DNA of 64,000 nucleotides from Bacteroidota bacterium (GTDB lineage Bacteria > Bacteroidota > Ignavibacteria > UBA10030). The notes below the pieces were generated by a model. That model was not told the origin of the DNA, made no database searches, and was given only the letters and a program-made list of their open reading frames with translations. Location of the stretch: the NCBI GenBank assembly GCA_025454835.1, contig JALONQ010000001.1, positions 124,001-188,000 on the forward strand, given 5' to 3'. Each line of letters begins with the position of its first letter. Positions within the stretch are counted from its first letter, which is position 1. The position numbers and the translations under genes were made by a program. Shown here piece by piece: positions 1-64,000 of this stretch.

Positions 1-2203
1 CCCGATGGAGACCCGCGACCACCGCTCGCTCGAGCGCCATCTCGACCTGTACGATGGCTTCGTCGCCCGTGAGGCCGCGCACATCGACTTCGGGCGAGGC
101 CGTCGGTAGTTCCAAGCCGCCTGTCGATGGAGACCCGGTGGTCGCCGCTCGACTCCCCGACATCCGGACGAGATCGCGCAGTTCCATTCGGACGCGCATA
201 GAGCCTACAACGACCGTGGCGCGTTCTCCCTCAATATCGACGATCTCTCCCTCCGTGCTTCCCGCCCGCATCCTCACGCGGTCGCCGAGTGCCAGCTCGA
301 CGCTCTCCTCCGGCATCGGCGGAGCCACTTCCCGTTCCTGCGCCTCCAGGATCGTTTTCTGCGATTCGACCTGGCCCCGCGCCGCCTTGATCTTCGTCAG
401 GTCACCCGAACTCTCGCGAACGTCGCGAACCGCTTGCTCGATCGTTCGGCTCGCATTCTTGACGATCTCCCGGGCCTCGCGGACCGCTCGCGCCTTTTCG
501 GCGCGCGATTCCTCGCGCAGAGCCTTCAAGCGTTCCGCGAGATCGACCGTACTGCGGTCGACCGCTTCGGACCGCTGCCGAAGCGATTCCTGCGCTTCGA
601 GCATCTCCTGCCTCCGACGGTCCAACTCGACCAGCAACGATTCGAGCCGGGTCTTGTCCGACCCGAGCCGTCGACGGGCCCGGTCCAGGATCTCGGACGA
701 CAGGCCGATCCTCCCTGCTAGCTCAAGCGCGTAGCTGCTTCCCGGAATGCCAGGCCGGAATCGGAACGTTGGACGGAGGGTCTGGGGATCGAATTCCATC
801 GAACCGTTCGCGATGCCCTCCGTGCTGTGCGCGAATGCCTTGAGCGAACCCTGGTGAGTTGTGGCCACGCACAAGGCACGTCGTATGCGAAGCTCTTCGA
901 GCACAGCCATGGCCAACGCGCTCCCCTCTTCGGGGTCCGTCCCCGACCCGATCTCATCCACGAGAACGAGCGAGCGTTCGTCGGCGCCGTCGAGGATCGT
1001 TCGGAGAAGAACGAGATGGGAGCTGAACGTGCTCAGGTCGTGTTCGATCGACTGATCGTCGCCGATATCCACGAAGAAACGCTCGAACGGAAAGAGCGCC
1101 GTGGCCGATCCCGCCGGGACGTGCAGCCCGGAGGCTGCGCAGACGCACAGCAGGCCGATCGTTTTCAGCGCAACGGTCTTTCCGCCTGCGTTCGGGCCGG
1201 TGATAACCAATGACGTTTCCGGTCCGCCCAGGTCGACCGAAAGCGCCACCACCTCCGACCGATCATGTCGCTGGAGCAGGACCGGATGCCGGCCGTCCTC
1301 AATGCGTATGATCGGCGCATCGCTGATCTCGGGCGCCACCCCGACGATCTCGATCGAATACCGTGCGCTGGCGAACAGGGCATCGAGATCGACCAGCGTA
1401 TGGTAGGAGGCTTCAAGCGGTCCGCCAACCTCCGCCACCTGCGCCGTGAGCGCTGCCAGGATCCGAAGGATCTCCCGCTGTTCTGCAAGCTGTAACTCCC
1501 GCAAAGAGTTGTTCAACTCCAGCGTCTCGGTCGGTTCGATGAAGACCGTCGCCCCGCTGGCGGACGACGAATGCACGAAACCGGGCACTCGCCCCTTGAA
1601 TTCGGATTTGATCGGTATGACCAGGCGTCCGTCGCGCGTCGTGATGATCTCGTCCTGGGCGAACTCCTGCTCGGAAACACGCCGCAGGATCGACGCGAGA
1701 CGGCGCTGGAGTCCTTCGCGCGTCGAAGCCATGTCGTTGCGCAGCCGGCGCAACTCATGGCTGGCGGCGTCGCGGATCATCCCCTGTTCATCGATGGCCT
1801 GTGTTATGTTGTATTCGACGACCCGGTCCAAGATCAACGTGGGCACGACATGCGCAAGCGCTGGGAAGCGCTCCGTCCGGCGCTTCAGGAAGAGGTGCAT
1901 CTCACGCGACGTGCGCAGAACGAGCGCGATGTCCAGCAACTCGACGGCGGGGAGCCCCTGGTGGGCGACGGCCGCCTTTCGCAGATGCGGCCGAATGTCA
2001 CGGAAGCTGGAGAGAGGAACGGCATGCTCTTCGACGAGGATCTCTTTCGCTGCCGTCGTCTCGTCGAGACGTCGTCGAATGGCGGCCGAAGAGGCGAATG
2101 GCGTGATACGGGCGACGGCGTCGCGACCGGGTGACGACATCGCATGATGCGCGATTCGTTCCAGGACCTTCGGGAATTCGAGCTTTCGAAGTGCGAGGTC
2201 CAC
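1..2203 (-). CDS. mutS2: MutS2 family ATPase/nuclease, 3' end cut by window edge
   Basis: MutS2-family protein, partial: about 734 codons are visible of the usual ~780, and the end lies left of base 1. The minus strand reads an N-terminal LEFPKVLERIA motif, a Walker A ITGPNAGGKT near 1175-1205 and a Walker B LVLVDEIGSGTDPEEG near 935-985, all in one frame. A long charged helical segment follows, and the last codons (VDVRGLTGDEA) begin the C-terminal Smr nuclease domain. The GTG at 2203 is chosen as start because it lies seven residues before the LEF motif, where family proteins begin, and 29 nt past the cvpA stop. MutS2 proteins suppress recombination and act on collided ribosomes rather than in classical mismatch repair. 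It is probably the last gene of a yqeY-cvpA-mutS2 operon. Confidence 0.93.
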   Translation of the reverse strand, partial: MDLALRKLEFPKVLERIAHHAMSSPGRDAVARITPFASSAAIRRRLDETTAAKEILVEEHAVPLSSFRDIRPHLRKAAVAHQGLPAVELLDIALVLRTSREMHLFLKRRTERFPALAHVVPTLILDRVVEYNITQAIDEQGMIRDAASHELRRLRNDMASTREGLQRRLASILRRVSEQEFAQDEIITTRDGRLVIPIKSEFKGRVPGFVHSSSASGATVFIEPTETLELNNSLRELQLAEQREILRILAALTAQVAEVGGPLEASYHTLVDLDALFASARYSIEIVGVAPEISDAPIIRIEDGRHPVLLQRHDRSEVVALSVDLGGPETSLVITGPNAGGKTVALKTIGLLCVCAASGLHVPAGSATALFPFERFFVDIGDDQSIEHDLSTFSSHLVLLRTILDGADERSLVLVDEIGSGTDPEEGSALAMAVLEELRIRRALCVATTHQGSLKAFAHSTEGIANGSMEFDPQTLRPTFRFRPGIPGSSYALELAGRIGLSSEILDRARRRLGSDKTRLESLLVELDRRRQEMLEAQESLRQRSEAVDRSTVDLAERLKALREESRAEKARAVREAREIVKNASRTIEQAVRDVRESSGDLTKIKAARGQVESQKTILEAQEREVAPPMPEESVELALGDRVRMRAGSTEGEIVDIEGERATVVVGSMRVRMELRDLVRMSGSRAATTGSPSTGGLELPTASPEVDVRGLTGDEAIVQVEMALERAVVAGLHR

Positions 2204-2232
2204 GACGGGGTCTGTCGGGTGCTTCCGAAGGC

Positions 2233-2838
2233 TTACCGGCGCGCTGCGGCGCGGAGCGAGTCGATCTTGCGGTTTGAAGCGGACCGAACTCCCCGGGCCG
2301 CCTCGACCGCCTTCTTCTTGTCGACGCCCTCGCTTTCTGGCGAGGAGAGATCCTGCAGCTGTTGGAGCGCCTCCGGTCCGAGGGTCACGATCTGGTCGAG
2401 GATCTGAGGTGAGATGTTCACGACGCCCTTGTAGATGCGCGAATCACGCTTCAGGGACTTCGAAGGGAAACCGATCATCGCAAGAAGAAAGAGGACTGAA
2501 CTCAGGAAGAGGACCCCCTGCGCCGTGCCGACGATCGCTCCACCGATCCGGTCACCCATGCCGCCGATCTTGTACGGACCGGTCGCAAACCGGTAGATGA
2601 GCGACTGGAGCAGCATGATGCCCAAGAAGACGACGATGGCGCCGAGCACAGGCGCGTTGGACGGGTCCACGCCGGCGCTTTCGACCAGCAGGTCGGCCGC
2701 ATCGCGCATGAAGACCTGACTGAACAAGAGCGCCACGATTGTCATGACGGCGGAGACGGCCTTGCGCACAGTCCCATCCCTGGCTCCAACGAGACCGGCC
2801 ATGAGCAGCCAGATGCCGAGCAAAAGGTCCAGGATCAT
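2233..2838 (-). CDS. cvpA: CvpA family membrane protein
   Basis: A 201-residue integral membrane protein of the CvpA (colicin V production) family. Hydrophobic helices lie at about residues 3-20, 27-45, 62-83 and 100-123, the four-helix arrangement of the family, followed by a soluble charged C-terminal tail rich in Lys and Arg. The start ATG overlaps the stop of the upstream GatB/YqeY gene in an ATGA junction, so the two are translationally coupled. mutS2 lies just downstream, and cvpA-mutS2 adjacency is common in bacteria. The family's molecular role is poorly defined, with links to envelope stress and to biofilm or colicin export. Confidence 0.85.
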   Translation of the reverse strand: MILDLLLGIWLLMAGLVGARDGTVRKAVSAVMTIVALLFSQVFMRDAADLLVESAGVDPSNAPVLGAIVVFLGIMLLQSLIYRFATGPYKIGGMGDRIGGAIVGTAQGVLFLSSVLFLLAMIGFPSKSLKRDSRIYKGVVNISPQILDQIVTLGPEALQQLQDLSSPESEGVDKKKAVEAARGVRSASNRKIDSLRAAARR

Positions 2839-3287
2839 GTGCCGCTCCCCAGCCGTCCCTTGACGAGCTCCTGGATGATCGACCCGTCGATCTTCCCCTT
2901 GAGTTCCTTCATGACCGGACCCATCACCTTCCCCATATCCTTGGGGCCGGAGGCGCCGGTCTCCGTGATAATGCGAGCGACGACGACGCCCGCTTCTTCC
3001 CTCGTCAGCGGTTTGGGAAGGTACTCCTGGATCACGGACAGTTCCTGACGCTCCGTGTCTGCAAGGTCCTTGCGGCCTGCTTTCTCATACATCTCGATGG
3101 CTTCCTTCCGCTTCTTTCCGGCCGCTATCAAGGCTTGCACTTCGTCATCCGGCGTCACGCTCCCAGATCCGCGTTTCGAAAACTCGATCAGCAAGGCTCG
3201 GATGGAGCGGACGGTGTTGAGCCGGACCGGATCGCCGGCCTTCATGGCGGCCTTCAGGTCGTCGTTGATGCGTTCAGTCAGTGTCAT
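2835..3287 (-). CDS. GatB/YqeY domain protein
   Basis: A 150-residue stand-alone YqeY-type protein, the domain related to the C-terminal tRNA-binding tail of GatB and GatE amidotransferase subunits. The N-terminal MTLTERINDDLKAAMKAGD and the later RRKEAIEMYEKAGR-like and QEYLPKPLT segments are family hallmarks, and the length matches the usual 147-152 residues. The open frame reaches further upstream, but the ATG at 3287 gives the family start; an ATG nine bases upstream is possible. There is no clear Shine-Dalgarno sequence. A promoter-like element lies at 3310-3340. The biological role of free YqeY proteins is not settled; tRNA-dependent amidation is suggested by homology only. Confidence 0.85.
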   Translation of the reverse strand: MTLTERINDDLKAAMKAGDPVRLNTVRSIRALLIEFSKRGSGSVTPDDEVQALIAAGKKRKEAIEMYEKAGRKDLADTERQELSVIQEYLPKPLTREEAGVVVARIITETGASGPKDMGKVMGPVMKELKGKIDGSIIQELVKGRLGSGT

Positions 3288-3309
3288 AGGACCCATGTTC
3301 TTGTTTTGT

Positions 3310-3340
3310 TCAAAGTACGCAAACCTGTGCGGACTTTCCA
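3310..3340 (-). promoter_or_regulatory. Candidate Bacteroidota-type promoter for yqeY-cvpA-mutS2
   Basis: On the minus strand TGG (3338-3340), 20 bases, then TACTTTGA (3310-3317) resembles TTG-N20-TAnnTTTG. The -33 box is one base off. It would start transcription about 15-20 nt before the yqeY start. Confidence 0.35.
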
Positions 3341-3363
3341 TTGATTCATGGCACATCAACAAC

Positions 3364-3405
3364 AAAAAGGGCCCATCCGCGCTCTCGAAGAGTTCAGATG
3401 GGCCC
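3364..3405 (-). terminator. Intrinsic terminator after SDR gene
   Basis: The minus strand reads stem GGGCCCATC (3397-3405), loop, GATGGGCCC (3369-3377), then TTTTT (3364-3368). A 9-bp GC-rich perfect stem directly followed by a T-run, 18 nt past the SDR stop codon, is a textbook Rho-independent terminator. Confidence 0.9.
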
Positions 3406-3423
3406 ATGGACGGTTGAAGAATG

Positions 3424-4119
3424 TCAGTGGATGGCATCGCCTCCAGATATCCGGATCGTCATACCAGAGCTCGTCGCCGCCGGATCGCAAAGCCGATCGA
3501 TCGCCCGACAGATCTCGGAGGGTTGCACCCACGTCGAGCGGTCGGCATCCGGCATGTCGCGTCGATTCGCTGGCGTGTCGATGATCCACGGAGCGATCGT
3601 GTTGATCGTGATACCGCTCCCTGCGGATTCGCGAGCCGCGATCTCAGCCAGATGCAGCATGGCCGCCTTCGAAACGGCGTAGGCCGCCGACCCTTGCGAT
3701 GGCTCGAGCGCTGACAAGGCTCCCACCTGGATGTAGCGTCCGTAGAACTGGTCCGACAGTGATCGCATCGATTCCCGCATGGAGAGGAATGCCGAGCGGG
3801 CGTTGACCGCCATCAAGCGGTCCCAGACCTCCGCACGCATCGACATGACCGGCTCACCTCCGGCGTAGGTGCCGACGGTATTCACGACGACCTCGATCGT
3901 GCCCAACGATCTGCGGGCCGAGGCAAAGAACGATTCCACCGACGCCTCGTGCGTGGCATCAAGAGCGGCCCACTGCAGTCGATCCGTGCCGGGGGGCGGA
4001 GTGGTCGACACGCCGTGACTGGCGAAGACCCTCGCTCCTGCCGCCACCGCATGCTCGACGACGGCACCCCCTACTGCACCTGTACCTCCCAGCACGACCA
4101 CACGGCGACCACTCAGCAT
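3424..4119 (-). CDS. SDR family NAD(P)-dependent oxidoreductase
   Basis: A 231-residue short-chain dehydrogenase/reductase. It has the nucleotide-binding glycine motif GGTGAVGG at about residues 10-17, a catalytic YAVSK (Tyr and Lys) near 145, and a C-terminal SGGD segment typical of classical SDRs. The ATG at 4119 is chosen because it follows a good ribosome site (AAGGGAAG) and starts directly at the Rossmann fold; the longer open frame upstream is not conserved-looking. It sits 28 nt downstream of the lipoprotein gene and is closed by a strong terminator, so it may share that transcript. The substrate cannot be told from sequence. Confidence 0.85.
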   Translation of the reverse strand: MLSGRRVVVLGGTGAVGGAVVEHAVAAGARVFASHGVSTTPPPGTDRLQWAALDATHEASVESFFASARRSLGTIEVVVNTVGTYAGGEPVMSMRAEVWDRLMAVNARSAFLSMRESMRSLSDQFYGRYIQVGALSALEPSQGSAAYAVSKAAMLHLAEIAARESAGSGITINTIAPWIIDTPANRRDMPDADRSTWVQPSEICRAIDRLCDPAATSSGMTIRISGGDAIH

Positions 4120-4147
4120 GCTCTTCCCTTCTCGTAGTTCATTGACA

Positions 4148-4711
4148 TCACTGAACGCGCGTGACGAGCACAATGTCGATGTCCGATTCGGGCCCCGGCG
4201 TCGCTGTTTTCGGAATGCCATCGTAGTGGCTCAGAACAATGCCAAGACCCCCCGTCGAAGGACCTCCGCCAGACGTCCGCAGCTTGAACTGAAGCCCCAC
4301 CGGCAACGAAGGCGTGTTCGTATCACGGTCGGTACGTTCGATGCCAACGAGTGACGAGATCCCTCCCGTGGGCGTGTAGAAGAACTGGTGCTGATTCGCC
4401 TGCTCTTCGATCTCGACGTTGAGTGTATCGGTCGGTGTGACCGATTCGTTGAGCAGCAGGATCGATCCCAGGTAGGTCCGGCCCGCGGCCAGGAACAGCG
4501 TATCGGCGACCGGTGCGGCACCACCCGGTCCATCGGCATCCCTCCACGAGGCGGTGCGGACTGCTGAGGTCACCGAGTCGCGAAGGACGAGCGTGACCGA
4601 AGTGATGACCTCATGTTCGATATCATCGGAGGGCGCGGTCGGGTCCTTCTCCTTACAGGCCGGCAGGACGAAGAGAATGGTCGTCATGAGGATGAAGAAT
4701 GAGTTTCGCAT
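4148..4711 (-). CDS. Predicted lipoprotein paired with TonB receptor
   Basis: A 187-residue lipoprotein. The N-terminal signal peptide ends in the lipobox LPAC, so Cys19 is probably lipidated. The mature part has an acidic linker and a beta-rich domain with the segments SILLLNES and EIEEQANQHQFFY, followed by a Gly-rich stretch and a C-terminal DIDIVLVTRV. From memory of the family, lipoproteins with EE..EHQFFY occur in Bacteroidota next to a TonB-dependent receptor, and the same arrangement is seen here (45 nt downstream of the receptor). They may assist capture of the receptor's ligand, possibly a metal; this is inference. No enzymatic motif is visible. Confidence 0.75.
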   Translation of the reverse strand: MRNSFFILMTTILFVLPACKEKDPTAPSDDIEHEVITSVTLVLRDSVTSAVRTASWRDADGPGGAAPVADTLFLAAGRTYLGSILLLNESVTPTDTLNVEIEEQANQHQFFYTPTGGISSLVGIERTDRDTNTPSLPVGLQFKLRTSGGGPSTGGLGIVLSHYDGIPKTATPGPESDIDIVLVTRVQ

Positions 4712-4756
4712 TGTTGAATCCCTTGATGGTGTGAGAAAAGAGAGATGATGAACGTT

Positions 4757-7081
4757 TCAGTGTCGACCCCAGCTCGTGCTCACACGAACGACGAACGAGC
4801 GGCCGGGATCATCGGAGAAGTACCGGAATCGACTGAGATAGTCGCGGTATGTCGTGTTCAGCACATTCTGGGTGGACAGGGTCACTTCGACCACCTGTTC
4901 TCCCCAGTGCAGATGTGTCCCCGTCTCCAGGTCGAGCAACACGTACCCTGGCGGCGGGTTTGCGTAGTCGACACTCGATGGGTATCGGCCCTGATGCCGG
5001 ACCCCAATGACGGTCGCTTCGACGTACGAACCGGTCAGGCCCCAGCGCTCGGGAAGCTTAGCGTGCACGATGAAGCGCGCCCGATCACCCGGCAGGAAGA
5101 GCATCGGCAGGCGCGTCGACACGATCGAACCCCGGACGAGCGAACCGGAGAGCCCCAGCCGAAGAACCGTGTTGACGTGCCATTCCGCAGAACCGTCGAG
5201 CCCATGCATGACCACGTCGTCCTGGCGATATCGGAATGTGGGGAAGGCCCCCCGGACCGTGAGAGTCGGATCCGGCGTCGGGAAGAGAGCAATGAACCCG
5301 TCGATGCGGTTGACGAACACGCTGACGTCGACGTGCACCATCTCGGCGATATGCCGGAGCGTCACGTCGAGCGAGCCGCTGCGTTCGTTCCCCAGGGTCG
5401 GATCGCCGATCTCGTACTGCGCCGAGCCGTGATGGACTCCGTCGCTGTAGAGTTCGTTGAGACTCGGCGGCCGCCACGCGGTTCCGATGTTCGTGCCCAG
5501 CGACCATGTCGGATCGAACTGCCACTGCACACCCACGGCGCCGCTTACGTTGGCGTATGTCTTCGCCATCCGCTCCACGGCCGACCCGGACGGTCGGTAG
5601 ATGTCGAGCTGCCTCCAGTCGAGCCGCACGCCTGTCGTGACACGCAGGCCGTCATCGCTCCATTCTTCGATCGCAAACGCGCCAACATTGTGCGCCCGGA
5701 AGTTAGGGATAAGCCTCGTCGTCCCTTCGCTCACGTTTCCCTGACGCGTGCCGCTCAAGCCGATCGTCCCCGTGAATGGGCCAACCGGAAGATGCATCAG
5801 CCTCAGGTCCGCAGTGTAGCTCGTGAGGGTGAGGTCGAACGCCGGCCGCGTCTGGATCTGACCGAAGATCCGGAGGGCGTCGTACTCCTGCCGGTGGTTC
5901 TCCTGCCGACCGAGGCGGAGGTCGAGCGAACCGAGCCCTTCGATCAGCGACCTTGCGCGGAGCGTCACGAGATCGTGACGAATGACCTGCTTCGGCATGC
6001 GGATGTCGTAACTGAAGGGTCTCTCGACCAAGGGACGCGAACTGACGATGGCACGCCGCAGGTCCGTGACGTTTCCGATGTGCGATCCTTGGAAGATCCC
6101 GAGGTCGGTCGAGAACCGGCTGAGAAGCGCCGAGACCTCGCCCGCCTCAAAGAGGTATCCGATCGTGAAGGAACCATCGACCTCGGAGAATCCGGTGTTG
6201 GCAAGCCCGTATGCAGGAGCACGGGCATCACCCGCACGCCGCGCGCTGCCCTGAAGGCGCCAGGCGACATCGGAGAGCACATCGGCGTGTCCTTCCATCC
6301 ATCCGGACACGGCCCCTTGCGCGTTGTTCGAGAAGAAGCTGATGTGCAACTCGGCCTCATGGCCCTGGGTTCGACGCAACTCCCTGGGTACGATCCGCAC
6401 AACGCCTCCGATGGCCTCGGCGCCGAATTCCACGCTCGCCGGTCCTTTGACGACTTCGATCCCGGCCCCTGCAAACGGATCGATCTCCGGCGCATGTTCC
6501 GCTCCCCATTGCTGACCCTCTTGCCGGATATCGGCATTGAGAAGCACGATCCGCTGGCTATGGAGGCCCCGGATGACGGGCTTCATGATCGAAGGCCCGG
6601 TCGAGATCAACGTCACTCCCGGCAGGTGCTCCAGTGTCTCGCCGAGCGTTTGGCCGCTCAATCTGTGCAGATCGTCCGCACCGACGACGCTGATGGCGCG
6701 ATGCGAGCCCATGAGTCCTGACTTGTCGACCGTACCGGTAATGGTGACACCGCGAACGGCAATGCTCACTTGCACCAGGAAGATGTCGAGTTGGGTCGGC
6801 TTGGCCAGCACGATCGTTCGTCGGACCTCTGCATACCCCATCATGCGCACGACGACCTCATGCCGTCCGGGTTGGAGCGATGGGAAAACGAAACGACCCT
6901 CCGTGTCCGTCAGGACGCCGGTACGCGCATGCGCAACGAAGACACTGGCGCCATCCAGCGGCAGACTGGTGGCGCTGTCTCGAACAGTTCCTGTAAGGCG
7001 AACGGTGGCCGTGGGCTGGGCCGACAGCCATGAGCCGGCGGCCATGATCAGCCCCACGACCGCCACCACGAACGATCGCAT
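4757..7081 (-). CDS. TonB-dependent outer membrane receptor, probable metal uptake
   Basis: A 774-residue outer membrane receptor. A signal peptide (residues 1-22, ending LSAQ) is followed by a carboxypeptidase-regulatory-like beta-sandwich (about 25-105), a plug domain (about 125-240) with the segments VIRGLHSQRIVLLNADIRQ and VVKGPASVEFGAEAIGGVV, then a beta-barrel to the C-terminal end. The ATG at 7081 is chosen since it begins the signal peptide; the open frame runs 100 codons further upstream without coding character. The plug resembles receptors for zinc or other small ligands in Bacteroidota, and the neighbouring His/Cys-rich small protein and lipoprotein favour metal uptake. Ligand assignment remains inference. 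Confidence 0.9.
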   Translation of the reverse strand: MRSFVVAVVGLIMAAGSWLSAQPTATVRLTGTVRDSATSLPLDGASVFVAHARTGVLTDTEGRFVFPSLQPGRHEVVVRMMGYAEVRRTIVLAKPTQLDIFLVQVSIAVRGVTITGTVDKSGLMGSHRAISVVGADDLHRLSGQTLGETLEHLPGVTLISTGPSIMKPVIRGLHSQRIVLLNADIRQEGQQWGAEHAPEIDPFAGAGIEVVKGPASVEFGAEAIGGVVRIVPRELRRTQGHEAELHISFFSNNAQGAVSGWMEGHADVLSDVAWRLQGSARRAGDARAPAYGLANTGFSEVDGSFTIGYLFEAGEVSALLSRFSTDLGIFQGSHIGNVTDLRRAIVSSRPLVERPFSYDIRMPKQVIRHDLVTLRARSLIEGLGSLDLRLGRQENHRQEYDALRIFGQIQTRPAFDLTLTSYTADLRLMHLPVGPFTGTIGLSGTRQGNVSEGTTRLIPNFRAHNVGAFAIEEWSDDGLRVTTGVRLDWRQLDIYRPSGSAVERMAKTYANVSGAVGVQWQFDPTWSLGTNIGTAWRPPSLNELYSDGVHHGSAQYEIGDPTLGNERSGSLDVTLRHIAEMVHVDVSVFVNRIDGFIALFPTPDPTLTVRGAFPTFRYRQDDVVMHGLDGSAEWHVNTVLRLGLSGSLVRGSIVSTRLPMLFLPGDRARFIVHAKLPERWGLTGSYVEATVIGVRHQGRYPSSVDYANPPPGYVLLDLETGTHLHWGEQVVEVTLSTQNVLNTTYRDYLSRFRYFSDDPGRSFVVRVSTSWGRH

Positions 7082-7169
7082 CGGAGTAAGTGGACGAGAA
7101 TGAAAGGGGCGCGCCGGCTTGCCGGATCTATCGATCGGGGACGGCGTGGGATGCTGCTGTTGAGCGAGA

Positions 7170-7511
7170 TCAGACGGCGGGTGGACCGCGCCGCGCGTGG
7201 GAGAAAGTGGACGTTGCGAGAGAGAGGACCGCTGGCGGGTGGGCCAACGGAGATGCGGTCGGTGAGAAGTAGTCCCAACGTGTGGGCGCCGGCGCTTCCG
7301 AACCCTGCAATCCGACGACGCACAACGCGCAGACATGGGGATGGTTGGCCGACCGCCCTTTCGCCGGCGCATTGGCATCATCGGCCGTAACGGCGAGCGC
7401 CGTGTCAGGGCCCATGCGAAGGGAGTGGTGATGCATGAGCGTGGCCTCGGCGAATCCGAGCACCAAGGCGATCAGCATCACGACACTCAGGCGTTCCATG
7501 TGCAAGCGCAT
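7170..7511 (-). CDS. Small secreted His/Cys protein upstream of TonB receptor
   Basis: A 113-residue protein with an N-terminal hydrophobic signal-like segment (about residues 5-23), then an LMHHH cluster and a single HPHVCALC motif, suggestive of metal binding. The C-terminal half is low complexity and rich in Pro and Ser. Small secreted proteins with a conserved His and Cys-x-x-Cys (DUF2946-like or HYC_CC_PP-like) often precede TonB receptors; that comparison is from memory. The promoter at 7515-7545 puts the transcript start at or next to the ATG at 7511, so the message may be leaderless; a second ATG lies at 7499. It probably heads an operon with the receptor and lipoprotein. Confidence 0.6.
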   Translation of the reverse strand: MRLHMERLSVVMLIALVLGFAEATLMHHHSLRMGPDTALAVTADDANAPAKGRSANHPHVCALCVVGLQGSEAPAPTRWDYFSPTASPLAHPPAVLSLATSTFSHARRGPPAV

Positions 7512-7514
7512 GTT

Positions 7515-7545
7515 TTAAAATACGGTACCCGGCACGGAGTCGCAA
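7515..7545 (-). promoter_or_regulatory. Bacteroidota-type promoter abutting start codon (minus)
   Basis: The minus strand has TTG (7543-7545), a 20-base spacer and TATTTTAA (7515-7522). Only AAC separates the -7 box from the ATG at 7511, so transcription should begin at the start codon. Confidence 0.6.
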
Positions 7546-7581
7546 GCGCGACGCCCGATTCGGAGCGAGATTCGTGCCCCC

Positions 7582-7613
7582 TTTGCTTCTCCGGTCATCG
7601 TGGTGTATTTTTG
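7582..7613 (+). promoter_or_regulatory. Bacteroidota-type promoter abutting start codon (plus)
   Basis: TTTG (7582-7585), exactly 20 bases, then TATTTTTG (7606-7613), a perfect match to TTTG-N20-TAnnTTTG. The peroxiredoxin ATG is at 7618, four bases past the -7 box, so a leaderless mRNA is predicted. Confidence 0.7.
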
Positions 7614-7617
7614 ATGT

Positions 7618-8169
7618 ATGAGAACGTCGATTGGATTCCGCCACTGGGTTGCTGCGACGACGCTGGGCCTCGCTTTGATGTCCATCGCCAAAGCCCAGCT
7701 CGCAGCCGGCCAACTTGCCCCCGATTTTTCCCTTCGGTACGCGACGCGCGACTCGATCTCGGGCGCTCCCCTCCGCCTCTCCGCCATCGCCGAGAACCGG
7801 ACCGTCGTGCTTGCTTTCTATCCTGCGGATTGGAGCGGCGGATGCACCAAAGAGGTCTGCAGTTTCCGTGACGACATCGCCACCTTCGAACAGCTCGACG
7901 TCGAAGTCTTGGCCATCAGCGGCGACTACGTCTACTCGCATCATGCCTGGGCGAAGGCACTCGACCTACCCTTTCGACTGTTGAGCGACCACGATCATGC
8001 GGTCGCCAAAGCGTACCAGAGCTACAACGAGGCTACTGGCTACAATCGACGGACCGTCTTCGTGGTCGATCGGAAGCGCCAGATCGTCTATGCCGACCTG
8101 GACTATTCCGTCCGGGATGACGTCGATTTCCAAGCGCTGCGGTCTGCACTTACGTCGATCCCGCGGTGA
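7618..8169 (+). CDS. Secreted BCP-type peroxiredoxin
   Basis: A 183-residue AhpC/TSA-family peroxiredoxin with a signal peptide (about residues 1-26, ending AKAQ), so it acts in the periplasm or as an envelope protein. The active-site region ADWSGGCTKEVC holds a peroxidatic Cys and a second Cys five residues later, the spacing of the resolving Cys in the bacterioferritin comigratory protein (BCP/PrxQ) class; Ser replaces the more common Thr before the Gly-Gly. It would reduce peroxides with thioredoxin-like donors. It is the first gene of the plus-strand group and is divergent from the His/Cys protein. Confidence 0.85.
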   Translation: MRTSIGFRHWVAATTLGLALMSIAKAQLAAGQLAPDFSLRYATRDSISGAPLRLSAIAENRTVVLAFYPADWSGGCTKEVCSFRDDIATFEQLDVEVLAISGDYVYSHHAWAKALDLPFRLLSDHDHAVAKAYQSYNEATGYNRRTVFVVDRKRQIVYADLDYSVRDDVDFQALRSALTSIPR

Positions 8170-8206
8170 TTGACAGCGACCTCATTCCTCCATCCCATTT
8201 CTGAGA

Positions 8207-8479
8207 ATGGATATCCCCAACCTCCCGTACCGCTCCATTGCCTGCGGGACGTACGATCTCTTCGAGGCCGCGGCACTTCGCCATCATCGTGTGATGTTGA
8301 AGATGATCGACGGGGCTGCCGTGACCGGACAGATCGCCGATGTGTTCTCCCGTGGGAACGAGGAGTTCTGCCGTTTCTTTCCAGAAGATCAGACCGTTCC
8401 GGTCGAGTTCAGGCTCGACACAGTGGCCGAGATCACGGACCTCCACGACGGCACCCGCCTCTCGACCGGGACCTGCTGA
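8207..8479 (+). CDS. Rof-like Rho-binding antiterminator
   Basis: A 90-residue protein resembling Rof/YaeO. The N-terminal YRSIACGTYDLFEAAALRHH follows the Rof pattern of Tyr, Pro/Ser-Ile, Cys, then Tyr-Asp-x-x-Glu. A small beta-barrel pattern follows (VMLKMIDG, GQIADVFSRG, EEFCRF, VEFRLDTVAEI). In enterobacteria Rof binds Rho and blocks its RNA-binding site, lowering Rho-dependent termination. Here only overall pattern similarity supports the call; the acidic Rho-contacting surface cannot be verified. The gene stands between the peroxiredoxin and the propeller protein on the same strand, 37 nt from each. Confidence 0.6.
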   Translation: MDIPNLPYRSIACGTYDLFEAAALRHHRVMLKMIDGAAVTGQIADVFSRGNEEFCRFFPEDQTVPVEFRLDTVAEITDLHDGTRLSTGTC

Positions 8480-8515
8480 CCTTCAGATCATCCCTCATCA
8501 CTCCTTGCAGAGATC

Positions 8516-9559
8516 ATGCTCCGATCTGTCCGTCCGCTCCTGCTCGTCATCGCCTGGATCCTACCGGCCTTCGGCCAGGATGCGGATCTGCTGCGGCATC
8601 CATCCGAAAGGCACCTGCGCAACATCCGCCAACTGACGTTCGGCGGCACGAACGCCGAGGCCTACTTCTCGCACGATTTCACGAAGCTTTCATTCCAGTC
8701 GACGCGCGACCCTTACGGCTGCGACCAGATCTTCACGATGAAACTCGATGGGACCGATCAGCAGCTCGTCAGCACGGGCAAGGGGGTCACGACCTGCGCC
8801 GCCTTTCTGCCCGGCGATCGCCGGGTCGTGTACGCCAGCACGCACGCCTCATCGCCTGACTGCATCCCGCGCCCCGACAAATCGAAAGGGTATGTGTGGG
8901 GCGTGTATGGTTCCTACGATCTCTACACGGTGAACGCTGACGGGTCGGACCTGCGCGTCTTGGCGGCGACGCCAGCCTATGACGCCGAAGCGACCGTCTC
9001 ACCGGTCGGCGACAAGATCGTGTTTACGTCGTCGCGTGATGGCGACCTCGATCTCTACACGATGAACATCGACGGGTCCGATGTGCGACGCGTGACGAAT
9101 CAGTTCGGCTATGACGGCGGGGCCTTCTTTTCGTGGAGCGGCCAACGCCTCGTGTATCGCGGCTACCACCATACAGACAGTTCAGGCATCGCCGAATACA
9201 AAGCGCTGCTGGCTGAGCAGCTGGTGCGGCCGACGCGCATGGAGATCTTTACGATCAATGTCGACGGTACCGACCGGCGCCAGCTGACGAACAACGGTGC
9301 GGCGAACTTCGCCCCGTTCTTCCATCCGTCCGACCGGCGTATCGTCTTTTCGTCGAACGTGGACGATCCGAAGGGCCGCACCTTTCACGTCTACCAGATC
9401 GGCGACGACGGATCGCGGCTCGAGCAGATCACCTACGGCGGCACCTTCAACTCCTTTCCGATGTTCAATCGCGATGGGACGAAGCTCGTCTTCGTTTCGG
9501 ACCGCAACGCGAAAGGTCGTTACGAATTCAACGTATTCATCGCCGACTGGGTCGAGTGA
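8516..9559 (+). CDS. Secreted TolB-like WD40/PD40 beta-propeller protein
   Basis: A 347-residue exported protein with a signal peptide (residues 1-20, ending AFGQ) and repeated TolB-type PD40 blades. The recurring pattern is [hydrophobic]-F-S/T-S-x-R-D-G-x-x-D-[LI]-[YF]-T-M/V-N-x-D-G-[ST]-D, for example KIVFTSSRDGDLDLYTMNID, with about six blades visible. Unlike TolB it lacks the N-terminal TolA-box domain, so it is a propeller of unknown ligand rather than the Tol-Pal component. The stop is five bases before the SDR start, so it shares an operon with the SDR and the M28 peptidase. Confidence 0.85.
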   Translation: MLRSVRPLLLVIAWILPAFGQDADLLRHPSERHLRNIRQLTFGGTNAEAYFSHDFTKLSFQSTRDPYGCDQIFTMKLDGTDQQLVSTGKGVTTCAAFLPGDRRVVYASTHASSPDCIPRPDKSKGYVWGVYGSYDLYTVNADGSDLRVLAATPAYDAEATVSPVGDKIVFTSSRDGDLDLYTMNIDGSDVRRVTNQFGYDGGAFFSWSGQRLVYRGYHHTDSSGIAEYKALLAEQLVRPTRMEIFTINVDGTDRRQLTNNGAANFAPFFHPSDRRIVFSSNVDDPKGRTFHVYQIGDDGSRLEQITYGGTFNSFPMFNRDGTKLVFVSDRNAKGRYEFNVFIADWVE

Positions 9560-9563
9560 TCCG

Positions 9564-10298
9564 ATGAGACTCCAGGGAAAACACGTTGTCATCTCCGGGG
9601 CGTCAAAAGGGCTGGGTCGAGCGCTTGCGCACCGATTCGCCGCCGAGGGGGCCCGACTGGCCTTGTGCGCCCGGTCAGCGCAGGCGCTCGAGGCGGTGCG
9701 GAGCGAGCTGGAGGCTGGCGGGGCAGATATCGTGGCCATCCCATGTGATATCTCCGACTCGCTCAGCGTCCGCACGTTCGTCGAAGGCGTCATCGGACGG
9801 TGGGGCCACGTCGATATTCTCATCAACAATGCTTCGATCCTCGGTCCGCGCGTCACGGTGGCCGAATACCCGCTCAAGGAATGGGACGAGGTCATCCAGA
9901 CAAACGTCCACGGATCGTTCTTCATGACGCGCCTGCTGGTGCCCGCCATGATGCAGAGGGGATCCGGCGCGATCATCAACGTGAGTTCCTCCGTGGGTCG
10001 GACCGGTCGCAAGCAATGGGGGGCCTACGCCGTCTCGAAATTCGCGCTCGAAGGGCTCACCCAGGTGCTGGCCGAAGAACTGAAGCCGTTCAACATCCGC
10101 GTCAACTCGGTCAATCCGGGCCCGATGGCCACGGCGATGCGCCGATCGGCGTATCCGCAGGAAGACCCCTCCACCCTCCGCACCCCGGAGCAACTCACGG
10201 AAGTGTTCGTCTATCTCGCGTCGGCGGACGGGAAAGGCATCTCCGGTCAAGCCTTCGACGCAGCCACATACATCGCCAACCCTCAGGTTCGCACATGA
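9564..10298 (+). CDS. SDR family oxidoreductase
   Basis: A 244-residue classical short-chain dehydrogenase. It has the cofactor motif SGASKGLGRA (about residues 10-19), the NNAS structural motif near 88, a catalytic Ser in INVSSS and a catalytic YAVSK near 155, then NPGPM after strand beta-6. The ATG at 9564 is chosen because it begins at the Rossmann fold four bases after the preceding stop. The stop codon overlaps the M28 peptidase start (ATGA). It resembles 3-oxoacyl-ACP reductase-like and sepiapterin-reductase-like enzymes; the substrate is unknown. Confidence 0.87.
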   Translation: MRLQGKHVVISGASKGLGRALAHRFAAEGARLALCARSAQALEAVRSELEAGGADIVAIPCDISDSLSVRTFVEGVIGRWGHVDILINNASILGPRVTVAEYPLKEWDEVIQTNVHGSFFMTRLLVPAMMQRGSGAIINVSSSVGRTGRKQWGAYAVSKFALEGLTQVLAEELKPFNIRVNSVNPGPMATAMRRSAYPQEDPSTLRTPEQLTEVFVYLASADGKGISGQAFDAATYIANPQVRT

Positions 10299-12106
10299 TC
10301 CATCGTCACTGGCGGCTCGCCGCCCTCCTCCTCTTCGTGTCCTTCGCGACCGCCAAGGCACAGTTTTCCACCGCCATCACCTCCGACGATGTGATGAGGC
10401 ATATCCGCATCCTGGCCCAAGACGAATGGCAAGGGCGCGGATCGGGCACGCCCGGCGGCGCAGCGGCGGCGGCCTATCTCGAGGAACAACTCCGGGCGTT
10501 CGGCGTCGCTCCGGCCAGCGCCGACGGATCGTATCGCCACACCTTCGAGTTTGTTTCGGCGGCCAGGCTCGGAAAGGGCAATCGCCTGGCCATCTCCGCA
10601 AAGGGCAAGAGCCGCTCATTGCGCGTGAACGACGATTTCCGCCCGTTAGGGTTCTCAGCGTCGGCTTCCTTCAACGGGCCCGTCGTCTTCGCCGGGTACG
10701 GCATTTCGCTCCCGGATCGTGGCTATGACGACTATGCCGGCATTGACGTGAAGGGCAAGGCCGTTGTCATTATGCGGTATTCCCCGTGGGGTGACAAGCC
10801 GCCCATGGAATTCCAGGCGAGCACATCGCTTCGAGCCAAGGTGCTGAAGGCCAAGGAAAAGGGCGCATCGGCGGTCGTGGTCATCATCGGCCCGGCCGAT
10901 ACTGACACGGATGTTCCGATGAAACTGAGCTACGACCGGCAGGCCGGGAGCGCAGATCTACCCGTCATATCGATGCGCCGGGCGCTGGTCGAGGGATGGA
11001 TCGGCGATCCGAAGCAGGCGCTAAAGATACTGCAGGATTCGATCATGTCGTCAAAACAACCGCGTTCCTTCGCGTTCGATCAGATCACGCTTGACCTGCA
11101 GACCGACGTGGAATTGGTGCGAGCCAAGGCCGACAACGTTGTTGGCATGCTGGAAGGAACGGACCCGAAGCTGAATCATGAGATCATCGTCATTGGCGCC
11201 CACTACGATCACCTAGGCATGGGTGGCGAGGATTCCGGATCCTTGCGGCCCGATACGCTCGCGCCGCATAATGGCGCGGACGACAACGCTTCAGGCACGG
11301 CGGGCGTCCTGGAACTCGCGCACTACTTTGCGGAACCATCTCACCGCTTGAAGCGTACCGTCTATTTCTTGGCCTTCGCTGGAGAAGAGATGGGCCTCCT
11401 CGGCTCGTCGGCGTACGTGAATGCGCCGTCAACGCCCACCTCGCGCATGGCAGCCATGGTCAACATGGATATGATCGGGCGGCTCACCGACCGGAAGCTC
11501 ATCGTTTACGGCGTCGGGACCGCCGCTGGACTCGATTCGCTCGTGAGCTCCAAGAATATCGATTCAACGTTCGTCTTGAAACTCAACAAGGACGGCTTTG
11601 GCCCCAGCGATCATTCGTCGTTCTATACCAAGAAGATACCCGTCCTGCACTTCTTCACCGATCTGCACGGAGACTATCATCGCCCGTCCGATGATTGGCA
11701 ACTCATCAACGCGGACGGTACGCGACAGGTCTTGGACATGGTCGCCGAGGTGATGCGGGCTTTGGGAGACGCGCCGGGCCGTCCGGTCTATGTGCAAGCC
11801 GAGATGCCGCGGCCCATGGGCGGCGGTGACGGACGCAGCAGTCGCGTGTACACCGGCACGATCCCGGATTTCGGTGAACAGTCGGAAGGCATGAAGCTGG
11901 CAGGAGTACGTGAAGGAAGTCCGTCGGCAAAGGCCGGTCTTCAGGCGGGCGACGTGATCATCAAGTTCGGAAAGGTCGACATCAAGAATCTGTACGACTA
12001 CACGTACGCCCTGGGAGAATACAAGGTGGGAGACTCGGTGCCTGTCACCGTCAGGCGAGGTGACCGGACGCTGACCGTGACCGTCACGTTGGAACGACGC
12101 AACTGA
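10295..12106 (+). CDS. Secreted M28 zinc aminopeptidase with PA and PDZ domains
   Basis: A 603-residue exported metallopeptidase. A signal peptide (1-22, ATAKAQ) is followed by a protease-associated insert (about 110-240) and an M28 catalytic core. Zinc ligands and catalytic residues are visible: GAHYDHLG (His near 302), HNGADDNASG (Asp near 329), FAGEEMG (Glu pair near 363), MDMIGR (Asp near 391) and the terminal DLHGDYHRPSDDW (His near 462). A PDZ domain occupies about 505-600 (GVREGSPSAKAGLQAGDVI). Such enzymes trim N-terminal residues from peptides in the periplasm. The start overlaps the SDR stop, and a bidirectional hairpin ends the operon. Confidence 0.92.
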   Translation: MIHRHWRLAALLLFVSFATAKAQFSTAITSDDVMRHIRILAQDEWQGRGSGTPGGAAAAAYLEEQLRAFGVAPASADGSYRHTFEFVSAARLGKGNRLAISAKGKSRSLRVNDDFRPLGFSASASFNGPVVFAGYGISLPDRGYDDYAGIDVKGKAVVIMRYSPWGDKPPMEFQASTSLRAKVLKAKEKGASAVVVIIGPADTDTDVPMKLSYDRQAGSADLPVISMRRALVEGWIGDPKQALKILQDSIMSSKQPRSFAFDQITLDLQTDVELVRAKADNVVGMLEGTDPKLNHEIIVIGAHYDHLGMGGEDSGSLRPDTLAPHNGADDNASGTAGVLELAHYFAEPSHRLKRTVYFLAFAGEEMGLLGSSAYVNAPSTPTSRMAAMVNMDMIGRLTDRKLIVYGVGTAAGLDSLVSSKNIDSTFVLKLNKDGFGPSDHSSFYTKKIPVLHFFTDLHGDYHRPSDDWQLINADGTRQVLDMVAEVMRALGDAPGRPVYVQAEMPRPMGGGDGRSSRVYTGTIPDFGEQSEGMKLAGVREGSPSAKAGLQAGDVIIKFGKVDIKNLYDYTYALGEYKVGDSVPVTVRRGDRTLTVTVTLERRN

Positions 12107-12127
12107 GCGCGAGCGGTCGGTACAGAC

Positions 12128-12157
12128 GAAGGCCCCCGGGAGGATCCGGGGGCCTTC
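12128..12157. terminator. Bidirectional intrinsic terminator
   Basis: GAAGGCCCCCGG (12128-12139), six-base loop, CCGGGGGCCTTC (12146-12157). The symmetric 12-bp stem lies between converging genes, 21 nt after the peptidase stop and 5 nt from the stop of the minus-strand gene. T-rich tails are short on both sides. Confidence 0.8.
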
Positions 12158-12162
12158 TCGTT

Positions 12163-12459
12163 TCAGAGCTCCACGAGGGTGGCGTAGCGTGCCGACCCGC
12201 CGGCGATGAGCCCGGTCAGGCGGTCGACGAGCGCTTCGCCGCGCTCGTCAAGGTCATCTTCGAGCACGTCGAACTCCTCCTTGGACGCGCAGACGAACTG
12301 CTCGACGACCGAAAGTCCCTTTCCTTTCAGCTCGTACAACGCATAGTCCTTCTTCTTTGCAACGCCGAAGTGGGCCTTCATCTCCTGAGCAAGAGACAGA
12401 AACTCCTCCCGCCTGCCAGGAAGCACATCGTACGAGATCTGCAGAATATACCGTGCCAT
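12163..12459 (-). CDS. Small hypothetical protein, dimeric alpha/beta-barrel-like
   Basis: A 98-residue soluble protein, not recognised with confidence. The beginning ARYILQISYDVLPGRREEFL, a beta strand followed by a helix with Arg and Glu, resembles ferredoxin-like dimeric alpha/beta barrels (ABM or NIPSNAP type), and the predicted beta-alpha-beta-beta-alpha-beta order fits. It contains one Cys and no catalytic signature. It sits 24 nt downstream of the Yip1-type membrane protein and ends at a shared bidirectional terminator. Confidence 0.6.
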   Translation of the reverse strand: MARYILQISYDVLPGRREEFLSLAQEMKAHFGVAKKKDYALYELKGKGLSVVEQFVCASKEEFDVLEDDLDERGEALVDRLTGLIAGGSARYATLVEL

Positions 12460-12483
12460 AGTGAGATGTCCGCCGTGACGTGA

Positions 12484-13221
12484 TCAGGTTCCAGGAATTG
12501 ACGAGATCGGTGATTCCATCAGAAGGCGCAGGCCGAAGCGTGCCAGCCACATCCAACCGGCCGCAACAATGCCGACGCTTGCGCTTGCAACGATGAGTGC
12601 GCGCCACGGAACGATTCGCAGCGCCACGCGCCCGCCGATGACGAGGAGACCGAACGACCACAGCGCCGCAAGCGCGTGCAGCACGACGATCGTCCAGAAC
12701 GAAGCCGCGTTGATGGTCGACGGAGGCGGATTGCCGACATACCAATGCTCGCCGAACGTCAGCAGAGCGATCGGGATCAGCACCAGGCCCACGGCGACCG
12801 ATGGCACCAAGGCGTAGGCCGTGACGCCTAGCGAACGCCGGTATGAGACGTCGCCTCGCACGATCACCGAGGAGAGCGTGTGTACGAGGGCGGTGAGCAA
12901 ACCCAGCAACGCCCCGACAACGAGGCCGGCCCCGAAAACGGCCCCGGTGGTCTCAAAGAGACCTCCTACGACGTCGCCCGCCTGCACCCACGCCACGGTT
13001 AACCCAACAACTGGTATGCCGGCGGCGGCGAACAACGAGACGGCGTAGTTCTTGTGCTCAGCGATCGCGATCTCATGAAAAGCCTGCGAAGGGACCGTCA
13101 TCGTCCGCCAAGCGGTGCTGAACAGGTCGAGCGTCGGGACCCGGTTCTGGAGGAAGGCCTTACATGTGTGGCAAACCGTCGCCGTTGAAGGATTCTCGGC
13201 GCCGCAGACTGTGCACGTCAT
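12484..13221 (-). CDS. Zinc-ribbon Yip1-family membrane protein
   Basis: A 245-residue membrane protein. An N-terminal zinc ribbon with two Cys pairs (CTVCGAENPSTATVCHTC, residues 3-20) is followed by an amphipathic linker and five to six transmembrane helices (about 60-80, 95-120, 140-165, 180-205, 215-235), the layout of Yip1-domain proteins with a zinc ribbon found across bacteria. The start ATG at 13221 is chosen to begin at the zinc ribbon; the open frame upstream overlaps tnaA and is not coding. There is no Shine-Dalgarno sequence. A promoter lies 37 nt upstream at 13258-13288. Function is unknown. Confidence 0.8.
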   Translation of the reverse strand: MTCTVCGAENPSTATVCHTCKAFLQNRVPTLDLFSTAWRTMTVPSQAFHEIAIAEHKNYAVSLFAAAGIPVVGLTVAWVQAGDVVGGLFETTGAVFGAGLVVGALLGLLTALVHTLSSVIVRGDVSYRRSLGVTAYALVPSVAVGLVLIPIALLTFGEHWYVGNPPPSTINAASFWTIVVLHALAALWSFGLLVIGGRVALRIVPWRALIVASASVGIVAAGWMWLARFGLRLLMESPISSIPGT

Positions 13222-13257
13222 GGAGGGGTCAGGTTCCGCTCGCAGTCGATCAATGAG

Positions 13258-13288
13258 AGAAGATAGCGAGAAATGTGGCCGCCTCCAA
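13258..13288 (-). promoter_or_regulatory. Bacteroidota-type promoter of Yip1 gene
   Basis: The minus strand has TTG (13286-13288), 20 bases and TATCTTCT (13258-13265), within the short gap between the tnaA stop and the Yip1 start. The predicted leader is about 33 nt. Confidence 0.55.
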
Positions 13289-13303
13289 TGACTTTCTACG
13301 GGT

Positions 13304-14674
13304 TCACAGAGGGGCAAATTTGGCGGTGAAGTGCCGAAGCATCGGCGCCTCCTCGACAATGCGGAAACCGCGCATCTCCATTCGATGCCGATGGGCCTCG
13401 ATGACCACTTCAGCCACGTAATCAATGTGGCTTTGCGTGTAAACGCGCCGTGGAATGGCCAGACGCACCAGTTCCATCGGAGGCGAGATCAACGAGCCTC
13501 CGGCACCGTACTTGCCGAACATGACCGAGCCGATCTCGACGCTTCGAACGCCACCCTCGACGTACAGCGCACATGCGACCGCCTGTCCGGGATACTCGTG
13601 TGGAGGCACGTGGGGGAGAAAGTCCTTGGCGTCGAGGTAGATCGCATGACCGCCCGGGGGCTCGACGATCGGAACTCCCGCGCTCAGAAGCTTCTCCGCG
13701 AGGTATTCGACGGAGCGGATGCGGTAACGAAGATAGTCCTCTTGAACGACCTCCTCGAGCCCCTGCGCGATCGCTTCAAGGTCACGTCCGGCGAGCCCGC
13801 CATACGTCGGGAAACCTTCAGTGACAATCAGGAGATTCCGTGCCTGGACGGCGAGCGCGCCGTCGTTCAGGGCCAGAAATCCGCCCATGTTCACGAGCGC
13901 ATCCTTCTTGGCGCTCATCGTGCATCCGTCGACGTAGGAGAACATTTCTCGCGCGATCTCGACGACCGATCGATTCGCATAGCCCGGTTCGCGCAGTTTG
14001 ATGAAGTAGGCGTTCTCGGCAAAACGACAGGCGTCGAGGAAGAGCGGAATGCCGTGCTTCTTCGTGACGTCGCGCGCCCCCCGGAGGTTGGCCATCGACA
14101 CGGGCTGTCCTCCGCCCGAGTTGTTCGTCACGGTGATCATACACAGCGGCACGTGCTCCCTCCGCTCCTTCACCAAGAACGCATCAAGCGCGGCCAGGTC
14201 GATATCACCTTTGAAGTCCGCCCGCTGATGCGGATGCTTCCCTACTTCGTTCAGCAGGTCCACGGCCTCTGCGCCGGAGTACTCGATATTCGCCCGCGTC
14301 GTGTCGAAATGCGTATTGCTGGGGATCCTCTTCCCCTTTCCGCCCACCAGGGTGAACAGGATCTTCTCCGCGGCTCGTCCTTGGTGCACCGGAATAATAT
14401 GCGTGAGGCCGGTCAGCTCGCGCACCGCCTTTTCGAATCGATAGTAGCTCCTCGACCCGGCATACGATTCGTCGCCGTCCATGATCCCCGCCCATTGACG
14501 CGCGCTCATGGCCGAGGTGCCCGAATCGGTCAGCAGGTCGATCATGACATCTTCGGCATGGATGAGAAACGGGTTATGGTGCGCCTTCTGCAAAATCTCA
14601 CGCCGCTCGGCGATCGTCGTGAAACGGATCGGTTCGACGCTCTTGATCTTGAACGGCTCGATGATCGTCTTCAT
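13304..14674 (-). CDS. tnaA: Tryptophanase
   Basis: A 456-residue PLP-dependent beta-eliminating lyase. The PLP lysine lies in DGCTMSAKKDALVNMGG. Tryptophanase and tyrosine phenol-lyase are close relatives, and the discriminating residues favour tryptophanase: HFDTTR carries Asp where TPL has Thr, VRSVEIGS resembles TnaA rather than the TPL Arg-Ser-Met-Glu-Arg form, and the C-terminal LRHFTAKF has the His (TnaA His463) that is Phe in TPL. The enzyme splits tryptophan to indole, pyruvate and ammonia. The ATG at 14674 overlaps the peroxiredoxin stop (ATGA) and is preferred over one 9 nt upstream. It is the last gene of the echA-apt-prx-tnaA operon. Confidence 0.92.
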   Translation of the reverse strand: MKTIIEPFKIKSVEPIRFTTIAERREILQKAHHNPFLIHAEDVMIDLLTDSGTSAMSARQWAGIMDGDESYAGSRSYYRFEKAVRELTGLTHIIPVHQGRAAEKILFTLVGGKGKRIPSNTHFDTTRANIEYSGAEAVDLLNEVGKHPHQRADFKGDIDLAALDAFLVKERREHVPLCMITVTNNSGGGQPVSMANLRGARDVTKKHGIPLFLDACRFAENAYFIKLREPGYANRSVVEIAREMFSYVDGCTMSAKKDALVNMGGFLALNDGALAVQARNLLIVTEGFPTYGGLAGRDLEAIAQGLEEVVQEDYLRYRIRSVEYLAEKLLSAGVPIVEPPGGHAIYLDAKDFLPHVPPHEYPGQAVACALYVEGGVRSVEIGSVMFGKYGAGGSLISPPMELVRLAIPRRVYTQSHIDYVAEVVIEAHRHRMEMRGFRIVEEAPMLRHFTAKFAPL

Positions 14675-15168
14675 AGGTCCCATGATTTGCGATTGTACGT
14701 TCGCACCATCTCTTCGTCGCGGAGCTGGGTCAGAATGCGCTTCACATACGTCCAGTGCTTGTCGATCAGCAACTCATGGTGGGCCACTCCCCGCACGATC
14801 TGCCGCTTGTCGAGGACGTAGGTCACGCGACGGATCGCCTTGCTTCCCAGCCAGAGCGCGCGATAGTTGCGGCAGACCTCCAGCTGTGGGTCGCTGGCCA
14901 ACGCGAAGGGGAACTTGAATTCCTCCGCAAAGGCACGGTGGTCTTCCAGCGACTCACCGTTCACGCCGACGAGCACAGCGTCAAGTTCTTCGATTTCGCG
15001 GATGTGATGCCCAAACAGGCAGCCTTCCCGCGTGCATCCCCACGTGTGATTCTTCGGATAGAAGTAGATCACGACGTTCTTCGTCCCCCGCTGGTCGGAC
15101 AGGTGAAAGCGCAGACCGTTGTGGAGCCGGAGCTCGAAGTCGGGGGCGTATGAGCCGATGCGGAGCAT
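14671..15168 (-). CDS. BCP/PrxQ-type peroxiredoxin, cytoplasmic
   Basis: A 165-residue thioredoxin-fold peroxiredoxin without a signal peptide. The active-site stretch YPKNHTWGCTREGC holds a peroxidatic Cys near residue 45 and a resolving Cys five residues on, as in BCP/PrxQ proteins; the Pro and Thr of the usual P-x-x-x-T/S-x-x-C motif are present in altered order. It would reduce hydrogen or organic peroxides with thioredoxin. It is coupled to tnaA by a four-base stop/start overlap and lies 36 nt after apt, with a hairpin in the gap. Confidence 0.87.
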   Translation of the reverse strand: MLRIGSYAPDFELRLHNGLRFHLSDQRGTKNVVIYFYPKNHTWGCTREGCLFGHHIREIEELDAVLVGVNGESLEDHRAFAEEFKFPFALASDPQLEVCRNYRALWLGSKAIRRVTYVLDKRQIVRGVAHHELLIDKHWTYVKRILTQLRDEEMVRTYNRKSWDL

Positions 15169-15176
15169 GAAGAAGG

Positions 15177-15196
15177 CGGGCCCCAGAGGGGGCCCG
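15177..15196 (-). terminator. Hairpin between apt and peroxiredoxin gene
   Basis: CGGGCCCC, four-base loop, GGGGCCCG: a perfect 8-bp GC stem in the 36-nt gap. There is no real T-run on the minus strand (CCTTCTTC follows), so it may attenuate or protect mRNA ends rather than stop transcription. Confidence 0.5.
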
Positions 15197-15204
15197 ACGA
15201 ACGT

Positions 15205-15753
15205 TCATTCAACATCGAGACGAATAACGGAGAAGAGCTCGTGGGGTGCCAGCCGGGCGGCGCCTTTCAGGAAGGCCAACTCGACCAAGACGGCGACTCC
15301 GACGACGCTGCCTCCGAGTTCCCGGATCAGTTCGATCGCGGCACCCAGAGTTCCCCCCGTTGCGAGCAGGTCGTCATGCAGGAGCACTCTCGCTCCGGGA
15401 AGGAACGCGTCAGCGTGCATCTCGATCTCGTCCGTACCGTACTCCAAGGCGTACGACGCGCGGCGCACCGGAGCAGGAAGCTTGCCGCGCTTCCGCACCG
15501 GAACGAAGCCCGCACCGAGACGAAGGGCCAACGGCGCACCGAGAATGAACCCGCGCGATTCAACCCCAACGACGACATCGACCGGAGTGCCCTGATACCG
15601 CCGGGCGAACACGTCAACAGCGAGGCGCAACGAGGACGGGTCCTGAAGGATCGGGGTGATGTCCTTAAAACGAATGCCGGGCTTTGGAAAATCGGGAACG
15701 GTCCGGATCTTGTCAGTGAGCGCTTTCACAACATCCGGCGACGGGTCTACCAT
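15205..15753 (-). CDS. apt: Adenine phosphoribosyltransferase
   Basis: A 182-residue type I phosphoribosyltransferase that converts adenine and PRPP to AMP. The PRPP-binding signature LHDDLLATGGTLGA lies near residues 120-135, and the family motifs PDFPKPGIRFKDITP (about 20-34) and VVGVESRGFILGAPLA (about 58-75) are intact. The ATG at 15753 is chosen for the family N-terminus; it overlaps the end of the enoyl-CoA hydratase gene by 7 nt. No Shine-Dalgarno sequence is visible. Confidence 0.95.
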   Translation of the reverse strand: MVDPSPDVVKALTDKIRTVPDFPKPGIRFKDITPILQDPSSLRLAVDVFARRYQGTPVDVVVGVESRGFILGAPLALRLGAGFVPVRKRGKLPAPVRRASYALEYGTDEIEMHADAFLPGARVLLHDDLLATGGTLGAAIELIRELGGSVVGVAVLVELAFLKGAARLAPHELFSVIRLDVE

Positions 15754-16529
15754 CGGAGGGGTTCCTTGTTCAGAAAGGCCGCGATGCCCTTCTTGCACTC
15801 TTCCGTCATCCGGGTGAGCGCATTGAGATTCGAGGCATAATCGAGGGCATCCGCGGTCGAGAGCCCGTGGATCCGGCCGAGCAGTTCCTTGACGAGTCCC
15901 ATGGAGGACCCTGAGTTGCGGTCGGCCAGCTCCTGCGCCAGCCGCTCCCCTTCTTCGTCGAGTTGCATCGCCGGCACGAGACGATTTACGAGCCCCATCT
16001 GGTACGCTTCCTCGGCGCTGATCGTATGGCCACGCAACGTCAGCTCACGGGCACGACCTTCGCCGACCCGCCTCAGGAGGAACGCCATGACGATCGCCGG
16101 GACGAACCCGATATGGACCTCGGTGTAGCCGAACGTCGCCGTTTCGCGAGCCGCCAGGACGATGTCGCAGACCGTCGCGAGACCGCATCCGCCCGCCAGT
16201 GCGGGCCCCTGGACAAGCCCAACGACCGGCTTCCGCAGCGTGTAGATCTGCAGGAAGAGCTTCATCAACTGCTGCGAATCGCGCTGGTTCTGATTGAAGT
16301 CGTATTCAGAGAGCTTCTTCAAGTAGGCAAGATCGGCGCCCGCACAGAATGACTCTCCTTCGGCACGAAGGATCACAACCTTGGCCGTTCCGTCGCGCGA
16401 TGCGTGCGTGAATGCCTGCCCGAGCTCGGCGACCATGAGGTCGTCAAGCGCATTGTGTTTCTCGGGACGGCTCAACGTAATGATCGCCGAGCGGCCGCGG
16501 ATCTCGTATTTTAGCCGTGTGTACTCCAT
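15747..16529 (-). CDS. Enoyl-CoA hydratase/isomerase family protein
   Basis: A 260-residue crotonase-fold enzyme. It has the oxyanion-hole segments FCAGADLAYLKK (near 61-72) and GPALAGGCGLATVCD (near 107-121), the HIGFVPAIVMAFLLRRVG region with the position of the second catalytic acid, and the usual C-terminal trimerisation helices. It resembles methylglutaconyl-CoA hydratase-like members, but the substrate cannot be fixed. It is the first gene of an operon with apt, a peroxiredoxin and tnaA. A near-perfect promoter lies 10 nt upstream, leaving a leader of only about 8 nt. Confidence 0.87.
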   Translation of the reverse strand: MEYTRLKYEIRGRSAIITLSRPEKHNALDDLMVAELGQAFTHASRDGTAKVVILRAEGESFCAGADLAYLKKLSEYDFNQNQRDSQQLMKLFLQIYTLRKPVVGLVQGPALAGGCGLATVCDIVLAARETATFGYTEVHIGFVPAIVMAFLLRRVGEGRARELTLRGHTISAEEAYQMGLVNRLVPAMQLDEEGERLAQELADRNSGSSMGLVKELLGRIHGLSTADALDYASNLNALTRMTEECKKGIAAFLNKEPLRW

Positions 16530-16539
16530 TGGATCGTTG

Positions 16540-16570
16540 AAAACCTACCGAAAAGCGGCCGCAGAAGCAA
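16540..16570 (-). promoter_or_regulatory. Bacteroidota-type promoter of echA-apt-prx-tnaA
   Basis: The minus strand has TTG (16568-16570), 20 bases and TAGGTTTT (16540-16547), 7 of 8 bases of TAnnTTTG. The start codon is at 16529, so the leader is very short. Confidence 0.65.
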
Positions 16571-16590
16571 TGGGAGCGCACTCAACAGCA

Positions 16591-16626
16591 CGGTCCCGGC
16601 CCCCTCGATGTGGAGAACCGGGACCG
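16591..16626 (-). terminator. Hairpin terminator after glnA
   Basis: The minus strand reads CGGTCCCGG, 18-base loop, CCGGGACCG, a 9-bp GC stem 26 nt past the glnA stop. The tail (TGCTGTTGAG) is only weakly T-rich. Confidence 0.6.
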
Positions 16627-16652
16627 CCAAGGTCCGACCGCCGATGTTCCGG

Positions 16653-18086
16653 TCAGGCGTCGTAGTACATCATGAACTCGAACGGATGCGGGCGGAGCGC
16701 CATTGGTTTCACTTCGCGCGTCCGCTTATAGTCGAGCCACGTTTCAACGACGTCCTGAGTGAACACATCGCCACGAAGAAGGAAATCGTGATCCTTCTCG
16801 AGCGCTTGCAGGGCCTCATCGAGGGAACCTGGCGTGCTGGGCACGTCGCGGAGCTGCTCGGGCGTCATCTCGTAGATGTCCTTGTCGAGGGGCTTCCCCG
16901 GGTCGATCTTGTTGATGATGCCGTCAAGCCCTGCCATGAGCAGTGCGGAGAACCCGAGGTAGGGATTGCAGAGTGGGTCCGGGCAGCGGAATTCGATCCG
17001 CTTTGACTTCGGGTTCGAGGAATACATCGGGATGCGCACCGAGGCCGAGCGATTGCGTTGCGAGTAGGCCAGATTCACGGGTGCTTCATAGCCGGGCACG
17101 AGGCGCTTGTAAGAATTCGTGCTGGGATTCGTGATGGCGCAGAGGGCCGGCGCATGCTTCAGGATCCCGCCGATGTAGTACATCGCCATCTCGCTCAGTC
17201 CGGCATAGCTGCTGCCGCCGAACAGGGGCTTGCCCGCCTTCCACAAGCTCTGGTGCACGTGCATGCCAGATCCGTTGTCGCCGTAGAGCGGCTTTGGCAT
17301 GAAGGTAACGGTCTTTCCATGCCGACGTGCGACGTTCTTGGTCACGTACTTATACTTCTGATAGTTGTCGGCCATCTTGACGAGTGTCGTGCGCTTCATG
17401 TCGATCTCGGTCTGGCCCGCGGTCGCGACCTCGTGGTGATGCACTTCCACTTCGATGCCCACCTGCTGCATGGTGAGGACCATCTCCGTACGCAGGTCCT
17501 GGAGCGTATCCAACGGCGCCACGGGGAAGTAGCCTTCCTTGTGACGGATCCGATGACCCAGGTTGGGCCGGGCATCCGATCCGCTGTTCCAGATCCCCTC
17601 TTCGGAGTCGATGAAATAGAACCCGAAATTCGACGCTTGGTCGAAGCGAATGTTGTCGAAGATGAAGAACTCCGGCTCGGGGCCGAAATAGGCCGTGTCG
17701 GCGATCCCGGACGAACGCAGGTATTTCTCCGCCTTCTCGGCGATGTAGCGCGCATCCCGCGAATACGGCTCCTTGGTGATCGGATCGGCAATGTCGCACG
17801 TCACGCTGAGTGTCGGCACGGCCGTGAATGGATCGATGAATGCCGTCGAAGGGTCCGGATAGAGGAGCATGTCGCTTTCGTGGATACGGCGGAAACCCCG
17901 GATGCTCGACCCGTCGAAGCCATGACCGTCTTCGAAGTGATCGGGGTCGAATTCACCGACCGTCACGGAAACGTGCTGCCACTGTCCGAGCATGTCCGTG
18001 AATTTCAGGTCCACGATCTTGACGCCGTGTTCTTTGATGAGCTTGAACACCCGGTCGATCTCCGGGTTCCCTTTCGATCTGGCCAT
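16653..18086 (-). CDS. glnA: Glutamine synthetase, type I
   Basis: A 477-residue GSI that makes glutamine from glutamate, ammonia and ATP. Visible motifs include the beta-grasp DGSSIRGF, the metal-binding [30 protein letters not shown], and [17 protein letters not shown] with [11 protein letters not shown] Tyr in [10 protein letters not shown] occupies the region of the GSI-beta adenylylation site, so adenylylation is possible. The ATG at 18086 is preceded by AGGAG with good spacing. An Lrp/AsnC regulator gene lies 20 nt upstream on the same transcript, suggesting that the regulator controls its own operon in response to amino-acid supply. Confidence 0.96.
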
Positions 18087-18106
18087 GGAGGCTCCTGCTG
18101 TGAGAG

Positions 18107-18568
18107 TTAGGATGGTAGGGGGACTTTGATCCGAAACGTTTCTTTCGTCGTGGAGAGCACGACCATCGTCGTGGATTTCGTGACACCGTTCCAGGACTGT
18201 ATCTTCGCCAGGAGCTTTTCGAGTGACGCCGTATTGTCCGTGCGGACCTTCAACAGATGCGTGCCGTCGCCGGTGATGGCGTGGCATTCGAGGATCTCGT
18301 CCGTCGCGGTGGCGTGGTCGGTGAACGCATGGAAATGCTTCGAGGAATCCACCGTCACGGTCACGAACGCGGTGATGTCCTTGCCGAGGAGCTTGTGAGC
18401 GACCTTGGTGAAATATCCCTGGATATAGCCGTTCTCCTCGAGCTTTCGGAGCCGCTCGCTGGTCGCGGGGAGCGAAAGGCCCACCCGTTCGGCCAGTTCG
18501 TTCCGCCGCGTTCGGCCATTCTTCTGCAGGATCTCGAGGATGGTCACATCTATCTGGTCTAAATGCAT
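18107..18568 (-). CDS. Lrp/AsnC family transcriptional regulator
   Basis: A 153-residue regulator. The N-terminal winged helix-turn-helix ([20 protein letters not shown]... [22 protein letters not shown], residues 3-50) is followed by a RAM ligand-binding domain (about 65-145). It has the typical Lrp family length. It lies directly upstream of glnA with a 20-nt gap and has its own promoter at 18610-18640. A short dyad at 18591-18602 (ATAGC-TT-GTTAT on the minus strand) straddles the predicted transcript start and could be an autoregulatory site. The effector is not predictable, but glutamine or nitrogen status is likely from context. Confidence 0.92.
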
Positions 18569-18590
18569 GATGACCTTACTATCTGAGGTG

Positions 18591-18602
18591 ATAACAAGCT
18601 AT
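18591..18602 (-). promoter_or_regulatory. Possible Lrp operator dyad
   Basis: The minus strand reads ATAGC-TT-GTTAT, an imperfect dyad (4 of 5 bases) just downstream of the Lrp-glnA -7 box. Its position fits a repressor site; there is no direct evidence of binding. Confidence 0.3.
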
Positions 18603-18609
18603 TGGTTCA

Positions 18610-18640
18610 CAAAGATAGGTCATGCGGAGCTCGTTGTCAA
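18610..18640 (-). promoter_or_regulatory. Bacteroidota-type promoter of lrp-glnA
   Basis: The minus strand has TTG (18638-18640), 20 bases and TATCTTTG (18610-18617), a perfect TAnnTTTG. The same region also reads TTGACA-N17-TATCTT. The predicted leader is about 38 nt. Confidence 0.75.
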
Positions 18641-18652
18641 GGGGAATCATGC

Positions 18653-18686
18653 GAACGCCGCCGGACCTTGCGTTCCGACGGCGTTC
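18653..18686 (-). terminator. Hairpin after nagA
   Basis: GAACGCCGtCGG pairs with CCGgCGGCGTTC across a 10-base loop, starting about 27 nt after the nagA stop. The T-run is missing, so termination is uncertain. It sits just upstream of the lrp promoter. Confidence 0.5.
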
Positions 18687-18712
18687 GTTCGTTCCCTGAC
18701 CGATCAAGCAAC

Positions 18713-19873
18713 CTACCGGCGATACCGCACCTCGCCTTCGCAGATCGTCATGTGAACTTCGAAGTCCTTGTCGAACACGACCAGGTCGGCATCCTTCCCC
18801 ACGGCGATGATCCCTTTCTGGTGCTCGAGGCCGAGGACTTTGGCCCCGTTCAGCGATGCCATGCGGACGGCATCCGTGAGTGGGACATCAACCTGTTGCA
18901 CCATCGTCTTGACGGCCTGGTTCATCGTCAACGTGCTGCCGGCAAGCGTCCCGTCGGGGAGATAGGCCCGCCGGTCCTTCATCAGGATCTTCTGGTCCAT
19001 GAAAACGTATTCGCCCTCGGGCATTCCCGAGGCACGGATCGCGTCCGTCACCAGGATGATCCCACCCGAGCCCTTCACTTGATAGATCAACTTCATGACG
19101 GCTGGATGCACGTGGATACCATCGGCGATCAGCTCGATCTTCAGTTCGTTATGCAGGAGGGCGCTCAGCACCACGCCCGGCTTCCGATGATGGAACGGGC
19201 GCATGGCGTTGAACATGTGCGTCACGTGCGCGACGCCATTGTCGATCGCGAACAACACTTCTTCGTACGTGGCCGTCGAGTGTCCGATCGAGAGGACCAC
19301 GCCCGCCCGTGCGGCGGCCCGCATGATGTCGGCTATCCCATCGAGTTCAGGAGCGATCGTCATCAACCGAATGAATCCTCTGCCTGCCGCCTGCAATTGG
19401 TTCCAGCCTTCCAGGTTCGCCTTCCAGAGATACTCCTTCTTCATCGCCCCGTGCAATTCCGGGTTGATGAACGGACCTTCCAAATGAATGCCCCAGACGT
19501 TCCCCTTGCCCTTCGTCCGCTCAGCGAACGCCGCGATCCGTTCGACATCGGCGACCATCTCTGCTTCGGGCTTGCTGTAGAGCGCGGCGCAGAAGCCGGT
19601 GGTCCCGTTGGCAAAGAAGTAGTCCGACACCTTCCCGACCGCTTCAGGGTCTGTATCGGCGAAGCCATACCCCCCCCCTCCGTGAACAAGCAGGTCGATG
19701 AAACCGGGAGCCAGGATCTTGCCTTCGAGGTCATAGACCGGAATATCGCTCGGTACGGGGAAGTCATGGGGACCTCCGATGCCGGCGATGATCCCATCCT
19801 CGATAAGGACGATGCCCCGTTCCACATGACGGAACGGTGTGACGACATCCATATTGGTCAGTGCGTACCGCAT
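18713..19873 (-). CDS. nagA: N-acetylglucosamine-6-phosphate deacetylase
   Basis: A 386-residue amidohydrolase that removes acetate from GlcNAc-6-phosphate during amino-sugar and cell-wall recycling. Signature segments are GFIDLLVHGGGG, HLEGPFINPELHGA (metal Glu), SIGHSTATYEE (His), THMFNAMRPFHHRKPG (His), LIADGIHVHP and the catalytic Asp in LVTDAIR. It lies 6 nt downstream of rpe in the PASTA-rpe-nagA transcript. No nagB or transporter is close by. Confidence 0.95.
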   Translation of the reverse strand: MRYALTNMDVVTPFRHVERGIVLIEDGIIAGIGGPHDFPVPSDIPVYDLEGKILAPGFIDLLVHGGGGYGFADTDPEAVGKVSDYFFANGTTGFCAALYSKPEAEMVADVERIAAFAERTKGKGNVWGIHLEGPFINPELHGAMKKEYLWKANLEGWNQLQAAGRGFIRLMTIAPELDGIADIMRAAARAGVVLSIGHSTATYEEVLFAIDNGVAHVTHMFNAMRPFHHRKPGVVLSALLHNELKIELIADGIHVHPAVMKLIYQVKGSGGIILVTDAIRASGMPEGEYVFMDQKILMKDRRAYLPDGTLAGSTLTMNQAVKTMVQQVDVPLTDAVRMASLNGAKVLGLEHQKGIIAVGKDADLVVFDKDFEVHMTICEGEVRYRR

Positions 19874-19879
19874 GGGAGG

Positions 19880-20551
19880 TTACACGGTGGTCGTTGAATG
19901 TGATGCGCAGATCAGGTGCCGCACGGCCTCGGCCGGATCGGCCATTCCGAATATGGAGGTGCCCGCCACGATCGTATCGGCTCCGGCCGCCACGCACGCC
20001 GATACATTGCCGGCGTCCACACCGCCGTCCACTTCGACGCGTATCGTAGCACCCGAGCCGCGGACGAGATCCCGCGCTTGTTGCAGCTTCTGGATCGTCG
20101 CCGGGATGAACCGCTGTCCGCCGAACCCCGGATTGACCGACATGATCAGCAACAGGTCGATCTCGTGGAGAACGGGCCGAATGAGGTCCACTGATGTCGC
20201 CGGGTTGAGGGCCACACCGGCCTTGGCGCCGACCTCACGGATCAGCGTGAGCGTCCGATGCAGATGCGTGCAAGCCTCCCAATGGACCGTGATGACGTCC
20301 GCACCGGCCTTTCGGAAGGCCTCCACATACCGCTGAGGATGGGAGATCATCAGATGCGTGTCGAAGACCATTCGCGTGGTTGCACGCAGGGATGCGATCA
20401 CCGGAGGCCCGAACGAGATATTCGGAACGAAGTCACCATCCATGACGTCGAGATGAAGCCATGGCGCGCCCCCCTGTTCGACGGCGCGTACTTGCTCCGA
20501 CAGCCGGTTGAAATCGGCCGCCAACAAGGATGGGGCGATGACGAGGTCCAC
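19880..20551 (-). CDS. rpe: Ribulose-phosphate 3-epimerase
   Basis: A 223-residue TIM-barrel epimerase that interconverts ribulose-5-P and xylulose-5-P in the pentose phosphate pathway. It has IAPSLLAADF at the N-terminus, HLDVMDGDFVPNISFGP (metal His and catalytic Asp), HLMISHPQRY, MSVNPGFGGQ and VEVDGGVDAGN. The GTG at 20551 is preferred over a TTG at 20569: it is preceded by GGAG at 7 nt and begins four residues before IAPS. It starts two bases after the PASTA gene stop. Confidence 0.95.
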   Translation of the reverse strand: MDLVIAPSLLAADFNRLSEQVRAVEQGGAPWLHLDVMDGDFVPNISFGPPVIASLRATTRMVFDTHLMISHPQRYVEAFRKAGADVITVHWEACTHLHRTLTLIREVGAKAGVALNPATSVDLIRPVLHEIDLLLIMSVNPGFGGQRFIPATIQKLQQARDLVRGSGATIRVEVDGGVDAGNVSACVAAGADTIVAGTSIFGMADPAEAVRHLICASHSTTTV

Positions 20552-20552
20552 G

Positions 20553-21329
20553 TCAGTTCTCCGCGTCAAGTGGCGGTTCGACTCGCTGAGCCACGAAGAG
20601 GTCGATCATCTGACCGTAGCGAGCCATCTCAGCTGGTCGGGGGTATTGATCGATGATCGTATTCGGCAAGAGGTCCAGGCTGGCTTGATACGAGATGGAG
20701 CCGACAACGAAACCGGCCTGGAGCAGCAGCTTCCGGGCCTCGTTCAGGGACCTGCCCGTCAGATTGGGGACGGCGCGTTGTTCGCCGACCTTCCCCTGAC
20801 TCACGAGCACCCCGATCGCCGAACCAGCCCGCACCTTTCGCTCGGCGTCGATCGTCTGGGAGATGATCGTGTTCATGAAGATCTCGTCCGAGGGCTCGTA
20901 TCGCACTTCGCCGATACGAAGGCCCACCCGTTCAAGGGAGAAGGTGGCTTCGCGCAGGGACTTGCCGCGCAACGCCGGGACCATCACCAACACCTCGCCG
21001 CCGCTGATGGTGAGATAGACGCCGCGACCGTATTTGACCGTGGCTTGAGGGGGCGGGTTCTGGAATGCGACTGTTCCCACCTTGTAAGCTTTGTCGGGCC
21101 TCGTCTCGGCTTCCCGAGGTTCAAGTCCGGCCTTGCGAATCGCCTCCTTCGCTTCGTCGACGGTCAGGCCGAGCACTGACGGAACCATCGTGGTGCGCCC
21201 TTGAGCCGTGTACAAGGGCATGATGACGTCGTCGACGAGGAAGAAGACCGCAACGAGGAGGCCGGAGACGATCGCCAAGCGGCGCAGTCGCTCCCGGGTG
21301 AATCGCTGATAGATTTTCGGACGAGCCAT
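20553..21329 (-). CDS. Membrane-anchored PASTA-domain protein
   Basis: A 258-residue protein with a basic N-terminus, one transmembrane helix (about residues 18-37) and three tandem extracytoplasmic PASTA domains (about 45-110, 112-180, 185-250), each with a VPxLxGxSxxEA-like start. It has no kinase or penicillin-binding domain, so it is an isolated PASTA protein that may sense or bind peptidoglycan. A promoter at 21336-21366 ends directly next to an ATG at 21335; the ATG at 21329 is chosen because transcription should start between the two. It is divergent from cdd and heads an operon with rpe and nagA. Confidence 0.85.
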   Translation of the reverse strand: MARPKIYQRFTRERLRRLAIVSGLLVAVFFLVDDVIMPLYTAQGRTTMVPSVLGLTVDEAKEAIRKAGLEPREAETRPDKAYKVGTVAFQNPPPQATVKYGRGVYLTISGGEVLVMVPALRGKSLREATFSLERVGLRIGEVRYEPSDEIFMNTIISQTIDAERKVRAGSAIGVLVSQGKVGEQRAVPNLTGRSLNEARKLLLQAGFVVGSISYQASLDLLPNTIIDQYPRPAEMARYGQMIDLFVAQRVEPPLDAEN

Positions 21330-21335
21330 TGTCAT

Positions 21336-21366
21336 CGAAGGTACTGAGCTTTGTTCCGAGACACAA
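21336..21366 (-). promoter_or_regulatory. Bacteroidota-type promoter of PASTA-rpe-nagA
   Basis: The minus strand has TTG (21364-21366), 20 bases and TACCTTCG (21336-21343), 7 of 8 bases of TAnnTTTG. The -7 box touches the first possible ATG, implying a leader of a few bases or none. Confidence 0.6.
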
Positions 21367-21392
21367 CTTCCGCTCATGACGATGCTCCTTCG

Positions 21393-21423
21393 TTGCAGAT
21401 GCCGTCCGATTTGGATATATTGT
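21393..21423 (+). promoter_or_regulatory. Bacteroidota-type promoter of nucleoside salvage operon
   Basis: TTG (21393-21395), 20 bases, TATATTGT (21416-21423). The cdd start is at 21446, giving a leader of about 18-20 nt. Confidence 0.55.
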
Positions 21424-21445
21424 CTCGCACGTCCGACTTCGAAAG

Positions 21446-21862
21446 ATGAAGCAGCCTTACAAAGATCTGGGGTTGGTCGCCCTTCGGGCTCGCTCCTTTG
21501 CCCATGCGCCGTATTCCCGTTTCGCGGTGGGCGCCGCGGTCTTGACCGCCAGCGGCAAGGTCTATACGGGATGCAATGTGGAGAATAGCTCGTACGGACT
21601 GAGCATGTGTGCGGAGCGTGTGGCGATCTTCAAGGCCGTCTCAGAAGGCGAGCGGGAGTTCGTCGCCATCGCTGTCGCCGCCGATACCGATCCTTTGACC
21701 CCTCCCTGCGGAGCCTGTCGCCAGGTCATCTCAGACATGGCCGGCAACATCGACGTGATCCTCATTGCCCCCTCTCGCCGCACGCGGGTCCATAGACTGC
21801 AGACGCTTCTGCCGTACGCTTTCGACGCCACCTTCTTCCGCTTACGCCATCGCCCCCGGTAA
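21446..21862 (+). CDS. cdd: Cytidine deaminase
   Basis: A 138-residue homotetrameric-type cytidine deaminase that converts cytidine and deoxycytidine to uridine forms. The zinc site is intact: [18 protein letters not shown] (first Cys and catalytic Glu) and PPCGACRQV (two further Cys). It is the first gene of a four-gene salvage operon, and its TAA overlaps the tdk start by one base (TAATG). The Arg-rich C-terminal tail is slightly longer than usual. Confidence 0.95.
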
Positions 21863-22437
21863 TGGATACTTCAGCACTTCATGTCGTCCCTCGCAGCGTT
21901 GGCTGGATCGAGGTCATTTGTGGCTGCATGTTCAGCGGTAAGACCGAGGAACTGATCCGCCGGTTACGTCGCGCCCAGATCGCAAAGCAAACGGTCGCCG
22001 TATTCAAACCCGTCATCGACAACCGCTACGACCGGGAACGGATCGTCTCCCACAGCGAGCAATCCCTCATCTCGACGCCGGTGACCGACGCCTCCGAGAT
22101 CCTGAAACTCGTGGGCGACGCTCAGGTGGTCGGAGTCGATGAGGCGCAGTTCTTCGATATGAACCTCGTCGACGTGTGCGAACAGCTGGCGCATGAAGGC
22201 CGCCGGGTCATCGTGGCAGGCCTGGACCAGGATTTTCAAGGGAAGCCGTTCGATCCCATCCCGCAACTCCTCGCCGTCGCGGAATACATCACCAAGACCC
22301 TCGCCATTTGTGTCGTCTGCGGAAATCCCGCCGACCGGACCTATCGCACAGGCGATTCACAGGAAAGGGTCGTCGTCGGCGCCAAGGACCTGTACGAAGC
22401 CCGCTGTCGCCGTTGTCATCGGCATAACCCCCACTGA
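21862..22437 (+). CDS. tdk: Thymidine kinase
   Basis: A 191-residue type II thymidine kinase that phosphorylates thymidine and deoxyuridine. It has the P-loop [11 protein letters not shown] (about 22-32), VDEAQFF (about 93-99), a lasso region with DFQGKPF, and a structural zinc site formed by CVVC and CRRC. It follows cdd with a one-base overlap and is followed by the nucleoside transporter 15 nt on. Confidence 0.95.
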
Positions 22438-22452
22438 CCTCCTCCCGATCGT

Positions 22453-23808
22453 ATGGATCTCATCTCAGTCGTTCGCGGCATCGGCGGCGTCATCCTGCTG
22501 CTGGGCATCGCCCTGCTGTTCTCCAACAACCGAAGCCGCATCAATTGGCGCCTCGTGGCCAGTGGTCTGGCGATCCAACTCGTGTTCGCCATCTTCATCC
22601 TGTATTCAGAACAACTGCGGTCCTTCTTCGGACCCTTTGGCTGGCTGAAGGACGGCATCGACGCGCTTGGACATGGAGTGGTGGCATTGCTGGGATTCAC
22701 GACCGTAGGCGCGCAGTTCGTCTTCGGGAATCTTGCGCTGAACGGCGGCCAAGGAAGTCTGGGATTCTTCTTTGCCTTTCAAGTGCTCCCCACCATCATC
22801 TTCGTCTCATGCCTGACGTCGGTGCTGTACTATCTCGGGGTCCTGCAGACGGTCGTCAAAGGGATGGCCTGGGTCATGGCCCGGTTGATGGGGACGAGCG
22901 GGGCGGAGTCTTTGTCCAATACGGCCAACATCTTCGTCGGCCAGTCCGAGGCCCCGCTCCTTATTCGGCCGTACATCGGAACGATGACGAACTCGGAGAT
23001 CCTCGCTATCATGGTGGGGGGCATGGCCACGATCGCCGGGGGCGTCATGGTCAGCTATATCCAGATGCTGGGCCAGTCGTTTGCCGATGCCAAAGGATTG
23101 GTGCTGGCTGACGCACAATTGAAATTCGCCGTTCAACTTCTGGCCGCAAGCGTTATGGCGGCGCCGGCCGGTTTGCTCATCGCCAAGATCCTTTATCCTG
23201 AGGTTGGGGAACCCGAGACGAAGGGCACGATCAAACTCAAGGTCGAGAAGAACGCTTCCAACATCATTGAAGCGGCGGCCACGGGCGCCAGCGATGGGCT
23301 CAAACTTGCTCTCAATGTCGCCGGTATGTTGTTGGCATTCATAGCGTTGATCGCCATGGTGAATGCATTGCTTGGATGGCTGGGGGGCATTTCCGGGTTG
23401 AACGGATGGCTCTCGCAGTTCTACCAAAAACCTACCGAGCTTTCGCTCCAGTTCCTTTTCGGAGTCGTGCTGCAATTCCTGGCCTTCGGGATCGGTGTTC
23501 CTTGGGCAGACGCCCTTTCGTTCGGCAGCTTGATCGGCACGAAGGTCGCTTTGAATGAATTTGTCGCCTATCTGGATCTGGCCGCGCTCGTCAAAGCGAA
23601 TGCGCTCTCTGAGAAGTCCATCCTCATGGCGACGTACGCCCTGTGTGGTTTCGCCAACTTTTCTTCGATCGCCATCCAGATCGGGGGAATTGGGCCCCTC
23701 GCTCCCAACCGGCAGAAGGACATCGCATCGCTTGGGCTTCGTGCTGTGCTAGGTGGCACTCTCGCCACGCTCCTGACGGCAACTATCGCGGGTATTCTGG
23801 TCGGATAG
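22453..23808 (+). CDS. nupC: NupC-type concentrative nucleoside transporter
   Basis: A 451-residue CNT-family importer with about ten hydrophobic segments. Family signatures are visible: GFFFAFQVLP, GTSGAESLSNTANIFVGQSE (nucleoside and ion site), MATIAGGVMVSY, and the C-terminal ALCGFANFSSIAIQIGGIG. It imports nucleosides by proton or sodium symport across the inner membrane. Its stop is directly followed by the punA start, consistent with one salvage operon. Confidence 0.94.
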   Translation: MDLISVVRGIGGVILLLGIALLFSNNRSRINWRLVASGLAIQLVFAIFILYSEQLRSFFGPFGWLKDGIDALGHGVVALLGFTTVGAQFVFGNLALNGGQGSLGFFFAFQVLPTIIFVSCLTSVLYYLGVLQTVVKGMAWVMARLMGTSGAESLSNTANIFVGQSEAPLLIRPYIGTMTNSEILAIMVGGMATIAGGVMVSYIQMLGQSFADAKGLVLADAQLKFAVQLLAASVMAAPAGLLIAKILYPEVGEPETKGTIKLKVEKNASNIIEAAATGASDGLKLALNVAGMLLAFIALIAMVNALLGWLGGISGLNGWLSQFYQKPTELSLQFLFGVVLQFLAFGIGVPWADALSFGSLIGTKVALNEFVAYLDLAALVKANALSEKSILMATYALCGFANFSSIAIQIGGIGPLAPNRQKDIASLGLRAVLGGTLATLLTATIAGILVG

Positions 23809-24633
23809 ATGGGAATCGGACTCGACTTTGGACCCCAAGCCAAGGAGCTCCTTAGCCAGGGAGTCGAGAGACCGGCGGTGGCCGTAATCCTTGGCTCTGG
23901 CCTGGGCGAGTTCGCGTCGCAGCTCACGATCTCAGGCCGCGTGGCGGCCGACAAGATCGACGGCTACCCGCGATCTACCGTCTCCGGTCATGCGGGAGCA
24001 CTGTATTTTGGAAGGATATCGGCTGCCCCCCGCATCTCTCCCCCATTGGTCATCTTTCAGGGCCGGGTTCACTACTACGAATCGGGGGACATTTCCACGG
24101 CGGTGGCCCCCATTCGACTCGCGTATGCGTTGGGTGTGCGATCGGTGTTGATCACCAATGCTGCCGGCGGCATCGACCAGTCATTCCAGCCTGGCAACCT
24201 CATGCTGATCGACGACGTCCTTACGCTCAATCCTGCCTCAGGCCCGGCCCCCACAACCGATTCCACCGAGATCCCCCGCCGAGCGTTCGACGCTGAGTTG
24301 CAGACGATTCTCGTCGATTCTGCGCATGAGACCAAGGTCCCCATGCGCCGGGGCATCTACGCATGGGTTCACGGTCCTTCCTACGAGACCGCTGCCGAGA
24401 TCCGCATGCTCCGGGCCATCGGGGCAAGCGCCGTCGGAATGTCGACGGTCCCTGAGATCGTCGAAGCAAATCGACTTGGACTCAGGGTCGCTGGTGTTTC
24501 GTTGATCTCGAACATGGGGACCGGGATCTCAGACACAAAGTTGACCCACGATGAAGTGACCGCCACTGCGCGCGAAGCTTCGCATCGTTTCACTGCACTT
24601 CTTCGCCACGCCCTTCTCCGTTTTCCGCAATAG
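23809..24633 (+). CDS. punA: Purine nucleoside phosphorylase
   Basis: A 274-residue trimeric-type PNP that cleaves inosine and guanosine with phosphate. It has the phosphate-site segments ILGSGLGEFA (about 27-36) and SGHAG, QGRVHYYE, TNAAGGIDQSF, the purine-binding GIYAWVHGPSYETAAEI with Glu, and a catalytic Asn in LISNMGTG. It starts immediately after the nupC stop (no gap). It is the last gene of the cdd-tdk-nupC-punA operon; no clear terminator follows. Confidence 0.95.
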   Translation: MGIGLDFGPQAKELLSQGVERPAVAVILGSGLGEFASQLTISGRVAADKIDGYPRSTVSGHAGALYFGRISAAPRISPPLVIFQGRVHYYESGDISTAVAPIRLAYALGVRSVLITNAAGGIDQSFQPGNLMLIDDVLTLNPASGPAPTTDSTEIPRRAFDAELQTILVDSAHETKVPMRRGIYAWVHGPSYETAAEIRMLRAIGASAVGMSTVPEIVEANRLGLRVAGVSLISNMGTGISDTKLTHDEVTATAREASHRFTALLRHALLRFPQ

Positions 24634-25149
24634 CGTCGGACGAGTCAACACCCAATGTCGCTCCGATATGGGATGCGACGGCCCTCCACCTCCTCACGCT
24701 TTGCATTCAGCGAGGGGGCTCTGGCGAGCCGTTGGAAGACCCGTTGGAGATCAAAGTATTGACCGCCACGGCACATCCGGAGGAACGTCCCACCGCACCA
24801 GCCAAGTGTGCCAGCCGAACGTCCATCGAGACCATCACGAAGCGATACGCAATATTGCCGGGACGGATTACTTCGCATGGAATGAAGCTGTCGCCGCTCG
24901 CCTTTGTGCAATGCCTCCGGCGGGCGAACTTGGCGCGGATAGGATTGTCGCTGTCTTGGCGTCATGCCCGCCGATGCATCGGGCCACATGGTCAGGCGGG
25001 GTCGTAATCGATCTTCCGCGACCTGCCAGATCGCTTCATATCAGGAGATCACGCGCGGCATTCTAGTATGCTTCGATGGGCTCGCTCGAGCCCCTTGGGG
25101 CCGACGATCTGTTCGTGCCGAAGGGAAGGGTGCCGCGGAGAGGCGACCG
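24634..25149. other. 516-base stretch without a convincing gene
   Basis: Lies between the converging punA and ctaB stops. Several open frames exist on both strands, but none has a family match, a start with promoter or ribosome site, or normal codon use. One minus-strand frame (24707-24958) runs 84 codons without a start until codon 43. No strong hairpin or T-run was found. It may be a decayed gene or a genome-specific repeat. Confidence 0.5.
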
Positions 25150-26052
25150 TCAGATCCTGTCGAGCAACGCGCCCAGCAGAACCACTGGAAGGTAGATGAG
25201 TGAGGCGAAAAACAGCTTTCGAGGTATGCGACCTGAAGAAGCGGTATCGGCCGTTCTCTGTTGGAGACGTACCGTCCATGCGACCCCCAAGAAACAGAGT
25301 CCGGCCGTCAGGCCCAGAGCGAGGAAGATCGTCCCAGTTGAATGTGTCAAGGTTAAACTTGACGTCGCAACGATCAACCCTATGATAGACAATAGATTGA
25401 CAAGATTTGTTCGAGTTCCTTGGATGTCGTCTTCGAGCGGCAGCATCCGGTATCCCGCTCTGGCATAGTCAGCACGATACATCCACGCCAGCGAGAAGAA
25501 GTGCGGAAACTGCCACAACACCAAGATGAGGAAGAAGATCCAACCGGGTAGCGATATGGCTTGCTCGGCCGCTGACCAGCCGATCAGGGTCGGGAGAGCA
25601 CCCGGAATGGCCCCCACAAGGGTGTTCCAAGAGGTTCGGCGCTTCAAAGGCGTATAGACCGCAAGGTAGATCGCTAGCGTTGCCAATGCCAGCGATGCTG
25701 GCAGGATCCCGAACTTCCATCCCAGGCCCGCCACGCCAAGCACACCAGCGGTCGATCCGAAGATCATGGCCTCGAGCCGTCGGATCTTCCCTGAGGGTAG
25801 TGGGCGGCGTTCTGTTCGTTTCATCCGTTCGTCATGTCCGCGCTCCAGGACCTGATTCCAAGCTGCGGCGCTACCACCGACCAGCAGCATGAAGCTTCCG
25901 ACGTAGAGCACCCCCTGAAGGTCGAAGGGTCGGCCTCCCGCAAACAGAAATGCCACCATGCCGGTCATGACCGTCAGCCCGGTCAACTCTGGTTTGACGA
26001 GTTGTATGAAGGCCAGAAGTCGTTGTCCCGGACCACTTGCCGCTAGTGCCAT
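25150..26052 (-). CDS. ctaB: Protoheme IX farnesyltransferase (heme O synthase)
   Basis: A 300-residue UbiA-family prenyltransferase that farnesylates heme b to heme O for terminal oxidases. It has about eight to nine transmembrane helices. Diagnostic motifs are KPELTGLTVMTGM, NQVLERGHDERMKRTERRPL (first Asp-rich site), YTPLKRRTSWNTLVGAIPGA and LWQFPHFFSLAWMYRADYA (second site). No other cytochrome oxidase genes are in the window. It is divergent from bshC across 74 bases. Confidence 0.95.
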   Translation of the reverse strand: MALAASGPGQRLLAFIQLVKPELTGLTVMTGMVAFLFAGGRPFDLQGVLYVGSFMLLVGGSAAAWNQVLERGHDERMKRTERRPLPSGKIRRLEAMIFGSTAGVLGVAGLGWKFGILPASLALATLAIYLAVYTPLKRRTSWNTLVGAIPGALPTLIGWSAAEQAISLPGWIFFLILVLWQFPHFFSLAWMYRADYARAGYRMLPLEDDIQGTRTNLVNLLSIIGLIVATSSLTLTHSTGTIFLALGLTAGLCFLGVAWTVRLQQRTADTASSGRIPRKLFFASLIYLPVVLLGALLDRI

Positions 26053-26074
26053 GAAGGAATATACAAAACCTTCT

Positions 26075-26106
26075 TTTGCACGGCCCGCAAATCATTGATA
26101 TATTTG
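26075..26106 (+). promoter_or_regulatory. Bacteroidota-type promoter of bshC
   Basis: TTTG (26075-26078), 20 bases, TATATTTG (26099-26106): a perfect TTTG-N20-TAnnTTTG. The predicted start near 26110 gives a leader of about 17 nt and supports the ATG at 26127. Confidence 0.8.
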
Positions 26107-26126
26107 ACGAAACAGACAGGCACCTC

Positions 26127-27767
26127 ATGCAAACTATCGATATTGCCGAGCTTACTTCGTCGGACCTTGGAGTCTCCCGGCTCTTTGCAGACTATATGAC
26201 TGACCCTAGCAGAGTCGCCGCCTACTTCCCAGGAGACTTTCGGGACCGAACGTCGTGGGAACGGACGATACGCAAGGTGAGCGATCGTTCCTTGGACCGA
26301 TCGACGCTCGTGAGGGTACTCTCCCGGCAGAACCGCGACTTCCAATGCGGGGTGCGGACTCTGGCCAACATCGACCTGTTGCTGAATGAAACCTGCGTTG
26401 CTGTCGTGACGGGTCAACAAGTCGGCATTCTTGGAGGGCCACTCTACACCCTGTACAAAGCGATCACGGCCGTCAAGCTAGCCTCACAACTGGCCAAAGA
26501 GCATCCTGGCTATGATGTGGTGCCGGTCTTCTGGATCGAAGGCGAAGACCACGACATGGCTGAGGTCTCCACGGTCAAGTTGATCACCGCCGCAAATGAG
26601 GTCGCTTCTTTTGCCTACGAACTCGAGGCGAAACTGCAGGGTAAGAACCTCGGCCCGGTCGGGAGACATACCATGGGAGCCAACCTGGAACCCATGCTGG
26701 GTGCGATCCAGGCAGGTCTGACGCCTACCGAGTTCACCGAAGCCGCTCTGGGATTGGTGAGGGCCTCGTATCAGCCGGGCATGACGATGACGAAGGCGTT
26801 CGTGCAGTTCCTGAACAACCTTCTTGAACACGCCGGGTTGATCTTCATCGACCCGGACGACGTCGAGTTGAAGAAGCTGGTCGCTCCCGTCTTTGCAAAG
26901 GAACTGCGTCAGGACCCGAATACCTGTCAAGTGGTGATCGAGCGCAGCGATCTTCTTGAACAGCACTATCATGCACAGGTCAAGCCCCGTCCCGTGAACG
27001 CGTTCCTCTTCCACCACGGCGGGCGCTATCCCATCGAGCCACATCCAAGCGGCTTCTCGCTGAAAGGCGTGCGGCAGACTTTCTCGCGTGAAGAGATGTT
27101 CGCTCTCCTGAAGACATCGCCCGAGCTTTTCAGCCCAAATGTCGTCTTGCGACCGATCTGCCAGGACACCATGCTGCCAACGGTCGCGTACGTCGCGGGT
27201 CCTGCCGAGGTCGCTTACTTCGCGCAATTGCTGCCGCTGTATCCCCTCTTCGACCTTCCGGCTCCGATCATCTATCCGCGCGCGTCCGCGACGATCATCG
27301 AAGAGCGCGTCGACAAAGTCCTGACCCGATTCGCTATCCCTCCCGTCGATATCTTCACGAACCTCGACAGCATCAAGAACCGTGTTGCGCTGGAGGTGTC
27401 GGACTTCAAGACCGAGGAACTCTTCGGAGCGACGGTGACCTCCATCGACGAGACGCTCAACGCACTTCGAACCGGCCTTCAGAAGATCGACCCGACCCTC
27501 CTTCCGCCCCTCGACGCAACCCTCAGCAAGATCCGCGTTCAGGTCGATGTGCTGAAACAGAAGACGCTCGCCGCGCAGCAGCGCCAGCACGAAGTCTATC
27601 TTCGACAGATCGACAAGGCTGCCGTATTCCTGTTGCCCGGAGGCGCATTCCAGGAGCGCGCCCTCAACGTCCTGTACTACCTGAACAAGTACGGCCCCGA
27701 ATTCGTCCGCTGGCTCGACGGCGAATTGCGGCATGACGTCTTCAAGCACCAGATCATCAAGCTCTGA
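26127..27767 (+). CDS. bshC: Bacillithiol biosynthesis cysteine-adding enzyme
   Basis: A 546-residue BshC that joins cysteine to GlcN-malate in the last step of bacillithiol synthesis. It has the tRNA-synthetase-like Rossmann core with VVTGQQVGILGGPLYTLYK (about 92-110), PVFWIEGEDHDMAEV (about 133-147), then RPICQDTMLPTVAYVAGPAE and a C-terminal coiled coil (about 430-510). The ATG at 26127 is chosen over one 51 nt upstream because the perfect promoter places transcription start between them. BshA and BshB are not in the window. A hairpin terminator follows. Confidence 0.95.
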   Translation: MQTIDIAELTSSDLGVSRLFADYMTDPSRVAAYFPGDFRDRTSWERTIRKVSDRSLDRSTLVRVLSRQNRDFQCGVRTLANIDLLLNETCVAVVTGQQVGILGGPLYTLYKAITAVKLASQLAKEHPGYDVVPVFWIEGEDHDMAEVSTVKLITAANEVASFAYELEAKLQGKNLGPVGRHTMGANLEPMLGAIQAGLTPTEFTEAALGLVRASYQPGMTMTKAFVQFLNNLLEHAGLIFIDPDDVELKKLVAPVFAKELRQDPNTCQVVIERSDLLEQHYHAQVKPRPVNAFLFHHGGRYPIEPHPSGFSLKGVRQTFSREEMFALLKTSPELFSPNVVLRPICQDTMLPTVAYVAGPAEVAYFAQLLPLYPLFDLPAPIIYPRASATIIEERVDKVLTRFAIPPVDIFTNLDSIKNRVALEVSDFKTEELFGATVTSIDETLNALRTGLQKIDPTLLPPLDATLSKIRVQVDVLKQKTLAAQQRQHEVYLRQIDKAAVFLLPGGAFQERALNVLYYLNKYGPEFVRWLDGELRHDVFKHQIIKL

Positions 27768-27773
27768 AACGAC

Positions 27774-27801
27774 GAAGCGGCAGACCGGGGTCCGCCGCTT
27801 C
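27774..27801. terminator. Hairpin terminator after bshC
   Basis: GAAGCGGC-a-GACC pairs with GGTC-c-GCCGCTTC, six bases past the bshC stop. The plus-strand tail CTATTGG is weak. It may also serve the converging sugar-ABC gene. Confidence 0.6.
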
Positions 27802-27903
27802 TATTGGCTTGCACTTCCCGCCGACACCAACGAAGAAGGGCCGCCAACTCGTCACCTGCGCCGGTGCGCCGTTTGCGCGCTCGCTTGCGCGACGCAGGAA
27901 TCG

Positions 27904-29001
27904 CTAGAGGACCTCCTCCGACCGCTTGTCGAAATACAGGATCTTCGCTACGTCGACGGAGAGGTCGATGCTCTTGCCCCGCTCGGGAACATTCTCCGTC
28001 CCCAATCGCGCCACATGCTGGCTTCCCCCCGGACGGGTCACGAAGTAGACGTACACCTCATTCCCCATCGGTTCGACAACATCGACGGTCACTTTGACGG
28101 TCGCGCTCTTCTGTCGTGATGTGCGGGTCAAGTGCTCAGGGCGTATGCCGAGCACGATCTCCTGGCCGATGTAGGGCTTCAACCGGTCCTCGACTCGTTT
28201 CGGAACCTTGATCTGCAGCGGGCCGCCGGTCTCCCGAAACGACAACGCGCCTTGGCGCTGGATCCTCCCTTCGAAGAAGTTCATCGCCGGGCTGCCGATG
28301 AACCCGGCCGTGAACTTGTTGGTCGGGCCTGAGTAGATGCCCAGCGGGCTGTCGACCTGCTGGATACGGCCATCCTTCATGAGCACGATCCTGTCTGCCA
28401 TGGTCATGGCTTCGGTCTGATCGTGAGTCACGTAGATCATCGTCGCCCCGAGTCGCTGATGGAGGCGTGAGATCTCGGTCCGCATCTGTACTCTCAACTT
28501 CGCATCGAGATTGCTCAAGGGTTCGTCGAACAGGAAGACCTTTGGCTTACGAACGATGGCCCGACCCACCGCGACCCGTTGACGCTGTCCACCTGACAAG
28601 GCCTTGGGTTTCCGCTCGAGCACCTCGCCGATCCCGAGGATGCTCGCAGCCTCTTGCACACGTCGGTCGATCTCGTCCTTCGGGAACTTCCGCAGCTTGA
28701 GCCCGAAACCCATGTTCTCGTAGACCGTCATATGCGGATACAGCGCATAGTTCTGGAAGACCATGGCGATGTCGCGGTCTTTCGGCGGAACATCGTTCAC
28801 CACTTGTCCGTCGATCGAGATCGTGCCTGCTGTCACATCCTCGAGCCCCGCCACCATCCGAAGCGTGGTCGACTTGCCGCAGCCCGAAGGGCCAACGAGG
28901 ACAACGAACTCCTTGTCTTGAATGTCGAGCGAGAAATCGTGGACGGCGACGATATCTCCCTCGTAGACCTTTTTGACATGCTCAAGACGTACGCTGGCCA
29001 T
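27904..29001 (-). CDS. ugpC: Sugar ABC transporter ATP-binding protein, UgpC/MalK type
   Basis: A 365-residue ABC ATPase of the CUT1 carbohydrate importer class. Walker [10 protein letters not shown] (about 38-46), Q-loop [10 protein letters not shown], signature [10 protein letters not shown] (about 134-143), Walker [13 protein letters not shown], and the H-loop in YVTHDQTEA are all intact. The C-terminal regulatory OB/TOBE domains (about 235-360, GIRPEHL) are typical of UgpC/MsmK ATPases that energise several permeases. A ribosome site AGGAG precedes the start. Its likely partners are the binding protein and two permeases at 39.6-42.5 kb, which lack an ATPase. Confidence 0.93.
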
Positions 29002-29019
29002 GTTGACTCCTGACAGGAT

Positions 29020-30297
29020 TCAGTGCGATCGACCATGGAGCCGGTCCAGGGTCGCGAAGAAGTCCGGGAACGACACTGCAACGCATGAACGATCGTCGAG
29101 CTGGATGGAAGGGTGTCGGAGGGAGGCGATCGCGAATGCCATCGCGATCCGATGATCACCTTCCGTGCGGATCGTGGCGCCAAGTACGTTGTTCGTCTCC
29201 TCAAAAGCAAAGCCGTCGGGCCACTCGTCCACGACAACGCCAAGCGAACGGAGACCTGCCGTGATGACCGCGATCCGGTCGGATTCTTTTGTTCGAAGCT
29301 CGGAGGCTCCCGTGACGCGAAAGCTGCACCCCGTGGCCATGGCCGTGAGGGCAAGCGCCGGGATCTCGTCGATCAACGCCGGGACATCCGAGGCTTCGAT
29401 CACCAAGGGTCCCTTTGCCTCCCCTGTCCGGACGATGAGGTCCGCCACCGGCTCTCCCCCGCAGACCCGATCCCCCGTCGCCTTGATCACGACTCCCCAC
29501 CGTCGGAGAACGTCCAGGACACGGGCTCGGTGCGGATTCACGCCCACGTTTCGAATGAGGATCTCCGACCCCGTGACGATCGCCGTAGCGCCGATGAGGA
29601 AGACCGACGCTGAACAATCACCGGGGATCTGCATGTCCAACGGAGCGACCTCCGATCCACCGCGCACGACGGTTCTGATGCCGCGATCGGTTTGGCTCGA
29701 AGCGAGTCCCAGCAGTCGTTCTGTGTGGTCACGTGTGGGTGTAGCCTCCACGACCGAGGTCTCCCCATCCGCGAAGAGCCCCGCGAACAACACCGCTGAT
29801 TTGACCTGAGCGCTCGGGACATTCGGCTCGAAACTGATCGGATGCAGGGGCCGAAGGCCAGTGATGCGCACGGGTGGACGCCCTTCTGGGGCTGTCTCGA
29901 CCACGGCCCCCATGCGTCGCAATGGCTCTGCGACCCGCTCCATGGGTCTTCGCCGGAGCGAAGCATCCCCGCTCAGTTCGGCGCCAAACGGCTGTCCGGC
30001 GAGGATCCCCGAGAGCAACCTCATGGTGGTCCCGGAATTCCCGCAATCAAGCATCTTGGTTGGTGCTCTCAGAATGCCCTGAGCGGCACCGGTGACGACC
30101 GTCTCCGCATCGTTCGAGCTGATCTGAACGCCCAGGTTGCCCAAGCACGCCATCGTACTGAGCGGATCGGCGGCAGCCGATACTCCGCGCAAGCGCGACG
30201 TGCCCTTGGCCAAGGATGCGATCATCAGGGCGCGGTGCGAGATCGATTTGTCGCCCGGGAGCCTTGTTTCGCCTTTGAGGGGTTTCATCGAGCGCAT
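29020..30297 (-). CDS. aroA: 3-phosphoshikimate 1-carboxyvinyltransferase (EPSP synthase)
   Basis: A 425-residue EPSP synthase of the shikimate pathway. It has LPGDKSISHRALM at the N-terminus (PEP and shikimate site), LDCGNSGTTMRLLSG, GDASLRRRPM, PSAQVKSAVLFAGL, and the C-terminal LRTKESDRI and GDHRIAMAFAIA segments. An in-frame ATG at 30288 is an alternative start. It lies after pnp across a hairpin and 18 nt before ugpC. With trpEG at 42-44 kb it supplies chorismate for aromatic synthesis, though the two are not linked in one operon. Confidence 0.95.
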   Translation of the reverse strand: MRSMKPLKGETRLPGDKSISHRALMIASLAKGTSRLRGVSAAADPLSTMACLGNLGVQISSNDAETVVTGAAQGILRAPTKMLDCGNSGTTMRLLSGILAGQPFGAELSGDASLRRRPMERVAEPLRRMGAVVETAPEGRPPVRITGLRPLHPISFEPNVPSAQVKSAVLFAGLFADGETSVVEATPTRDHTERLLGLASSQTDRGIRTVVRGGSEVAPLDMQIPGDCSASVFLIGATAIVTGSEILIRNVGVNPHRARVLDVLRRWGVVIKATGDRVCGGEPVADLIVRTGEAKGPLVIEASDVPALIDEIPALALTAMATGCSFRVTGASELRTKESDRIAVITAGLRSLGVVVDEWPDGFAFEETNNVLGATIRTEGDHRIAMAFAIASLRHPSIQLDDRSCVAVSFPDFFATLDRLHGRSH

Positions 30298-30315
30298 GTG
30301 TCTGTCACGAAACGA

Positions 30316-30355
30316 ACGATCCTCCCCACCGCCAGACGGCCATGGAGAGGATCGT
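30316..30355 (-). terminator. Hairpin terminator between pnp and aroA
   Basis: The minus strand has ACGATCCTC (30347-30355), loop, GAGGATCGT (30316-30324), then TCGTTTCG. The 9-bp stem with short T-rich tail lies 26 nt after the pnp stop, ending the rimP-to-pnp block. Confidence 0.65.
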
Positions 30356-30380
30356 GTGGATCTGCTACGACATCGTCCGA

Positions 30381-32555
30381 TCAGCGACGAGGGGGTCGAC
30401 CGCCGAAACCGCGACCGCCGCCGGGTCCGGAGGAGCGACGTTCCTTCTGCTTCTGGATCTCCTCCATCGCCATCTCTCCACCGGGCAGTAACGCCTTGCG
30501 GCTGAGGCTCATCTTGCCTGCGGAGTCGATCATCATGAGCTTCACGTCGATCTCGTCGCCGACTTTCAACATGTCTTCGACGCGTTCAACACGTTTCACG
30601 TCGAGCTGGGAGACGTGCACGAGGCCTTCCTTGCCCGGCATGATCTCGACGAAAGCGCCGAAATCGGTGATCTTCTTGACCGTGGCGTGATACACCTTGC
30701 CGACCTCAGGAAGCTCCGTGAGGGCATTGATCATGGCGATGGCCTTGGCCGCCGAATCACCTTCGACCGCTGCGATCGTGACGGTGCCGTCGTCTTCGAT
30801 GTTGATCTCGGCGCCGCTCTCTGCCGTGATATGGCGGATCATCTTTCCACCCGGTCCGATGATCGCGCCGATCATGTCAACCGGGACCTTGATGGTCTGG
30901 AGCCGTGGTGCGAACGGTGACAGCTCCGGACGCGGCGTCGCGAGCGCCTCCGTCATGATCTTGAGAATGTGCATCCGGCCTTCTTTCGCTTGGGCCAGAG
31001 CCTTCTCCATGATCGCGAAGGAGATCCCTTTGATCTTGATATCCATCTGGCACGCGGTGATGCCGCGTTCCGTACCGGCGACCTTGAAATCCATGTCGCC
31101 CAGGTGGTCTTCGTTGCCGAGGATGTCCGTGAGAACCGCGACCTTCTCGCCATCCTTGACGAGGCCCATGGCAATGCCGGCAACAGCCCTCGACATGGGC
31201 ACACCGGCGTCAAACAGCGCCAAGCTGCCCGCACAGACGGTGGCCATTGATGAAGAGCCGTTCGACTCGAGGATATCCGAAACGACACGGATGGTGTAGG
31301 GGAATTCACTCTCACGCAGGACGATGTTCTTCAACGCCCGCTCGGCGAGATTGCCATGGCCGATCTCCCGGCGTCCGACGCCGAGACGACCAGTCTCACC
31401 GACGCTGAAGGGCGGAAAGTTGTAGTGGAGCATGAAGCGCTTCGACGTCTCAGGATGGAGGCCATCGAGCATCTGCTCATCCATTTTGGTGCCGAGGGTT
31501 GCCGACGTCAGGCTTTGCGTCTCGCCCCGCGTGAACAATGAAGAACCATGCGTTCGGGGCAGAACGCCTACTTCGATCGTGATGGGACGGACCTGCGTCA
31601 GGTTGCGGCCGTCGAGCCGCTTTCCCTCATCCAGGATCGTCGACCGCATGGCTTGACTCTCGAGGCCATGCAGGACCTCGTGAATGACCAGTTCCTTGTC
31701 GGGGAACTGCTCAAGCAGCGCCGACGTGACCTCCGTATAGATCTTTTCGGTCTGCAGCGAGCGTTCTTCCTTCGAGAGGATCGTACGAGCCAGTTCCTTC
31801 AGCGGAGCAGCCGCACGCTGTCGCACAGCAGCTTCGAGCCCTTCGGGAGGCGTGGGAATCACGATCGCCCGCTTGGCCCTGCCGACCATCTTGGCCAGCG
31901 CCACCTGGGCCGCGCAAAGGGACTTGATCGCATCGTGCGCCACCTTCAGGACGTCGAGCATGTCCTTCTCAGAGATCTCCTTCGATTCTCCTTCGACCAT
32001 GACGATCGAATCGGCTGTGCCGGCGACCGAGATATCGAGGTCGCTGGAGTCGATCTGCTCGTACGTGGGGTTGATGATGAACTCGCCGTTCACACGTCCG
32101 ACGCGAACCTCAGCGATCGGGCCGTCGAAGGGGATGTCGGAGACCATCAACGCGGCCGAAGCGGCGCACGCACCGAGAACGTCGGCGTCGTACTGTCGGT
32201 CGGAGGAATAGACGGTGACGATGATCTGGACCTCGTTCCGATAGCCGTCGGAGAACATCGGACGGATCGGACGGTCGATCAACCGGGCGGTGAGGATCTC
32301 ACGCTCGGTCGGACGTCCCTCACGCTTGAAGAACCCTCCGGGGATCTTGCCGGCGGCTGAAGTCTTCTCCCTGAACTCCACCTGGAGCGGGAAATAGTCG
32401 ATGCCCTCACGGGGGGTTCGCGCGCCGACGACTGTCGCCAGCACCATCGTATCGGCATACCGCACCATCACGGCACCGTCCGCCTGTTTCGCGAAGCGGC
32501 CGGTCTCAAATGTGAACGGTTTGCCGTTGAGGAGGATTTCCTGAGTCTGTTTCAT
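30381..32555 (-). CDS. pnp: Polyribonucleotide nucleotidyltransferase (PNPase)
   Basis: A 724-residue PNPase, the phosphorolytic 3'-5' exoribonuclease of the RNA degradosome type. It has two RNase PH domains (about 10-225 and 315-545) with the segments [20 protein letters not shown] and [13 protein letters not shown], and a catalytic [22 protein letters not shown] domain ([12 protein letters not shown], about 560-615) and an S1 domain ([20 protein letters not shown], about 620-690) follow, then a Gly/Arg-rich tail. It lies 47 nt downstream of rpsO, the common rpsO-pnp order. AAGGGA precedes the start. Confidence 0.96.
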
Positions 32556-32602
32556 AGTTTCCCTTGTCTGGACGCGCCCCTATTGACGCGTCGCGGTCTG
32601 CA

Positions 32603-32872
32603 TTACTTACGGATCTCCAGTTCCTGGATGATCTTACGGTAGCGCGTGATGTCCTTCGACATAAGATAGTCGAGCAAGCGACGTCGCTTGCCGACGAGTT
32701 TGAGCAGTCCGAGTCGCGAATGGTGGTCCTTTTTGTTGGACTCCAGGTGCGGCGACAGACTGTTGATGTGGGCCGTCAGCACCGCGATCTGGACCTCCGG
32801 TGCTCCGGTATCCGACGGACCCTTGCCGTATTTCTTGGTCAGCTCTGCCTTTTGCTCCTTGGTGATCGGCAT
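32603..32872 (-). CDS. rpsO: 30S ribosomal protein S15
   Basis: An 89-residue ribosomal protein S15. The conserved [39 protein letters not shown] and IIQELEIRK segments match the whole family length. The ATG at 32872 is preceded by AAGGAG at 5-6 nt, one of the few strong Shine-Dalgarno sites in the window; the upstream in-frame start is discarded. S15 binds 16S rRNA early in 30S assembly and in many bacteria represses its own mRNA. Confidence 0.97.
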
Positions 32873-32914
32873 TGCAGCTCCTTGCATAAAAATGAAGTTG
32901 ATGATGGTTGAATG

Positions 32915-33862
32915 CTATCGTTGTCGAGCGGCCACAAACGCTTCGGCCGCCGCGCGGTCCCTGTCCATCTGGCGGATGAGCGAGGCCACGTCGTCGTATC
33001 GTTCCTCGTCGCGCAACCGAACCAGGAAGGTTGTCGAGATCGTGCGCCCGTAGAGGTCCTGGTCGAACGAGAGGATGAACACCTCGATCGTTCGCGGACC
33101 GGCCGAATGAAACGTCGGCCGTACACCGATGCTTGCCAGTCCGTACCGTCCGATCCCGTCGCCCACATCCACGCCCACAATGTAGATGCCGTTCCTCGGG
33201 ATCATCTTGCGCGAGAAGGATGGCGCCAGATTGGCCGTCGGATAACCCAGCGTGCGGCCGCGACGATCCCCCGGAATGACGATCCCCGTCACATCGTACG
33301 GTCGCCCCAGAAACGCAGCGGCCGCCTCGACCTTACCTTCCTCAAGAAACGACCGGACGGCGGAACTGCTCACCGGAGTTCCGCCGACGTTCAGCTGCGG
33401 AACCGCGTACGTTTCGAAGCGATACTCCTTCGCCAGCTCACGGATCGAGCTGACGCTTCCCTCCCGGTTGTGGCCAAAGTGGTGATTGTACCCTTCGACC
33501 ATCTCAGCCAGCCCCGTGCCGTGAACGAGAAAGCGCTCCACGAACTCTCGAGAGCTGAGGCGCGAGAACTCAACGGTGAATGGAAGCACCAGCATCGCAT
33601 CGACACCCATCGGAGCGATCACATCCCGGCGTTCTTCGGGAGAGCTCAGATACACGACATTCGCGCCAGGGCGGAGAACCTCTCGCGGATGCGGATCGAA
33701 GGTGATCAGAACGCTTCGTCCGTTCCGGCGTCTGGCCCGCTGGACCACCTCGCCGATGATCTGCCGGTGTGCCAAGTGGACCCCGTCGAACGAACCCACG
33801 GTTGCCACCGTGTCGGCGTCTCGACCGATCTCTTCAAGCCGTCGTGCGTACTGCATGTCCAT
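32915..33862 (-). CDS. ribF: Bifunctional riboflavin kinase/FAD synthetase
   Basis: A 315-residue RibF that makes FMN and FAD. The N-terminal adenylyltransferase domain has GSFDGVHLAHRQII (HIGH-like, about 23-36), VEGYNHHFGHNREG and PVSSSAVRSFL. The C-terminal flavokinase domain has GIVIPGDRRGRTLGYPTANL and NGIYIVGV. The start overlaps the truB end by 29 nt; a second ATG at 33856 has better ribosome-site spacing. It belongs to the rimP-to-pnp block. Confidence 0.95.
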   Translation of the reverse strand: MDMQYARRLEEIGRDADTVATVGSFDGVHLAHRQIIGEVVQRARRRNGRSVLITFDPHPREVLRPGANVVYLSSPEERRDVIAPMGVDAMLVLPFTVEFSRLSSREFVERFLVHGTGLAEMVEGYNHHFGHNREGSVSSIRELAKEYRFETYAVPQLNVGGTPVSSSAVRSFLEEGKVEAAAAFLGRPYDVTGIVIPGDRRGRTLGYPTANLAPSFSRKMIPRNGIYIVGVDVGDGIGRYGLASIGVRPTFHSAGPRTIEVFILSFDQDLYGRTISTTFLVRLRDEERYDDVASLIRQMDRDRAAAEAFVAARQR

Positions 33863-34547
33863 CCTGCATCTGCATGGCGGCCGCCGCTTCGATCAACCGC
33901 TCGATCGTCCAAGCGTCCGCGACCGACCAAGGGCCCACCCGTTCGCGCCTCAAGGCTGTTAGCGTCGCGCCGCATTGGAGTCGTTCACCCAGATCGTGGA
34001 CCACGGAACGAACATACGTCCCTTTCGAACAGACAAGCCGAAATTGAACATTGGGCATGTCCACGCGCGTCGCCTCAAACTCGGGGATCGAGATCTCACG
34101 GTCTGGCCTCTCGACCGTCTTGCCGGCGCGTGCGTACTTGTAAAGCGCCTTTCCCCTGACCTTCGCCGCGGAATACATCGGCGGCGTCTGTCGGCTCGTG
34201 CCGATGAAACCCGCACAGGCCTCTCGGAGGGCCAACTCGGTCACGGCCGCCCAGGACCGCTCGAGTTCGACCGGCGTCTCGAGGTCGTGCGAGGCGGTCG
34301 TGATCCCCAGGCGAAAACCTCCTGTATACTCCTTGTCGTAACCGACGAATTCCGTGATCAGCTTCGTCTTCGGTCCTGTGCAGATGACGAGCAACCCCGT
34401 TGCGCGGGGGTCGAGCGTACCGGCGTGGCCGATCTTCCGCACGCGGAAGATGTTCCGCACTTTCCGCACCACGTCGAAGGACGACCATCGATCCGGCTTG
34501 TCAACGAGCAGGATCTCTCCCGACACGTTGAAATCCCAGACTGGCAT
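33834..34547 (-). CDS. truB: tRNA pseudouridine(55) synthase
   Basis: A 237-residue TruB that converts U55 of tRNAs to pseudouridine. The catalytic Asp lies in KIGHAGTLDPRATGLLV (about 38-54). KEYTGGFRLGITTASHDLE, QTPPMYSAAKVRGKALYKYA and CSKGTYVRSVVHDLG follow. It is somewhat short, since it lacks most of a C-terminal PUA domain, as in other Bacteroidota. The start overlaps the rbfA stop (TGATG). Confidence 0.95.
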   Translation of the reverse strand: MPVWDFNVSGEILLVDKPDRWSSFDVVRKVRNIFRVRKIGHAGTLDPRATGLLVICTGPKTKLITEFVGYDKEYTGGFRLGITTASHDLETPVELERSWAAVTELALREACAGFIGTSRQTPPMYSAAKVRGKALYKYARAGKTVERPDREISIPEFEATRVDMPNVQFRLVCSKGTYVRSVVHDLGERLQCGATLTALRRERVGPWSVADAWTIERLIEAAAAMQMQDGHAVRTTA

Positions 34548-34924
34548 CAGGGGATCGCCTTGTCGTTAGCGCCATCCTCGCGGGACGCCTCATCCAGGTG
34601 GATCTTCTTGAAGATCTTCTCCAGATGTATGGCGTGGTCCATCGACTCGTCCAGCACGAAGACGATCTCGGGCGTCAGCCTCAACCGCACCGCCTTGCCG
34701 ACCTCTGACCGGATCGCCGACTTGTGCTCCTCCAGAAGCTTCAGCGAGCGTTCTTTTCGCTTTGCATCGCCGAACACGCTCACGAAGATCCTGGCCTGCC
34801 GCAGGTCCGGCGTCACCCGTACATCGGTGACCGTCATGAGGCCGGCCTCATCCATGCTGAACCGGCGTTGAAACATCCGGCCGACCTCCTCCTTGATGAC
34901 GGAGGCGACCCGTTCCGCTCGCAT
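34547..34924 (-). CDS. rbfA: Ribosome-binding factor A
   Basis: A 125-residue RbfA, a KH-like factor for late 30S maturation. Typical are MRAERVASVIKEEVGRMF at the start, TVTDVRVTPDLRQARIFVSV and the C-terminal PEIVFVLDESMDHAIHLEKI. The ATG at 34924 is preferred to a GTG two codons upstream. It lies between infB (15 nt) and truB (one-base overlap) in the conserved order nusA-infB-rbfA-truB. Confidence 0.93.
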   Translation of the reverse strand: MRAERVASVIKEEVGRMFQRRFSMDEAGLMTVTDVRVTPDLRQARIFVSVFGDAKRKERSLKLLEEHKSAIRSEVGKAVRLRLTPEIVFVLDESMDHAIHLEKIFKKIHLDEASREDGANDKAIP

Positions 34925-34939
34925 GCCCACGGCCGTTCG

Positions 34940-37579
34940 TCAGCTCAGTTTACGTTTCGTTTCGACGCTCTGGTAGGCTTCGATGACGTCGCCCACCTTG
35001 AGGTCGTTGAATCCTTCGAGATGCAGACCGCACTCGTACCCCTGCTCCACCTCACGGACGTCGTCTTTGAACCGCTTCAGCGATGCGAGCGAACCGTCGA
35101 ACACCTGCACGCCATCGCGTACGAGTCGCACGCGCGCGTTCCGGTGGATCTTGCCGTCACGCACATAGCAACCGGCGATCGTCCCCACCTTCGAGATCTT
35201 GAACGTCTCGCGCACTTCGACGGTGGCCGTGATCTGCTCGGAAACCGTCGGCGCGAGCATGCCTTCCAGTGCCGATTTGACGTCGTTGATCGCGTCGTAA
35301 ATGATGCTGTAGAGCCGGATGTCGATATCTTCCTGCTCGGCCAGCTGACGGGCCTTCAAATTCGGACGCACGTGGAAGCCGATGATAACCGCCTGCGACG
35401 CCACGGCGAGAAGCACATCCGATTCGGAGATGCCACCCACCGCCTTGTGGATCACCTGCACTTTCACTTCCTCGGTCGACAGTTTCATGAGCGAATCGGC
35501 GAGCGCTTCCGCTGATCCGTCGACGTCGGCTTTCACAATGACCGGCAGGTCACGCACCTGGCCGTCTTTGATCTGCTTGGAGATGTCGTCAAGCGTCAGG
35601 CGACGGTTCTGACGGAAGTCCTGCTCCCGTTTCAGTTGTTGACGGCGGAGACTCACCTCTCGCGCTTCACGCTCGTCTTCAACGACGATCAGCGGGTCGC
35701 CGGCCTGCGGAATGCCCTCGAAACCGATCACTTGGACCGGCCGCGACGGGCCGGCCGCTTCCACCCGCTGGCCTCGCTCATCGAACATCGCACGCACACG
35801 ACCGCTCCAGATGCCGACGACGAACGCATCTCCGATGCGCAGCGTCCCCTTCTGAACGAGCACCGTGGCCGTGATACCGCGACCCTTGTCGAGCTCTGCC
35901 TCGACGACCGCCGCCCGAGCTTGACGGTCCGGGTTGGCTTTCAGGTCCAGCACGTCCGCCTCGAGGCCGATCTTCTCCAGCAGGAGGTCGATGTTCTTTC
36001 CGGTCTTTGCCGAAAGCTCCACCACCTGGCACTTGCCGCCGTATTCTTCGACAAGCAATCCACGCTCCGCGAGCTGCTGCTTGATGCGCTCCGGATTCGC
36101 ATCCGGTTTGTCGATCTTGTTGATGGCCACCACCATAGGCACGCTGGCCGCCTGCGCATGGCTGATAGCTTCAAGGGTCTGAGGCATCACCGCATCGTCA
36201 GCCGCGACCACCAGGACAACGATGTCGGTCACCTGGGCTCCGCGCGCTCGCATGGCGGTGAAGGCCTCGTGACCGGGGGTGTCGAGGAAAGTGATCTGGC
36301 GGCCGCTGGCGGTCTGCACCTCGTACGCGCCGATGTGCTGTGTGATGCCGCCCGATTCCCCGGCGACAACGTTGGCACTTCGGATATGGTCCAGAAGCGA
36401 GGTCTTGCCGTGGTCGACATGGCCCATGATCGTGACCACCGGAGGCCGGCCGACGAGCGTGGACACGTCGTCCTCGTAGTCCTCCAGTTCATCGGCAGTA
36501 AACTCATCCTGGAACGCCACCTGGAAGCCGAATTCGTCCGCAACGAGCGTGATCGTGTCCTTATCGAGCCGCTGGTTGATGGACACCATGATCCCGAGAC
36601 CCATGACCTTCTGAATCACCTCGGCGACCGAGACGCGCATCATGTTCGCGAGCTCGCCAACGGAAACGAACTCCGTGACCCGCAGACGCGAAGCTTCCTG
36701 CTCCTGCTCCTCGTGCAATCGGGCTTCAGCTTCCTCGCGACGCTCTTTCTTCTTCTTCTTGACGGCGGCCCGGGCTGTTGCCACCGCGTCCTCGGTCATT
36801 TCCGTCATCGTTTCGCGGATCGCGCGATCGACGTCTGCGACGTTGACTTCAGCACGCCGTCCCTTCTTCTTCTTCTTCGCTTTGGATTCCTCGTCTTCAC
36901 GGGCCGTCGGCGTCTTCGTCGCCACTTTCGTCGGCTCGGTGCGGATCTTCTTCTTCTTTTTCTTCTTCTTGTCAGCTTCCGATTCTGCGCCAGGGGCCGG
37001 TTTGGCCGCCTTCGTCAGGTCGAGCTTGCCCTTGATCGTCAGCCCTCGGGTCTGCCGCGCCTGGAGGGCTTCCAGAGGCGATTGCGGACGCCGCGCAGCG
37101 GGAACCGCCGGCGTCTCGGGGACAGGCGCCTCCGGAATTTCCGCAACGGCGACCACCTCGACCCCCGCATCACCGACCGGCGCCTCAGCTTCAGGCTCTG
37201 GCGTTGGAGCGGCCTCGACCGCTTCGGCGAACACCGCGGCCTCGGCCTCTGGCAAGGATTCGGGCTCGAGGACCGGAACGTCCTCGGCGGCGACCGGCGT
37301 CTCTTCTGCGGGCACGTCTTCGGCGGCCTTCTTCTCGCTCTTCTCCGGCACGTCCTTCTTCCGGGAGGTGCGGAATTCCTGCACCTTCCGGTTGTGTCGG
37401 TCGGCGACGTCCTTTTCCTTCTTGAAGTGGCCCATGACGGCGTGCAACATGTCGTCCGTCACGGTCGACATGTGGTTCTTCGCCTCGAAGCCCTTCTTGT
37501 GGAGGAACTCCAGGATCGTGTCGCTGGCGAGATTCAGCTCTTTCGCCAGATTGTAGATCTTGACTTTCTTTTCAGCCAT
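34940..37579 (-). CDS. infB: Translation initiation factor IF-2
   Basis: An 879-residue IF-2. The N-terminal IF2_N domain (KIYNLAKELNLASDTILEFL) is followed by a long low-complexity region rich in Ala, Glu, Pro and Lys runs (about 60-300), then a second IF2_N-like domain. The GTPase begins near residue 385 with GHVDHGKTSLLDH; SGGITQHIGAYEV, DTPGHEAF, NKIDKPDANP and SAKTG follow. Domains II-IV run to the end (fMet-tRNA-binding C2 domain). It places initiator tRNA on the 30S subunit. Confidence 0.97.
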   Translation of the reverse strand: MAEKKVKIYNLAKELNLASDTILEFLHKKGFEAKNHMSTVTDDMLHAVMGHFKKEKDVADRHNRKVQEFRTSRKKDVPEKSEKKAAEDVPAEETPVAAEDVPVLEPESLPEAEAAVFAEAVEAAPTPEPEAEAPVGDAGVEVVAVAEIPEAPVPETPAVPAARRPQSPLEALQARQTRGLTIKGKLDLTKAAKPAPGAESEADKKKKKKKKIRTEPTKVATKTPTAREDEESKAKKKKKGRRAEVNVADVDRAIRETMTEMTEDAVATARAAVKKKKKERREEAEARLHEEQEQEASRLRVTEFVSVGELANMMRVSVAEVIQKVMGLGIMVSINQRLDKDTITLVADEFGFQVAFQDEFTADELEDYEDDVSTLVGRPPVVTIMGHVDHGKTSLLDHIRSANVVAGESGGITQHIGAYEVQTASGRQITFLDTPGHEAFTAMRARGAQVTDIVVLVVAADDAVMPQTLEAISHAQAASVPMVVAINKIDKPDANPERIKQQLAERGLLVEEYGGKCQVVELSAKTGKNIDLLLEKIGLEADVLDLKANPDRQARAAVVEAELDKGRGITATVLVQKGTLRIGDAFVVGIWSGRVRAMFDERGQRVEAAGPSRPVQVIGFEGIPQAGDPLIVVEDEREAREVSLRRQQLKREQDFRQNRRLTLDDISKQIKDGQVRDLPVIVKADVDGSAEALADSLMKLSTEEVKVQVIHKAVGGISESDVLLAVASQAVIIGFHVRPNLKARQLAEQEDIDIRLYSIIYDAINDVKSALEGMLAPTVSEQITATVEVRETFKISKVGTIAGCYVRDGKIHRNARVRLVRDGVQVFDGSLASLKRFKDDVREVEQGYECGLHLEGFNDLKVGDVIEAYQSVETKRKLS

Positions 37580-37614
37580 GCGGATGTCTGTGCTTTCCGG
37601 TCACGCAGCGTGCG

Positions 37615-38952
37615 TCAGGCCTCGGTTCGGTCGCTCTCGGCCGGAGCGTCCGGCGTCGCGGGCGGAGCGCTCGGCACTCTGTCGGCCGCGCTACTCTCAT
37701 CTTCCTCCACCTCGGCCTCTTCCAGGCCTTGTCGCAGCATCTCGACGATTTCGTCGAGCTTCGTCTCTTCGATGCCGAGCGCGGCGATCAGCTCCGACTT
37801 CGGCGTTTCGATCACGGAGCGAACGGTCTCGTAGCCCTCGTCGAAGAACTTGTGGAACAGCACATCGCCAAGCTCCTCGCGGAACTCCGACAGATCCATG
37901 TCATACTCTTCCTCCTCGACACCTTCCTTCAGGACCTGGATATCGTACCCCGTCAGCTTCGACGCGAGGCGCACATTCTGCCCTCCGCGACCGATGGCCA
38001 GCGAGACCTGGTCCTGGGCGACGAGAACCGACGCCTTCTTGGTCTCGGCATCGACCTTGACTTCCTTCAATTTCGCCGGCGCCATCGACCGCTGAATGAA
38101 GACGAGCGGATCCTCGGAATAGTTGATGACGTCGATATTCTCGTTGTTAAGCTCACGCACAATGGCGTGGATGCGTACGCCCTTCATGCCGACGCAAGCG
38201 CCCACGGCATCGATGCGCTCGTCATGCGACAGCACGGCCACCTTCGCGCGGTCGCCCGGTTCGCGAGCGATGCGCTTGATCTCGATGATACCATCGTAGA
38301 TCTCCGGGATCTCGATCTCGAACAGGCGGACGAGGAATTGCGGATCGGCGCGCGAAATGATGACGGTCGGATTGCCCGTGCCTTTGCGCACCTCCTTCAC
38401 GACCGCCCGAAGCGTGTCGCCCTTCTTGTAGCGTTCCTTGTAGATCTGCTCACTGCGCGGGAGGATGATCTCCGACTTGTTGTGCATGACGAGGATCTCG
38501 CCGCGCCCCTTGCGGATCTGGTAGATCTCGCCGACGACGATCTCGCCGACGGCATTCGAGTACTCGTTGTAGATCGTCTCGCGCTCGATCTCTTTGATGC
38601 GTTGGTTCAAGTTCTGTTTGGCGCTGATGACGAGGCGGCGCCCGAAATCGGCCATCGGGATGATCTCGACGAACTCCTCGCCGGGCTCCATCGCTTCGCC
38701 GGTCTTCTCCTTCACCTCTTGCACCGAGATCTGCGTGCTGGGGTCGGTCACCTCGGCGACGACCTCCTTCTCGAGATAGATCTCGATGTCGCCTTTGTCC
38801 ATGTTCACGACGATGTCGTACTTGGCGTTCAGGCCATATTTCTTCTTCACCATCATCCCGAAGATGTCTTCGATGATGCCGATGAGGATGTCCCGGTCGA
38901 GCCCCTTCTCACGGGCCATGAGTGAGAATGAGTCGACGATCTCGTGATTCAT
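37615..38952 (-). CDS. nusA: Transcription termination/antitermination factor NusA
   Basis: A 445-residue NusA. It has an N-terminal RNA polymerase-binding domain (about 1-125), S1 domain (about 130-200), KH1 and KH2 (about 205-345, with VGACVGMKGVRIHAIVRELN and LAIGRGGQNVRLASKLTG) and an acidic C-terminal tail lacking full E. coli-type AR repeats. The ATG at 38952 follows GGAGG at 5 nt; an upstream TTG is rejected. NusA promotes intrinsic termination and pausing. A terminator hairpin sits in the leader of its own operon, suggesting self-control. Confidence 0.96.
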   Translation of the reverse strand: MNHEIVDSFSLMAREKGLDRDILIGIIEDIFGMMVKKKYGLNAKYDIVVNMDKGDIEIYLEKEVVAEVTDPSTQISVQEVKEKTGEAMEPGEEFVEIIPMADFGRRLVISAKQNLNQRIKEIERETIYNEYSNAVGEIVVGEIYQIRKGRGEILVMHNKSEIILPRSEQIYKERYKKGDTLRAVVKEVRKGTGNPTVIISRADPQFLVRLFEIEIPEIYDGIIEIKRIAREPGDRAKVAVLSHDERIDAVGACVGMKGVRIHAIVRELNNENIDVINYSEDPLVFIQRSMAPAKLKEVKVDAETKKASVLVAQDQVSLAIGRGGQNVRLASKLTGYDIQVLKEGVEEEEYDMDLSEFREELGDVLFHKFFDEGYETVRSVIETPKSELIAALGIEETKLDEIVEMLRQGLEEAEVEEDESSAADRVPSAPPATPDAPAESDRTEA

Positions 38953-39022
38953 GTGTTCCTCCAAAACGGACCGCTCGTGGCGCTTGCCTGTCCTTCCCGA
39001 CGGCGATGGCCGTCGGGCAGGG

Positions 39023-39478
39023 TCACCACGGCAGTTCGATGTAACTTTCTTGAATGTCGTCGAAGGCCACCTTGACCGGGGCGTTTCCTTCCACGTCGAA
39101 GCTGAGGGTCGAGCCTTCTACGGAATGCAGCCGTCCTCGGAAGGTCGTTGTGCCCTCGCCGCTGCGAGCTTTGATACGGAACGGCCTGCCAACATGCCGT
39201 GGATACTGTCGCAGCATCCGCAGCGGCTTGTCGGCGCCCGGCGAGGTCACTTCCATCCGGAACGGGCCCTGTAGACCCTCGACGGCATCGAGGATCGGAC
39301 CCAATTCGCGACTGATCTTCACGCAGGTGTCGATGGATACGCCCACGTCGGTATCCACCAGGACCTGAAGCAGGCGAGAGCGGTGGTCTGACGTGAAGAC
39401 GAGGTCGACAAGATACGCCCCTGCCTGTTCAACGACGGGAGTGACGATCGGGATCAGACGTTCGCGCATTGGGTTCAT
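39023..39478 (-). CDS. rimP: Ribosome maturation factor RimP
   Basis: A 151-residue RimP needed for 30S assembly. It has an N-terminal alpha/beta domain (LIPIVTPVVEQAGAYLVDLV, VLVDTDVGVSIDTCVKISRE, MEVTSPGADKPL) and a C-terminal SH3-like domain. Two ATGs compete: 39478, three bases past a T8 run, and 39469. It is first gene of the rimP-nusA-infB-rbfA-truB-ribF-rpsO-pnp block. The promoter at 39522-39552 and the hairpin at 39482-39511 both lie upstream, so transcription must pass a terminator before the first codon. Confidence 0.93.
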   Translation of the reverse strand: MNPMRERLIPIVTPVVEQAGAYLVDLVFTSDHRSRLLQVLVDTDVGVSIDTCVKISRELGPILDAVEGLQGPFRMEVTSPGADKPLRMLRQYPRHVGRPFRIKARSGEGTTTFRGRLHSVEGSTLSFDVEGNAPVKVAFDDIQESYIELPW

Positions 39479-39481
39479 AGC

Positions 39482-39511
39482 AAAAAAAATAGCCCGTTCC
39501 AGCGGGCTATT
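39482..39511 (-). terminator. Intrinsic terminator in rimP leader
   Basis: The minus strand reads AATAGCCCG (39503-39511), six-base loop, CGGGCTATT (39488-39496), then an eight-T run (39482-39489). It is a perfect stem with T8. It ends the upstream ABC permease operon and also lies inside the rimP transcript leader. Confidence 0.92.
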
Positions 39512-39521
39512 CCGAAACATT

Positions 39522-39552
39522 TCAATATACGGCCGCCTTCTTGAAGAAGCAA
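39522..39552 (-). promoter_or_regulatory. Bacteroidota-type promoter of rimP-nusA-infB block
   Basis: The minus strand has TTG (39550-39552), 20 bases and TATATTGA (39522-39529). The predicted start near 39518 is upstream of the terminator hairpin, so the hairpin would be the 5' end of the mRNA. Confidence 0.6.
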
Positions 39553-39566
39553 GAGAGCCTTTAAGC

Positions 39567-40376
39567 CTATCCTTTTACTCCACCGCGAGTAAGCCCTTCG
39601 ATCAACGCCTTCTGACCCACCACATAGACCAGAATCGCCGGAAGCAGGGACAGCACAGCACCGGCGGCCACGAGTCTGAAATTCGCCGAAAAGGCTGTCG
39701 ATAGACCGGTCAGGCCAACCGGGAGGGTCGTCACCGAAGCATCCCGCACGACGATCAGCGGCCAAAGGAGGCTGTTCCAGGAACTGACGAATGTCAGCAC
39801 CGCAAGCGAGCCCAGGGCCGGCTTGGAAAGCGGCAAGAGGATCGTCCACCAGTAGCGCCACGGTGAGCAGCCGTCGATCGCCGCGGCGTCATCCAATTCC
39901 CGAGGGATCGTCATGTAGTACTGACGAAGGTACAGGATCCCGAAGGCATTCACTGCGAACGGCAGGACGATGCCCGGCAGGGTGTTGAGCAATCCAAGTT
40001 GCATCACCAAGCCGTAGAGCGGCACCAGCAACACCTGCTCCGGGATCAGAAGACTCGCCAGAAGCGCCCCCATGATGATCGAGCGCCCCCGGAATTGCAT
40101 CCGGGCGAGCGGAAACGCCGCGGCAGCCGAAAGACCGACCATGAGCGCCACCGCCGCGCATGCCACGATCAGACTGTTGAGCGCGTAGGTACCGAACGGT
40201 ATCTGACGCCAGACCTCAGAGAAGTTAGTCCATTGGGGGTCTGCAGGGATCAACGTTGGCGGGACAGCGAAGATCTCCTCCGTTCCCTTCAAGGAGGTCG
40301 ACACCATCCACACGAACGGCCCCGTAAGGACGACGATCAGCGACGCCATGAACGCCCAACGGATGGCGCGCCTCAT
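39567..40376 (-). CDS. Carbohydrate ABC transporter permease, MalG type
   Basis: A 269-residue CUT1 importer permease with six transmembrane helices. The EAA loop ELDDAAAIDGCSPWRYWWTI (about 180-199) contacts the ATPase. The ATG at 40376 overlaps the stop of the upstream permease (ATGA); the longer open frame is not coding. It ends about 55 nt before a strong terminator. It works with the second permease and binding lipoprotein; the ATPase is probably UgpC at 27.9-29.0 kb. Confidence 0.93.
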   Translation of the reverse strand: MRRAIRWAFMASLIVVLTGPFVWMVSTSLKGTEEIFAVPPTLIPADPQWTNFSEVWRQIPFGTYALNSLIVACAAVALMVGLSAAAAFPLARMQFRGRSIIMGALLASLLIPEQVLLVPLYGLVMQLGLLNTLPGIVLPFAVNAFGILYLRQYYMTIPRELDDAAAIDGCSPWRYWWTILLPLSKPALGSLAVLTFVSSWNSLLWPLIVVRDASVTTLPVGLTGLSTAFSANFRLVAAGAVLSLLPAILVYVVGQKALIEGLTRGGVKG

Positions 40377-41224
40377 TCGTCCCTCCACATCCTCATCTGC
40401 AGTACGGACAAGGCCAGCAGCCCGAGGAAGAGCATCACGCTCAACGCTGCCGCGGGGCCGTACCGGAGGTCGACGAATGCCATCTGGTAGATCAGCGGCA
40501 TGATCGTCTTCTGCGCCGCAGGCGCGTGCGGCGAAAGCACGTAGAGTTCGTCGAAGACCTTGAGCGCCGCAATGCCAGAGATGATCGATGCCACGATCAC
40601 CGTCGGACGCATCATCGGCAGGATCACGTGCCAGAACTTCATCCACCCCACCGCCCCCTCCAATTCGGCGCTTTCCTCCACCTCCTTCGGAATGGCCGTC
40701 AATCCCGCGAGGAAGATCAGGCCATAGTATCCCAGTCCCTTCCAAACGGTCAACGACATGGCCGTCGCCAGGTTCAGCGGATACGACGTCAGCCAGGGGA
40801 CCGGTGTGGAGACCGCACCGCTGGCGAGGAGCATCGCGTTGAACAGTCCGACATCTTCCTGAAAGACCCAGCGCCAGATGATCCCGGCGACCACCATGGG
40901 CGTGAGGACTGGAAGGAATGTGATCAGCCGCAGCGTCGCACTGCTTCGGCCCGCCGATCGAAGCAGCAGCGCAAGCCCGAGAGAGAGAAGAATGACGACC
41001 GGGGTCACGAGCAGGTAGATCAGGCTGTTCCCGAGTGCGGCCAAGGCTGACGGGTCGTCCAAGAGACGCAGGTAGTGCTCAAGCCCAACCCAGGCAGGCT
41101 CGCGCACAAACGAGTGTCGCTCAAACGACATCCGGATGACCTCGAGGAACGGCACCGCCGTGAAGAGGATGAGGAAGATCCCTGCCGGGGCAAGGAACAT
41201 GACGATGGTCGAGCGACGACTCAT
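40373..41224 (-). CDS. Carbohydrate ABC transporter permease, MalF/UgpA type
   Basis: A 283-residue CUT1 permease with six transmembrane helices. The EAA loop lies in EVEESAELEGAVGWMKFWHV (about 185-204). A central hydrophilic WRWVFQEDVGLFNAML segment and the terminal QMAFVDLRYGPAAALSVML are typical of UgpA-like subunits. The start overlaps the binding-protein stop and the stop overlaps the next permease start, so all three are translationally coupled. Confidence 0.93.
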   Translation of the reverse strand: MSRRSTIVMFLAPAGIFLILFTAVPFLEVIRMSFERHSFVREPAWVGLEHYLRLLDDPSALAALGNSLIYLLVTPVVILLSLGLALLLRSAGRSSATLRLITFLPVLTPMVVAGIIWRWVFQEDVGLFNAMLLASGAVSTPVPWLTSYPLNLATAMSLTVWKGLGYYGLIFLAGLTAIPKEVEESAELEGAVGWMKFWHVILPMMRPTVIVASIISGIAALKVFDELYVLSPHAPAAQKTIMPLIYQMAFVDLRYGPAAALSVMLFLGLLALSVLQMRMWRDE

Positions 41225-42468
41225 GGCTCCGCAAGGACCTCATTCCACTGAGCCTGAGCGCTGGCTAGAGACTCGGCGGGGGATCGGCGGCCCAGAAAGC
41301 ACGCGAGCATCTGTTCCTTGAAGATCTCGCGAAGCCGCGCATACTGCGGGATCGACGGCCGCAGGACCCTGGCGTGCAAGAGCTGTTCGGCGGCGATGAT
41401 ACGCGAACGGGTCGTCAGCGAGGAGTCCATCTTGCCGAAGAACGGGTCTCTGAGCGCAGATCGGACCGACGGGAAGACCGGGACGAGCCGGGAGAAAGCG
41501 ATCTGAGGGGCCGCCGACGTCATGAACTCCGCCAGCGCGGCCGCCGCAGGCCGATTGGTCGCCCTGCTCGTCACGGCCAAGGCCATGACGTCGAGTTCTT
41601 TCCAGCCCGCAGCGCCGGCCGGCGCCGGAGCGACCGTCGTCCGCCGGAGACGATCGGGAGCATTCTGTTCGATGAGTCGCAAGAATTGCGGAGCTCCCAC
41701 GAACAACGGAACCGCACCTGCCTGGTACAGGTCGATGCCACCTTGGTGACCAGCCATGAGTGACTCCCTTGGCAAGGCTCCCCGGCGAAAAGCCTCCAGC
41801 CAACGCTCCAGGACGCGGGCAGCCTCTGGAGTTGCGAAGACCGCCCGTTTCCCGTCTGCCGACACCAACGAGATCCCTTCGCTCTCGAGAACCTGCAACA
41901 GGTAGCTGTCGACGACGAGGTTGAAGAAGAATCCGGGCTTGCCTGTTCGCAGGTGATATGCCCGGGCGAGTTCGAGGATGCCATCGAACGTCGCCGGCAA
42001 TGCACCTGAGAAACCGGCCGCGTTGAGCGCGACCGAATCTGCCACGAGCACTTTCGTGGCCAGGTACCACGGCACGGCGTAGATCGCGCCATCGACCCGC
42101 ATCGGGTCGATGGCCGCGGGAAGATAGTCGGCGAGTTGTCCGGCGGAAACAAGAGAATCGAGGGAAACGAGCGCTTCGAGGCGAACATACTGGCGGACGA
42201 CATCGGCCGGAAGATTGACCACATCCGGGGCCTCTCCTGCCGAAAGAGCGGCGATGAACTTCTGCGTGAACCCCTCGTACGGGACGTCCACCCACTTCAC
42301 CTTGACCCCCGGATGCTGGTCCTCAAACTGCCCGACAACCTCCGCCATGTACTCGTCGAAGGCGGGGGAGAGTTGCAGCGTCCATAATTCCACGGTGGCA
42401 GGATCACGATCGGTGCCACGGCACCCGGCAAAGACCATCGCCACCATGAGGGCGATCCAGTTCCTCAT
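41221..42468 (-). CDS. Sugar ABC transporter substrate-binding lipoprotein
   Basis: A 415-residue family 1 extracellular solute-binding protein. The signal peptide ends in a lipobox (VFAGC, Cys16). It has FEDQHPGVKVKWVDVPYEGF, ALSAGEAPDVVNLPADVV and YAVPWYLATKVLVAD, typical of maltose/UgpB-type proteins. The start overlaps the trpG stop (ATGA), an unusual coupling of tryptophan synthesis and sugar import. The ligand cannot be inferred. Confidence 0.92.
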   Translation of the reverse strand: MRNWIALMVAMVFAGCRGTDRDPATVELWTLQLSPAFDEYMAEVVGQFEDQHPGVKVKWVDVPYEGFTQKFIAALSAGEAPDVVNLPADVVRQYVRLEALVSLDSLVSAGQLADYLPAAIDPMRVDGAIYAVPWYLATKVLVADSVALNAAGFSGALPATFDGILELARAYHLRTGKPGFFFNLVVDSYLLQVLESEGISLVSADGKRAVFATPEAARVLERWLEAFRRGALPRESLMAGHQGGIDLYQAGAVPLFVGAPQFLRLIEQNAPDRLRRTTVAPAPAGAAGWKELDVMALAVTSRATNRPAAAALAEFMTSAAPQIAFSRLVPVFPSVRSALRDPFFGKMDSSLTTRSRIIAAEQLLHARVLRPSIPQYARLREIFKEQMLACFLGRRSPAESLASAQAQWNEVLAEP

Positions 42469-43031
42469 CGCATCGCCAGGAAGTTTCGCAAGAGATCGTG
42501 GCCGAATTCCGTGGCGATCGATTCGGGATGGAACTGCACCCCAAACACGCGAAAGCGACGGTGCTGCACGCCCATGATCGTCCCGTCGTCAGTCCAGGCC
42601 GTGACCTCGAGATCTGCCGGGACGGTTTCGCGGTCGACCACAAGTGAATGGTATCGGGTGGCGGTGAACGGCGATGGAATGCCAAGGAAGACCCCTCGAC
42701 CCGAGTGATGGATACGCGAGGTCTTGCCGTGGACGATCTCGCTCGCGCGCCTGACGACCCCTCCGTAGGCGGCTCCGATCGCTTGGTGGCCCAGACAGAC
42801 CCCCAGAATCGGGATGGTCGGACCGCACGTTCTGATAACGTCCACCGAGATGCCCGCTTCAGCCGGAGTACACGGGCCCGGCGAGATGACGATCCCACGC
42901 GGAGCCATCGCGAGCACGGCGTCTGGGGTCGTTTCGTCGTTCCGCGCAACCTTCACCTCCTGCCGCAGCTCGCCCAGGTACTGCACGAGATTGTACGTGA
43001 AGGAATCGTAGTTGTCGATCACCACGATCAT
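42465..43031 (-). CDS. trpG: Anthranilate synthase component II / glutamine amidotransferase
   Basis: A 188-residue class I glutamine amidotransferase. The nucleophile Cys lies in GVCLGHQAIG (about 77-86), the catalytic His-x-Glu in QFHPES, and VISPGPCTPAEAG is the oxyanion segment. It supplies ammonia to TrpE (or PabB) for anthranilate synthesis. It overlaps trpE at its start and the binding-protein gene at its stop. TrpG and PabA cannot be separated by sequence alone; the trpE neighbour favours TrpG. Confidence 0.93.
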   Translation of the reverse strand: MIVVIDNYDSFTYNLVQYLGELRQEVKVARNDETTPDAVLAMAPRGIVISPGPCTPAEAGISVDVIRTCGPTIPILGVCLGHQAIGAAYGGVVRRASEIVHGKTSRIHHSGRGVFLGIPSPFTATRYHSLVVDRETVPADLEVTAWTDDGTIMGVQHRRFRVFGVQFHPESIATEFGHDLLRNFLAMR

Positions 43032-44545
43032 GCGGTGGGTCCCCCCTTTCGGCTCATCAGCGAGACGTCATCCAACGTCCTGAGTGTCGCCGCAAGCTTC
43101 TCCTGGGTCTCCTCGAATTCGCGAGCAGGCCGTGAATCGAGGACGATGCCGGCGCCGCTTCGCAAGTGGAGCCTTCCCTCGTGCAACACCATCGTGCGGA
43201 TGGCGATGCAGGAGTCCATATTCCCGGAGAAGTCGAGGTACGCGATCGCTCCTCCATAGACGCCTCGCCGGTCTCGCTCGAGCTCTGCGATGATCTCCAA
43301 CGCACGGAGCTTGGGGGCCCCGCTCAGCGTCCCGGCGGGGAAGCAAGCCATGAGGGCGTCCAACGCGGAGACGTCTTCGCGCAACGCTCCCCGTACGTTG
43401 GAAACCAGATGCATGACGTGCGAGAAGAACTCCACCTGCATGAAGGCCGAGACCGAGACCGTACCGAAAGAACAGATGCGTCCGAGATCGTTCCGGCCGA
43501 GGTCGACCAGCATCAGGTGTTCCGCCCGTTCTTTGACGTCGGCGAGCAATTCGGCCGCAAGCACCTCGTCCTCCGAAGGGGTCGCACCCCGTCGACGCGT
43601 GCCGGCGATCGGCCGTGTCGCCACCGACCTGCCGTCGACTCGCACCAGCATCTCCGGAGAAGCGCCGATGATCGCGCTCTCGCCTAGCTGCAGATGATAC
43701 ATATACGGGGAGGGATTCAGTCGCCTGAGCATGCGGTAGAGCGTGAACGGATCTCCGTCGAACGGTTGTTGCACCTCCTGCGAAAGAACGACCTGAAAGA
43801 TGTCGCCCGCGCGAATGTAGTCTTGCGCCGCCCGCACCCAACCTTCGAATCGTTCTTGCGTCGGAGCCGAGGTCCGATCACCGACCGTCCGTGGCGCGGC
43901 AAGCTCCGGATCGACCGGACGTCGCAAGAGCTCTTCGAGCCGCCTCACCTCCGCCACCGCCTTGTCATACTCTGACCGCAGATGTGTCTCCGTCCGGCCT
44001 TCGAAGGGCACGAAGCCGTTCGAGATCAAGAAGACCTGACGGAGGACGTTGTCGAAGATAAGGACCGTGTCGCAGAAGAGGAGGACGCCGTCGGGAAGCT
44101 GGCCATCCTCGCGTTCAACCACGCGAAGCCGCTCCATCAACGCCACCGTTTCGAATCCGAAGAACCCAACGGCGCCCCCCGTGAACCGGGGCACGCCCGG
44201 AATCTGCGGAGTTCGAATGAAGCGGAAGATCTTCTTAAGTCCCTCGATAGGATGATCGTCCGGATCGACGAGGGATGGGAGGACCGACACGTCGTCATGA
44301 CGCGGCTCGAGTCGCAGGCGAGATCCCTCGATGCGCGCCACCATGAAGGGGTCTGCGCCGAGAAAGGAATATCGGGCGATCGCATCGCCGCCATCCACGC
44401 TTTCCAATAAGAAGCTCTGCGTTGACCGTTCCCGAAGGCGCAGATAGACCGAGACCGGAGTCTCGGTATCTGCCAGGACGCGTTGGACCACCGGGATGAC
44501 GTTGGCGTGCTCGGCGAGCTGCCGGAATTCTTCGAACGTCGTCAT
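43028..44545 (-). CDS. trpE: Anthranilate synthase component I
   Basis: A 505-residue TrpE that turns chorismate into anthranilate. The N-terminal SFLLESVDGG carries the LLES tryptophan-feedback motif, and NPSPYMYHL completes the inhibitor site. The catalytic C-terminal half has PIAGTRRRGATPSEDE, LVDLGRNDLGRI, HLVSNVRG, PAGTLSGAPK and GGAIAYLDFSGNMDSCIAIR. No trpDCFBA genes follow; instead the operon continues with trpG and a sugar importer. Confidence 0.95.
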   Translation of the reverse strand: MTTFEEFRQLAEHANVIPVVQRVLADTETPVSVYLRLRERSTQSFLLESVDGGDAIARYSFLGADPFMVARIEGSRLRLEPRHDDVSVLPSLVDPDDHPIEGLKKIFRFIRTPQIPGVPRFTGGAVGFFGFETVALMERLRVVEREDGQLPDGVLLFCDTVLIFDNVLRQVFLISNGFVPFEGRTETHLRSEYDKAVAEVRRLEELLRRPVDPELAAPRTVGDRTSAPTQERFEGWVRAAQDYIRAGDIFQVVLSQEVQQPFDGDPFTLYRMLRRLNPSPYMYHLQLGESAIIGASPEMLVRVDGRSVATRPIAGTRRRGATPSEDEVLAAELLADVKERAEHLMLVDLGRNDLGRICSFGTVSVSAFMQVEFFSHVMHLVSNVRGALREDVSALDALMACFPAGTLSGAPKLRALEIIAELERDRRGVYGGAIAYLDFSGNMDSCIAIRTMVLHEGRLHLRSGAGIVLDSRPAREFEETQEKLAATLRTLDDVSLMSRKGGPTA

Positions 44546-45000
44546 ACCTCAGCCCGGCCCAGCAACTGGCATCGGTCCCCCTCGAAGCGGCGGACGAGCT
44601 CGCGAAAGGATGCCGGCACGGGGATCGACACGTCAGCCAGCGGATCGAGCCAGGCGTGGATAGCGACGTTCTCGACCAGGACCTCTCCGGTCGACGGGCG
44701 CTCGATCAGTCCTTCCATCGCAAAGCTGCTGTTCTTGATCCACGACGTGCGGGTGTGGACACACAGTTCCTCGCCCAATCGGGCGGGCTTGAGGTAGTTG
44801 ATCTCATTCCGAACAAGGACCACGCGCGACTCGTTGTTGATCGCCGTGATGTTCACGGACGCACCGAGCCGCTTCAGGTACTCGATCCGGCTGACCTCGC
44901 AATAGAGCAGGTAGTTGCCGTTGTGGACGATCCCCTGCCAGTCCACTTCGTAGTTGCGGACCTGGAGAGGAATCGAAAAGGAGAACAGTGTGCGATCCAT
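44542..45000 (-). CDS. Hot-dog fold acyl-CoA thioesterase (4HBT family)
   Basis: A 152-residue 4-hydroxybenzoyl-CoA thioesterase-like protein. The active-site region YEVDWQGIVHNGNYLLYCEV has the catalytic Asp and the following turn and helix; VRNEINYLKPARLGEELCV forms the next strands. It hydrolyses acyl-CoA or acyl-ACP thioesters. The ATG at 45000 is chosen for the family N-terminus; the longer open frame reads into repeat DNA. Its stop overlaps the trpE start, so it leads the trpEG-importer transcript. Confidence 0.87.
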   Translation of the reverse strand: MDRTLFSFSIPLQVRNYEVDWQGIVHNGNYLLYCEVSRIEYLKRLGASVNITAINNESRVVLVRNEINYLKPARLGEELCVHTRTSWIKNSSFAMEGLIERPSTGEVLVENVAIHAWLDPLADVSIPVPASFRELVRRFEGDRCQLLGRAEV

Positions 45001-45035
45001 ACGAAGTTGAAAGGGAGATGGCCGCAATGAACACA

Positions 45036-45233
45036 TAGAACGCAAAGAACAGACCAGAGGCGGTCTCACATTTTCAGAATTCAGAGAAACAAGCGTTTCG
45101 CGCCCGCCTGCCAGAGCGTAGCGCCTGCCTGCGTGCCGCGCGCGGCAGGCAGGGCGGGCAGGCAACGACCCGGCCTACCTGCTGACCTGCCCGCCGTTCG
45201 CGGTCAGGCGGGCGCAGTCGGCAGGCAGGCGCG
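45036..45233. repeat. Dispersed repeat remnants and palindromic GGCAGG cluster
   Basis: The 255-base gap 45001-45255 holds a CGCAAAGAAC element (45039-45048) and, at 45101-45233, many CCTGCC and GGCAGG units in inverted pairs, such as CGCCTGCCTGCGTGCCGC facing GCGGCAGGCAGG. The same palindromic core recurs at 51392-51411. No gene or promoter was recognised in this gap. Confidence 0.65.
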
Positions 45234-45255
45234 CGAAGTGTTTTTGAGATGGCTA

Positions 45256-46281
45256 TTAGGGAACGAGTTCCAGAAGCGTCTGAGCCGCGCTCACGACCTG
45301 ATCAGCGGTCACATCGAGATGCGTCGTGGCGCGCAGTGTGCGAGGGTCCATATCCGTCAACAGCACGCCGTGCGGCTTCGCCATCGCGACAAGTTCGGCG
45401 GCGTCCTTCCCTGTTTTGAGCACATCCATGGCGACAATGTTCGTTTCCACGGTGGACCGGTCGATCGTGAGCGTGTCCGAACGGGAGACGATGTCGGCGA
45501 ACAATTTCGCGTTCGCGTGGTCTTCCGCCAGTCGGTCCACATGATGCTCCAAGGCGTAGAGCGCCGCGGCCGCAATGATGCCCACCTGACGCATTCCGCC
45601 GCCCAGCATTTTTCGCACGCGTCGCGCCTTCAGGACCCACTCCTTCTTTCCCACAATGGCCGACCCGATCGGTGCCCCGAGACCCTTGGAGAAACAGACC
45701 GACATGCTATCGACGAGACGGCCATATTCCGCGGGTTTCGTGCCGTTGGCGACGCAAGCGTTCCAGATCCGGGCGCCATCCATGTGAAGCGCGATCCCAC
45801 GTTCTTTCGTGAACTGGCGGATCGAGCTGACGACATCCAGAGGCACGACGGTCCCGCCCGCCTTGTTGTGCGTGTTCTCGAGGCACACCAACCTCGTCAC
45901 CGGCAGGTGGTAGTTCGTACCGCGAACCAACGGCGCGATCAGGTCCACGGAGGGAATACCGCGCGGGGCCGTGAACGTGCGTAGTTGGACGCCTGAGATG
46001 ACCGGAGCAGCTCCCGTCTCGTACTGAATGATGTGCGCCCCTGATTCGACGATGACCTCGTCCCCCGGTAAGGTGTGCGTCTTGATCGCCGTCTGATTCG
46101 CCATCACTCCGCTCGGAACGAACAACGCCGCCTCCATCCCCAACATGTCGGCGACCCGCTCCTGTAACCTGATGACCGTCGGGTCTTCAGCATACACATC
46201 GTCTCCCACCTCGGCATTCATCATGGCCGTCCGCATGGCAGGCGTCGGCTTCGTCACGGTGTCACTTCGTAGATCGATCAT
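45256..46281 (-). CDS. ltaE: Low-specificity threonine aldolase
   Basis: A 341-residue fold-type I PLP enzyme that cleaves threonine or allo-threonine to glycine and acetaldehyde. It has [17 protein letters not shown] at the start, [37 protein letters not shown] and the PLP lysine in [13 protein letters not shown]. It ends with a double stop (TAA TAG). The start overlaps the lnt stop (ATGA), placing it last in a dedA-pap2-lnt-ltaE operon. Confidence 0.94.
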
Positions 46282-47936
46282 GATGTCTTCCTTCGTCGGA
46301 ACCGATCCAACAAGGCCAAACCGCCGAGCGCCGCGGCCCCCAGAACCGAGGCCATTCCGGCAAGATCTCCGTGCCGTGCGTAGAACGTCATTTCATCATG
46401 TTGGAAGACTGGAACCGTCCAGGCCGTCCGTTCGTACAGCGAAGAACGTCGCATCGCGTGGCCCGCGGGACTGACGGCCAGCGAGATCCCACCGTTGGCG
46501 CCCTGGACAACCCACCTGCGGAATTCCACCGCCCGGAGCGATGCATAGGCAGCGTGCTGATACGCGCCAGACGTGTTCCCCCACCAGCTGTCGTTCGTAA
46601 CGACAACGAGGATCCGGGCTCCCCGTTCGACGAACGCGCGGACGTACTCGGGGTAGACCGACTCATAGCAGACCATCGCTGAGAAGGCGATCTCCCGGCC
46701 GTCCCGCGTCTTCGTTCTGAAGACCGTGGTGTCAGTCCCCTGTCCCCAACTGCTGATGCCGACATTCCACATCAGCGGTTCGATGAGAAACCGCAGAGCT
46801 TCCGCGTGCGGCAAGCGCTCTGCAAAAGGCACGAGCACTACCTTGCCGTAGATCGGGCCGAGGGTTCCATCGGAAGCGATGGTCGTCACGCTGTTGTACG
46901 ATTCCACGAACCGGTCCGTGTCGCCGATGCGCCGGGAGGTGATCGGCGCGTCAGCCTTGTCGAAGTATCGCGCATGCGGCAGTCCGGTCACCAGGACCCC
47001 GCCGACGTTCGACACAAGGCGCTGGATGCCATCAAGCCAGGGACGATAGCCCGGCAGCAGCACGTGGAACGGCGTCGCCGTCTCCGGCCAGATGATGAGG
47101 TCAGGCTCATCCACCGCCCGGCTGCGCGTCAAGGAATCGAGCACCTCCAGTTGGCGCTCATACACGAGCCACTTCTCTCCGCTCGACCTGCCCCATTTCT
47201 CCCACGGATCGATATCGGGCTGGACGACTGTCACGTGCACAGGACGCTGCCCTGAAGACCCACTCTCGAGGCCCGCGATCCGATACCAACCGTACACCAT
47301 CGGTCCGGCATAGACCAAGGCCATGAGCGACACGAGCGGGAGGATGGCACGTCGGCCGGCGGGCCAAGGTCGTTCCGCCGTCAGTTGCAGAGCCGCGAAG
47401 CTGAGGGCGTTGAAGGCCAGGATGTGCAGCGAGAGGCCGGTCGTGGAAACGAGTTCGGCCATCTGGATGCGCAGAATGTCCGACGCTTGACTGTTGCCAA
47501 GCGCGATCCATGGGAAGCTGAACTCCCCCCGGGCGTGGAAGAACTCGAACGTCACCCAGAAGAGAACGAATGCGGCCAATCCCCAGACACGTCCAAGTTG
47601 TCGGCGGACACCCCAGGCCGCCATGATGAACGGCAGGTAGAAGAACGGGTGCAACACGAGCAGTGCCCCGCCGGCGGCCATCATCCATTCGTCACGGCCG
47701 TGGACGAAACCGCCCGTCCAATAGACCGTCGTGAGATGAAAAGCGAAGAGCATCGCATAGCACGAACGGAACATGCGTCCGAACGACCGCTCGTGGTCAA
47801 AGACCGTGAGCCAGGGCAGGAGTGCCACGAACGCGATCGACGGGACCGGCGACGGAGGGAATGCCGCACCCAGCAAGATCCCGCTGACGAGCGAACGGAG
47901 GATCGGGGACCGATACCAGCCCGACGGCAGGCTCAT
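46278..47936 (-). CDS. lnt: Apolipoprotein N-acyltransferase
   Basis: A 552-residue Lnt that adds the third acyl chain to lipoproteins. It has about six to eight N-terminal transmembrane helices (10-230) and a periplasmic nitrilase domain (about 240-500) with the catalytic triad Glu in IWPETATPF, Lys in [13 protein letters not shown] and Cys in [11 protein letters not shown]. The ATG at 47936 is chosen from membrane topology and its overlap with the PAP2 stop. It acts on lipoproteins such as those encoded at 4.1 and 41.2 kb. Confidence 0.93.
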
Positions 47937-48520
47937 GCGGCCCGTCCGGGTTCGGCGGCCTGCCGGCGGCGGATGAAACGGACCACGTTGCCGCTCACCC
48001 AGAGGATCAACGCTGCTCCAGCGGCCCCGATGATGCCGCCCCCGATGACATCGAACGGATAGTGCACGCCCACGTAGATACGCGAATAGGCCACGAGAGC
48101 CCCGTATCCGAGAAGATACCACCACGCGCGCGGATAGAAGAACCCAAGCACCACTGCACCGGCAAACGTGTTGACGGCATGACTTGACGGGAACGATTTT
48201 CCCGCACCGCAGCTGACGAGCAATCGAACGTCGGTCAGCTCATGGCAAGGGCGCGGCCGCAAGAAAAGGTCCTTCAGCACCGCGCTGCTGAACTGGTCCA
48301 TGATGAGGATCGTCAAGGTCAGCACGAGCACCGCTTGCCGGCCCCTCGTCCCTCCTCTCCACAGCGCCCACACGATCAACGCGGCGATGAAGGCCAGCAT
48401 CCACGACTGTTTGTTCAGGTCCGTAACGAACGGCATCGCCACGTCAAAGAACGGGTTCGTCCACGTACCGTTCAGCATGTGAAAGAGCCATACATCCCAA
48501 CGATAGAGCATCTGGCTCAT
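47933..48520 (-). CDS. PAP2-family membrane phosphatase
   Basis: A 195-residue membrane phosphatase with five to six helices. All three PAP2 motifs are present: KDLFLRPRP, FPSSHAVNTF and SRIYVGVHYPFDVIGG (catalytic His residues). Members dephosphorylate undecaprenyl pyrophosphate, phosphatidylglycerophosphate or similar lipids. Coupled overlaps join it to dedA upstream and lnt downstream, consistent with envelope lipid metabolism. Confidence 0.9.
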   Translation of the reverse strand: MSQMLYRWDVWLFHMLNGTWTNPFFDVAMPFVTDLNKQSWMLAFIAALIVWALWRGGTRGRQAVLVLTLTILIMDQFSSAVLKDLFLRPRPCHELTDVRLLVSCGAGKSFPSSHAVNTFAGAVVLGFFYPRAWWYLLGYGALVAYSRIYVGVHYPFDVIGGGIIGAAGAALILWVSGNVVRFIRRRQAAEPGRAA

Positions 48521-49143
48521 GCCGACGGTCCCTCCTTCTTGGCGCCGCTCTTCGGTCCGAACACGCGGTAGGCGATGTATCCTAGCGTGACGACCACGAC
48601 GACCGACGTCACCGTCTTTCCGTAGGCGTCAAGGTAGATGATGATCCGTTCCCAATTCGAGCCGAGTGCGAGGCCGGCTTGGACGAGGATGAAGTTCCAG
48701 ACCAGGGCGCTGGCAAAAGAGAGACCGACGCTGGGAACGATCGGCAGGCGTGACATGCCCGCGAAGAACGAAACCACCGCGCGCGTGCCGGCCAGAAAAC
48801 GGTTCGCGACGACGACGCCATATCCATACTGTCGGAACCATCCCTCAACTCTTCGGACCTGGTCGGGAGGCAGGAACTTCACTTTGCCGGATTCAAGGAG
48901 ATGGATGCCGATCCATCGGCCGATGGCGTACATCGTCATGAACCCGAGCGTGCTCCCGAGGGTGGTGGTCGTAATGAGTACCCAACCGTTGACCTGCCCC
49001 ACCGCCGCCAGCGATGCCGCGGCGACCACGAGCACGTCACTCGGGAACGGCGGAAAGACGTTCTCGATATACGCAATGCCCGCGACGAGCAGGTAGATGG
49101 CCCAAGGGTCGAGCCCGGTGAGATATGTGAGGATGGATTCCAC
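48517..49143 (-). CDS. DedA family membrane protein
   Basis: A 208-residue DedA/VTT-family protein. Hydrophobic segments are at about 14-50, 55-75, 135-160 and 170-192. The motif IENVFPPFPSDVLVVAAASL, followed by GSTLGFMTMYAIGRWIG and RFLAGTRAVVSFFAGMSRLP with its conserved acid and Arg residues, is diagnostic. DedA proteins recycle undecaprenyl phosphate or scramble phospholipids. First gene of the dedA-pap2-lnt-ltaE operon; no promoter with confident boxes was found upstream. Confidence 0.92.
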   Translation of the reverse strand: MESILTYLTGLDPWAIYLLVAGIAYIENVFPPFPSDVLVVAAASLAAVGQVNGWVLITTTTLGSTLGFMTMYAIGRWIGIHLLESGKVKFLPPDQVRRVEGWFRQYGYGVVVANRFLAGTRAVVSFFAGMSRLPIVPSVGLSFASALVWNFILVQAGLALGSNWERIIIYLDAYGKTVTSVVVVVTLGYIAYRVFGPKSGAKKEGPSA

Positions 49144-49274
49144 GAAGCCGTATCAGTACGTGCGGACAGGATCATTCACATTTTGAAAGCCTTGAAGCTC
49201 TGAGATGTGACTGCAGGTCCTTCCCACATGCGAGCCGTTGGAGCACACATGACCCTCGTACGATACAGAACGCT

Positions 49275-49310
49275 CCCCTCCTTTTCCAAGGAGGGGTAGG
49301 GGTGGTTGAT
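49275..49310. repeat. CCCCTCC hairpin repeat
   Basis: CCCCTCCTTTTCCAAGGAGGGG (partly quoted as stem CCCCTCCTT, AAGGAGGGG), followed by TAGGGGTGGTTG. The hairpin plus this tail resembles a dispersed intergenic repeat known from many bacterial genomes; the comparison is from memory. Confidence 0.55.
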
Positions 49311-49468
49311 GTGCCTGCCAGACGATCGCCAAGAGCAGTATGCACAAGAGATGTACTCTGAAAATCCTGTGCCTTCTGGGGCCAGCGATTCTATTACTGC
49401 TCCTCATGCCGCAACTCGAAAGAATCCATGTGTTGGGCGCGGGCACGAGCTTCCTCTGGCTGAGGCCT

Positions 49469-49494
49469 CTGCCCCGGATTCAAATCCGGGGCAG
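49469..49494. repeat. Perfect 26-base palindrome
   Basis: CTGCCCCGGATT, CA, AATCCGGGGCAG: twelve paired bases with a two-base centre. It lies downstream of ispF on the minus strand. Function unknown: possible second terminator arm or repeat core. Confidence 0.6.
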
Positions 49495-49519
49495 TTGGAA
49501 AGGAAACCCTTCGGGTTTC
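49495..49519 (-). terminator. Hairpin after ispF
   Basis: The minus strand reads GAAACCC, GAA, GGGTTTC, then CTTTCC, eight bases past the ispF stop. The stem is short but perfect and the tail is pyrimidine-rich, so it is a plausible weak terminator. Confidence 0.55.
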
Positions 49520-49526
49520 ACGGACA

Positions 49527-50048
49527 TCATACTCTTTTGGCCACCAACGCCACAGCCATGGCCGCGCAGCCTTCTCCTCGCCCGATCGGTCCGAGTGATT
49601 CGTTCGTCGTCGCCTTGACCGACACCGCTGACGCCGGAATACCGAGAGTCCTCCCGATCCGCGACTGCATCTTCATTGTGGCCTTGCCGATCTTCGGACG
49701 CTCGAGGACGACCGTTGCATCCACATTGACGACAACGTACCCCGCCTTCACGATCGATTTCCGAGTTGCTTCGAGCAGTTTCAGGCTCGAGATCCCACGG
49801 TATTTCGGGTCGGTGTTCGGAAAGTGCTTGCCGATATCCCCCAACGCCGCTGCGCCCAGGAGAGCATCGCATATCGCGTGCAACAACACATCGGCGTCCG
49901 AATGTCCCACGAGGCGCATGGTGCTCTTGATACGCACGCCGCCCAACGTCAGGACCTTGCCGGGCGCCAACTGGTGGATGTCATATCCAAAGCCGATCCG
50001 CAGCGGGACTGCAACGGCGGCACGTTTCGCAGGCCGCAAAGAAGGCAT
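49527..50048 (-). CDS. ispF: 2-C-methyl-D-erythritol 2,4-cyclodiphosphate synthase
   Basis: A 173-residue IspF of the MEP isoprenoid pathway. It has IGFGYDIHQLAPG (zinc Asp and His), LVGHSDADVLLHAICDALLG (zinc His) and LGDIGKHFPNTDPKYRG. The ATG at 50048 is chosen. The open frame continues 32 codons upstream, but that part is encoded by a dispersed CGCAAAGAACGC repeat (reads as LPQRTQRTQRS), so it is unlikely to be native. Even so the chosen N-terminus is about 15 residues longer than most IspF proteins. Confidence 0.93.
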   Translation of the reverse strand: MPSLRPAKRAAVAVPLRIGFGYDIHQLAPGKVLTLGGVRIKSTMRLVGHSDADVLLHAICDALLGAAALGDIGKHFPNTDPKYRGISSLKLLEATRKSIVKAGYVVVNVDATVVLERPKIGKATMKMQSRIGRTLGIPASAVSVKATTNESLGPIGRGEGCAAMAVALVAKRV

Positions 50049-50077
50049 CGAGCGCAAAGGCGAATTGCCCGGCGATC

Positions 50078-50106
50078 TCTGCGTTCTTTGCGTTCTCTGC
50101 GGCAAC
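50078..50106. repeat. Dispersed GCGTTCTTTGCGTTCTCTGCGG repeat copy
   Basis: CTGCGTTCTTTGCGTTCTC followed by TGCGGCAACG, one copy of a degenerate intergenic repeat also found near 45.04, 51.37, 56.6-56.7, 57.1-57.2 and 60.4 kb. It lies in the gap upstream of ispF. Confidence 0.65.
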
Positions 50107-50150
50107 GCTTTGTTGGAAGCGAACTTGGACACGCTTTGAGTCATGCAAGG

Positions 50151-50423
50151 TCACCGGATGTCAAAACCTCTGACTGGATTGGCGATAAGCGTGCGATCGA
50201 TACGCAGATCGCTCACTTGCGCGGCACGCGGTCCGACGCGGAGGGCATCGAGGAAGGCATCGAGGTCTTCCGCCTCTCCTTCAGCGAGCACTTCCACCGA
50301 GCCGTCGTCGTTGTTGCGCACCCAGCCGCCAACCTCGTGTTTAATGGCCCTGGCTTGCACAAAATACCGAAAACCGACCCCTTGGACGAGGCCGGTGACG
50401 ACCACATGAATGCGTTCAGCCAT
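50151..50423 (-). CDS. acyP: Acylphosphatase
   Basis: A 90-residue acylphosphatase that hydrolyses acyl phosphates such as 1,3-bisphosphoglycerate. The signature GLVQGVGFRYFVQARA (catalytic Arg near residue 19) and GGWVRNNDDGSVEVLAEG (catalytic Asn near 37) are complete, and the length is standard. A promoter at 50430-50460 lies only 7 nt upstream, giving a leader of about three bases. Confidence 0.95.
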   Translation of the reverse strand: MAERIHVVVTGLVQGVGFRYFVQARAIKHEVGGWVRNNDDGSVEVLAEGEAEDLDAFLDALRVGPRAAQVSDLRIDRTLIANPVRGFDIR

Positions 50424-50429
50424 GGCGAC

Positions 50430-50460
50430 TCAACTTACCAACGGGGGGAGTGAAATGCAA
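50430..50460 (-). promoter_or_regulatory. Bacteroidota-type promoter of acyP
   Basis: The minus strand has TTG (50458-50460), 20 bases and TAAGTTGA (50430-50437). The acyP ATG is at 50423. Confidence 0.55.
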
Positions 50461-50467
50461 TGAACGT

Positions 50468-51067
50468 TCAATGAGCGAATCGCTCGAGCGACGCACGCGC
50501 GTTCGCCAGCGTGCCGCCCGAACGTCGTTCCGCCGCCCGGATCCAACGAAGCACCTCGGGGCAGGTGACGCCGAGTCTGAGCGTGCCTCGAATGTGGGAC
50601 GCCATTTGCCGATCCAGCCCCTGCATGGCGAGGATCAGTCCGGTCAGGAGGGTTCGTTCCTGCAGCTCAAGGCCGTGTCGGGAGAAGATGGTGCCGTACG
50701 CGTCGCGGAGCACCCACCGTTCGAGGAACGGGTCGAGGGATCGGAGACGTGCGAGGACCGCATTCGCCTGTGCTCCATAGATCCTGCGGAAGGCACGCCG
50801 GCCTCGGGCGAGCGACGGTCGATCGCGCCGTAACGGAAGGCGGCCGGCCACAACGTGAAGTCGTTCAAGACCGTCGAGCGTCGTGGGAACGCCGCAGAGG
50901 AGCGCTAGATGCAGGATGACCTCGGCAATGTCGGCGGCGCGGACGACACCGGAGGCGAGGGCTCGACGCATGGTGCGCTCGGCCCGCGATCGCTGACCCA
51001 CCGAGAGGTCCACGGCGATCGAGAGATACCAGCGGAAACGGGGTGCGTCGATGGAGGCCGTCGGCAT
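50468..51067 (-). CDS. Carboxymuconolactone decarboxylase/AhpD-fold protein
   Basis: A 199-residue helical protein with two CMD-like halves. The first has ALASGVVRAADIAEVILHLALLCGVP-type spacing (about 35-62) and the second GLELQERTLLTGLILAMQG, then HIRGTLRLGVTCPEVLRWI (about 133-180). The redox Cys-x-x-Cys of AhpD is absent, so a peroxidase role is doubtful. The start at 51067 follows a gap with a hairpin and lacks a ribosome site. It lies 44 nt upstream of acyP. Function unknown. Confidence 0.72.
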   Translation of the reverse strand: MPTASIDAPRFRWYLSIAVDLSVGQRSRAERTMRRALASGVVRAADIAEVILHLALLCGVPTTLDGLERLHVVAGRLPLRRDRPSLARGRRAFRRIYGAQANAVLARLRSLDPFLERWVLRDAYGTIFSRHGLELQERTLLTGLILAMQGLDRQMASHIRGTLRLGVTCPEVLRWIRAAERRSGGTLANARASLERFAH

Positions 51068-51082
51068 AAGCTAGAATGGCAA

Positions 51083-51111
51083 GAGGGACGACGAAGTTCG
51101 CCGTCCCTCTG
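51083..51111. terminator. Strong hairpin upstream of CMD gene
   Basis: AGAGGGACG pairs with CGTCCCTCT, with four further paired bases after one mismatch. No T-run follows on either strand. It may be a weak terminator of the tRNA transcript or a mRNA 5' structure. Confidence 0.5.
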
Positions 51112-51150
51112 GTTGGTCCGAAGTGCTTGTTACGATATCTTCACAATCCA

Positions 51151-51276
51151 GTCAGCCACTTGGTGCTGACGGAAAGGTTGATTGTCGCTGCGCGACAGTT
51201 GTATTGGGCCTCCGGCTGGGAGGCGGGACCCGGACAAACAACGTCCGAGGCCTTCCTCATCCCGCTTGCGCGGGAT
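51151..51276. other. Serial hairpin region, possible structured RNA
   Basis: Five inverted pairs in 126 bases: GTCAGC/GCTGAC (51151-51170), TGTCGC/GCGACA (51183-51197), GCCTCC/GGAGGC (51208-51224), CGGAC/GTCCG (51231-51247) and ATCCCGC/GCGGGAT (51259-51276). No gene covers it. Strand and boundaries are unknown, and no known RNA family was recognised. Confidence 0.4.
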
Positions 51277-51365
51277 TCGGTCGGCTTGAACCCGTCATCA
51301 GGAGAATCTACCCCTTACACTTAAGAGACCTACTCAATGAAGGAGGTCCCTCTCAACTCTATTCT

Positions 51366-51418
51366 GCTTTGCGTTCTTCGCGTCCTTGGCGCCTGCCTGC
51401 CGGCAGGCAGGTTCTTGG
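51366..51418. repeat. Dispersed repeat copy with embedded 20-base palindrome
   Basis: TTTGCGTTCTTCGCGTCCTT and GGCG are interrupted by the perfect palindrome CCTGCCTGCCGGCAGGCAGG (51392-51411), after which TTCTTGGCGG resumes the repeat. The palindrome seems to have been inserted into the older repeat. Confidence 0.7.
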
Positions 51419-51457
51419 CGGTTCACGCTTTGAATTCCAAGGATCAGCGACTTCATT

Positions 51458-51543
51458 TGGTGCGGGAGGCGGGACTTGAACCCGCATGCCTTGTGAGCGC
51501 CACCCCCTCAAGATGGTGTGTCTGCCAATTCCACCACTCCCGC
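51458..51543 (-). tRNA. tRNA-Leu (GAG)
   Basis: The minus strand folds as a class II tRNA. Acceptor GCGGGAG pairs with CTCCCGC, the D-arm carries the Leu-type GAATTGGCAGA, the anticodon stem CCATC/GGTGG encloses TTGAGGG with anticodon GAG (codon CTC), and a long variable arm precedes the T-arm GCGGGTTCAAGTCCCGC. Discriminator A and an encoded CCA (51458-51460) complete it. Confidence 0.95.
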
Positions 51544-51545
51544 AG

Positions 51546-51649
51546 AACATTGAAAATGGAACATTGCAAATAGAAAATTGTGGAAGACCACTAATTTGGG
51601 CTTCTCGTTCCCCCCAATTGCCAATTTACATTTTCCAATTTTCAATGTT
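51546..51649. repeat. AT-rich inverted repeat between the two tRNAs
   Basis: AACATTGAAAATGG near 51546 faces TTTTCAATGTT (51639-51649), with further ATTTTCCAATT and CAATTTAC units inside. It is AT-rich in a GC-rich genome and fills the whole spacer between the tRNA genes. Similar AT-rich spacers occur near Bacteroidota tRNAs (from memory). Confidence 0.6.
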
Positions 51650-51650
51650 G

Positions 51651-51722
51651 TGAGCGCGGCTGGCTTCGAACCAGCGACCCTCTGCTTAAAAGGCAGATGC
51701 TCTACCCCTGAGCTACGCGCCC
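51651..51722 (-). tRNA. tRNA-Lys (TTT)
   Basis: The minus strand reads acceptor GGGCGCG with CGCGCTC, D-arm GTAGCTCAGGGGTAGAGC, anticodon arm TCTGC-CTTTTAA-GCAGA with anticodon TTT, and T-arm GCTGGTTCGAAGCCAGC. Discriminator A is followed by CAA, so CCA is not encoded, unlike the neighbouring tRNA-Leu. Confidence 0.96.
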
Positions 51723-51739
51723 TCCGATGCTGCAGGAGG

Positions 51740-51770
51740 ACAAGATACTGAGAAAAGAATCGACTTTCAA
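51740..51770 (-). promoter_or_regulatory. Bacteroidota-type promoter of tRNA-Lys
   Basis: The minus strand has TTG (51768-51770), 20 bases and TATCTTGT (51740-51747), 17 nt upstream of the tRNA 5' end. tRNA-Leu probably shares this transcript. Confidence 0.6.
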
Positions 51771-51801
51771 CGAACGGGGTCGCGGCGGAAACCGATCGCG
51801 A

Positions 51802-52080
51802 TCAGGATGCTGACCGCTCCGCCGATTCGAGAGACACCTCTTCTGTCTTCGAGCGAAAAAGGATGCCCAGCGGGATGACCACCACGTATCCCAGCACCAG
51901 GAGGATCGGGGCCAACACGAGAGGCATGAATCCATCCCACGGTTCCTGCGACAAGGCAATGTAGCCCGCCAAGATCAACGCCAATCCGACGATCATGATC
52001 TGATAGTTCACTCGCGTGAACGGCAGCGCTTCAGGAGCTTGTTTCTTGCGCGAGCTGGGACGGGATTCGGTCTTGGCCAT
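51802..52080 (-). CDS. DUF3098 family membrane protein
   Basis: A 92-residue protein. A charged N-terminus (Ser, Arg, Lys) is followed by the family start LPFTRVNYQIMIVGLALILA and two transmembrane helices (about 27-45 and 55-77), then an acidic tail. DUF3098 proteins are small, mostly Bacteroidota, and of unknown function, often near envelope or cell-wall genes. The ATG at 52080 is chosen; another lies two codons upstream. The gene ends 31 nt before the tRNA-Lys promoter. Confidence 0.8.
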   Translation of the reverse strand: MAKTESRPSSRKKQAPEALPFTRVNYQIMIVGLALILAGYIALSQEPWDGFMPLVLAPILLVLGYVVVIPLGILFRSKTEEVSLESAERSAS

Positions 52081-52087
52081 AAACAAA

Positions 52088-52128
52088 GAGGTCAGAAGTC
52101 AGAGGTCAGTAATCAGTGATCAGTGGCT
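52088..52128. repeat. Heptad-like GTCAGAA / GATCAGT direct repeats
   Basis: AGGTCAGAAGTCAGAGGTCA, then GTAATCAGTGATCAGTGG: tandem 7-base units of the GTCAGAR and ATCAGTR types. It lies just upstream of DUF3098. The rest of the gap 52129-52292 has no gene; a weak TTGACA-like promoter may lie near 52195-52217. Confidence 0.6.
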
Positions 52129-52292
52129 TGCCTCGGTCGAGGCCCAACGGGCCGAGTCGAGGGGGTCGGCAATCACTAATGGGTTCCAATATCTCACGAA
52201 AAAGCCCAGTTGTCAAGACAGACTTGACGGTTCCAGCCAAGACATATCCTCTATTCGAAGTTTTCCATTCTCTCCCTTAAATCTCCCCGGGC

Positions 52293-52994
52293 TCAATGCC
52301 TTACCTGCACCAGCTTACCTTCATGAAGCCGCATGATGCGGTCGGCCTTTTTCATCAGGTCCTGATTGTGCGTGGCGACCACGATCGTCAGGCCGTGTTC
52401 CTTTGACAACTCATGGAGGAGCCGATGCAATTGTGACCCATTCTCCTCGTCAAGATTTCCCGACGGTTCATCAGCCAACACCAAAGCCGGCTCATTCATC
52501 AACGCTCGCGCAACGGCCACCCGCTGCTGCTCACCCCCCGAGAGCTCCGACGGCGGATGATGCAGTCGCGCCTCGATCCCCACGTCCGTCAGCAACCTCT
52601 CCGCTCGGATCTTCGCGCTCGATAATGTCTTTCCGGCAATGAGCGAAGGCATACAAACGTTCTCCAGCGCGGTGAATTCGGGCAGAAGATGGTGGAACTG
52701 AAAGACGAACCCGAGGGAGGAATTCCGGAACGACACCAGATCCTCTTCCGGGATCGCAAAGACGTCGCGGTCGTTCAGGAAGACCCGGCCCAACGTCGGG
52801 CGGTCGAGCCCGCCCAGCAAATGCAGCAGCGTGCTCTTGCCTGATCCCGAAGGCCCGACGATCGCGACGATCTCGCCGCTGCGGACCTCCAGATCCACCC
52901 CCTTGAGGACCTGCAACGTTTGGTCCTTCCCGGTACGGTATTCCTTCCACAGATTCTCGGTCCTGATAAGAACCGGACGGCGGGTCACTCCCAT
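52293..52994 (-). CDS. lolD: Lipoprotein-releasing ABC ATPase, LolD type
   Basis: A 233-residue ABC ATPase. Walker A GPSGSGKST (about 43-51), Q-loop FQFHHLLPEFTALEN (typical of LolD/MacB), signature LSGGEQQRVAVARAL, Walker B LVLADEPSGNLD and H-loop VVATHNQ are intact. It would power the two adjacent LolC/E-like permeases to release lipoproteins from the inner membrane. The ATG at 52994 overlaps the upstream permease by 10 nt. It is the last gene of the prfB-lolE-lolC-lolD run. Confidence 0.92.
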   Translation of the reverse strand: MGVTRRPVLIRTENLWKEYRTGKDQTLQVLKGVDLEVRSGEIVAIVGPSGSGKSTLLHLLGGLDRPTLGRVFLNDRDVFAIPEEDLVSFRNSSLGFVFQFHHLLPEFTALENVCMPSLIAGKTLSSAKIRAERLLTDVGIEARLHHPPSELSGGEQQRVAVARALMNEPALVLADEPSGNLDEENGSQLHRLLHELSKEHGLTIVVATHNQDLMKKADRIMRLHEGKLVQVRH

Positions 52995-54211
52995 CGAATG
53001 GCCTCCACGGGGATCAATCGTGCTGCTCGTCGCGCCGGCGAACGCGCGGCCAAAGCCGAGAGGCCGATCGCCGCAACGGCCACCACAACGATATCGGTCC
53101 ACCGCACTTCGACCGGAAGTGCGCTGATGATATACACCGTCGAGTCGAGCGGAAAGAGGTGATAGACATCCTGTAACCAGACGACCAGGAGCCCGAGGCC
53201 CGTACCGAGCACGGTTCCGGTCACACCCACCAAGATCCCCTGGCCAAGGAAGATCCTCGCCACGCTCCTCGGACTGGCACCCATGGCCTTCAGGATCCCG
53301 ACGTCGCGCGTCTTCTCGATGACCGTCATCGTCAATGATCCCAGGAGGTTGAACGACGCTACGGCGATGATCAGCGAGAGGATCACGTACGCCGCCCACC
53401 GTTCGATCTGCATGACCGTATAGAGTTCCCGGTGCAGATCGTACCATGTCAGGACCCGAATGCTCGATCCGAAGCGATCTTCGAGCTGGTTCTTCAGACG
53501 TCCGGACTGCGTGATCGACGCGAGGCGCACATCGATGCCGTCGATCTTGTCCCCCGTTCGGAACAGGTCCTTCGCACTGGCAAGGGTCACGAACGCATAG
53601 AACGAGTCGTAGTCCTTGTTGTTCGATTCGTACATCGCCTGGACCACGAACCGGCGTATCAGGGGCATTCCCAACTGCGCGATGGCCGGCAGGGCCGACG
53701 CCGGGCTGACAATCGCCAGCGTATCCCCCACGACCGCTCCCAGCCGATCGGCCAGCGTCATTCCCAAAATGATCCCCGGGGCACCATTAGAGTCGAGGAG
53801 CGGCTCGCCGAGCACGATCTTCTCGCGCAAACCCGAGACGCTCTCGACGGTCGCCGGATCCACGCCTTTGACGTTGATGACGCGCGTGGCGTTCCGCATA
53901 ATGACCAACGCTTTGCCGCCGACAAATGGTGATGCGCCCTTGACATCGGCGAATTCCGGCAAGGCGGTCAGGATCGGTCCATACGATTCCGCCGAGGAGC
54001 GTTCGGGGCGTTCGATACGGACGTGTGGATCGAAGGAGGTGAGGATGGAGGTGACGAGCCCGCTGAACCCGTTGAACACAGAGAGGACGATGATCAGCGC
54101 CGCGACACCGATGGTGATCCCAATAATCGAGATCGCCGAGATCAACGTTACGAAACCGAAACTGCGGCGCGACCGGAGATACCGAAGCGCGATAAACGTC
54201 TCGTACCGCAT
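52985..54211 (-). CDS. LolC/LolE-type lipoprotein export permease (second)
   Basis: A 408-residue FtsX-like permease. It has one N-terminal helix (SFGFVTLISAISIIGITIGV, about 17-36), a large periplasmic MacB-type domain (about 45-265) and three C-terminal helices (about 275-395) with EKTRDVGILKAMGASPRSVA. Its ATG at 54211 shares one base with the stop of the upstream paralogue. With LolD and that paralogue it forms a lipoprotein-releasing complex. Confidence 0.9.
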   Translation of the reverse strand: MRYETFIALRYLRSRRSFGFVTLISAISIIGITIGVAALIIVLSVFNGFSGLVTSILTSFDPHVRIERPERSSAESYGPILTALPEFADVKGASPFVGGKALVIMRNATRVINVKGVDPATVESVSGLREKIVLGEPLLDSNGAPGIILGMTLADRLGAVVGDTLAIVSPASALPAIAQLGMPLIRRFVVQAMYESNNKDYDSFYAFVTLASAKDLFRTGDKIDGIDVRLASITQSGRLKNQLEDRFGSSIRVLTWYDLHRELYTVMQIERWAAYVILSLIIAVASFNLLGSLTMTVIEKTRDVGILKAMGASPRSVARIFLGQGILVGVTGTVLGTGLGLLVVWLQDVYHLFPLDSTVYIISALPVEVRWTDIVVVAVAAIGLSALAARSPARRAARLIPVEAIRWE

Positions 54212-55458
54212 CAGGAGAACCTCAACGTGCGCAAGGGGTCCAACGAGGCGGCCACCCGCGCCGGGAAGACCGACGCCGCATAGCACATCACGAGCGACAA
54301 TCCACTCACGAGTGCGAAATCCCACGCGGACATCTGGACGGGCACGTGCGTCATGAAATACACCCCCGAAGGAAGCGGAAACAAGCGGTAGGTCAGCTCC
54401 ACCCAGCATAGGCCGTACGCGAGGATGTTCCCAAGCAATGTCCCGACGATGCCGATGATCATGCCCTTCCACTGGAAGATGCGGACGACCATCTTCCTGC
54501 TCATCCCAAGCGTTCTCAGCGTCCCCACTTCCCTTGCCTTTTCCATGACCATCATCAGCAGCGTCCCGACGATGTTCACCGTCGCGACAATAATGATGAG
54601 CCCGAGAATCACCGGGATCGGCTTCTTCTGAAGCTGGATCCAGGTGAACAGGTTGCGATACTGCTGGTACATCGTGCGTGCGTAGTAGGGATATCCCAGC
54701 TGCTCGGGGACCTCCCTCGACAGCCGGTCCAGCGACGCAAGGTCGTTCACGAGCACATCGAATCCCGATACGGTGCGCCCGATCTGGAACAGCCGTTGGG
54801 CGTTCCGAAGATCGATGTAGACCACGCTGCCGTCGTAGTCTGCCATGCCCGTCTCGTAGATGCCGCGGACGATGACCTGCAAGATCCGCGTCTGCCCGAT
54901 CGAGATCGACGACCCGCCGAGCGCGTAGAGCAAGACACGGTCACCGATCCGCGCCCCAAGCTTCTCGGCCAACCGCTTCCCGATTATGACCGACTGCAGA
55001 CCCGAATCGCGTTCGGCGAGGTCATAGGTCCCCTCGACCAGGCGCGTCTGTGCCGCCGAAATGTCATTCGCCGGATCGACCCCCTTGATCAGGACACCGT
55101 CAACGTCCTTGTCCGTGCGCGCCATCCCCTCGCGCGTGACATATGGAGCCATGGCTGAGACCTCGGGATACCGCTCTGTCACCGTCCGGATCGTACGCTC
55201 GGGCTCGGGAAGCAATTGATTCTGGAAAGCGAAGAGCTGAAGGTGGGCCGTGAACGACACGACGTTGCGGTGGATCGTCGTCTCAAAACCGTTCAGGATG
55301 GACAACGTAATGATGAGCGCCGCGACCCCGAGCGTCACTCCCGCCATGGCAATGAGCGTGATGAACGACAAGAAGCCACGATTGCTGCGAGAGGTCAGGT
55401 GGCGAAACGCGATCCAACGATGGATCGGATTTCGACGTCGTCGTCGCACGGGACTCAT
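54211..55458 (-). CDS. LolC/LolE-type lipoprotein export permease (first)
   Basis: A 415-residue FtsX-like permease paralogous to its neighbour: N-terminal helix ([20 protein letters not shown]), periplasmic domain, and C-terminal helices with [20 protein letters not shown]. The presence of two distinct permeases suggests a LolC/LolE heterodimer rather than the single LolF of some bacteria. Its start overlaps the prfB stop (ATGA). An Arg-rich N-terminal end anchors the cytoplasmic side. Confidence 0.9.
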
Positions 55459-56558
55459 TTTTGGACTGCCGTCTCCATCAAATAGCTTTTAATGAACCGG
55501 TCGATATCGCCGTCCATCACAGCTTGAACGTCGCCCATCTCCGTATTCGTGCGATGGTCTTTCACGAGCTGATACGGCTGGAACGTATACGACCGGATCT
55601 GGCTTCCCCACTCGATCTTCTTCTTCGTGCTCTCGATCGATGCAAGACGCGCCTCTTCCTCTTCGCGCCGGAGCTGATACAGGCGCGACTTGAGCATCTT
55701 CAACGCACGCTCGCGGTTCTGGAACTGCGACCGCTCCTGTTGGCAAGCGACGACGACCCCGGATGGAATGTGCGTAATGCGAACGGCCGTTTCGACCTTG
55801 TTCACGTTCTGTCCGCCTTTGCCGCCCGCACGGTACGTGTCGACCTTAAGGTCGGCCGGATTGATCTCGATCGCGACGTCATCTTCCAGCTCCGGATAGA
55901 CATACACGGAGGCGAATGACGTGTGGCGTCGGGCATTAGCATCGTACGGCGAAATACGAACCAAGCGGTGAACCCCGCTCTCTGCTTTCAAATAGCCGTA
56001 CGCATACTTCCCGACGACCTCCATCGTCGCGCTCTTGATCCCTGCCCCTTCGCCGTCTTGCAGGTCGGCGAGTTGCACCTTGTAGCCATTTCGTTCACAC
56101 CAGCGTGTGTACATCCGGAGCAGCATCTCCGCCCAATCCTGGGCTTCTGTGCCCCCGGCACCGGAGTGGATCGTCAGCAAGGCGCTCTTCTCGTCGTCGA
56201 CGCTCCGGAGCATGTTCCGCAGCTCGAGCTCTGCAATGCGCGTATCAAGGAGGTTCAACTCATGCTCGACGTCCCCACGCATGGATTCGTCCCCCGCTTC
56301 TTCGGCCATCTGGACAAGTTCCCTGAGGTTCTTCTCGGCCTTGTCAAGCGCCTCCCACGACTCGATCCAGCCCTTGCGCTCATTGACCTGGGCGATAACC
56401 TTCTGGGCGGAGACGTTGTCGTTCCAGAAGTCGGCCGCCTGGGTCTTCGCTTCGAGCGCCGCCATTTCGTCGCGAAGCTTGTCGAATGCCAGGAATCCAC
56501 GGAGCGCGGCGACGCGTTCGTGATATTCGTCGAGTCGTTCGGTGAGGTCGGTCAGCAT
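55455..56558 (-). CDS. prfB: Peptide chain release factor 2
   Basis: A 367-residue RF2 that recognises UGA and UAA. GGQ lies in [20 protein letters not shown] (about 245), and [15 protein letters not shown] is the domain 2 start. The frame is continuous through the N-terminal [10 protein letters not shown] region, so the programmed +1 frameshift used by most bacteria to autoregulate prfB is absent. The start ATG at 56558 follows gap DNA carrying dispersed repeats. Confidence 0.95.
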
Positions 56559-56600
56559 TGTCGAGTTGAAAGATTGCGCTCAGGATTCGCGTGCCTGTTC

Positions 56601-56637
56601 GCCAAGCACGCCAAGCACGCCAAGGACGCAAAGTGAA
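56601..56637. repeat. Dispersed GCCAAGCACG / CGCAAAG repeat copy
   Basis: GCCAAGCACGCCAAGCACGC then CAAGGACGCAAAGTG: three to four tandem degenerate units of the same family as at 56673-56709, lying between prfB and the next gene. Confidence 0.65.
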
Positions 56638-56668
56638 GATGTTGGATTGGACCTCTGCAAAATAGCTT

Positions 56669-57055
56669 TCAATCTGCGCGTTCTCTGTGTTCTTGGCGTT
56701 CTTTGCGGCTGTCAGTTCTGATCTCCGCGGCCCGTTCAGCAGGCACTTCGAGTTCCATCCGCAGCAGCGCCGCCGCGAGGGTCTTTCCCTGTGCGTCGTT
56801 CTTGAGCGAGCGCGTCCCGCCGCCGCCGAGCGCTTTGTGCAGCAAGAAGTTCAGGGCACCGAGGTTCGGAAGCTCGAAGCGCTCCACCTTGCCGAGCACC
56901 ATCTCTCCGAAATGCGCCTTGACCACTTCGGCCGTGAGTCGTTCACGGATCAGGTCGTAGTACTCCGGCTTCCGGACGATGATGCCGACGTTGGCGGTGT
57001 CGCCTTTATCGCCCGAACGGCCGTGACAGATATCGTAGAGACGAATGCGCGCCAT
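56669..57055 (-). CDS. AtuA-like C-terminal domain protein
   Basis: A 128-residue protein matching the small ferredoxin-like domain that follows the main domain in AtuA (acyclic terpene utilisation) proteins. The N-terminal ICHGRSGDKGDTANVGIIV is diagnostic. It lies 162 nt downstream of the DUF1446 protein, which lacks this domain, so the two probably form one split system. The last ~13 residues (SRKERQEHRERAD) and the stop codon are encoded by a dispersed repeat at 56673-56709, so the native tail was probably different. Confidence 0.8.
   Translation of the reverse strand: MARIRLYDICHGRSGDKGDTANVGIIVRKPEYYDLIRERLTAEVVKAHFGEMVLGKVERFELPNLGALNFLLHKALGGGGTRSLKNDAQGKTLAAALLRMELEVPAERAAEIRTDSRKERQEHRERAD
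56673..56709. repeat. Dispersed repeat copy inside the AtuA-like gene end
   Basis: CTGCGCGTTCTCTGTGTTCT then TGGCGTTCTTTGCGG. It forms the 3' end of the coding sequence at 56669-57055, an example of a repeat captured as a protein tail. Confidence 0.7.
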
Positions 57056-57069
57056 GCTGTCCTGGACAG

Positions 57070-57215
57070 GTCAACCACGAAGGACACGAAGCGTCGAGGG
57101 TAGGTCCCTGACACGAGGAACACGAATAGAGATATTGTTTTCCCCTAACAACGGCGCACTGCAAATCTCCCCTTCGTGTTCCTTCGAGGTTCTTCGTGCT
57201 CTTTGTGGTTCCATC
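57070..57215. repeat. CCACGAAGGACACGAAG-type dispersed repeats
   Basis: The gap 57056-57217 holds AACCACGAAGGACACGAAGC (57074-57093), CACGAGGAACACGAATAG near 57111 and, inverted, CTTCGTGTTCCTTCGAGGTT with TTCGTGCTCTTTGTGGTT (57172-57210). A weak promoter-like TTG-N20-TATTCGTG (57121-57151, minus) lies among them. Confidence 0.65.
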
Positions 57216-57217
57216 GC

Positions 57218-58579
57218 TCAGACCTCGAGGATCTCCACTGTCGGAGTTACCGCCGTCTTGGGGATCAACGCCGGCCAATACGAGATCACCTCGCTGGGCT
57301 TGGGTCTCCCTCCCGCAAATCCCGTTACCGACGGAGGTCCGGTCAAGATCAGCGGCGCGAGCTCCATGCCGAATCGTTCAATGGCCGCCGGATCGGATCC
57401 CTTGACGCCGATGCGCAACACGACCTCTTCCGGTTCGCTGCCCGCGGTCGAGAGATGGCCGTGACTCGACGAATGTCCAAGATACTCGGTTCTGACCTCT
57501 TCGAACTCGAGTCCGGCCTTCCTCAGCCGTTCACGCAGGATCCCGTCGGCAGCCTTCGCCTTTTCCAGGGCCTCGGGCCAGGCATATGTCAGCGTCCCAA
57601 AGGCGGTGTAGCCGTCCAGATACGCCATCGATACCTTGTATGAGTCGGTCGCCGGACGGCCTTGCACGCCATGGACGCGAACGCGGTCCGGTGCGACCTC
57701 GTCCAGGCGAATGCTGGTGAAGTCCGCTATACAGTCGGGCGTGATGTACGTCCGCGGGTCGCCGATCTCGTACAGCAGCTGCTCCTTCACCGTGGCGGAA
57801 GAAACGAGTCCGCCCGTCCCTTCGTGCTTCGTGATCACAACAGTCCCGTCGGCATGTGCTTCGGCGATAGGGAACCCGATGTCGGCCAGATCGGGCACCG
57901 AGCGCCAATCTCCAAGGAAGTTGCCGCCGCTGGCTTGACCCCCGCATTCCAGAATATGCCCCGCGACCGTTCCGGCGGCCAGACGATCCCAATCGTCGAA
58001 CCTCCATCCGAATTCGTGGATCATCGGTGCAAGGGTGAGACCTGTGTCGGTGGTTCGACCGGTGATCACCACATCCGCCCCTTGACGCAGTGCCTCGACG
58101 ATCGGCGCGGCCCCGAAGTAGATGTTGGCGCTTTCGAGGCGCTCACGAACGGTGGTGACCGGCTCGCCCGTTTCCATGTTCGCCAACGGAATGCCTTGTG
58201 ACACGAATCCGTCGATGCGGTCGAGAATATCGTCGCCTGTCACAACTCCAACCTTGAACCCCTTCTGGCCGTGCTTCTTTGCCTCCGCCAGGATCGCGGC
58301 CGCGCACGCCCTCGGATTCACGCCTCCGCCGTTCGTCACCATACGGAACCCGCGTTCACGCATGAGCGGCAGGAGCGACCGCATCAGAGGCACCAGGTCC
58401 TTGGCGTACCCCAGAGCCGGATCGCGCCGCATCTGCTTCCGCAGGATCGACATGGTCACCTCGGCCAGATAGTCGAGCACGAGGTAGTCGATCGGTCCGC
58501 GCGTGGCCTGGTCGAGGGGAGCGGACGGAAGATCCCCCCAGAAGCCCTGACCCGAAGCAATGCGGATGCGGTCCTTCAT
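57218..58579 (-). CDS. DUF1446 / AtuA-type acyl-CoA metabolism protein
   Basis: A 453-residue DUF1446 protein. Motifs are RIASGQGFWGD at the start, LDYLAEVTMSIL, MVTNGGGVNPRACA, GRTTDTGLTLAPMIHEFGW, ECGGQASGGNFLGDW, and TKHEGTGGLVSSATVKEQLLYEIGD-type continuation. AtuA acts with geranyl-CoA or related acyl-CoA degradation in some proteobacteria; elsewhere the role is unknown. The ATG at 58579 shares one base with the aspS stop (TGATG), so it is coupled to aspS. Its C-terminal domain is encoded separately downstream. Confidence 0.85.
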   Translation of the reverse strand: MKDRIRIASGQGFWGDLPSAPLDQATRGPIDYLVLDYLAEVTMSILRKQMRRDPALGYAKDLVPLMRSLLPLMRERGFRMVTNGGGVNPRACAAAILAEAKKHGQKGFKVGVVTGDDILDRIDGFVSQGIPLANMETGEPVTTVRERLESANIYFGAAPIVEALRQGADVVITGRTTDTGLTLAPMIHEFGWRFDDWDRLAAGTVAGHILECGGQASGGNFLGDWRSVPDLADIGFPIAEAHADGTVVITKHEGTGGLVSSATVKEQLLYEIGDPRTYITPDCIADFTSIRLDEVAPDRVRVHGVQGRPATDSYKVSMAYLDGYTAFGTLTYAWPEALEKAKAADGILRERLRKAGLEFEEVRTEYLGHSSSHGHLSTAGSEPEEVVLRIGVKGSDPAAIERFGMELAPLILTGPPSVTGFAGGRPKPSEVISYWPALIPKTAVTPTVEILEV

Positions 58580-60351
58580 CACGCGTTGTCGATCTTGATC
58601 TTGAGTTCCTGTAGCTGCCGATCGTCGACGAGCGACGGGGCATCGTCCATCAGCGAGAGTCCGCTGCTGGTCTTCGGAAAGGCGATGACGTCACGGATTG
58701 ATTTGCGGCCCGCCATGAGCATGATGAGGCGGTCGAACCCGTAGGCGATGCCGCCGTGTGGCGGTGCGCCGTACTTGAACGCATCGAGCATGAACCCGAA
58801 CTTGCGCTGCGCTTCTTCCGGCCCGATGCCGAGCAACTGGAACATCTTCGCCTGCAATCCGGAGTCGAAGATCCGGATGCTCCCGCCGGCGATCTCGTTG
58901 CCGTTCAGCACCAGGTCATACGCCCGAGCGCGGGCCTTCAACGGCTCCGTATCGAGGAGATGCACGTCTTCCGGTTTCGGCGACGTGAACGGATGGTGGA
59001 CCGCCACGTAACGCTTGTCTTCCTCACTGTATTCGAGGAGAGGAAAATCGGTGACCCACAGGAACTCCCATTTCCCTTCCGGGATCAGGTTCAGCCGAGC
59101 CGCCACTTCCAAGCGAAGCGACCCGAGGATCGTGAGCGTCTTGCTCCACGCGCCGGACATGATCAGCACGAGGTCTCCCGCCTTCGCGCCACACGCATCG
59201 GCCAGTTGCTTCGTCGCTTCGGGTCCAAGCACCTTCGCAACGCTGCCGTCCACCTTGTCGGCCTGCACTTTGAGCCAGACCAGACCGCCTGCCCCCTGCG
59301 CCTTCGCGAGATCGGTGAGCCCGTCGATCTGGCTGCGCGACATCGCGGCCTGATCGGGCACCACCATGGCTGAGACCGTTCCACCGGAAGCCACCGCGTC
59401 GGCAAAGACGCGGAACGGACTATTCCTCACTGCTTCGGAGATGTTCGTGAACGCCAGGCCAACGCGCAGGTCCGGCTTGTCGCTCCCGTAGCGCTCCATC
59501 GCCGCGTGATACGTCAGACGGCGGAACGGGGCCTTGACGTGCACATCGATGAGCGCGGGGAACATCTCCACGACACACCCCTCGGTCATGGCGATGACGT
59601 CGTCTTCATCGACGAACGACATCTCGACGTCGATCTGCGTGAATTCCAGTTGGCGGTCGGCACGCTGGTCCTCATCGCGGAAGCACTTGACGATCTGCAC
59701 ATAGCGGTCGAACCCCGCCACCATAAGGATCTGCTTGTACGTTTGCGGCGACTGAGGCAGCGCGTAGAATTTTCCGGGATGAAACCGGCTCGGTACCAGG
59801 AAGTCGCGAGCCCCTTCGGGCGTGCTCTTCATGAGGATCGGCGTTTCCACTTCGACGAAGTTGTTCCGGTCGTAGTACGACCGGACGGCCTGGTAGCCGC
59901 GGTGGCGAAGGAGCAGGTTTCGCTGCATGTCAGGACGGCGCAGGTCCAGGTACCGGTATCGAAGGCGCACGTCCTCGCCCGCCTGGCTCTCTTCTTCGAT
60001 GGCAAACGGAGGGGTCTCGGCCTTGTTGAGGATCGACAGAGCATGGATATCCACCTCGATCGCGCCGGTGGGCATCTCGCCGTTCTCTTGTCCGGCCGGT
60101 CGCGCGGCGACCACGCCGGTCACCGACAGGACGAACTCTGATCGCAGGACCTTTGCGGCCTCGTACGTGGCTTCGTCGAACTGCGAGGCGAAGACGACCT
60201 GCGTCTTGCCGTAGCGGTCGCGCAAGTCGACGAAAATGAGCCCGCCCAGGTCCCGGCGGATCTGAACCCAACCGGTAAGAGTGACCGTCTGTCCGATGTG
60301 CGTCGCTCGCAGCTCGCCGCAAGTGTGTGTGCGTTTGGGGTACGTGATCAC
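58579..60351 (-). CDS. aspS: Aspartyl-tRNA synthetase
   Basis: A 590-residue bacterial-type class II synthetase. It has an N-terminal OB-fold (GWVQIRRDLGGLIFVDLRD), motif 2 FRDEDQRADRQLEFTQIDVE, a GAD insertion domain (about 300-410) and motif 3 GIAYGFDRLIMLM. The GTG at 60351 is chosen: it gives the family start ITYPKRTHTCGEL. The open frame continues 53 codons upstream, but that part is translated repeat DNA (HAKTQSTQRPQR). It aminoacylates tRNA-Asp, possibly also tRNA-Asn. Confidence 0.95.
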   Translation of the reverse strand: MITYPKRTHTCGELRATHIGQTVTLTGWVQIRRDLGGLIFVDLRDRYGKTQVVFASQFDEATYEAAKVLRSEFVLSVTGVVAARPAGQENGEMPTGAIEVDIHALSILNKAETPPFAIEEESQAGEDVRLRYRYLDLRRPDMQRNLLLRHRGYQAVRSYYDRNNFVEVETPILMKSTPEGARDFLVPSRFHPGKFYALPQSPQTYKQILMVAGFDRYVQIVKCFRDEDQRADRQLEFTQIDVEMSFVDEDDVIAMTEGCVVEMFPALIDVHVKAPFRRLTYHAAMERYGSDKPDLRVGLAFTNISEAVRNSPFRVFADAVASGGTVSAMVVPDQAAMSRSQIDGLTDLAKAQGAGGLVWLKVQADKVDGSVAKVLGPEATKQLADACGAKAGDLVLIMSGAWSKTLTILGSLRLEVAARLNLIPEGKWEFLWVTDFPLLEYSEEDKRYVAVHHPFTSPKPEDVHLLDTEPLKARARAYDLVLNGNEIAGGSIRIFDSGLQAKMFQLLGIGPEEAQRKFGFMLDAFKYGAPPHGGIAYGFDRLIMLMAGRKSIRDVIAFPKTSSGLSLMDDAPSLVDDRQLQELKIKIDNA

Positions 60352-60377
60352 GGATTTGGATCTCTCAGGTGTGAGGC

Positions 60378-60465
60378 GAGCCACAAAGCGGCACAGAAGG
60401 CACAAAACACATTCTTTTCTTTGCGGCCTCTGCGTGCTTTGCGTCTTTGCGTGAGTGCCTTTTTT
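60378..60465. repeat. Dispersed TTTGCGTCTTTGCGTG repeat copy
   Basis: CCACAAAGCGGCACAGAAGG (60381-60400), then on the same strand TTTGCGGCCTCTGCGTGCTT and TGCGTCTTTGCGTGAGTG near 60420-60457, an inverted pair of the same family. It fills the aspS-trxA gap. Confidence 0.65.
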
Positions 60466-60474
60466 CAACAGAAA

Positions 60475-60509
60475 TGCGAGACCTCGGCGCGGTGGCCGAC
60501 GATCTCGCA
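60475..60509 (-). terminator. Hairpin terminator after trxA
   Basis: The minus strand has TGCGAGA (60503-60509), GC-rich loop, TCTCGCA (60475-60481), then TTTCTGTTG. The 7-bp stem with T-rich tail begins 17 nt past the trxA stop. Confidence 0.65.
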
Positions 60510-60525
60510 TTCCGATGTTCGGTCG

Positions 60526-60849
60526 TCAGTTCAGGTGCTTGCTGAGCTTGTCGATGAGCGCCTTCTTGGGTACGGCGCCGACGATCTGATCCACGACCTT
60601 GCCGCCCTTGAAAACGAGCAAGGTGGGGATCGAACGAATGCCGAACTTCATGGCCACCTGTTGATTGTTGTCGACATCCACCTTGCCGACCTTCAGCTTG
60701 CCCTGGTATTCGTTCGCCAGTTCCTCGACGGTCGGGGCGATCATCTTGCACGGTCCGCACCAGACGGCCCAGAAGTCCACGAGGACAGGGACATCGGAGT
60801 TGAGGACTTCGGCGTCAAAATTTGCGTCTGTCATTTCCAACGGCTTCAT
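60526..60849 (-). CDS. trxA: Thioredoxin
   Basis: A 107-residue thioredoxin. The active site WCGPC lies in [20 protein letters not shown] (about 25-44), and the cis-Pro in [11 protein letters not shown]. The ATG at 60849 is preceded by AAGGAG at ideal spacing; an in-frame ATG seven codons earlier is rejected. It reduces disulphides and is the likely electron donor for the peroxiredoxins at 7.6 and 14.7 kb. It lies 17 nt downstream of dnaE. Confidence 0.97.
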
Positions 60850-60866
60850 AGCGGCTCCTTGGGCGT

Positions 60867-63800
60867 TCATCCCTGCAACCGTACGGAACCGGGGCCAAGC
60901 AAGCGCCGGACTGCGTCGGTGAAACGGGGATCTGGATTGACCGAGAATTTCCTCGACAAATATAGGGATTTTCCGTTCGTTTCGCCACCGACCACATGAA
61001 GGTAGCAGGGACATGTCCCTGGGTGCTTCTCCAGCACGGCGGCGAGCGCGTTGACCGTGTCCGGAGTGGCCGTTTCGCGACGGAGCGTGACCACGACGTT
61101 CTTCGTGAATTTCTTTCGCACCTCGTCAACGGCCAGCACTTCATTGACGATGATCTTGATCTGCTCCTCCGAACCGTCGTTCTTTCCCGAGACCATGACG
61201 ATGGAGCCGGGCTCGAGCAACTTGGCATATTTCTGGAACGGGTCGCTGAAGACGATACAGTCTGCCTTGCCGGTGAAGTCCTCCAGCGTCACGAACGCCA
61301 TCGTGTTGCCGCGTTTGTCGATCTTCTTCTTGACATCCGTCACGATGCCGAACACGCGCAACGTCGAATTTGGCTTCACGGTCTCTGGCGCACCAAGGAC
61401 CGCCGAGCCGAAGCCTTCGATCTCATCGCTGTACCGCAGCAGCGGGTGGCCTGACACGTAGAAGCCCAGGACCGCCTTCTCTCGCTGTAGCTTCTCGGTT
61501 TCGGACCATGGTTCCACGGTCCGGAGGGTCGGACGCACCTGGGTTCTGATGCCTCCCGCGTCGAAGAGATTCGACTGACCGCGACCCGACTGTTCCTGCT
61601 GGGCCTGCCCATAGGCGATAGCCGCTTCGAGGCTCGCGAAGAGCTGCGCCCGGTTCGCTTCCAGCGAGTCGAAGGCTCCGGCCTGGACCATGGCTTCGAG
61701 CGAGCGCTTGTTGTTCAAACGCAGGTCGGCGCGAGCGGCGAAGTCGAAGATGTCCTGAAACCGGCCGTCCTTGCTTCGGGCCGCTACGATCTGTTCGACG
61801 GCCGAGACGCCCACACCCTTGATCGCACTCATGCCAAAGCGAATGCCTTTCGGCGTGACGACGAAACTGACCCCGCTCTCGTTCACGTCCGGCGGCAGCA
61901 CGTCGATGCCCAGCTTCCGGCAGTCGTCGATGAAGAGGACGATCTTGTCGGTATTGCCGACCTCCGACGACATCGTGGCCGCCATGTACTCGGCCGGATA
62001 ATGCGCTTTGAGATACGCGGTCTGGTAGGCGAGGACGGAATACGCGACCGAGTGCGACTTGTTGAAGCCGTACGACGCAAACTTTTCGATCAAGTCGTAG
62101 ATCTCGCCGGCGATCTTTCCGTCGATGGCGTGTTCCGAAGCGCTCTTCACGAACTTCGCCTTCTGCTCCTCCATCAGCTTCTTGTCCTTCTTCCCCATCG
62201 CGCGCCGCAGGAGGTCGGCTTGCGCCAGCGAGAACCCGGCGATCTCGCTCGCGATCTTCATCACCTGTTCCTGATACACGATGACGCCGTACGTATCCCG
62301 CAGGATCGGCTCGAGCTTCGGGTGCAGATACGTGATCGACTGCCGCCCGTGCTTGCGATCGATGAAGTTCGGGATGTTCTCCATCGGACCCGGCCGGTAC
62401 AAGGCGTTCATGGCCACGAGATCGTGGATCGTGTTCGGCTTCAGCTTGCGCAAGTAGTCCTGCATCCCGGAACTTTCGAACTGGAAGATGGCCACGGTCT
62501 GCCCCTTCCCGAACAGATCGAACGTCTTCGGGTCCGGATGCGGAAGGCGGTCGAGGTCGAGGTCGACGCCATGACCTTCTTTTACCATCGCCACCGCGTC
62601 ATCGATCACCGTCAGCGTCCGAAGGCCGAGGAAGTCCATCTTCAGCAGGCCCGCATCCTCGAGGTCCTTCATGTTGTACTGCGTCATGAGGTCCGTTTGC
62701 GGTGTCTTGTACATCGGCACGTAGTCGCTCACTTGTCCCGGCGCAATGACGACCCCGGCCGCGTGCGTCGACACGTTACGATTCATCCCCTCCAGCACCT
62801 TCGCCGTCTTGATGAGCAGGCGGATCTTCTCGTCCGTACTCTCCTTCACCCACTTCAGGTCCGGTATGGTCTCGAGCGCCTCCGCGATCGGCGTCACCTT
62901 CCCTTGAATGACCGGTATCTGCTTCGTGATCGAGTCGATCGTGCCGAGCGGGATGCCGAGCACCCGGCCGATGTCTTTGAGGACGGCGCGAGCCGAGAGC
63001 GTGCCGAACGTGATGATCTGCGCGACCGACTGATCGCCGTATTTCTGCCGGACGTACTCAATGACCCTGTCACGTTTGTCGTCGGCAAAGTCGATATCGA
63101 TGTCGGGCATCGATACTCGCTCGGGGTTCAGGAAGCGCTCGAACAGCAGGTCGTACAGAAGCGGGTCGACGTTCGTGATGCCCAGCGCGTACGACACGAT
63201 GCTGCCGGCCGCGCTGCCTCGTCCCGGACCGACACGCACGCCCATTCCACGAGCCGCCGCGATGAAGTCCTGCACGATCAAGAAATAGCCCGCGTAGCCC
63301 ATCCGCTGGATCGTCTCGATCTCGAGGTCGATGCGAGCCTTCATTTCAGGCGTCACGGCAGCGTAGCGCTTCTGGAGGCCCTGGCGGGCGAGCTGTTCAA
63401 AGTAGGCGTTCGGATCCTTGACCCCCGCTTCGGAGGGAATGGGAAACGCCGGCATATGGTTCGTCTTGAGGTCGAGCTCGACGTTGCATTGCTCGGCGAT
63501 CTCGAGCGTGCTGCGGAGCGCCTCCGGCTGGTCTCTGAAGAGCTTGTGCATCTCCGCCGCCGACTTGAAGTAGAGCTGGTCGGTGCCATAGCGGAGCTTG
63601 GAGATGTCCGGTGTGTAGGCCGCCGTGGCGTCGGGGATCGCCAGCATGATGTTGTGCGGCATGGCGTGGTCCGGCGCCACGTAGTGACAGTCGTTCGTGG
63701 CCACCAACTTCAGCCCGAGTTCTTTCGCGAGCCTGGGCGCGTCCCGCAGGATCGGGACCTCCACATCCATCCCATGGTTCTGGATCTCGATGTAGAAGTC

Positions 63801-64000
63801 GTTGCCGAAGATCTCTTTGTAGACGCCGGCGTACTCCCGGGCATCATCGTAGCGCCCCTCCTTCAGGTGCGCCCCCACCACGCCTCCAGGACACGCTGAC
63901 GTGCAGATGATCCCGGCACGATAGCGGTTCAGGACCTCGGCGTCGATGCGGGGCTTGGAGTAGAAGCCTTCGGTGTGGCCGATCGTGCAGAGCTTCATCA
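60867..64000 (-). CDS. dnaE: DNA polymerase III alpha subunit, 5' end cut by window edge
   Basis: About 1043 codons of DnaE; the N-terminal part of the PHP domain lies beyond base 64000. Visible are the end of the PHP domain ([17 protein letters not shown]), the catalytic core with [34 protein letters not shown] (two catalytic Asp), [13 protein letters not shown] and [10 protein letters not shown] helix-hairpin-helix region (GMSAIKGVG) and the C-terminal OB-fold ([16 protein letters not shown]) follow. It is DnaE1-like and is the replicative polymerase. Downstream is trxA. Confidence 0.97.
60957..60988 (-). promoter_or_regulatory. Weak candidate promoter for trxA inside dnaE end
   Basis: A perfect -7 box TATATTTG (60957-60964) lies within the dnaE 3' end. 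The position 20 bases upstream reads GTGG rather than TTTG, so the -33 box is poor. Confidence 0.3.

Follow-up and report, generated by a model that had tools for sequence, protein, structure and literature searches.

Promoter, hairpin and operon at the rimP locus

The window, that is, the whole 64-kb stretch of DNA analyzed here, carries on its minus strand an operon that begins with rimP, nusA and infB. Two promoter elements, a hairpin, a tract of eight T nucleotides (T8) and the rimP ATG can be read from the sequence within 75 nucleotides on the same strand, directly downstream of a gene for an ABC importer permease. The importer gene and the first three genes of the operon were assigned by Pfam domains. 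The remaining block (30381..34930) was named from translations, and the five names given for it below are presumptive. The features are listed in the direction of transcription.

39567..40406, minus strand: ABC importer permease (BPD_transp_1; Pfam), the upstream gene
39547..39552, minus strand: -35 element TTGCTT (sequence, and conservation in the order)
39524..39529, minus strand: -10 element TATATT, with a 17-nt spacer from the -35 element
39516..39518, minus strand: predicted transcription start region, about 6-8 nt 3′ of the -10 element
39486..39513, minus strand: terminator hairpin and candidate attenuator, 11 bp by RNA folding
39511-39503, minus strand: 5′ arm of the 9-bp hairpin core, AATAGCCCG
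39502-39497, minus strand: hairpin loop, CTGGAA
39496-39488, minus strand: 3′ arm of the 9-bp hairpin core, CGGGCTATT
39489-39482, minus strand: T8 tract of the terminator, followed by GCT and then by the rimP ATG at 39478
39023..39478, minus strand: rimP (RimP_N and RimP C-terminal SH3 domains; Pfam), first gene of the operon
37615..38952, minus strand: nusA (NusA_N and KH_5; Pfam), candidate feedback regulator
34940..37579, minus strand: infB (IF-2; Pfam)
34547-34930, minus strand: presumably rbfA
33834-34547, minus strand: presumably truB
32915-33862, minus strand: presumably ribF
32603-32887, minus strand: presumably rpsO
30381-32555, minus strand: presumably pnp

The first-pass annotation had described the promoter, the 9-bp stem, the T8 tract and the rimP ATG, and its positions are correct to the base. 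RNA folding lengthens the stem to 11 bp, with a folding energy of -15.4 kcal/mol (z = -3.05). The rimP promoter is the sole match in the window to TTGCWT-N17-TATATT without a mismatch, and six matches are found when up to two mismatches are allowed, versus 0.95 expected. This excess makes the motif look like the housekeeping promoter type of the genome, and TTGCWT-N17-TATATT is probably the housekeeping promoter consensus of the lineage.

In a terminator scan, the rimP hairpin is the only intergenic terminator-like hairpin in the window. Using rough gene calls (longest ORFs), we found 12 such hairpins in 464 kb of the same contig, among which the rimP hairpin alone has a T8 tract and alone is preceded by a promoter matching at 12 of 12 positions. 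Because it is the sole hairpin of its kind in the 64-kb window and the sole one with T8 in 464 kb, the arrangement at rimP is not due to chance. Given this rarity of intergenic intrinsic-terminator-like hairpins, most operons of the genome probably end by other means. The nearest likeness to the rimP arrangement in the 464 kb is a promoter-like site, TTGAAC-N17-TATCTT, followed immediately by a T5 hairpin (L224:10124-10314, minus strand), about 90 nt before a tRNA-Pro gene.

An in-frame ATG is also present at 39520, 5′ of the hairpin, from which the rimP ORF grows to 165 aa. A rimP start at this codon, with translation through the hairpin, is unlikely from the promoter described here. The codon lies at or upstream of the predicted transcription start (about 39516-39518), and the promoter's transcript would therefore use the ATG at 39478. 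Where relatives have an ATG before the stem, it is rarely in the rimP frame. Automatic annotation may set the rimP start at 39520 and thereby hide the leader. The gap between rimP and nusA (38985-39030, minus strand) contains a 9-bp G+C-rich inverted repeat, CCCGACGGC-CATC-GCCGTCGGG, which lacks a T-run and was not seen in the same-genus relative L003.

Conservation of the arrangement in the order

Of 61 genomes, 54 contain relatives of the window's RimP. Loci were first read in 29 relatives, and all of these show the order promoter, hairpin, T-run and rimP, with the -35 element beyond the contig end in two of them (L012 and L018). A covariance model that combines promoter and hairpin matches 72 of the 98 genomes of the order, once per genome except in G012, where the second match lies on another contig and probably represents one and the same site at a break in the assembly. 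These matches adjoin rimP in every genome with both positions listed. Across 49 leaders of the order, TTGC is kept at the -35 element in 45, the 17-nt spacing also in 45, and TATATT at the -10 element in 38; in these leaders the promoter is as well conserved as the hairpin. The first-pass annotation had proposed that a conserved promoter-hairpin-rimP order in related genomes would support attenuation, and such an order is indeed found, with changing genes upstream.

The exact hairpin was found in 36 stretches across 84,980 named species. Twenty-four of these lie immediately 5′ of rimP in relatives named Ignavibacteria, Ignavibacteriales, Bacteroidetes or similar, one lies on a contig end from the same genome as L085 (its location at rimP is thus presumed), and 11 come from unrelated bacteria, mostly just 3′ of a gene on the same strand. 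The named relatives with the hairpin are Ignavibacteria MAGs, which places the window in an Ignavibacteria-like lineage of Bacteroidota. Within the window's family, the exact hairpin with T8 was found at rimP only; the core pattern AGCCCG-N6-CGGGCT has two other matches in the window's genome.

Stems are fixed or nearly fixed within several families and differ between them

The core arm AGCCCG and its partner are identical in all 28 genomes of the window's family, a count that includes the window; two genomes have an extended stem, and the loops are of 16 kinds. Similarly, stems are near-fixed inside several other families and differ among families (AGCCCG in f1; AGTCCC in f2, f3 and f5; TCGCCC in f7; AGTGGGG in f20; GAGGGGAC in f24). 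When the five families of the order that have leaders are compared, both sides have changed at three of the eight stem pairs (pair -2, T-A to A-T; pair +1, C-G to T-A; pair +4, G-C, C-G and A-T), in an alignment anchored on the outermost G-C pair. These hairpins were picked for their pairing, and therefore only the between-family pattern is informative, not the percentage of paired positions. Families with differing stems share a T-rich tract directly 3′ of the stem. CCC stands on the 5′ arm in f1-f3, f5-f7, f10 and f14, and GGG, where a hairpin was found, in f8, f9, f18-f20, f22, f24 and f28-f33. The stem of the window's order reads CCCG..CGGG; a GGG 5′ arm is found in most other Bacteroidota sampled.

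Attenuation versus the end of an upstream operon

A hairpin in this position could simply be the terminator of the upstream operon, with a rimP promoter that merely overlaps it or is inactive. In the window, about 54 nt separate the hairpin from the permease stop codon on the same strand, and this interval holds no other terminator; upstream genes in the window's family mostly run in the same direction as rimP. Against this reading, the promoter is as well conserved as the hairpin. The upstream gene itself varies, from the permease in the window to a trpG/pabA-like end in L003 and L024 and other proteins elsewhere, and intrinsic terminators are otherwise rare in this genome.

We then considered the whole phylum. 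A terminator is present in 114 of the 138 rimP leaders sampled from Bacteroidota (220 nt before rimP). For the remainder of these loci the background is about 0.025 per 420 nt of strand; since this background is mostly coding sequence, the ratio overstates the contrast with intergenic DNA. When the direction of the upstream gene was classed by longest ORF, which left 62 loci unclassable, the hairpin was found in 41 of 47 loci with a co-directional upstream gene and in 17 of 25 loci with a divergent one, the losses among the latter being in f25, f26 and f31. Divergent neighbors were confirmed by Pfam for examples in f9, f24, f29 and f31 (acyl-CoA dehydrogenase, universal stress protein, M28 peptidase and DUF3109). 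The scan found no hairpin in f26 (0 of 6), f15 (0 of 2) or f23 (0 of 2), nor in either of the f25 loci with a divergent upstream gene, and the hairpin is therefore dispensable.

A terminator that separates rimP from a divergent gene and carries its T-run on the rimP strand can act only on transcripts entering rimP. Together with the conserved promoter, the hairpins at divergent loci make attenuation the better reading. It had been suggested that the hairpin would be absent where no other operon precedes rimP if attenuation were wrong; it is instead retained at most divergent loci. The plainer proposal, that it merely ends the importer operon, is insufficient for an order that recurs with changing and divergent upstream genes, and we consider it improbable, whereas the proposal of an attenuator for the rimP operon gains support from the same observations. 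The two roles are not exclusive in the window. Transcripts of the importer permease would also meet the rimP-proximal terminator and, since this hairpin is the sole candidate terminator for the importer operon there, a double role in attenuation and in ending the importer operon is likely. In the window's family, where upstream genes are mostly co-directional, the operon-end role is inseparable from attenuation.

Length of the leader

Assuming a start 7 nt after the -10 element, the RNA before the stem is predicted to be 1-13 nt long in the 49 leaders, and the terminated RNA 28-42 nt (median 38). An antiterminator upstream of the stem was ruled out, as 1-13 nt leaves no room for one. A leader-peptide attenuator was likewise rejected: an ATG between the -10 element and the stem is not conserved, being found in only 21 of the 49 leaders, and its reading frame and length vary. 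With so short an RNA and no conserved leader peptide, an upstream antiterminator or translation could hardly be the switch, and control would most simply be exerted by factors acting on the polymerase and the hairpin.

Comparison with known leaders

An attenuator of this kind is already known. The rimP-leader is a terminator hairpin before rimP-nusA-infB, 4-130 nt from the gene, with a stem of the form GGGc..gCCC (Naville & Gautheret 2010, PMC2965389), and NusA was proposed as its effector on the grounds that the stem is conserved and no antiterminator is visible (PMC2965389). The leader described here shares the intrinsic terminator and T-tract immediately 5′ of rimP-nusA-infB, the lack of a visible antiterminator, and a conserved stem, whose signature (the exact hairpin with T8) is rimP-specific in the window's family. 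Unlike the published form, its stem is of inverse polarity (CCCG..CGGG) throughout the window's order and also in f7, f10 and f14, whereas the GGG 5′ arm of other Bacteroidota families has the published polarity. In some Gammaproteobacteria, a CCCg..cGGG terminator has been reported only as the second, upstream one of a tandem (PMC2965389).

Bacillus subtilis NusA regulates its own synthesis by stimulating termination within the 5′ leader of nusA (Mondal et al. 2016, cited from PMC12288461). Both species have an intrinsic terminator in the 5′ leader of the nusA operon. Measured from the predicted start to the end of the T-run, the leader here spans about 40 nt; that of B. subtilis is 180 nt. 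NusA dependence is demonstrated in B. subtilis and would apply here by analogy.

The Rfam family RF01770 (rimP; a 102-position model) has the same gene context. Searched with this model, the window's genome yielded no hit with E up to 1, and 41 genomes yielded none above its 47-bit cut-off. A known Rfam family at the leader itself was also sought and set aside, the only hit being a chance asX2 match on the other strand. In the same phylum, rimP of Flavobacterium psychrophilum has a structured, unexplained 5′ element, mapped by transcriptome and without an Rfam hit, which is conserved in other genera of its family and for which a mechanism was not given (PMC9723704). It precedes the same gene as the hairpin here, and it may represent the GGG version of this element in that family. 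What marks the leader of the window as a lineage-specific, very short variant is its inverted polarity throughout the clade, its minimal length and the lack of an RF01770 match in the genome.

Proposed mechanism

Taken together, the sequence comparisons support attenuation at the rimP leader well, and the hairpin should stop much transcription before the first gene. We consider it probable that the hairpin attenuates transcription of the rimP-nusA-infB operon close to its promoter, with NusA as the best candidate effector. The analysis demonstrates the architecture, its conservation, compensatory changes from family to family and a hairpin that does not depend on which way the upstream gene runs; we infer the start site, termination in the cell and the part of NusA as effector or sensor. 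A strong housekeeping-type promoter would start the RNA a few bases 5′ of the hairpin. RNA polymerase would then make about 28-42 nt, including the hairpin and the U-tract, and a fraction would terminate, so that read-through complexes alone would transcribe rimP, nusA, infB and the genes downstream. The read-through fraction would be set by factors acting on the polymerase and the hairpin. NusA is the first candidate because of the B. subtilis precedent and the proposal made for rimP leaders in general; it is encoded in the operon and is a known stimulator of intrinsic termination. Plentiful NusA would give more termination and scarce NusA more read-through, and by this analogy NusA probably limits its own production through the hairpin. 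In this genome the hairpin probably serves in addition to stop read-through arriving from the importer operon.

NusA joins the polymerase as sigma leaves. A terminator less than 40 nt from the start might therefore be especially sensitive to free NusA, which we offer as a hypothesis only. A more specific form, which we regard as tentative and rather doubtful, is an attenuator reduced to two parts, a consensus promoter and an intrinsic terminator joined with almost no RNA between them, at which RNA polymerase would read the NusA level within the first 40 nt, aided by sequence-specific recognition of the polarity-inverted stem.

The minimal leader, without sensor domain, antiterminator or leader peptide, would also suit a hairpin that senses nothing, reduces what a strong promoter yields by a constant factor and shuts out read-through from upstream. 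However, promoter mutation would be a simpler way to reduce output, the stem has stayed identical in the family as loops diverged, suggesting more than a fixed strength, and termination at the B. subtilis nusA leader is NusA-stimulated in the account cited above; we therefore regard such constant damping as unlikely. Least probable is a hairpin that blocks mRNA decay, with a U-tract that aids ribosome binding in a phylum with few Shine-Dalgarno sites: the hairpin does lie at the predicted extreme 5′ end and the T-run is three bases from the start codon in the window, but the spacing of T-run and rimP match varies between 3 and 71 nt among loci (one locus with an N run has 118), and T-rich tracts follow differing stems across families, as termination predicts.

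Significance of the proposed attenuator

The operon encodes the core factors NusA and IF2, and its control through a terminator has been called the most ubiquitous bacterial transcription attenuator. The signal sensed by the rimP-nusA attenuator has been demonstrated in few species. In this clade the element is cut down to a promoter and a hairpin, which removes the antiterminator and leader-peptide models, and the clade thus makes it possible to ask cleanly whether the concentration of NusA is by itself enough to set read-through. Its frozen, polarity-inverted stem is likewise a natural test of protein recognition of the stem sequence versus terminator strength alone.
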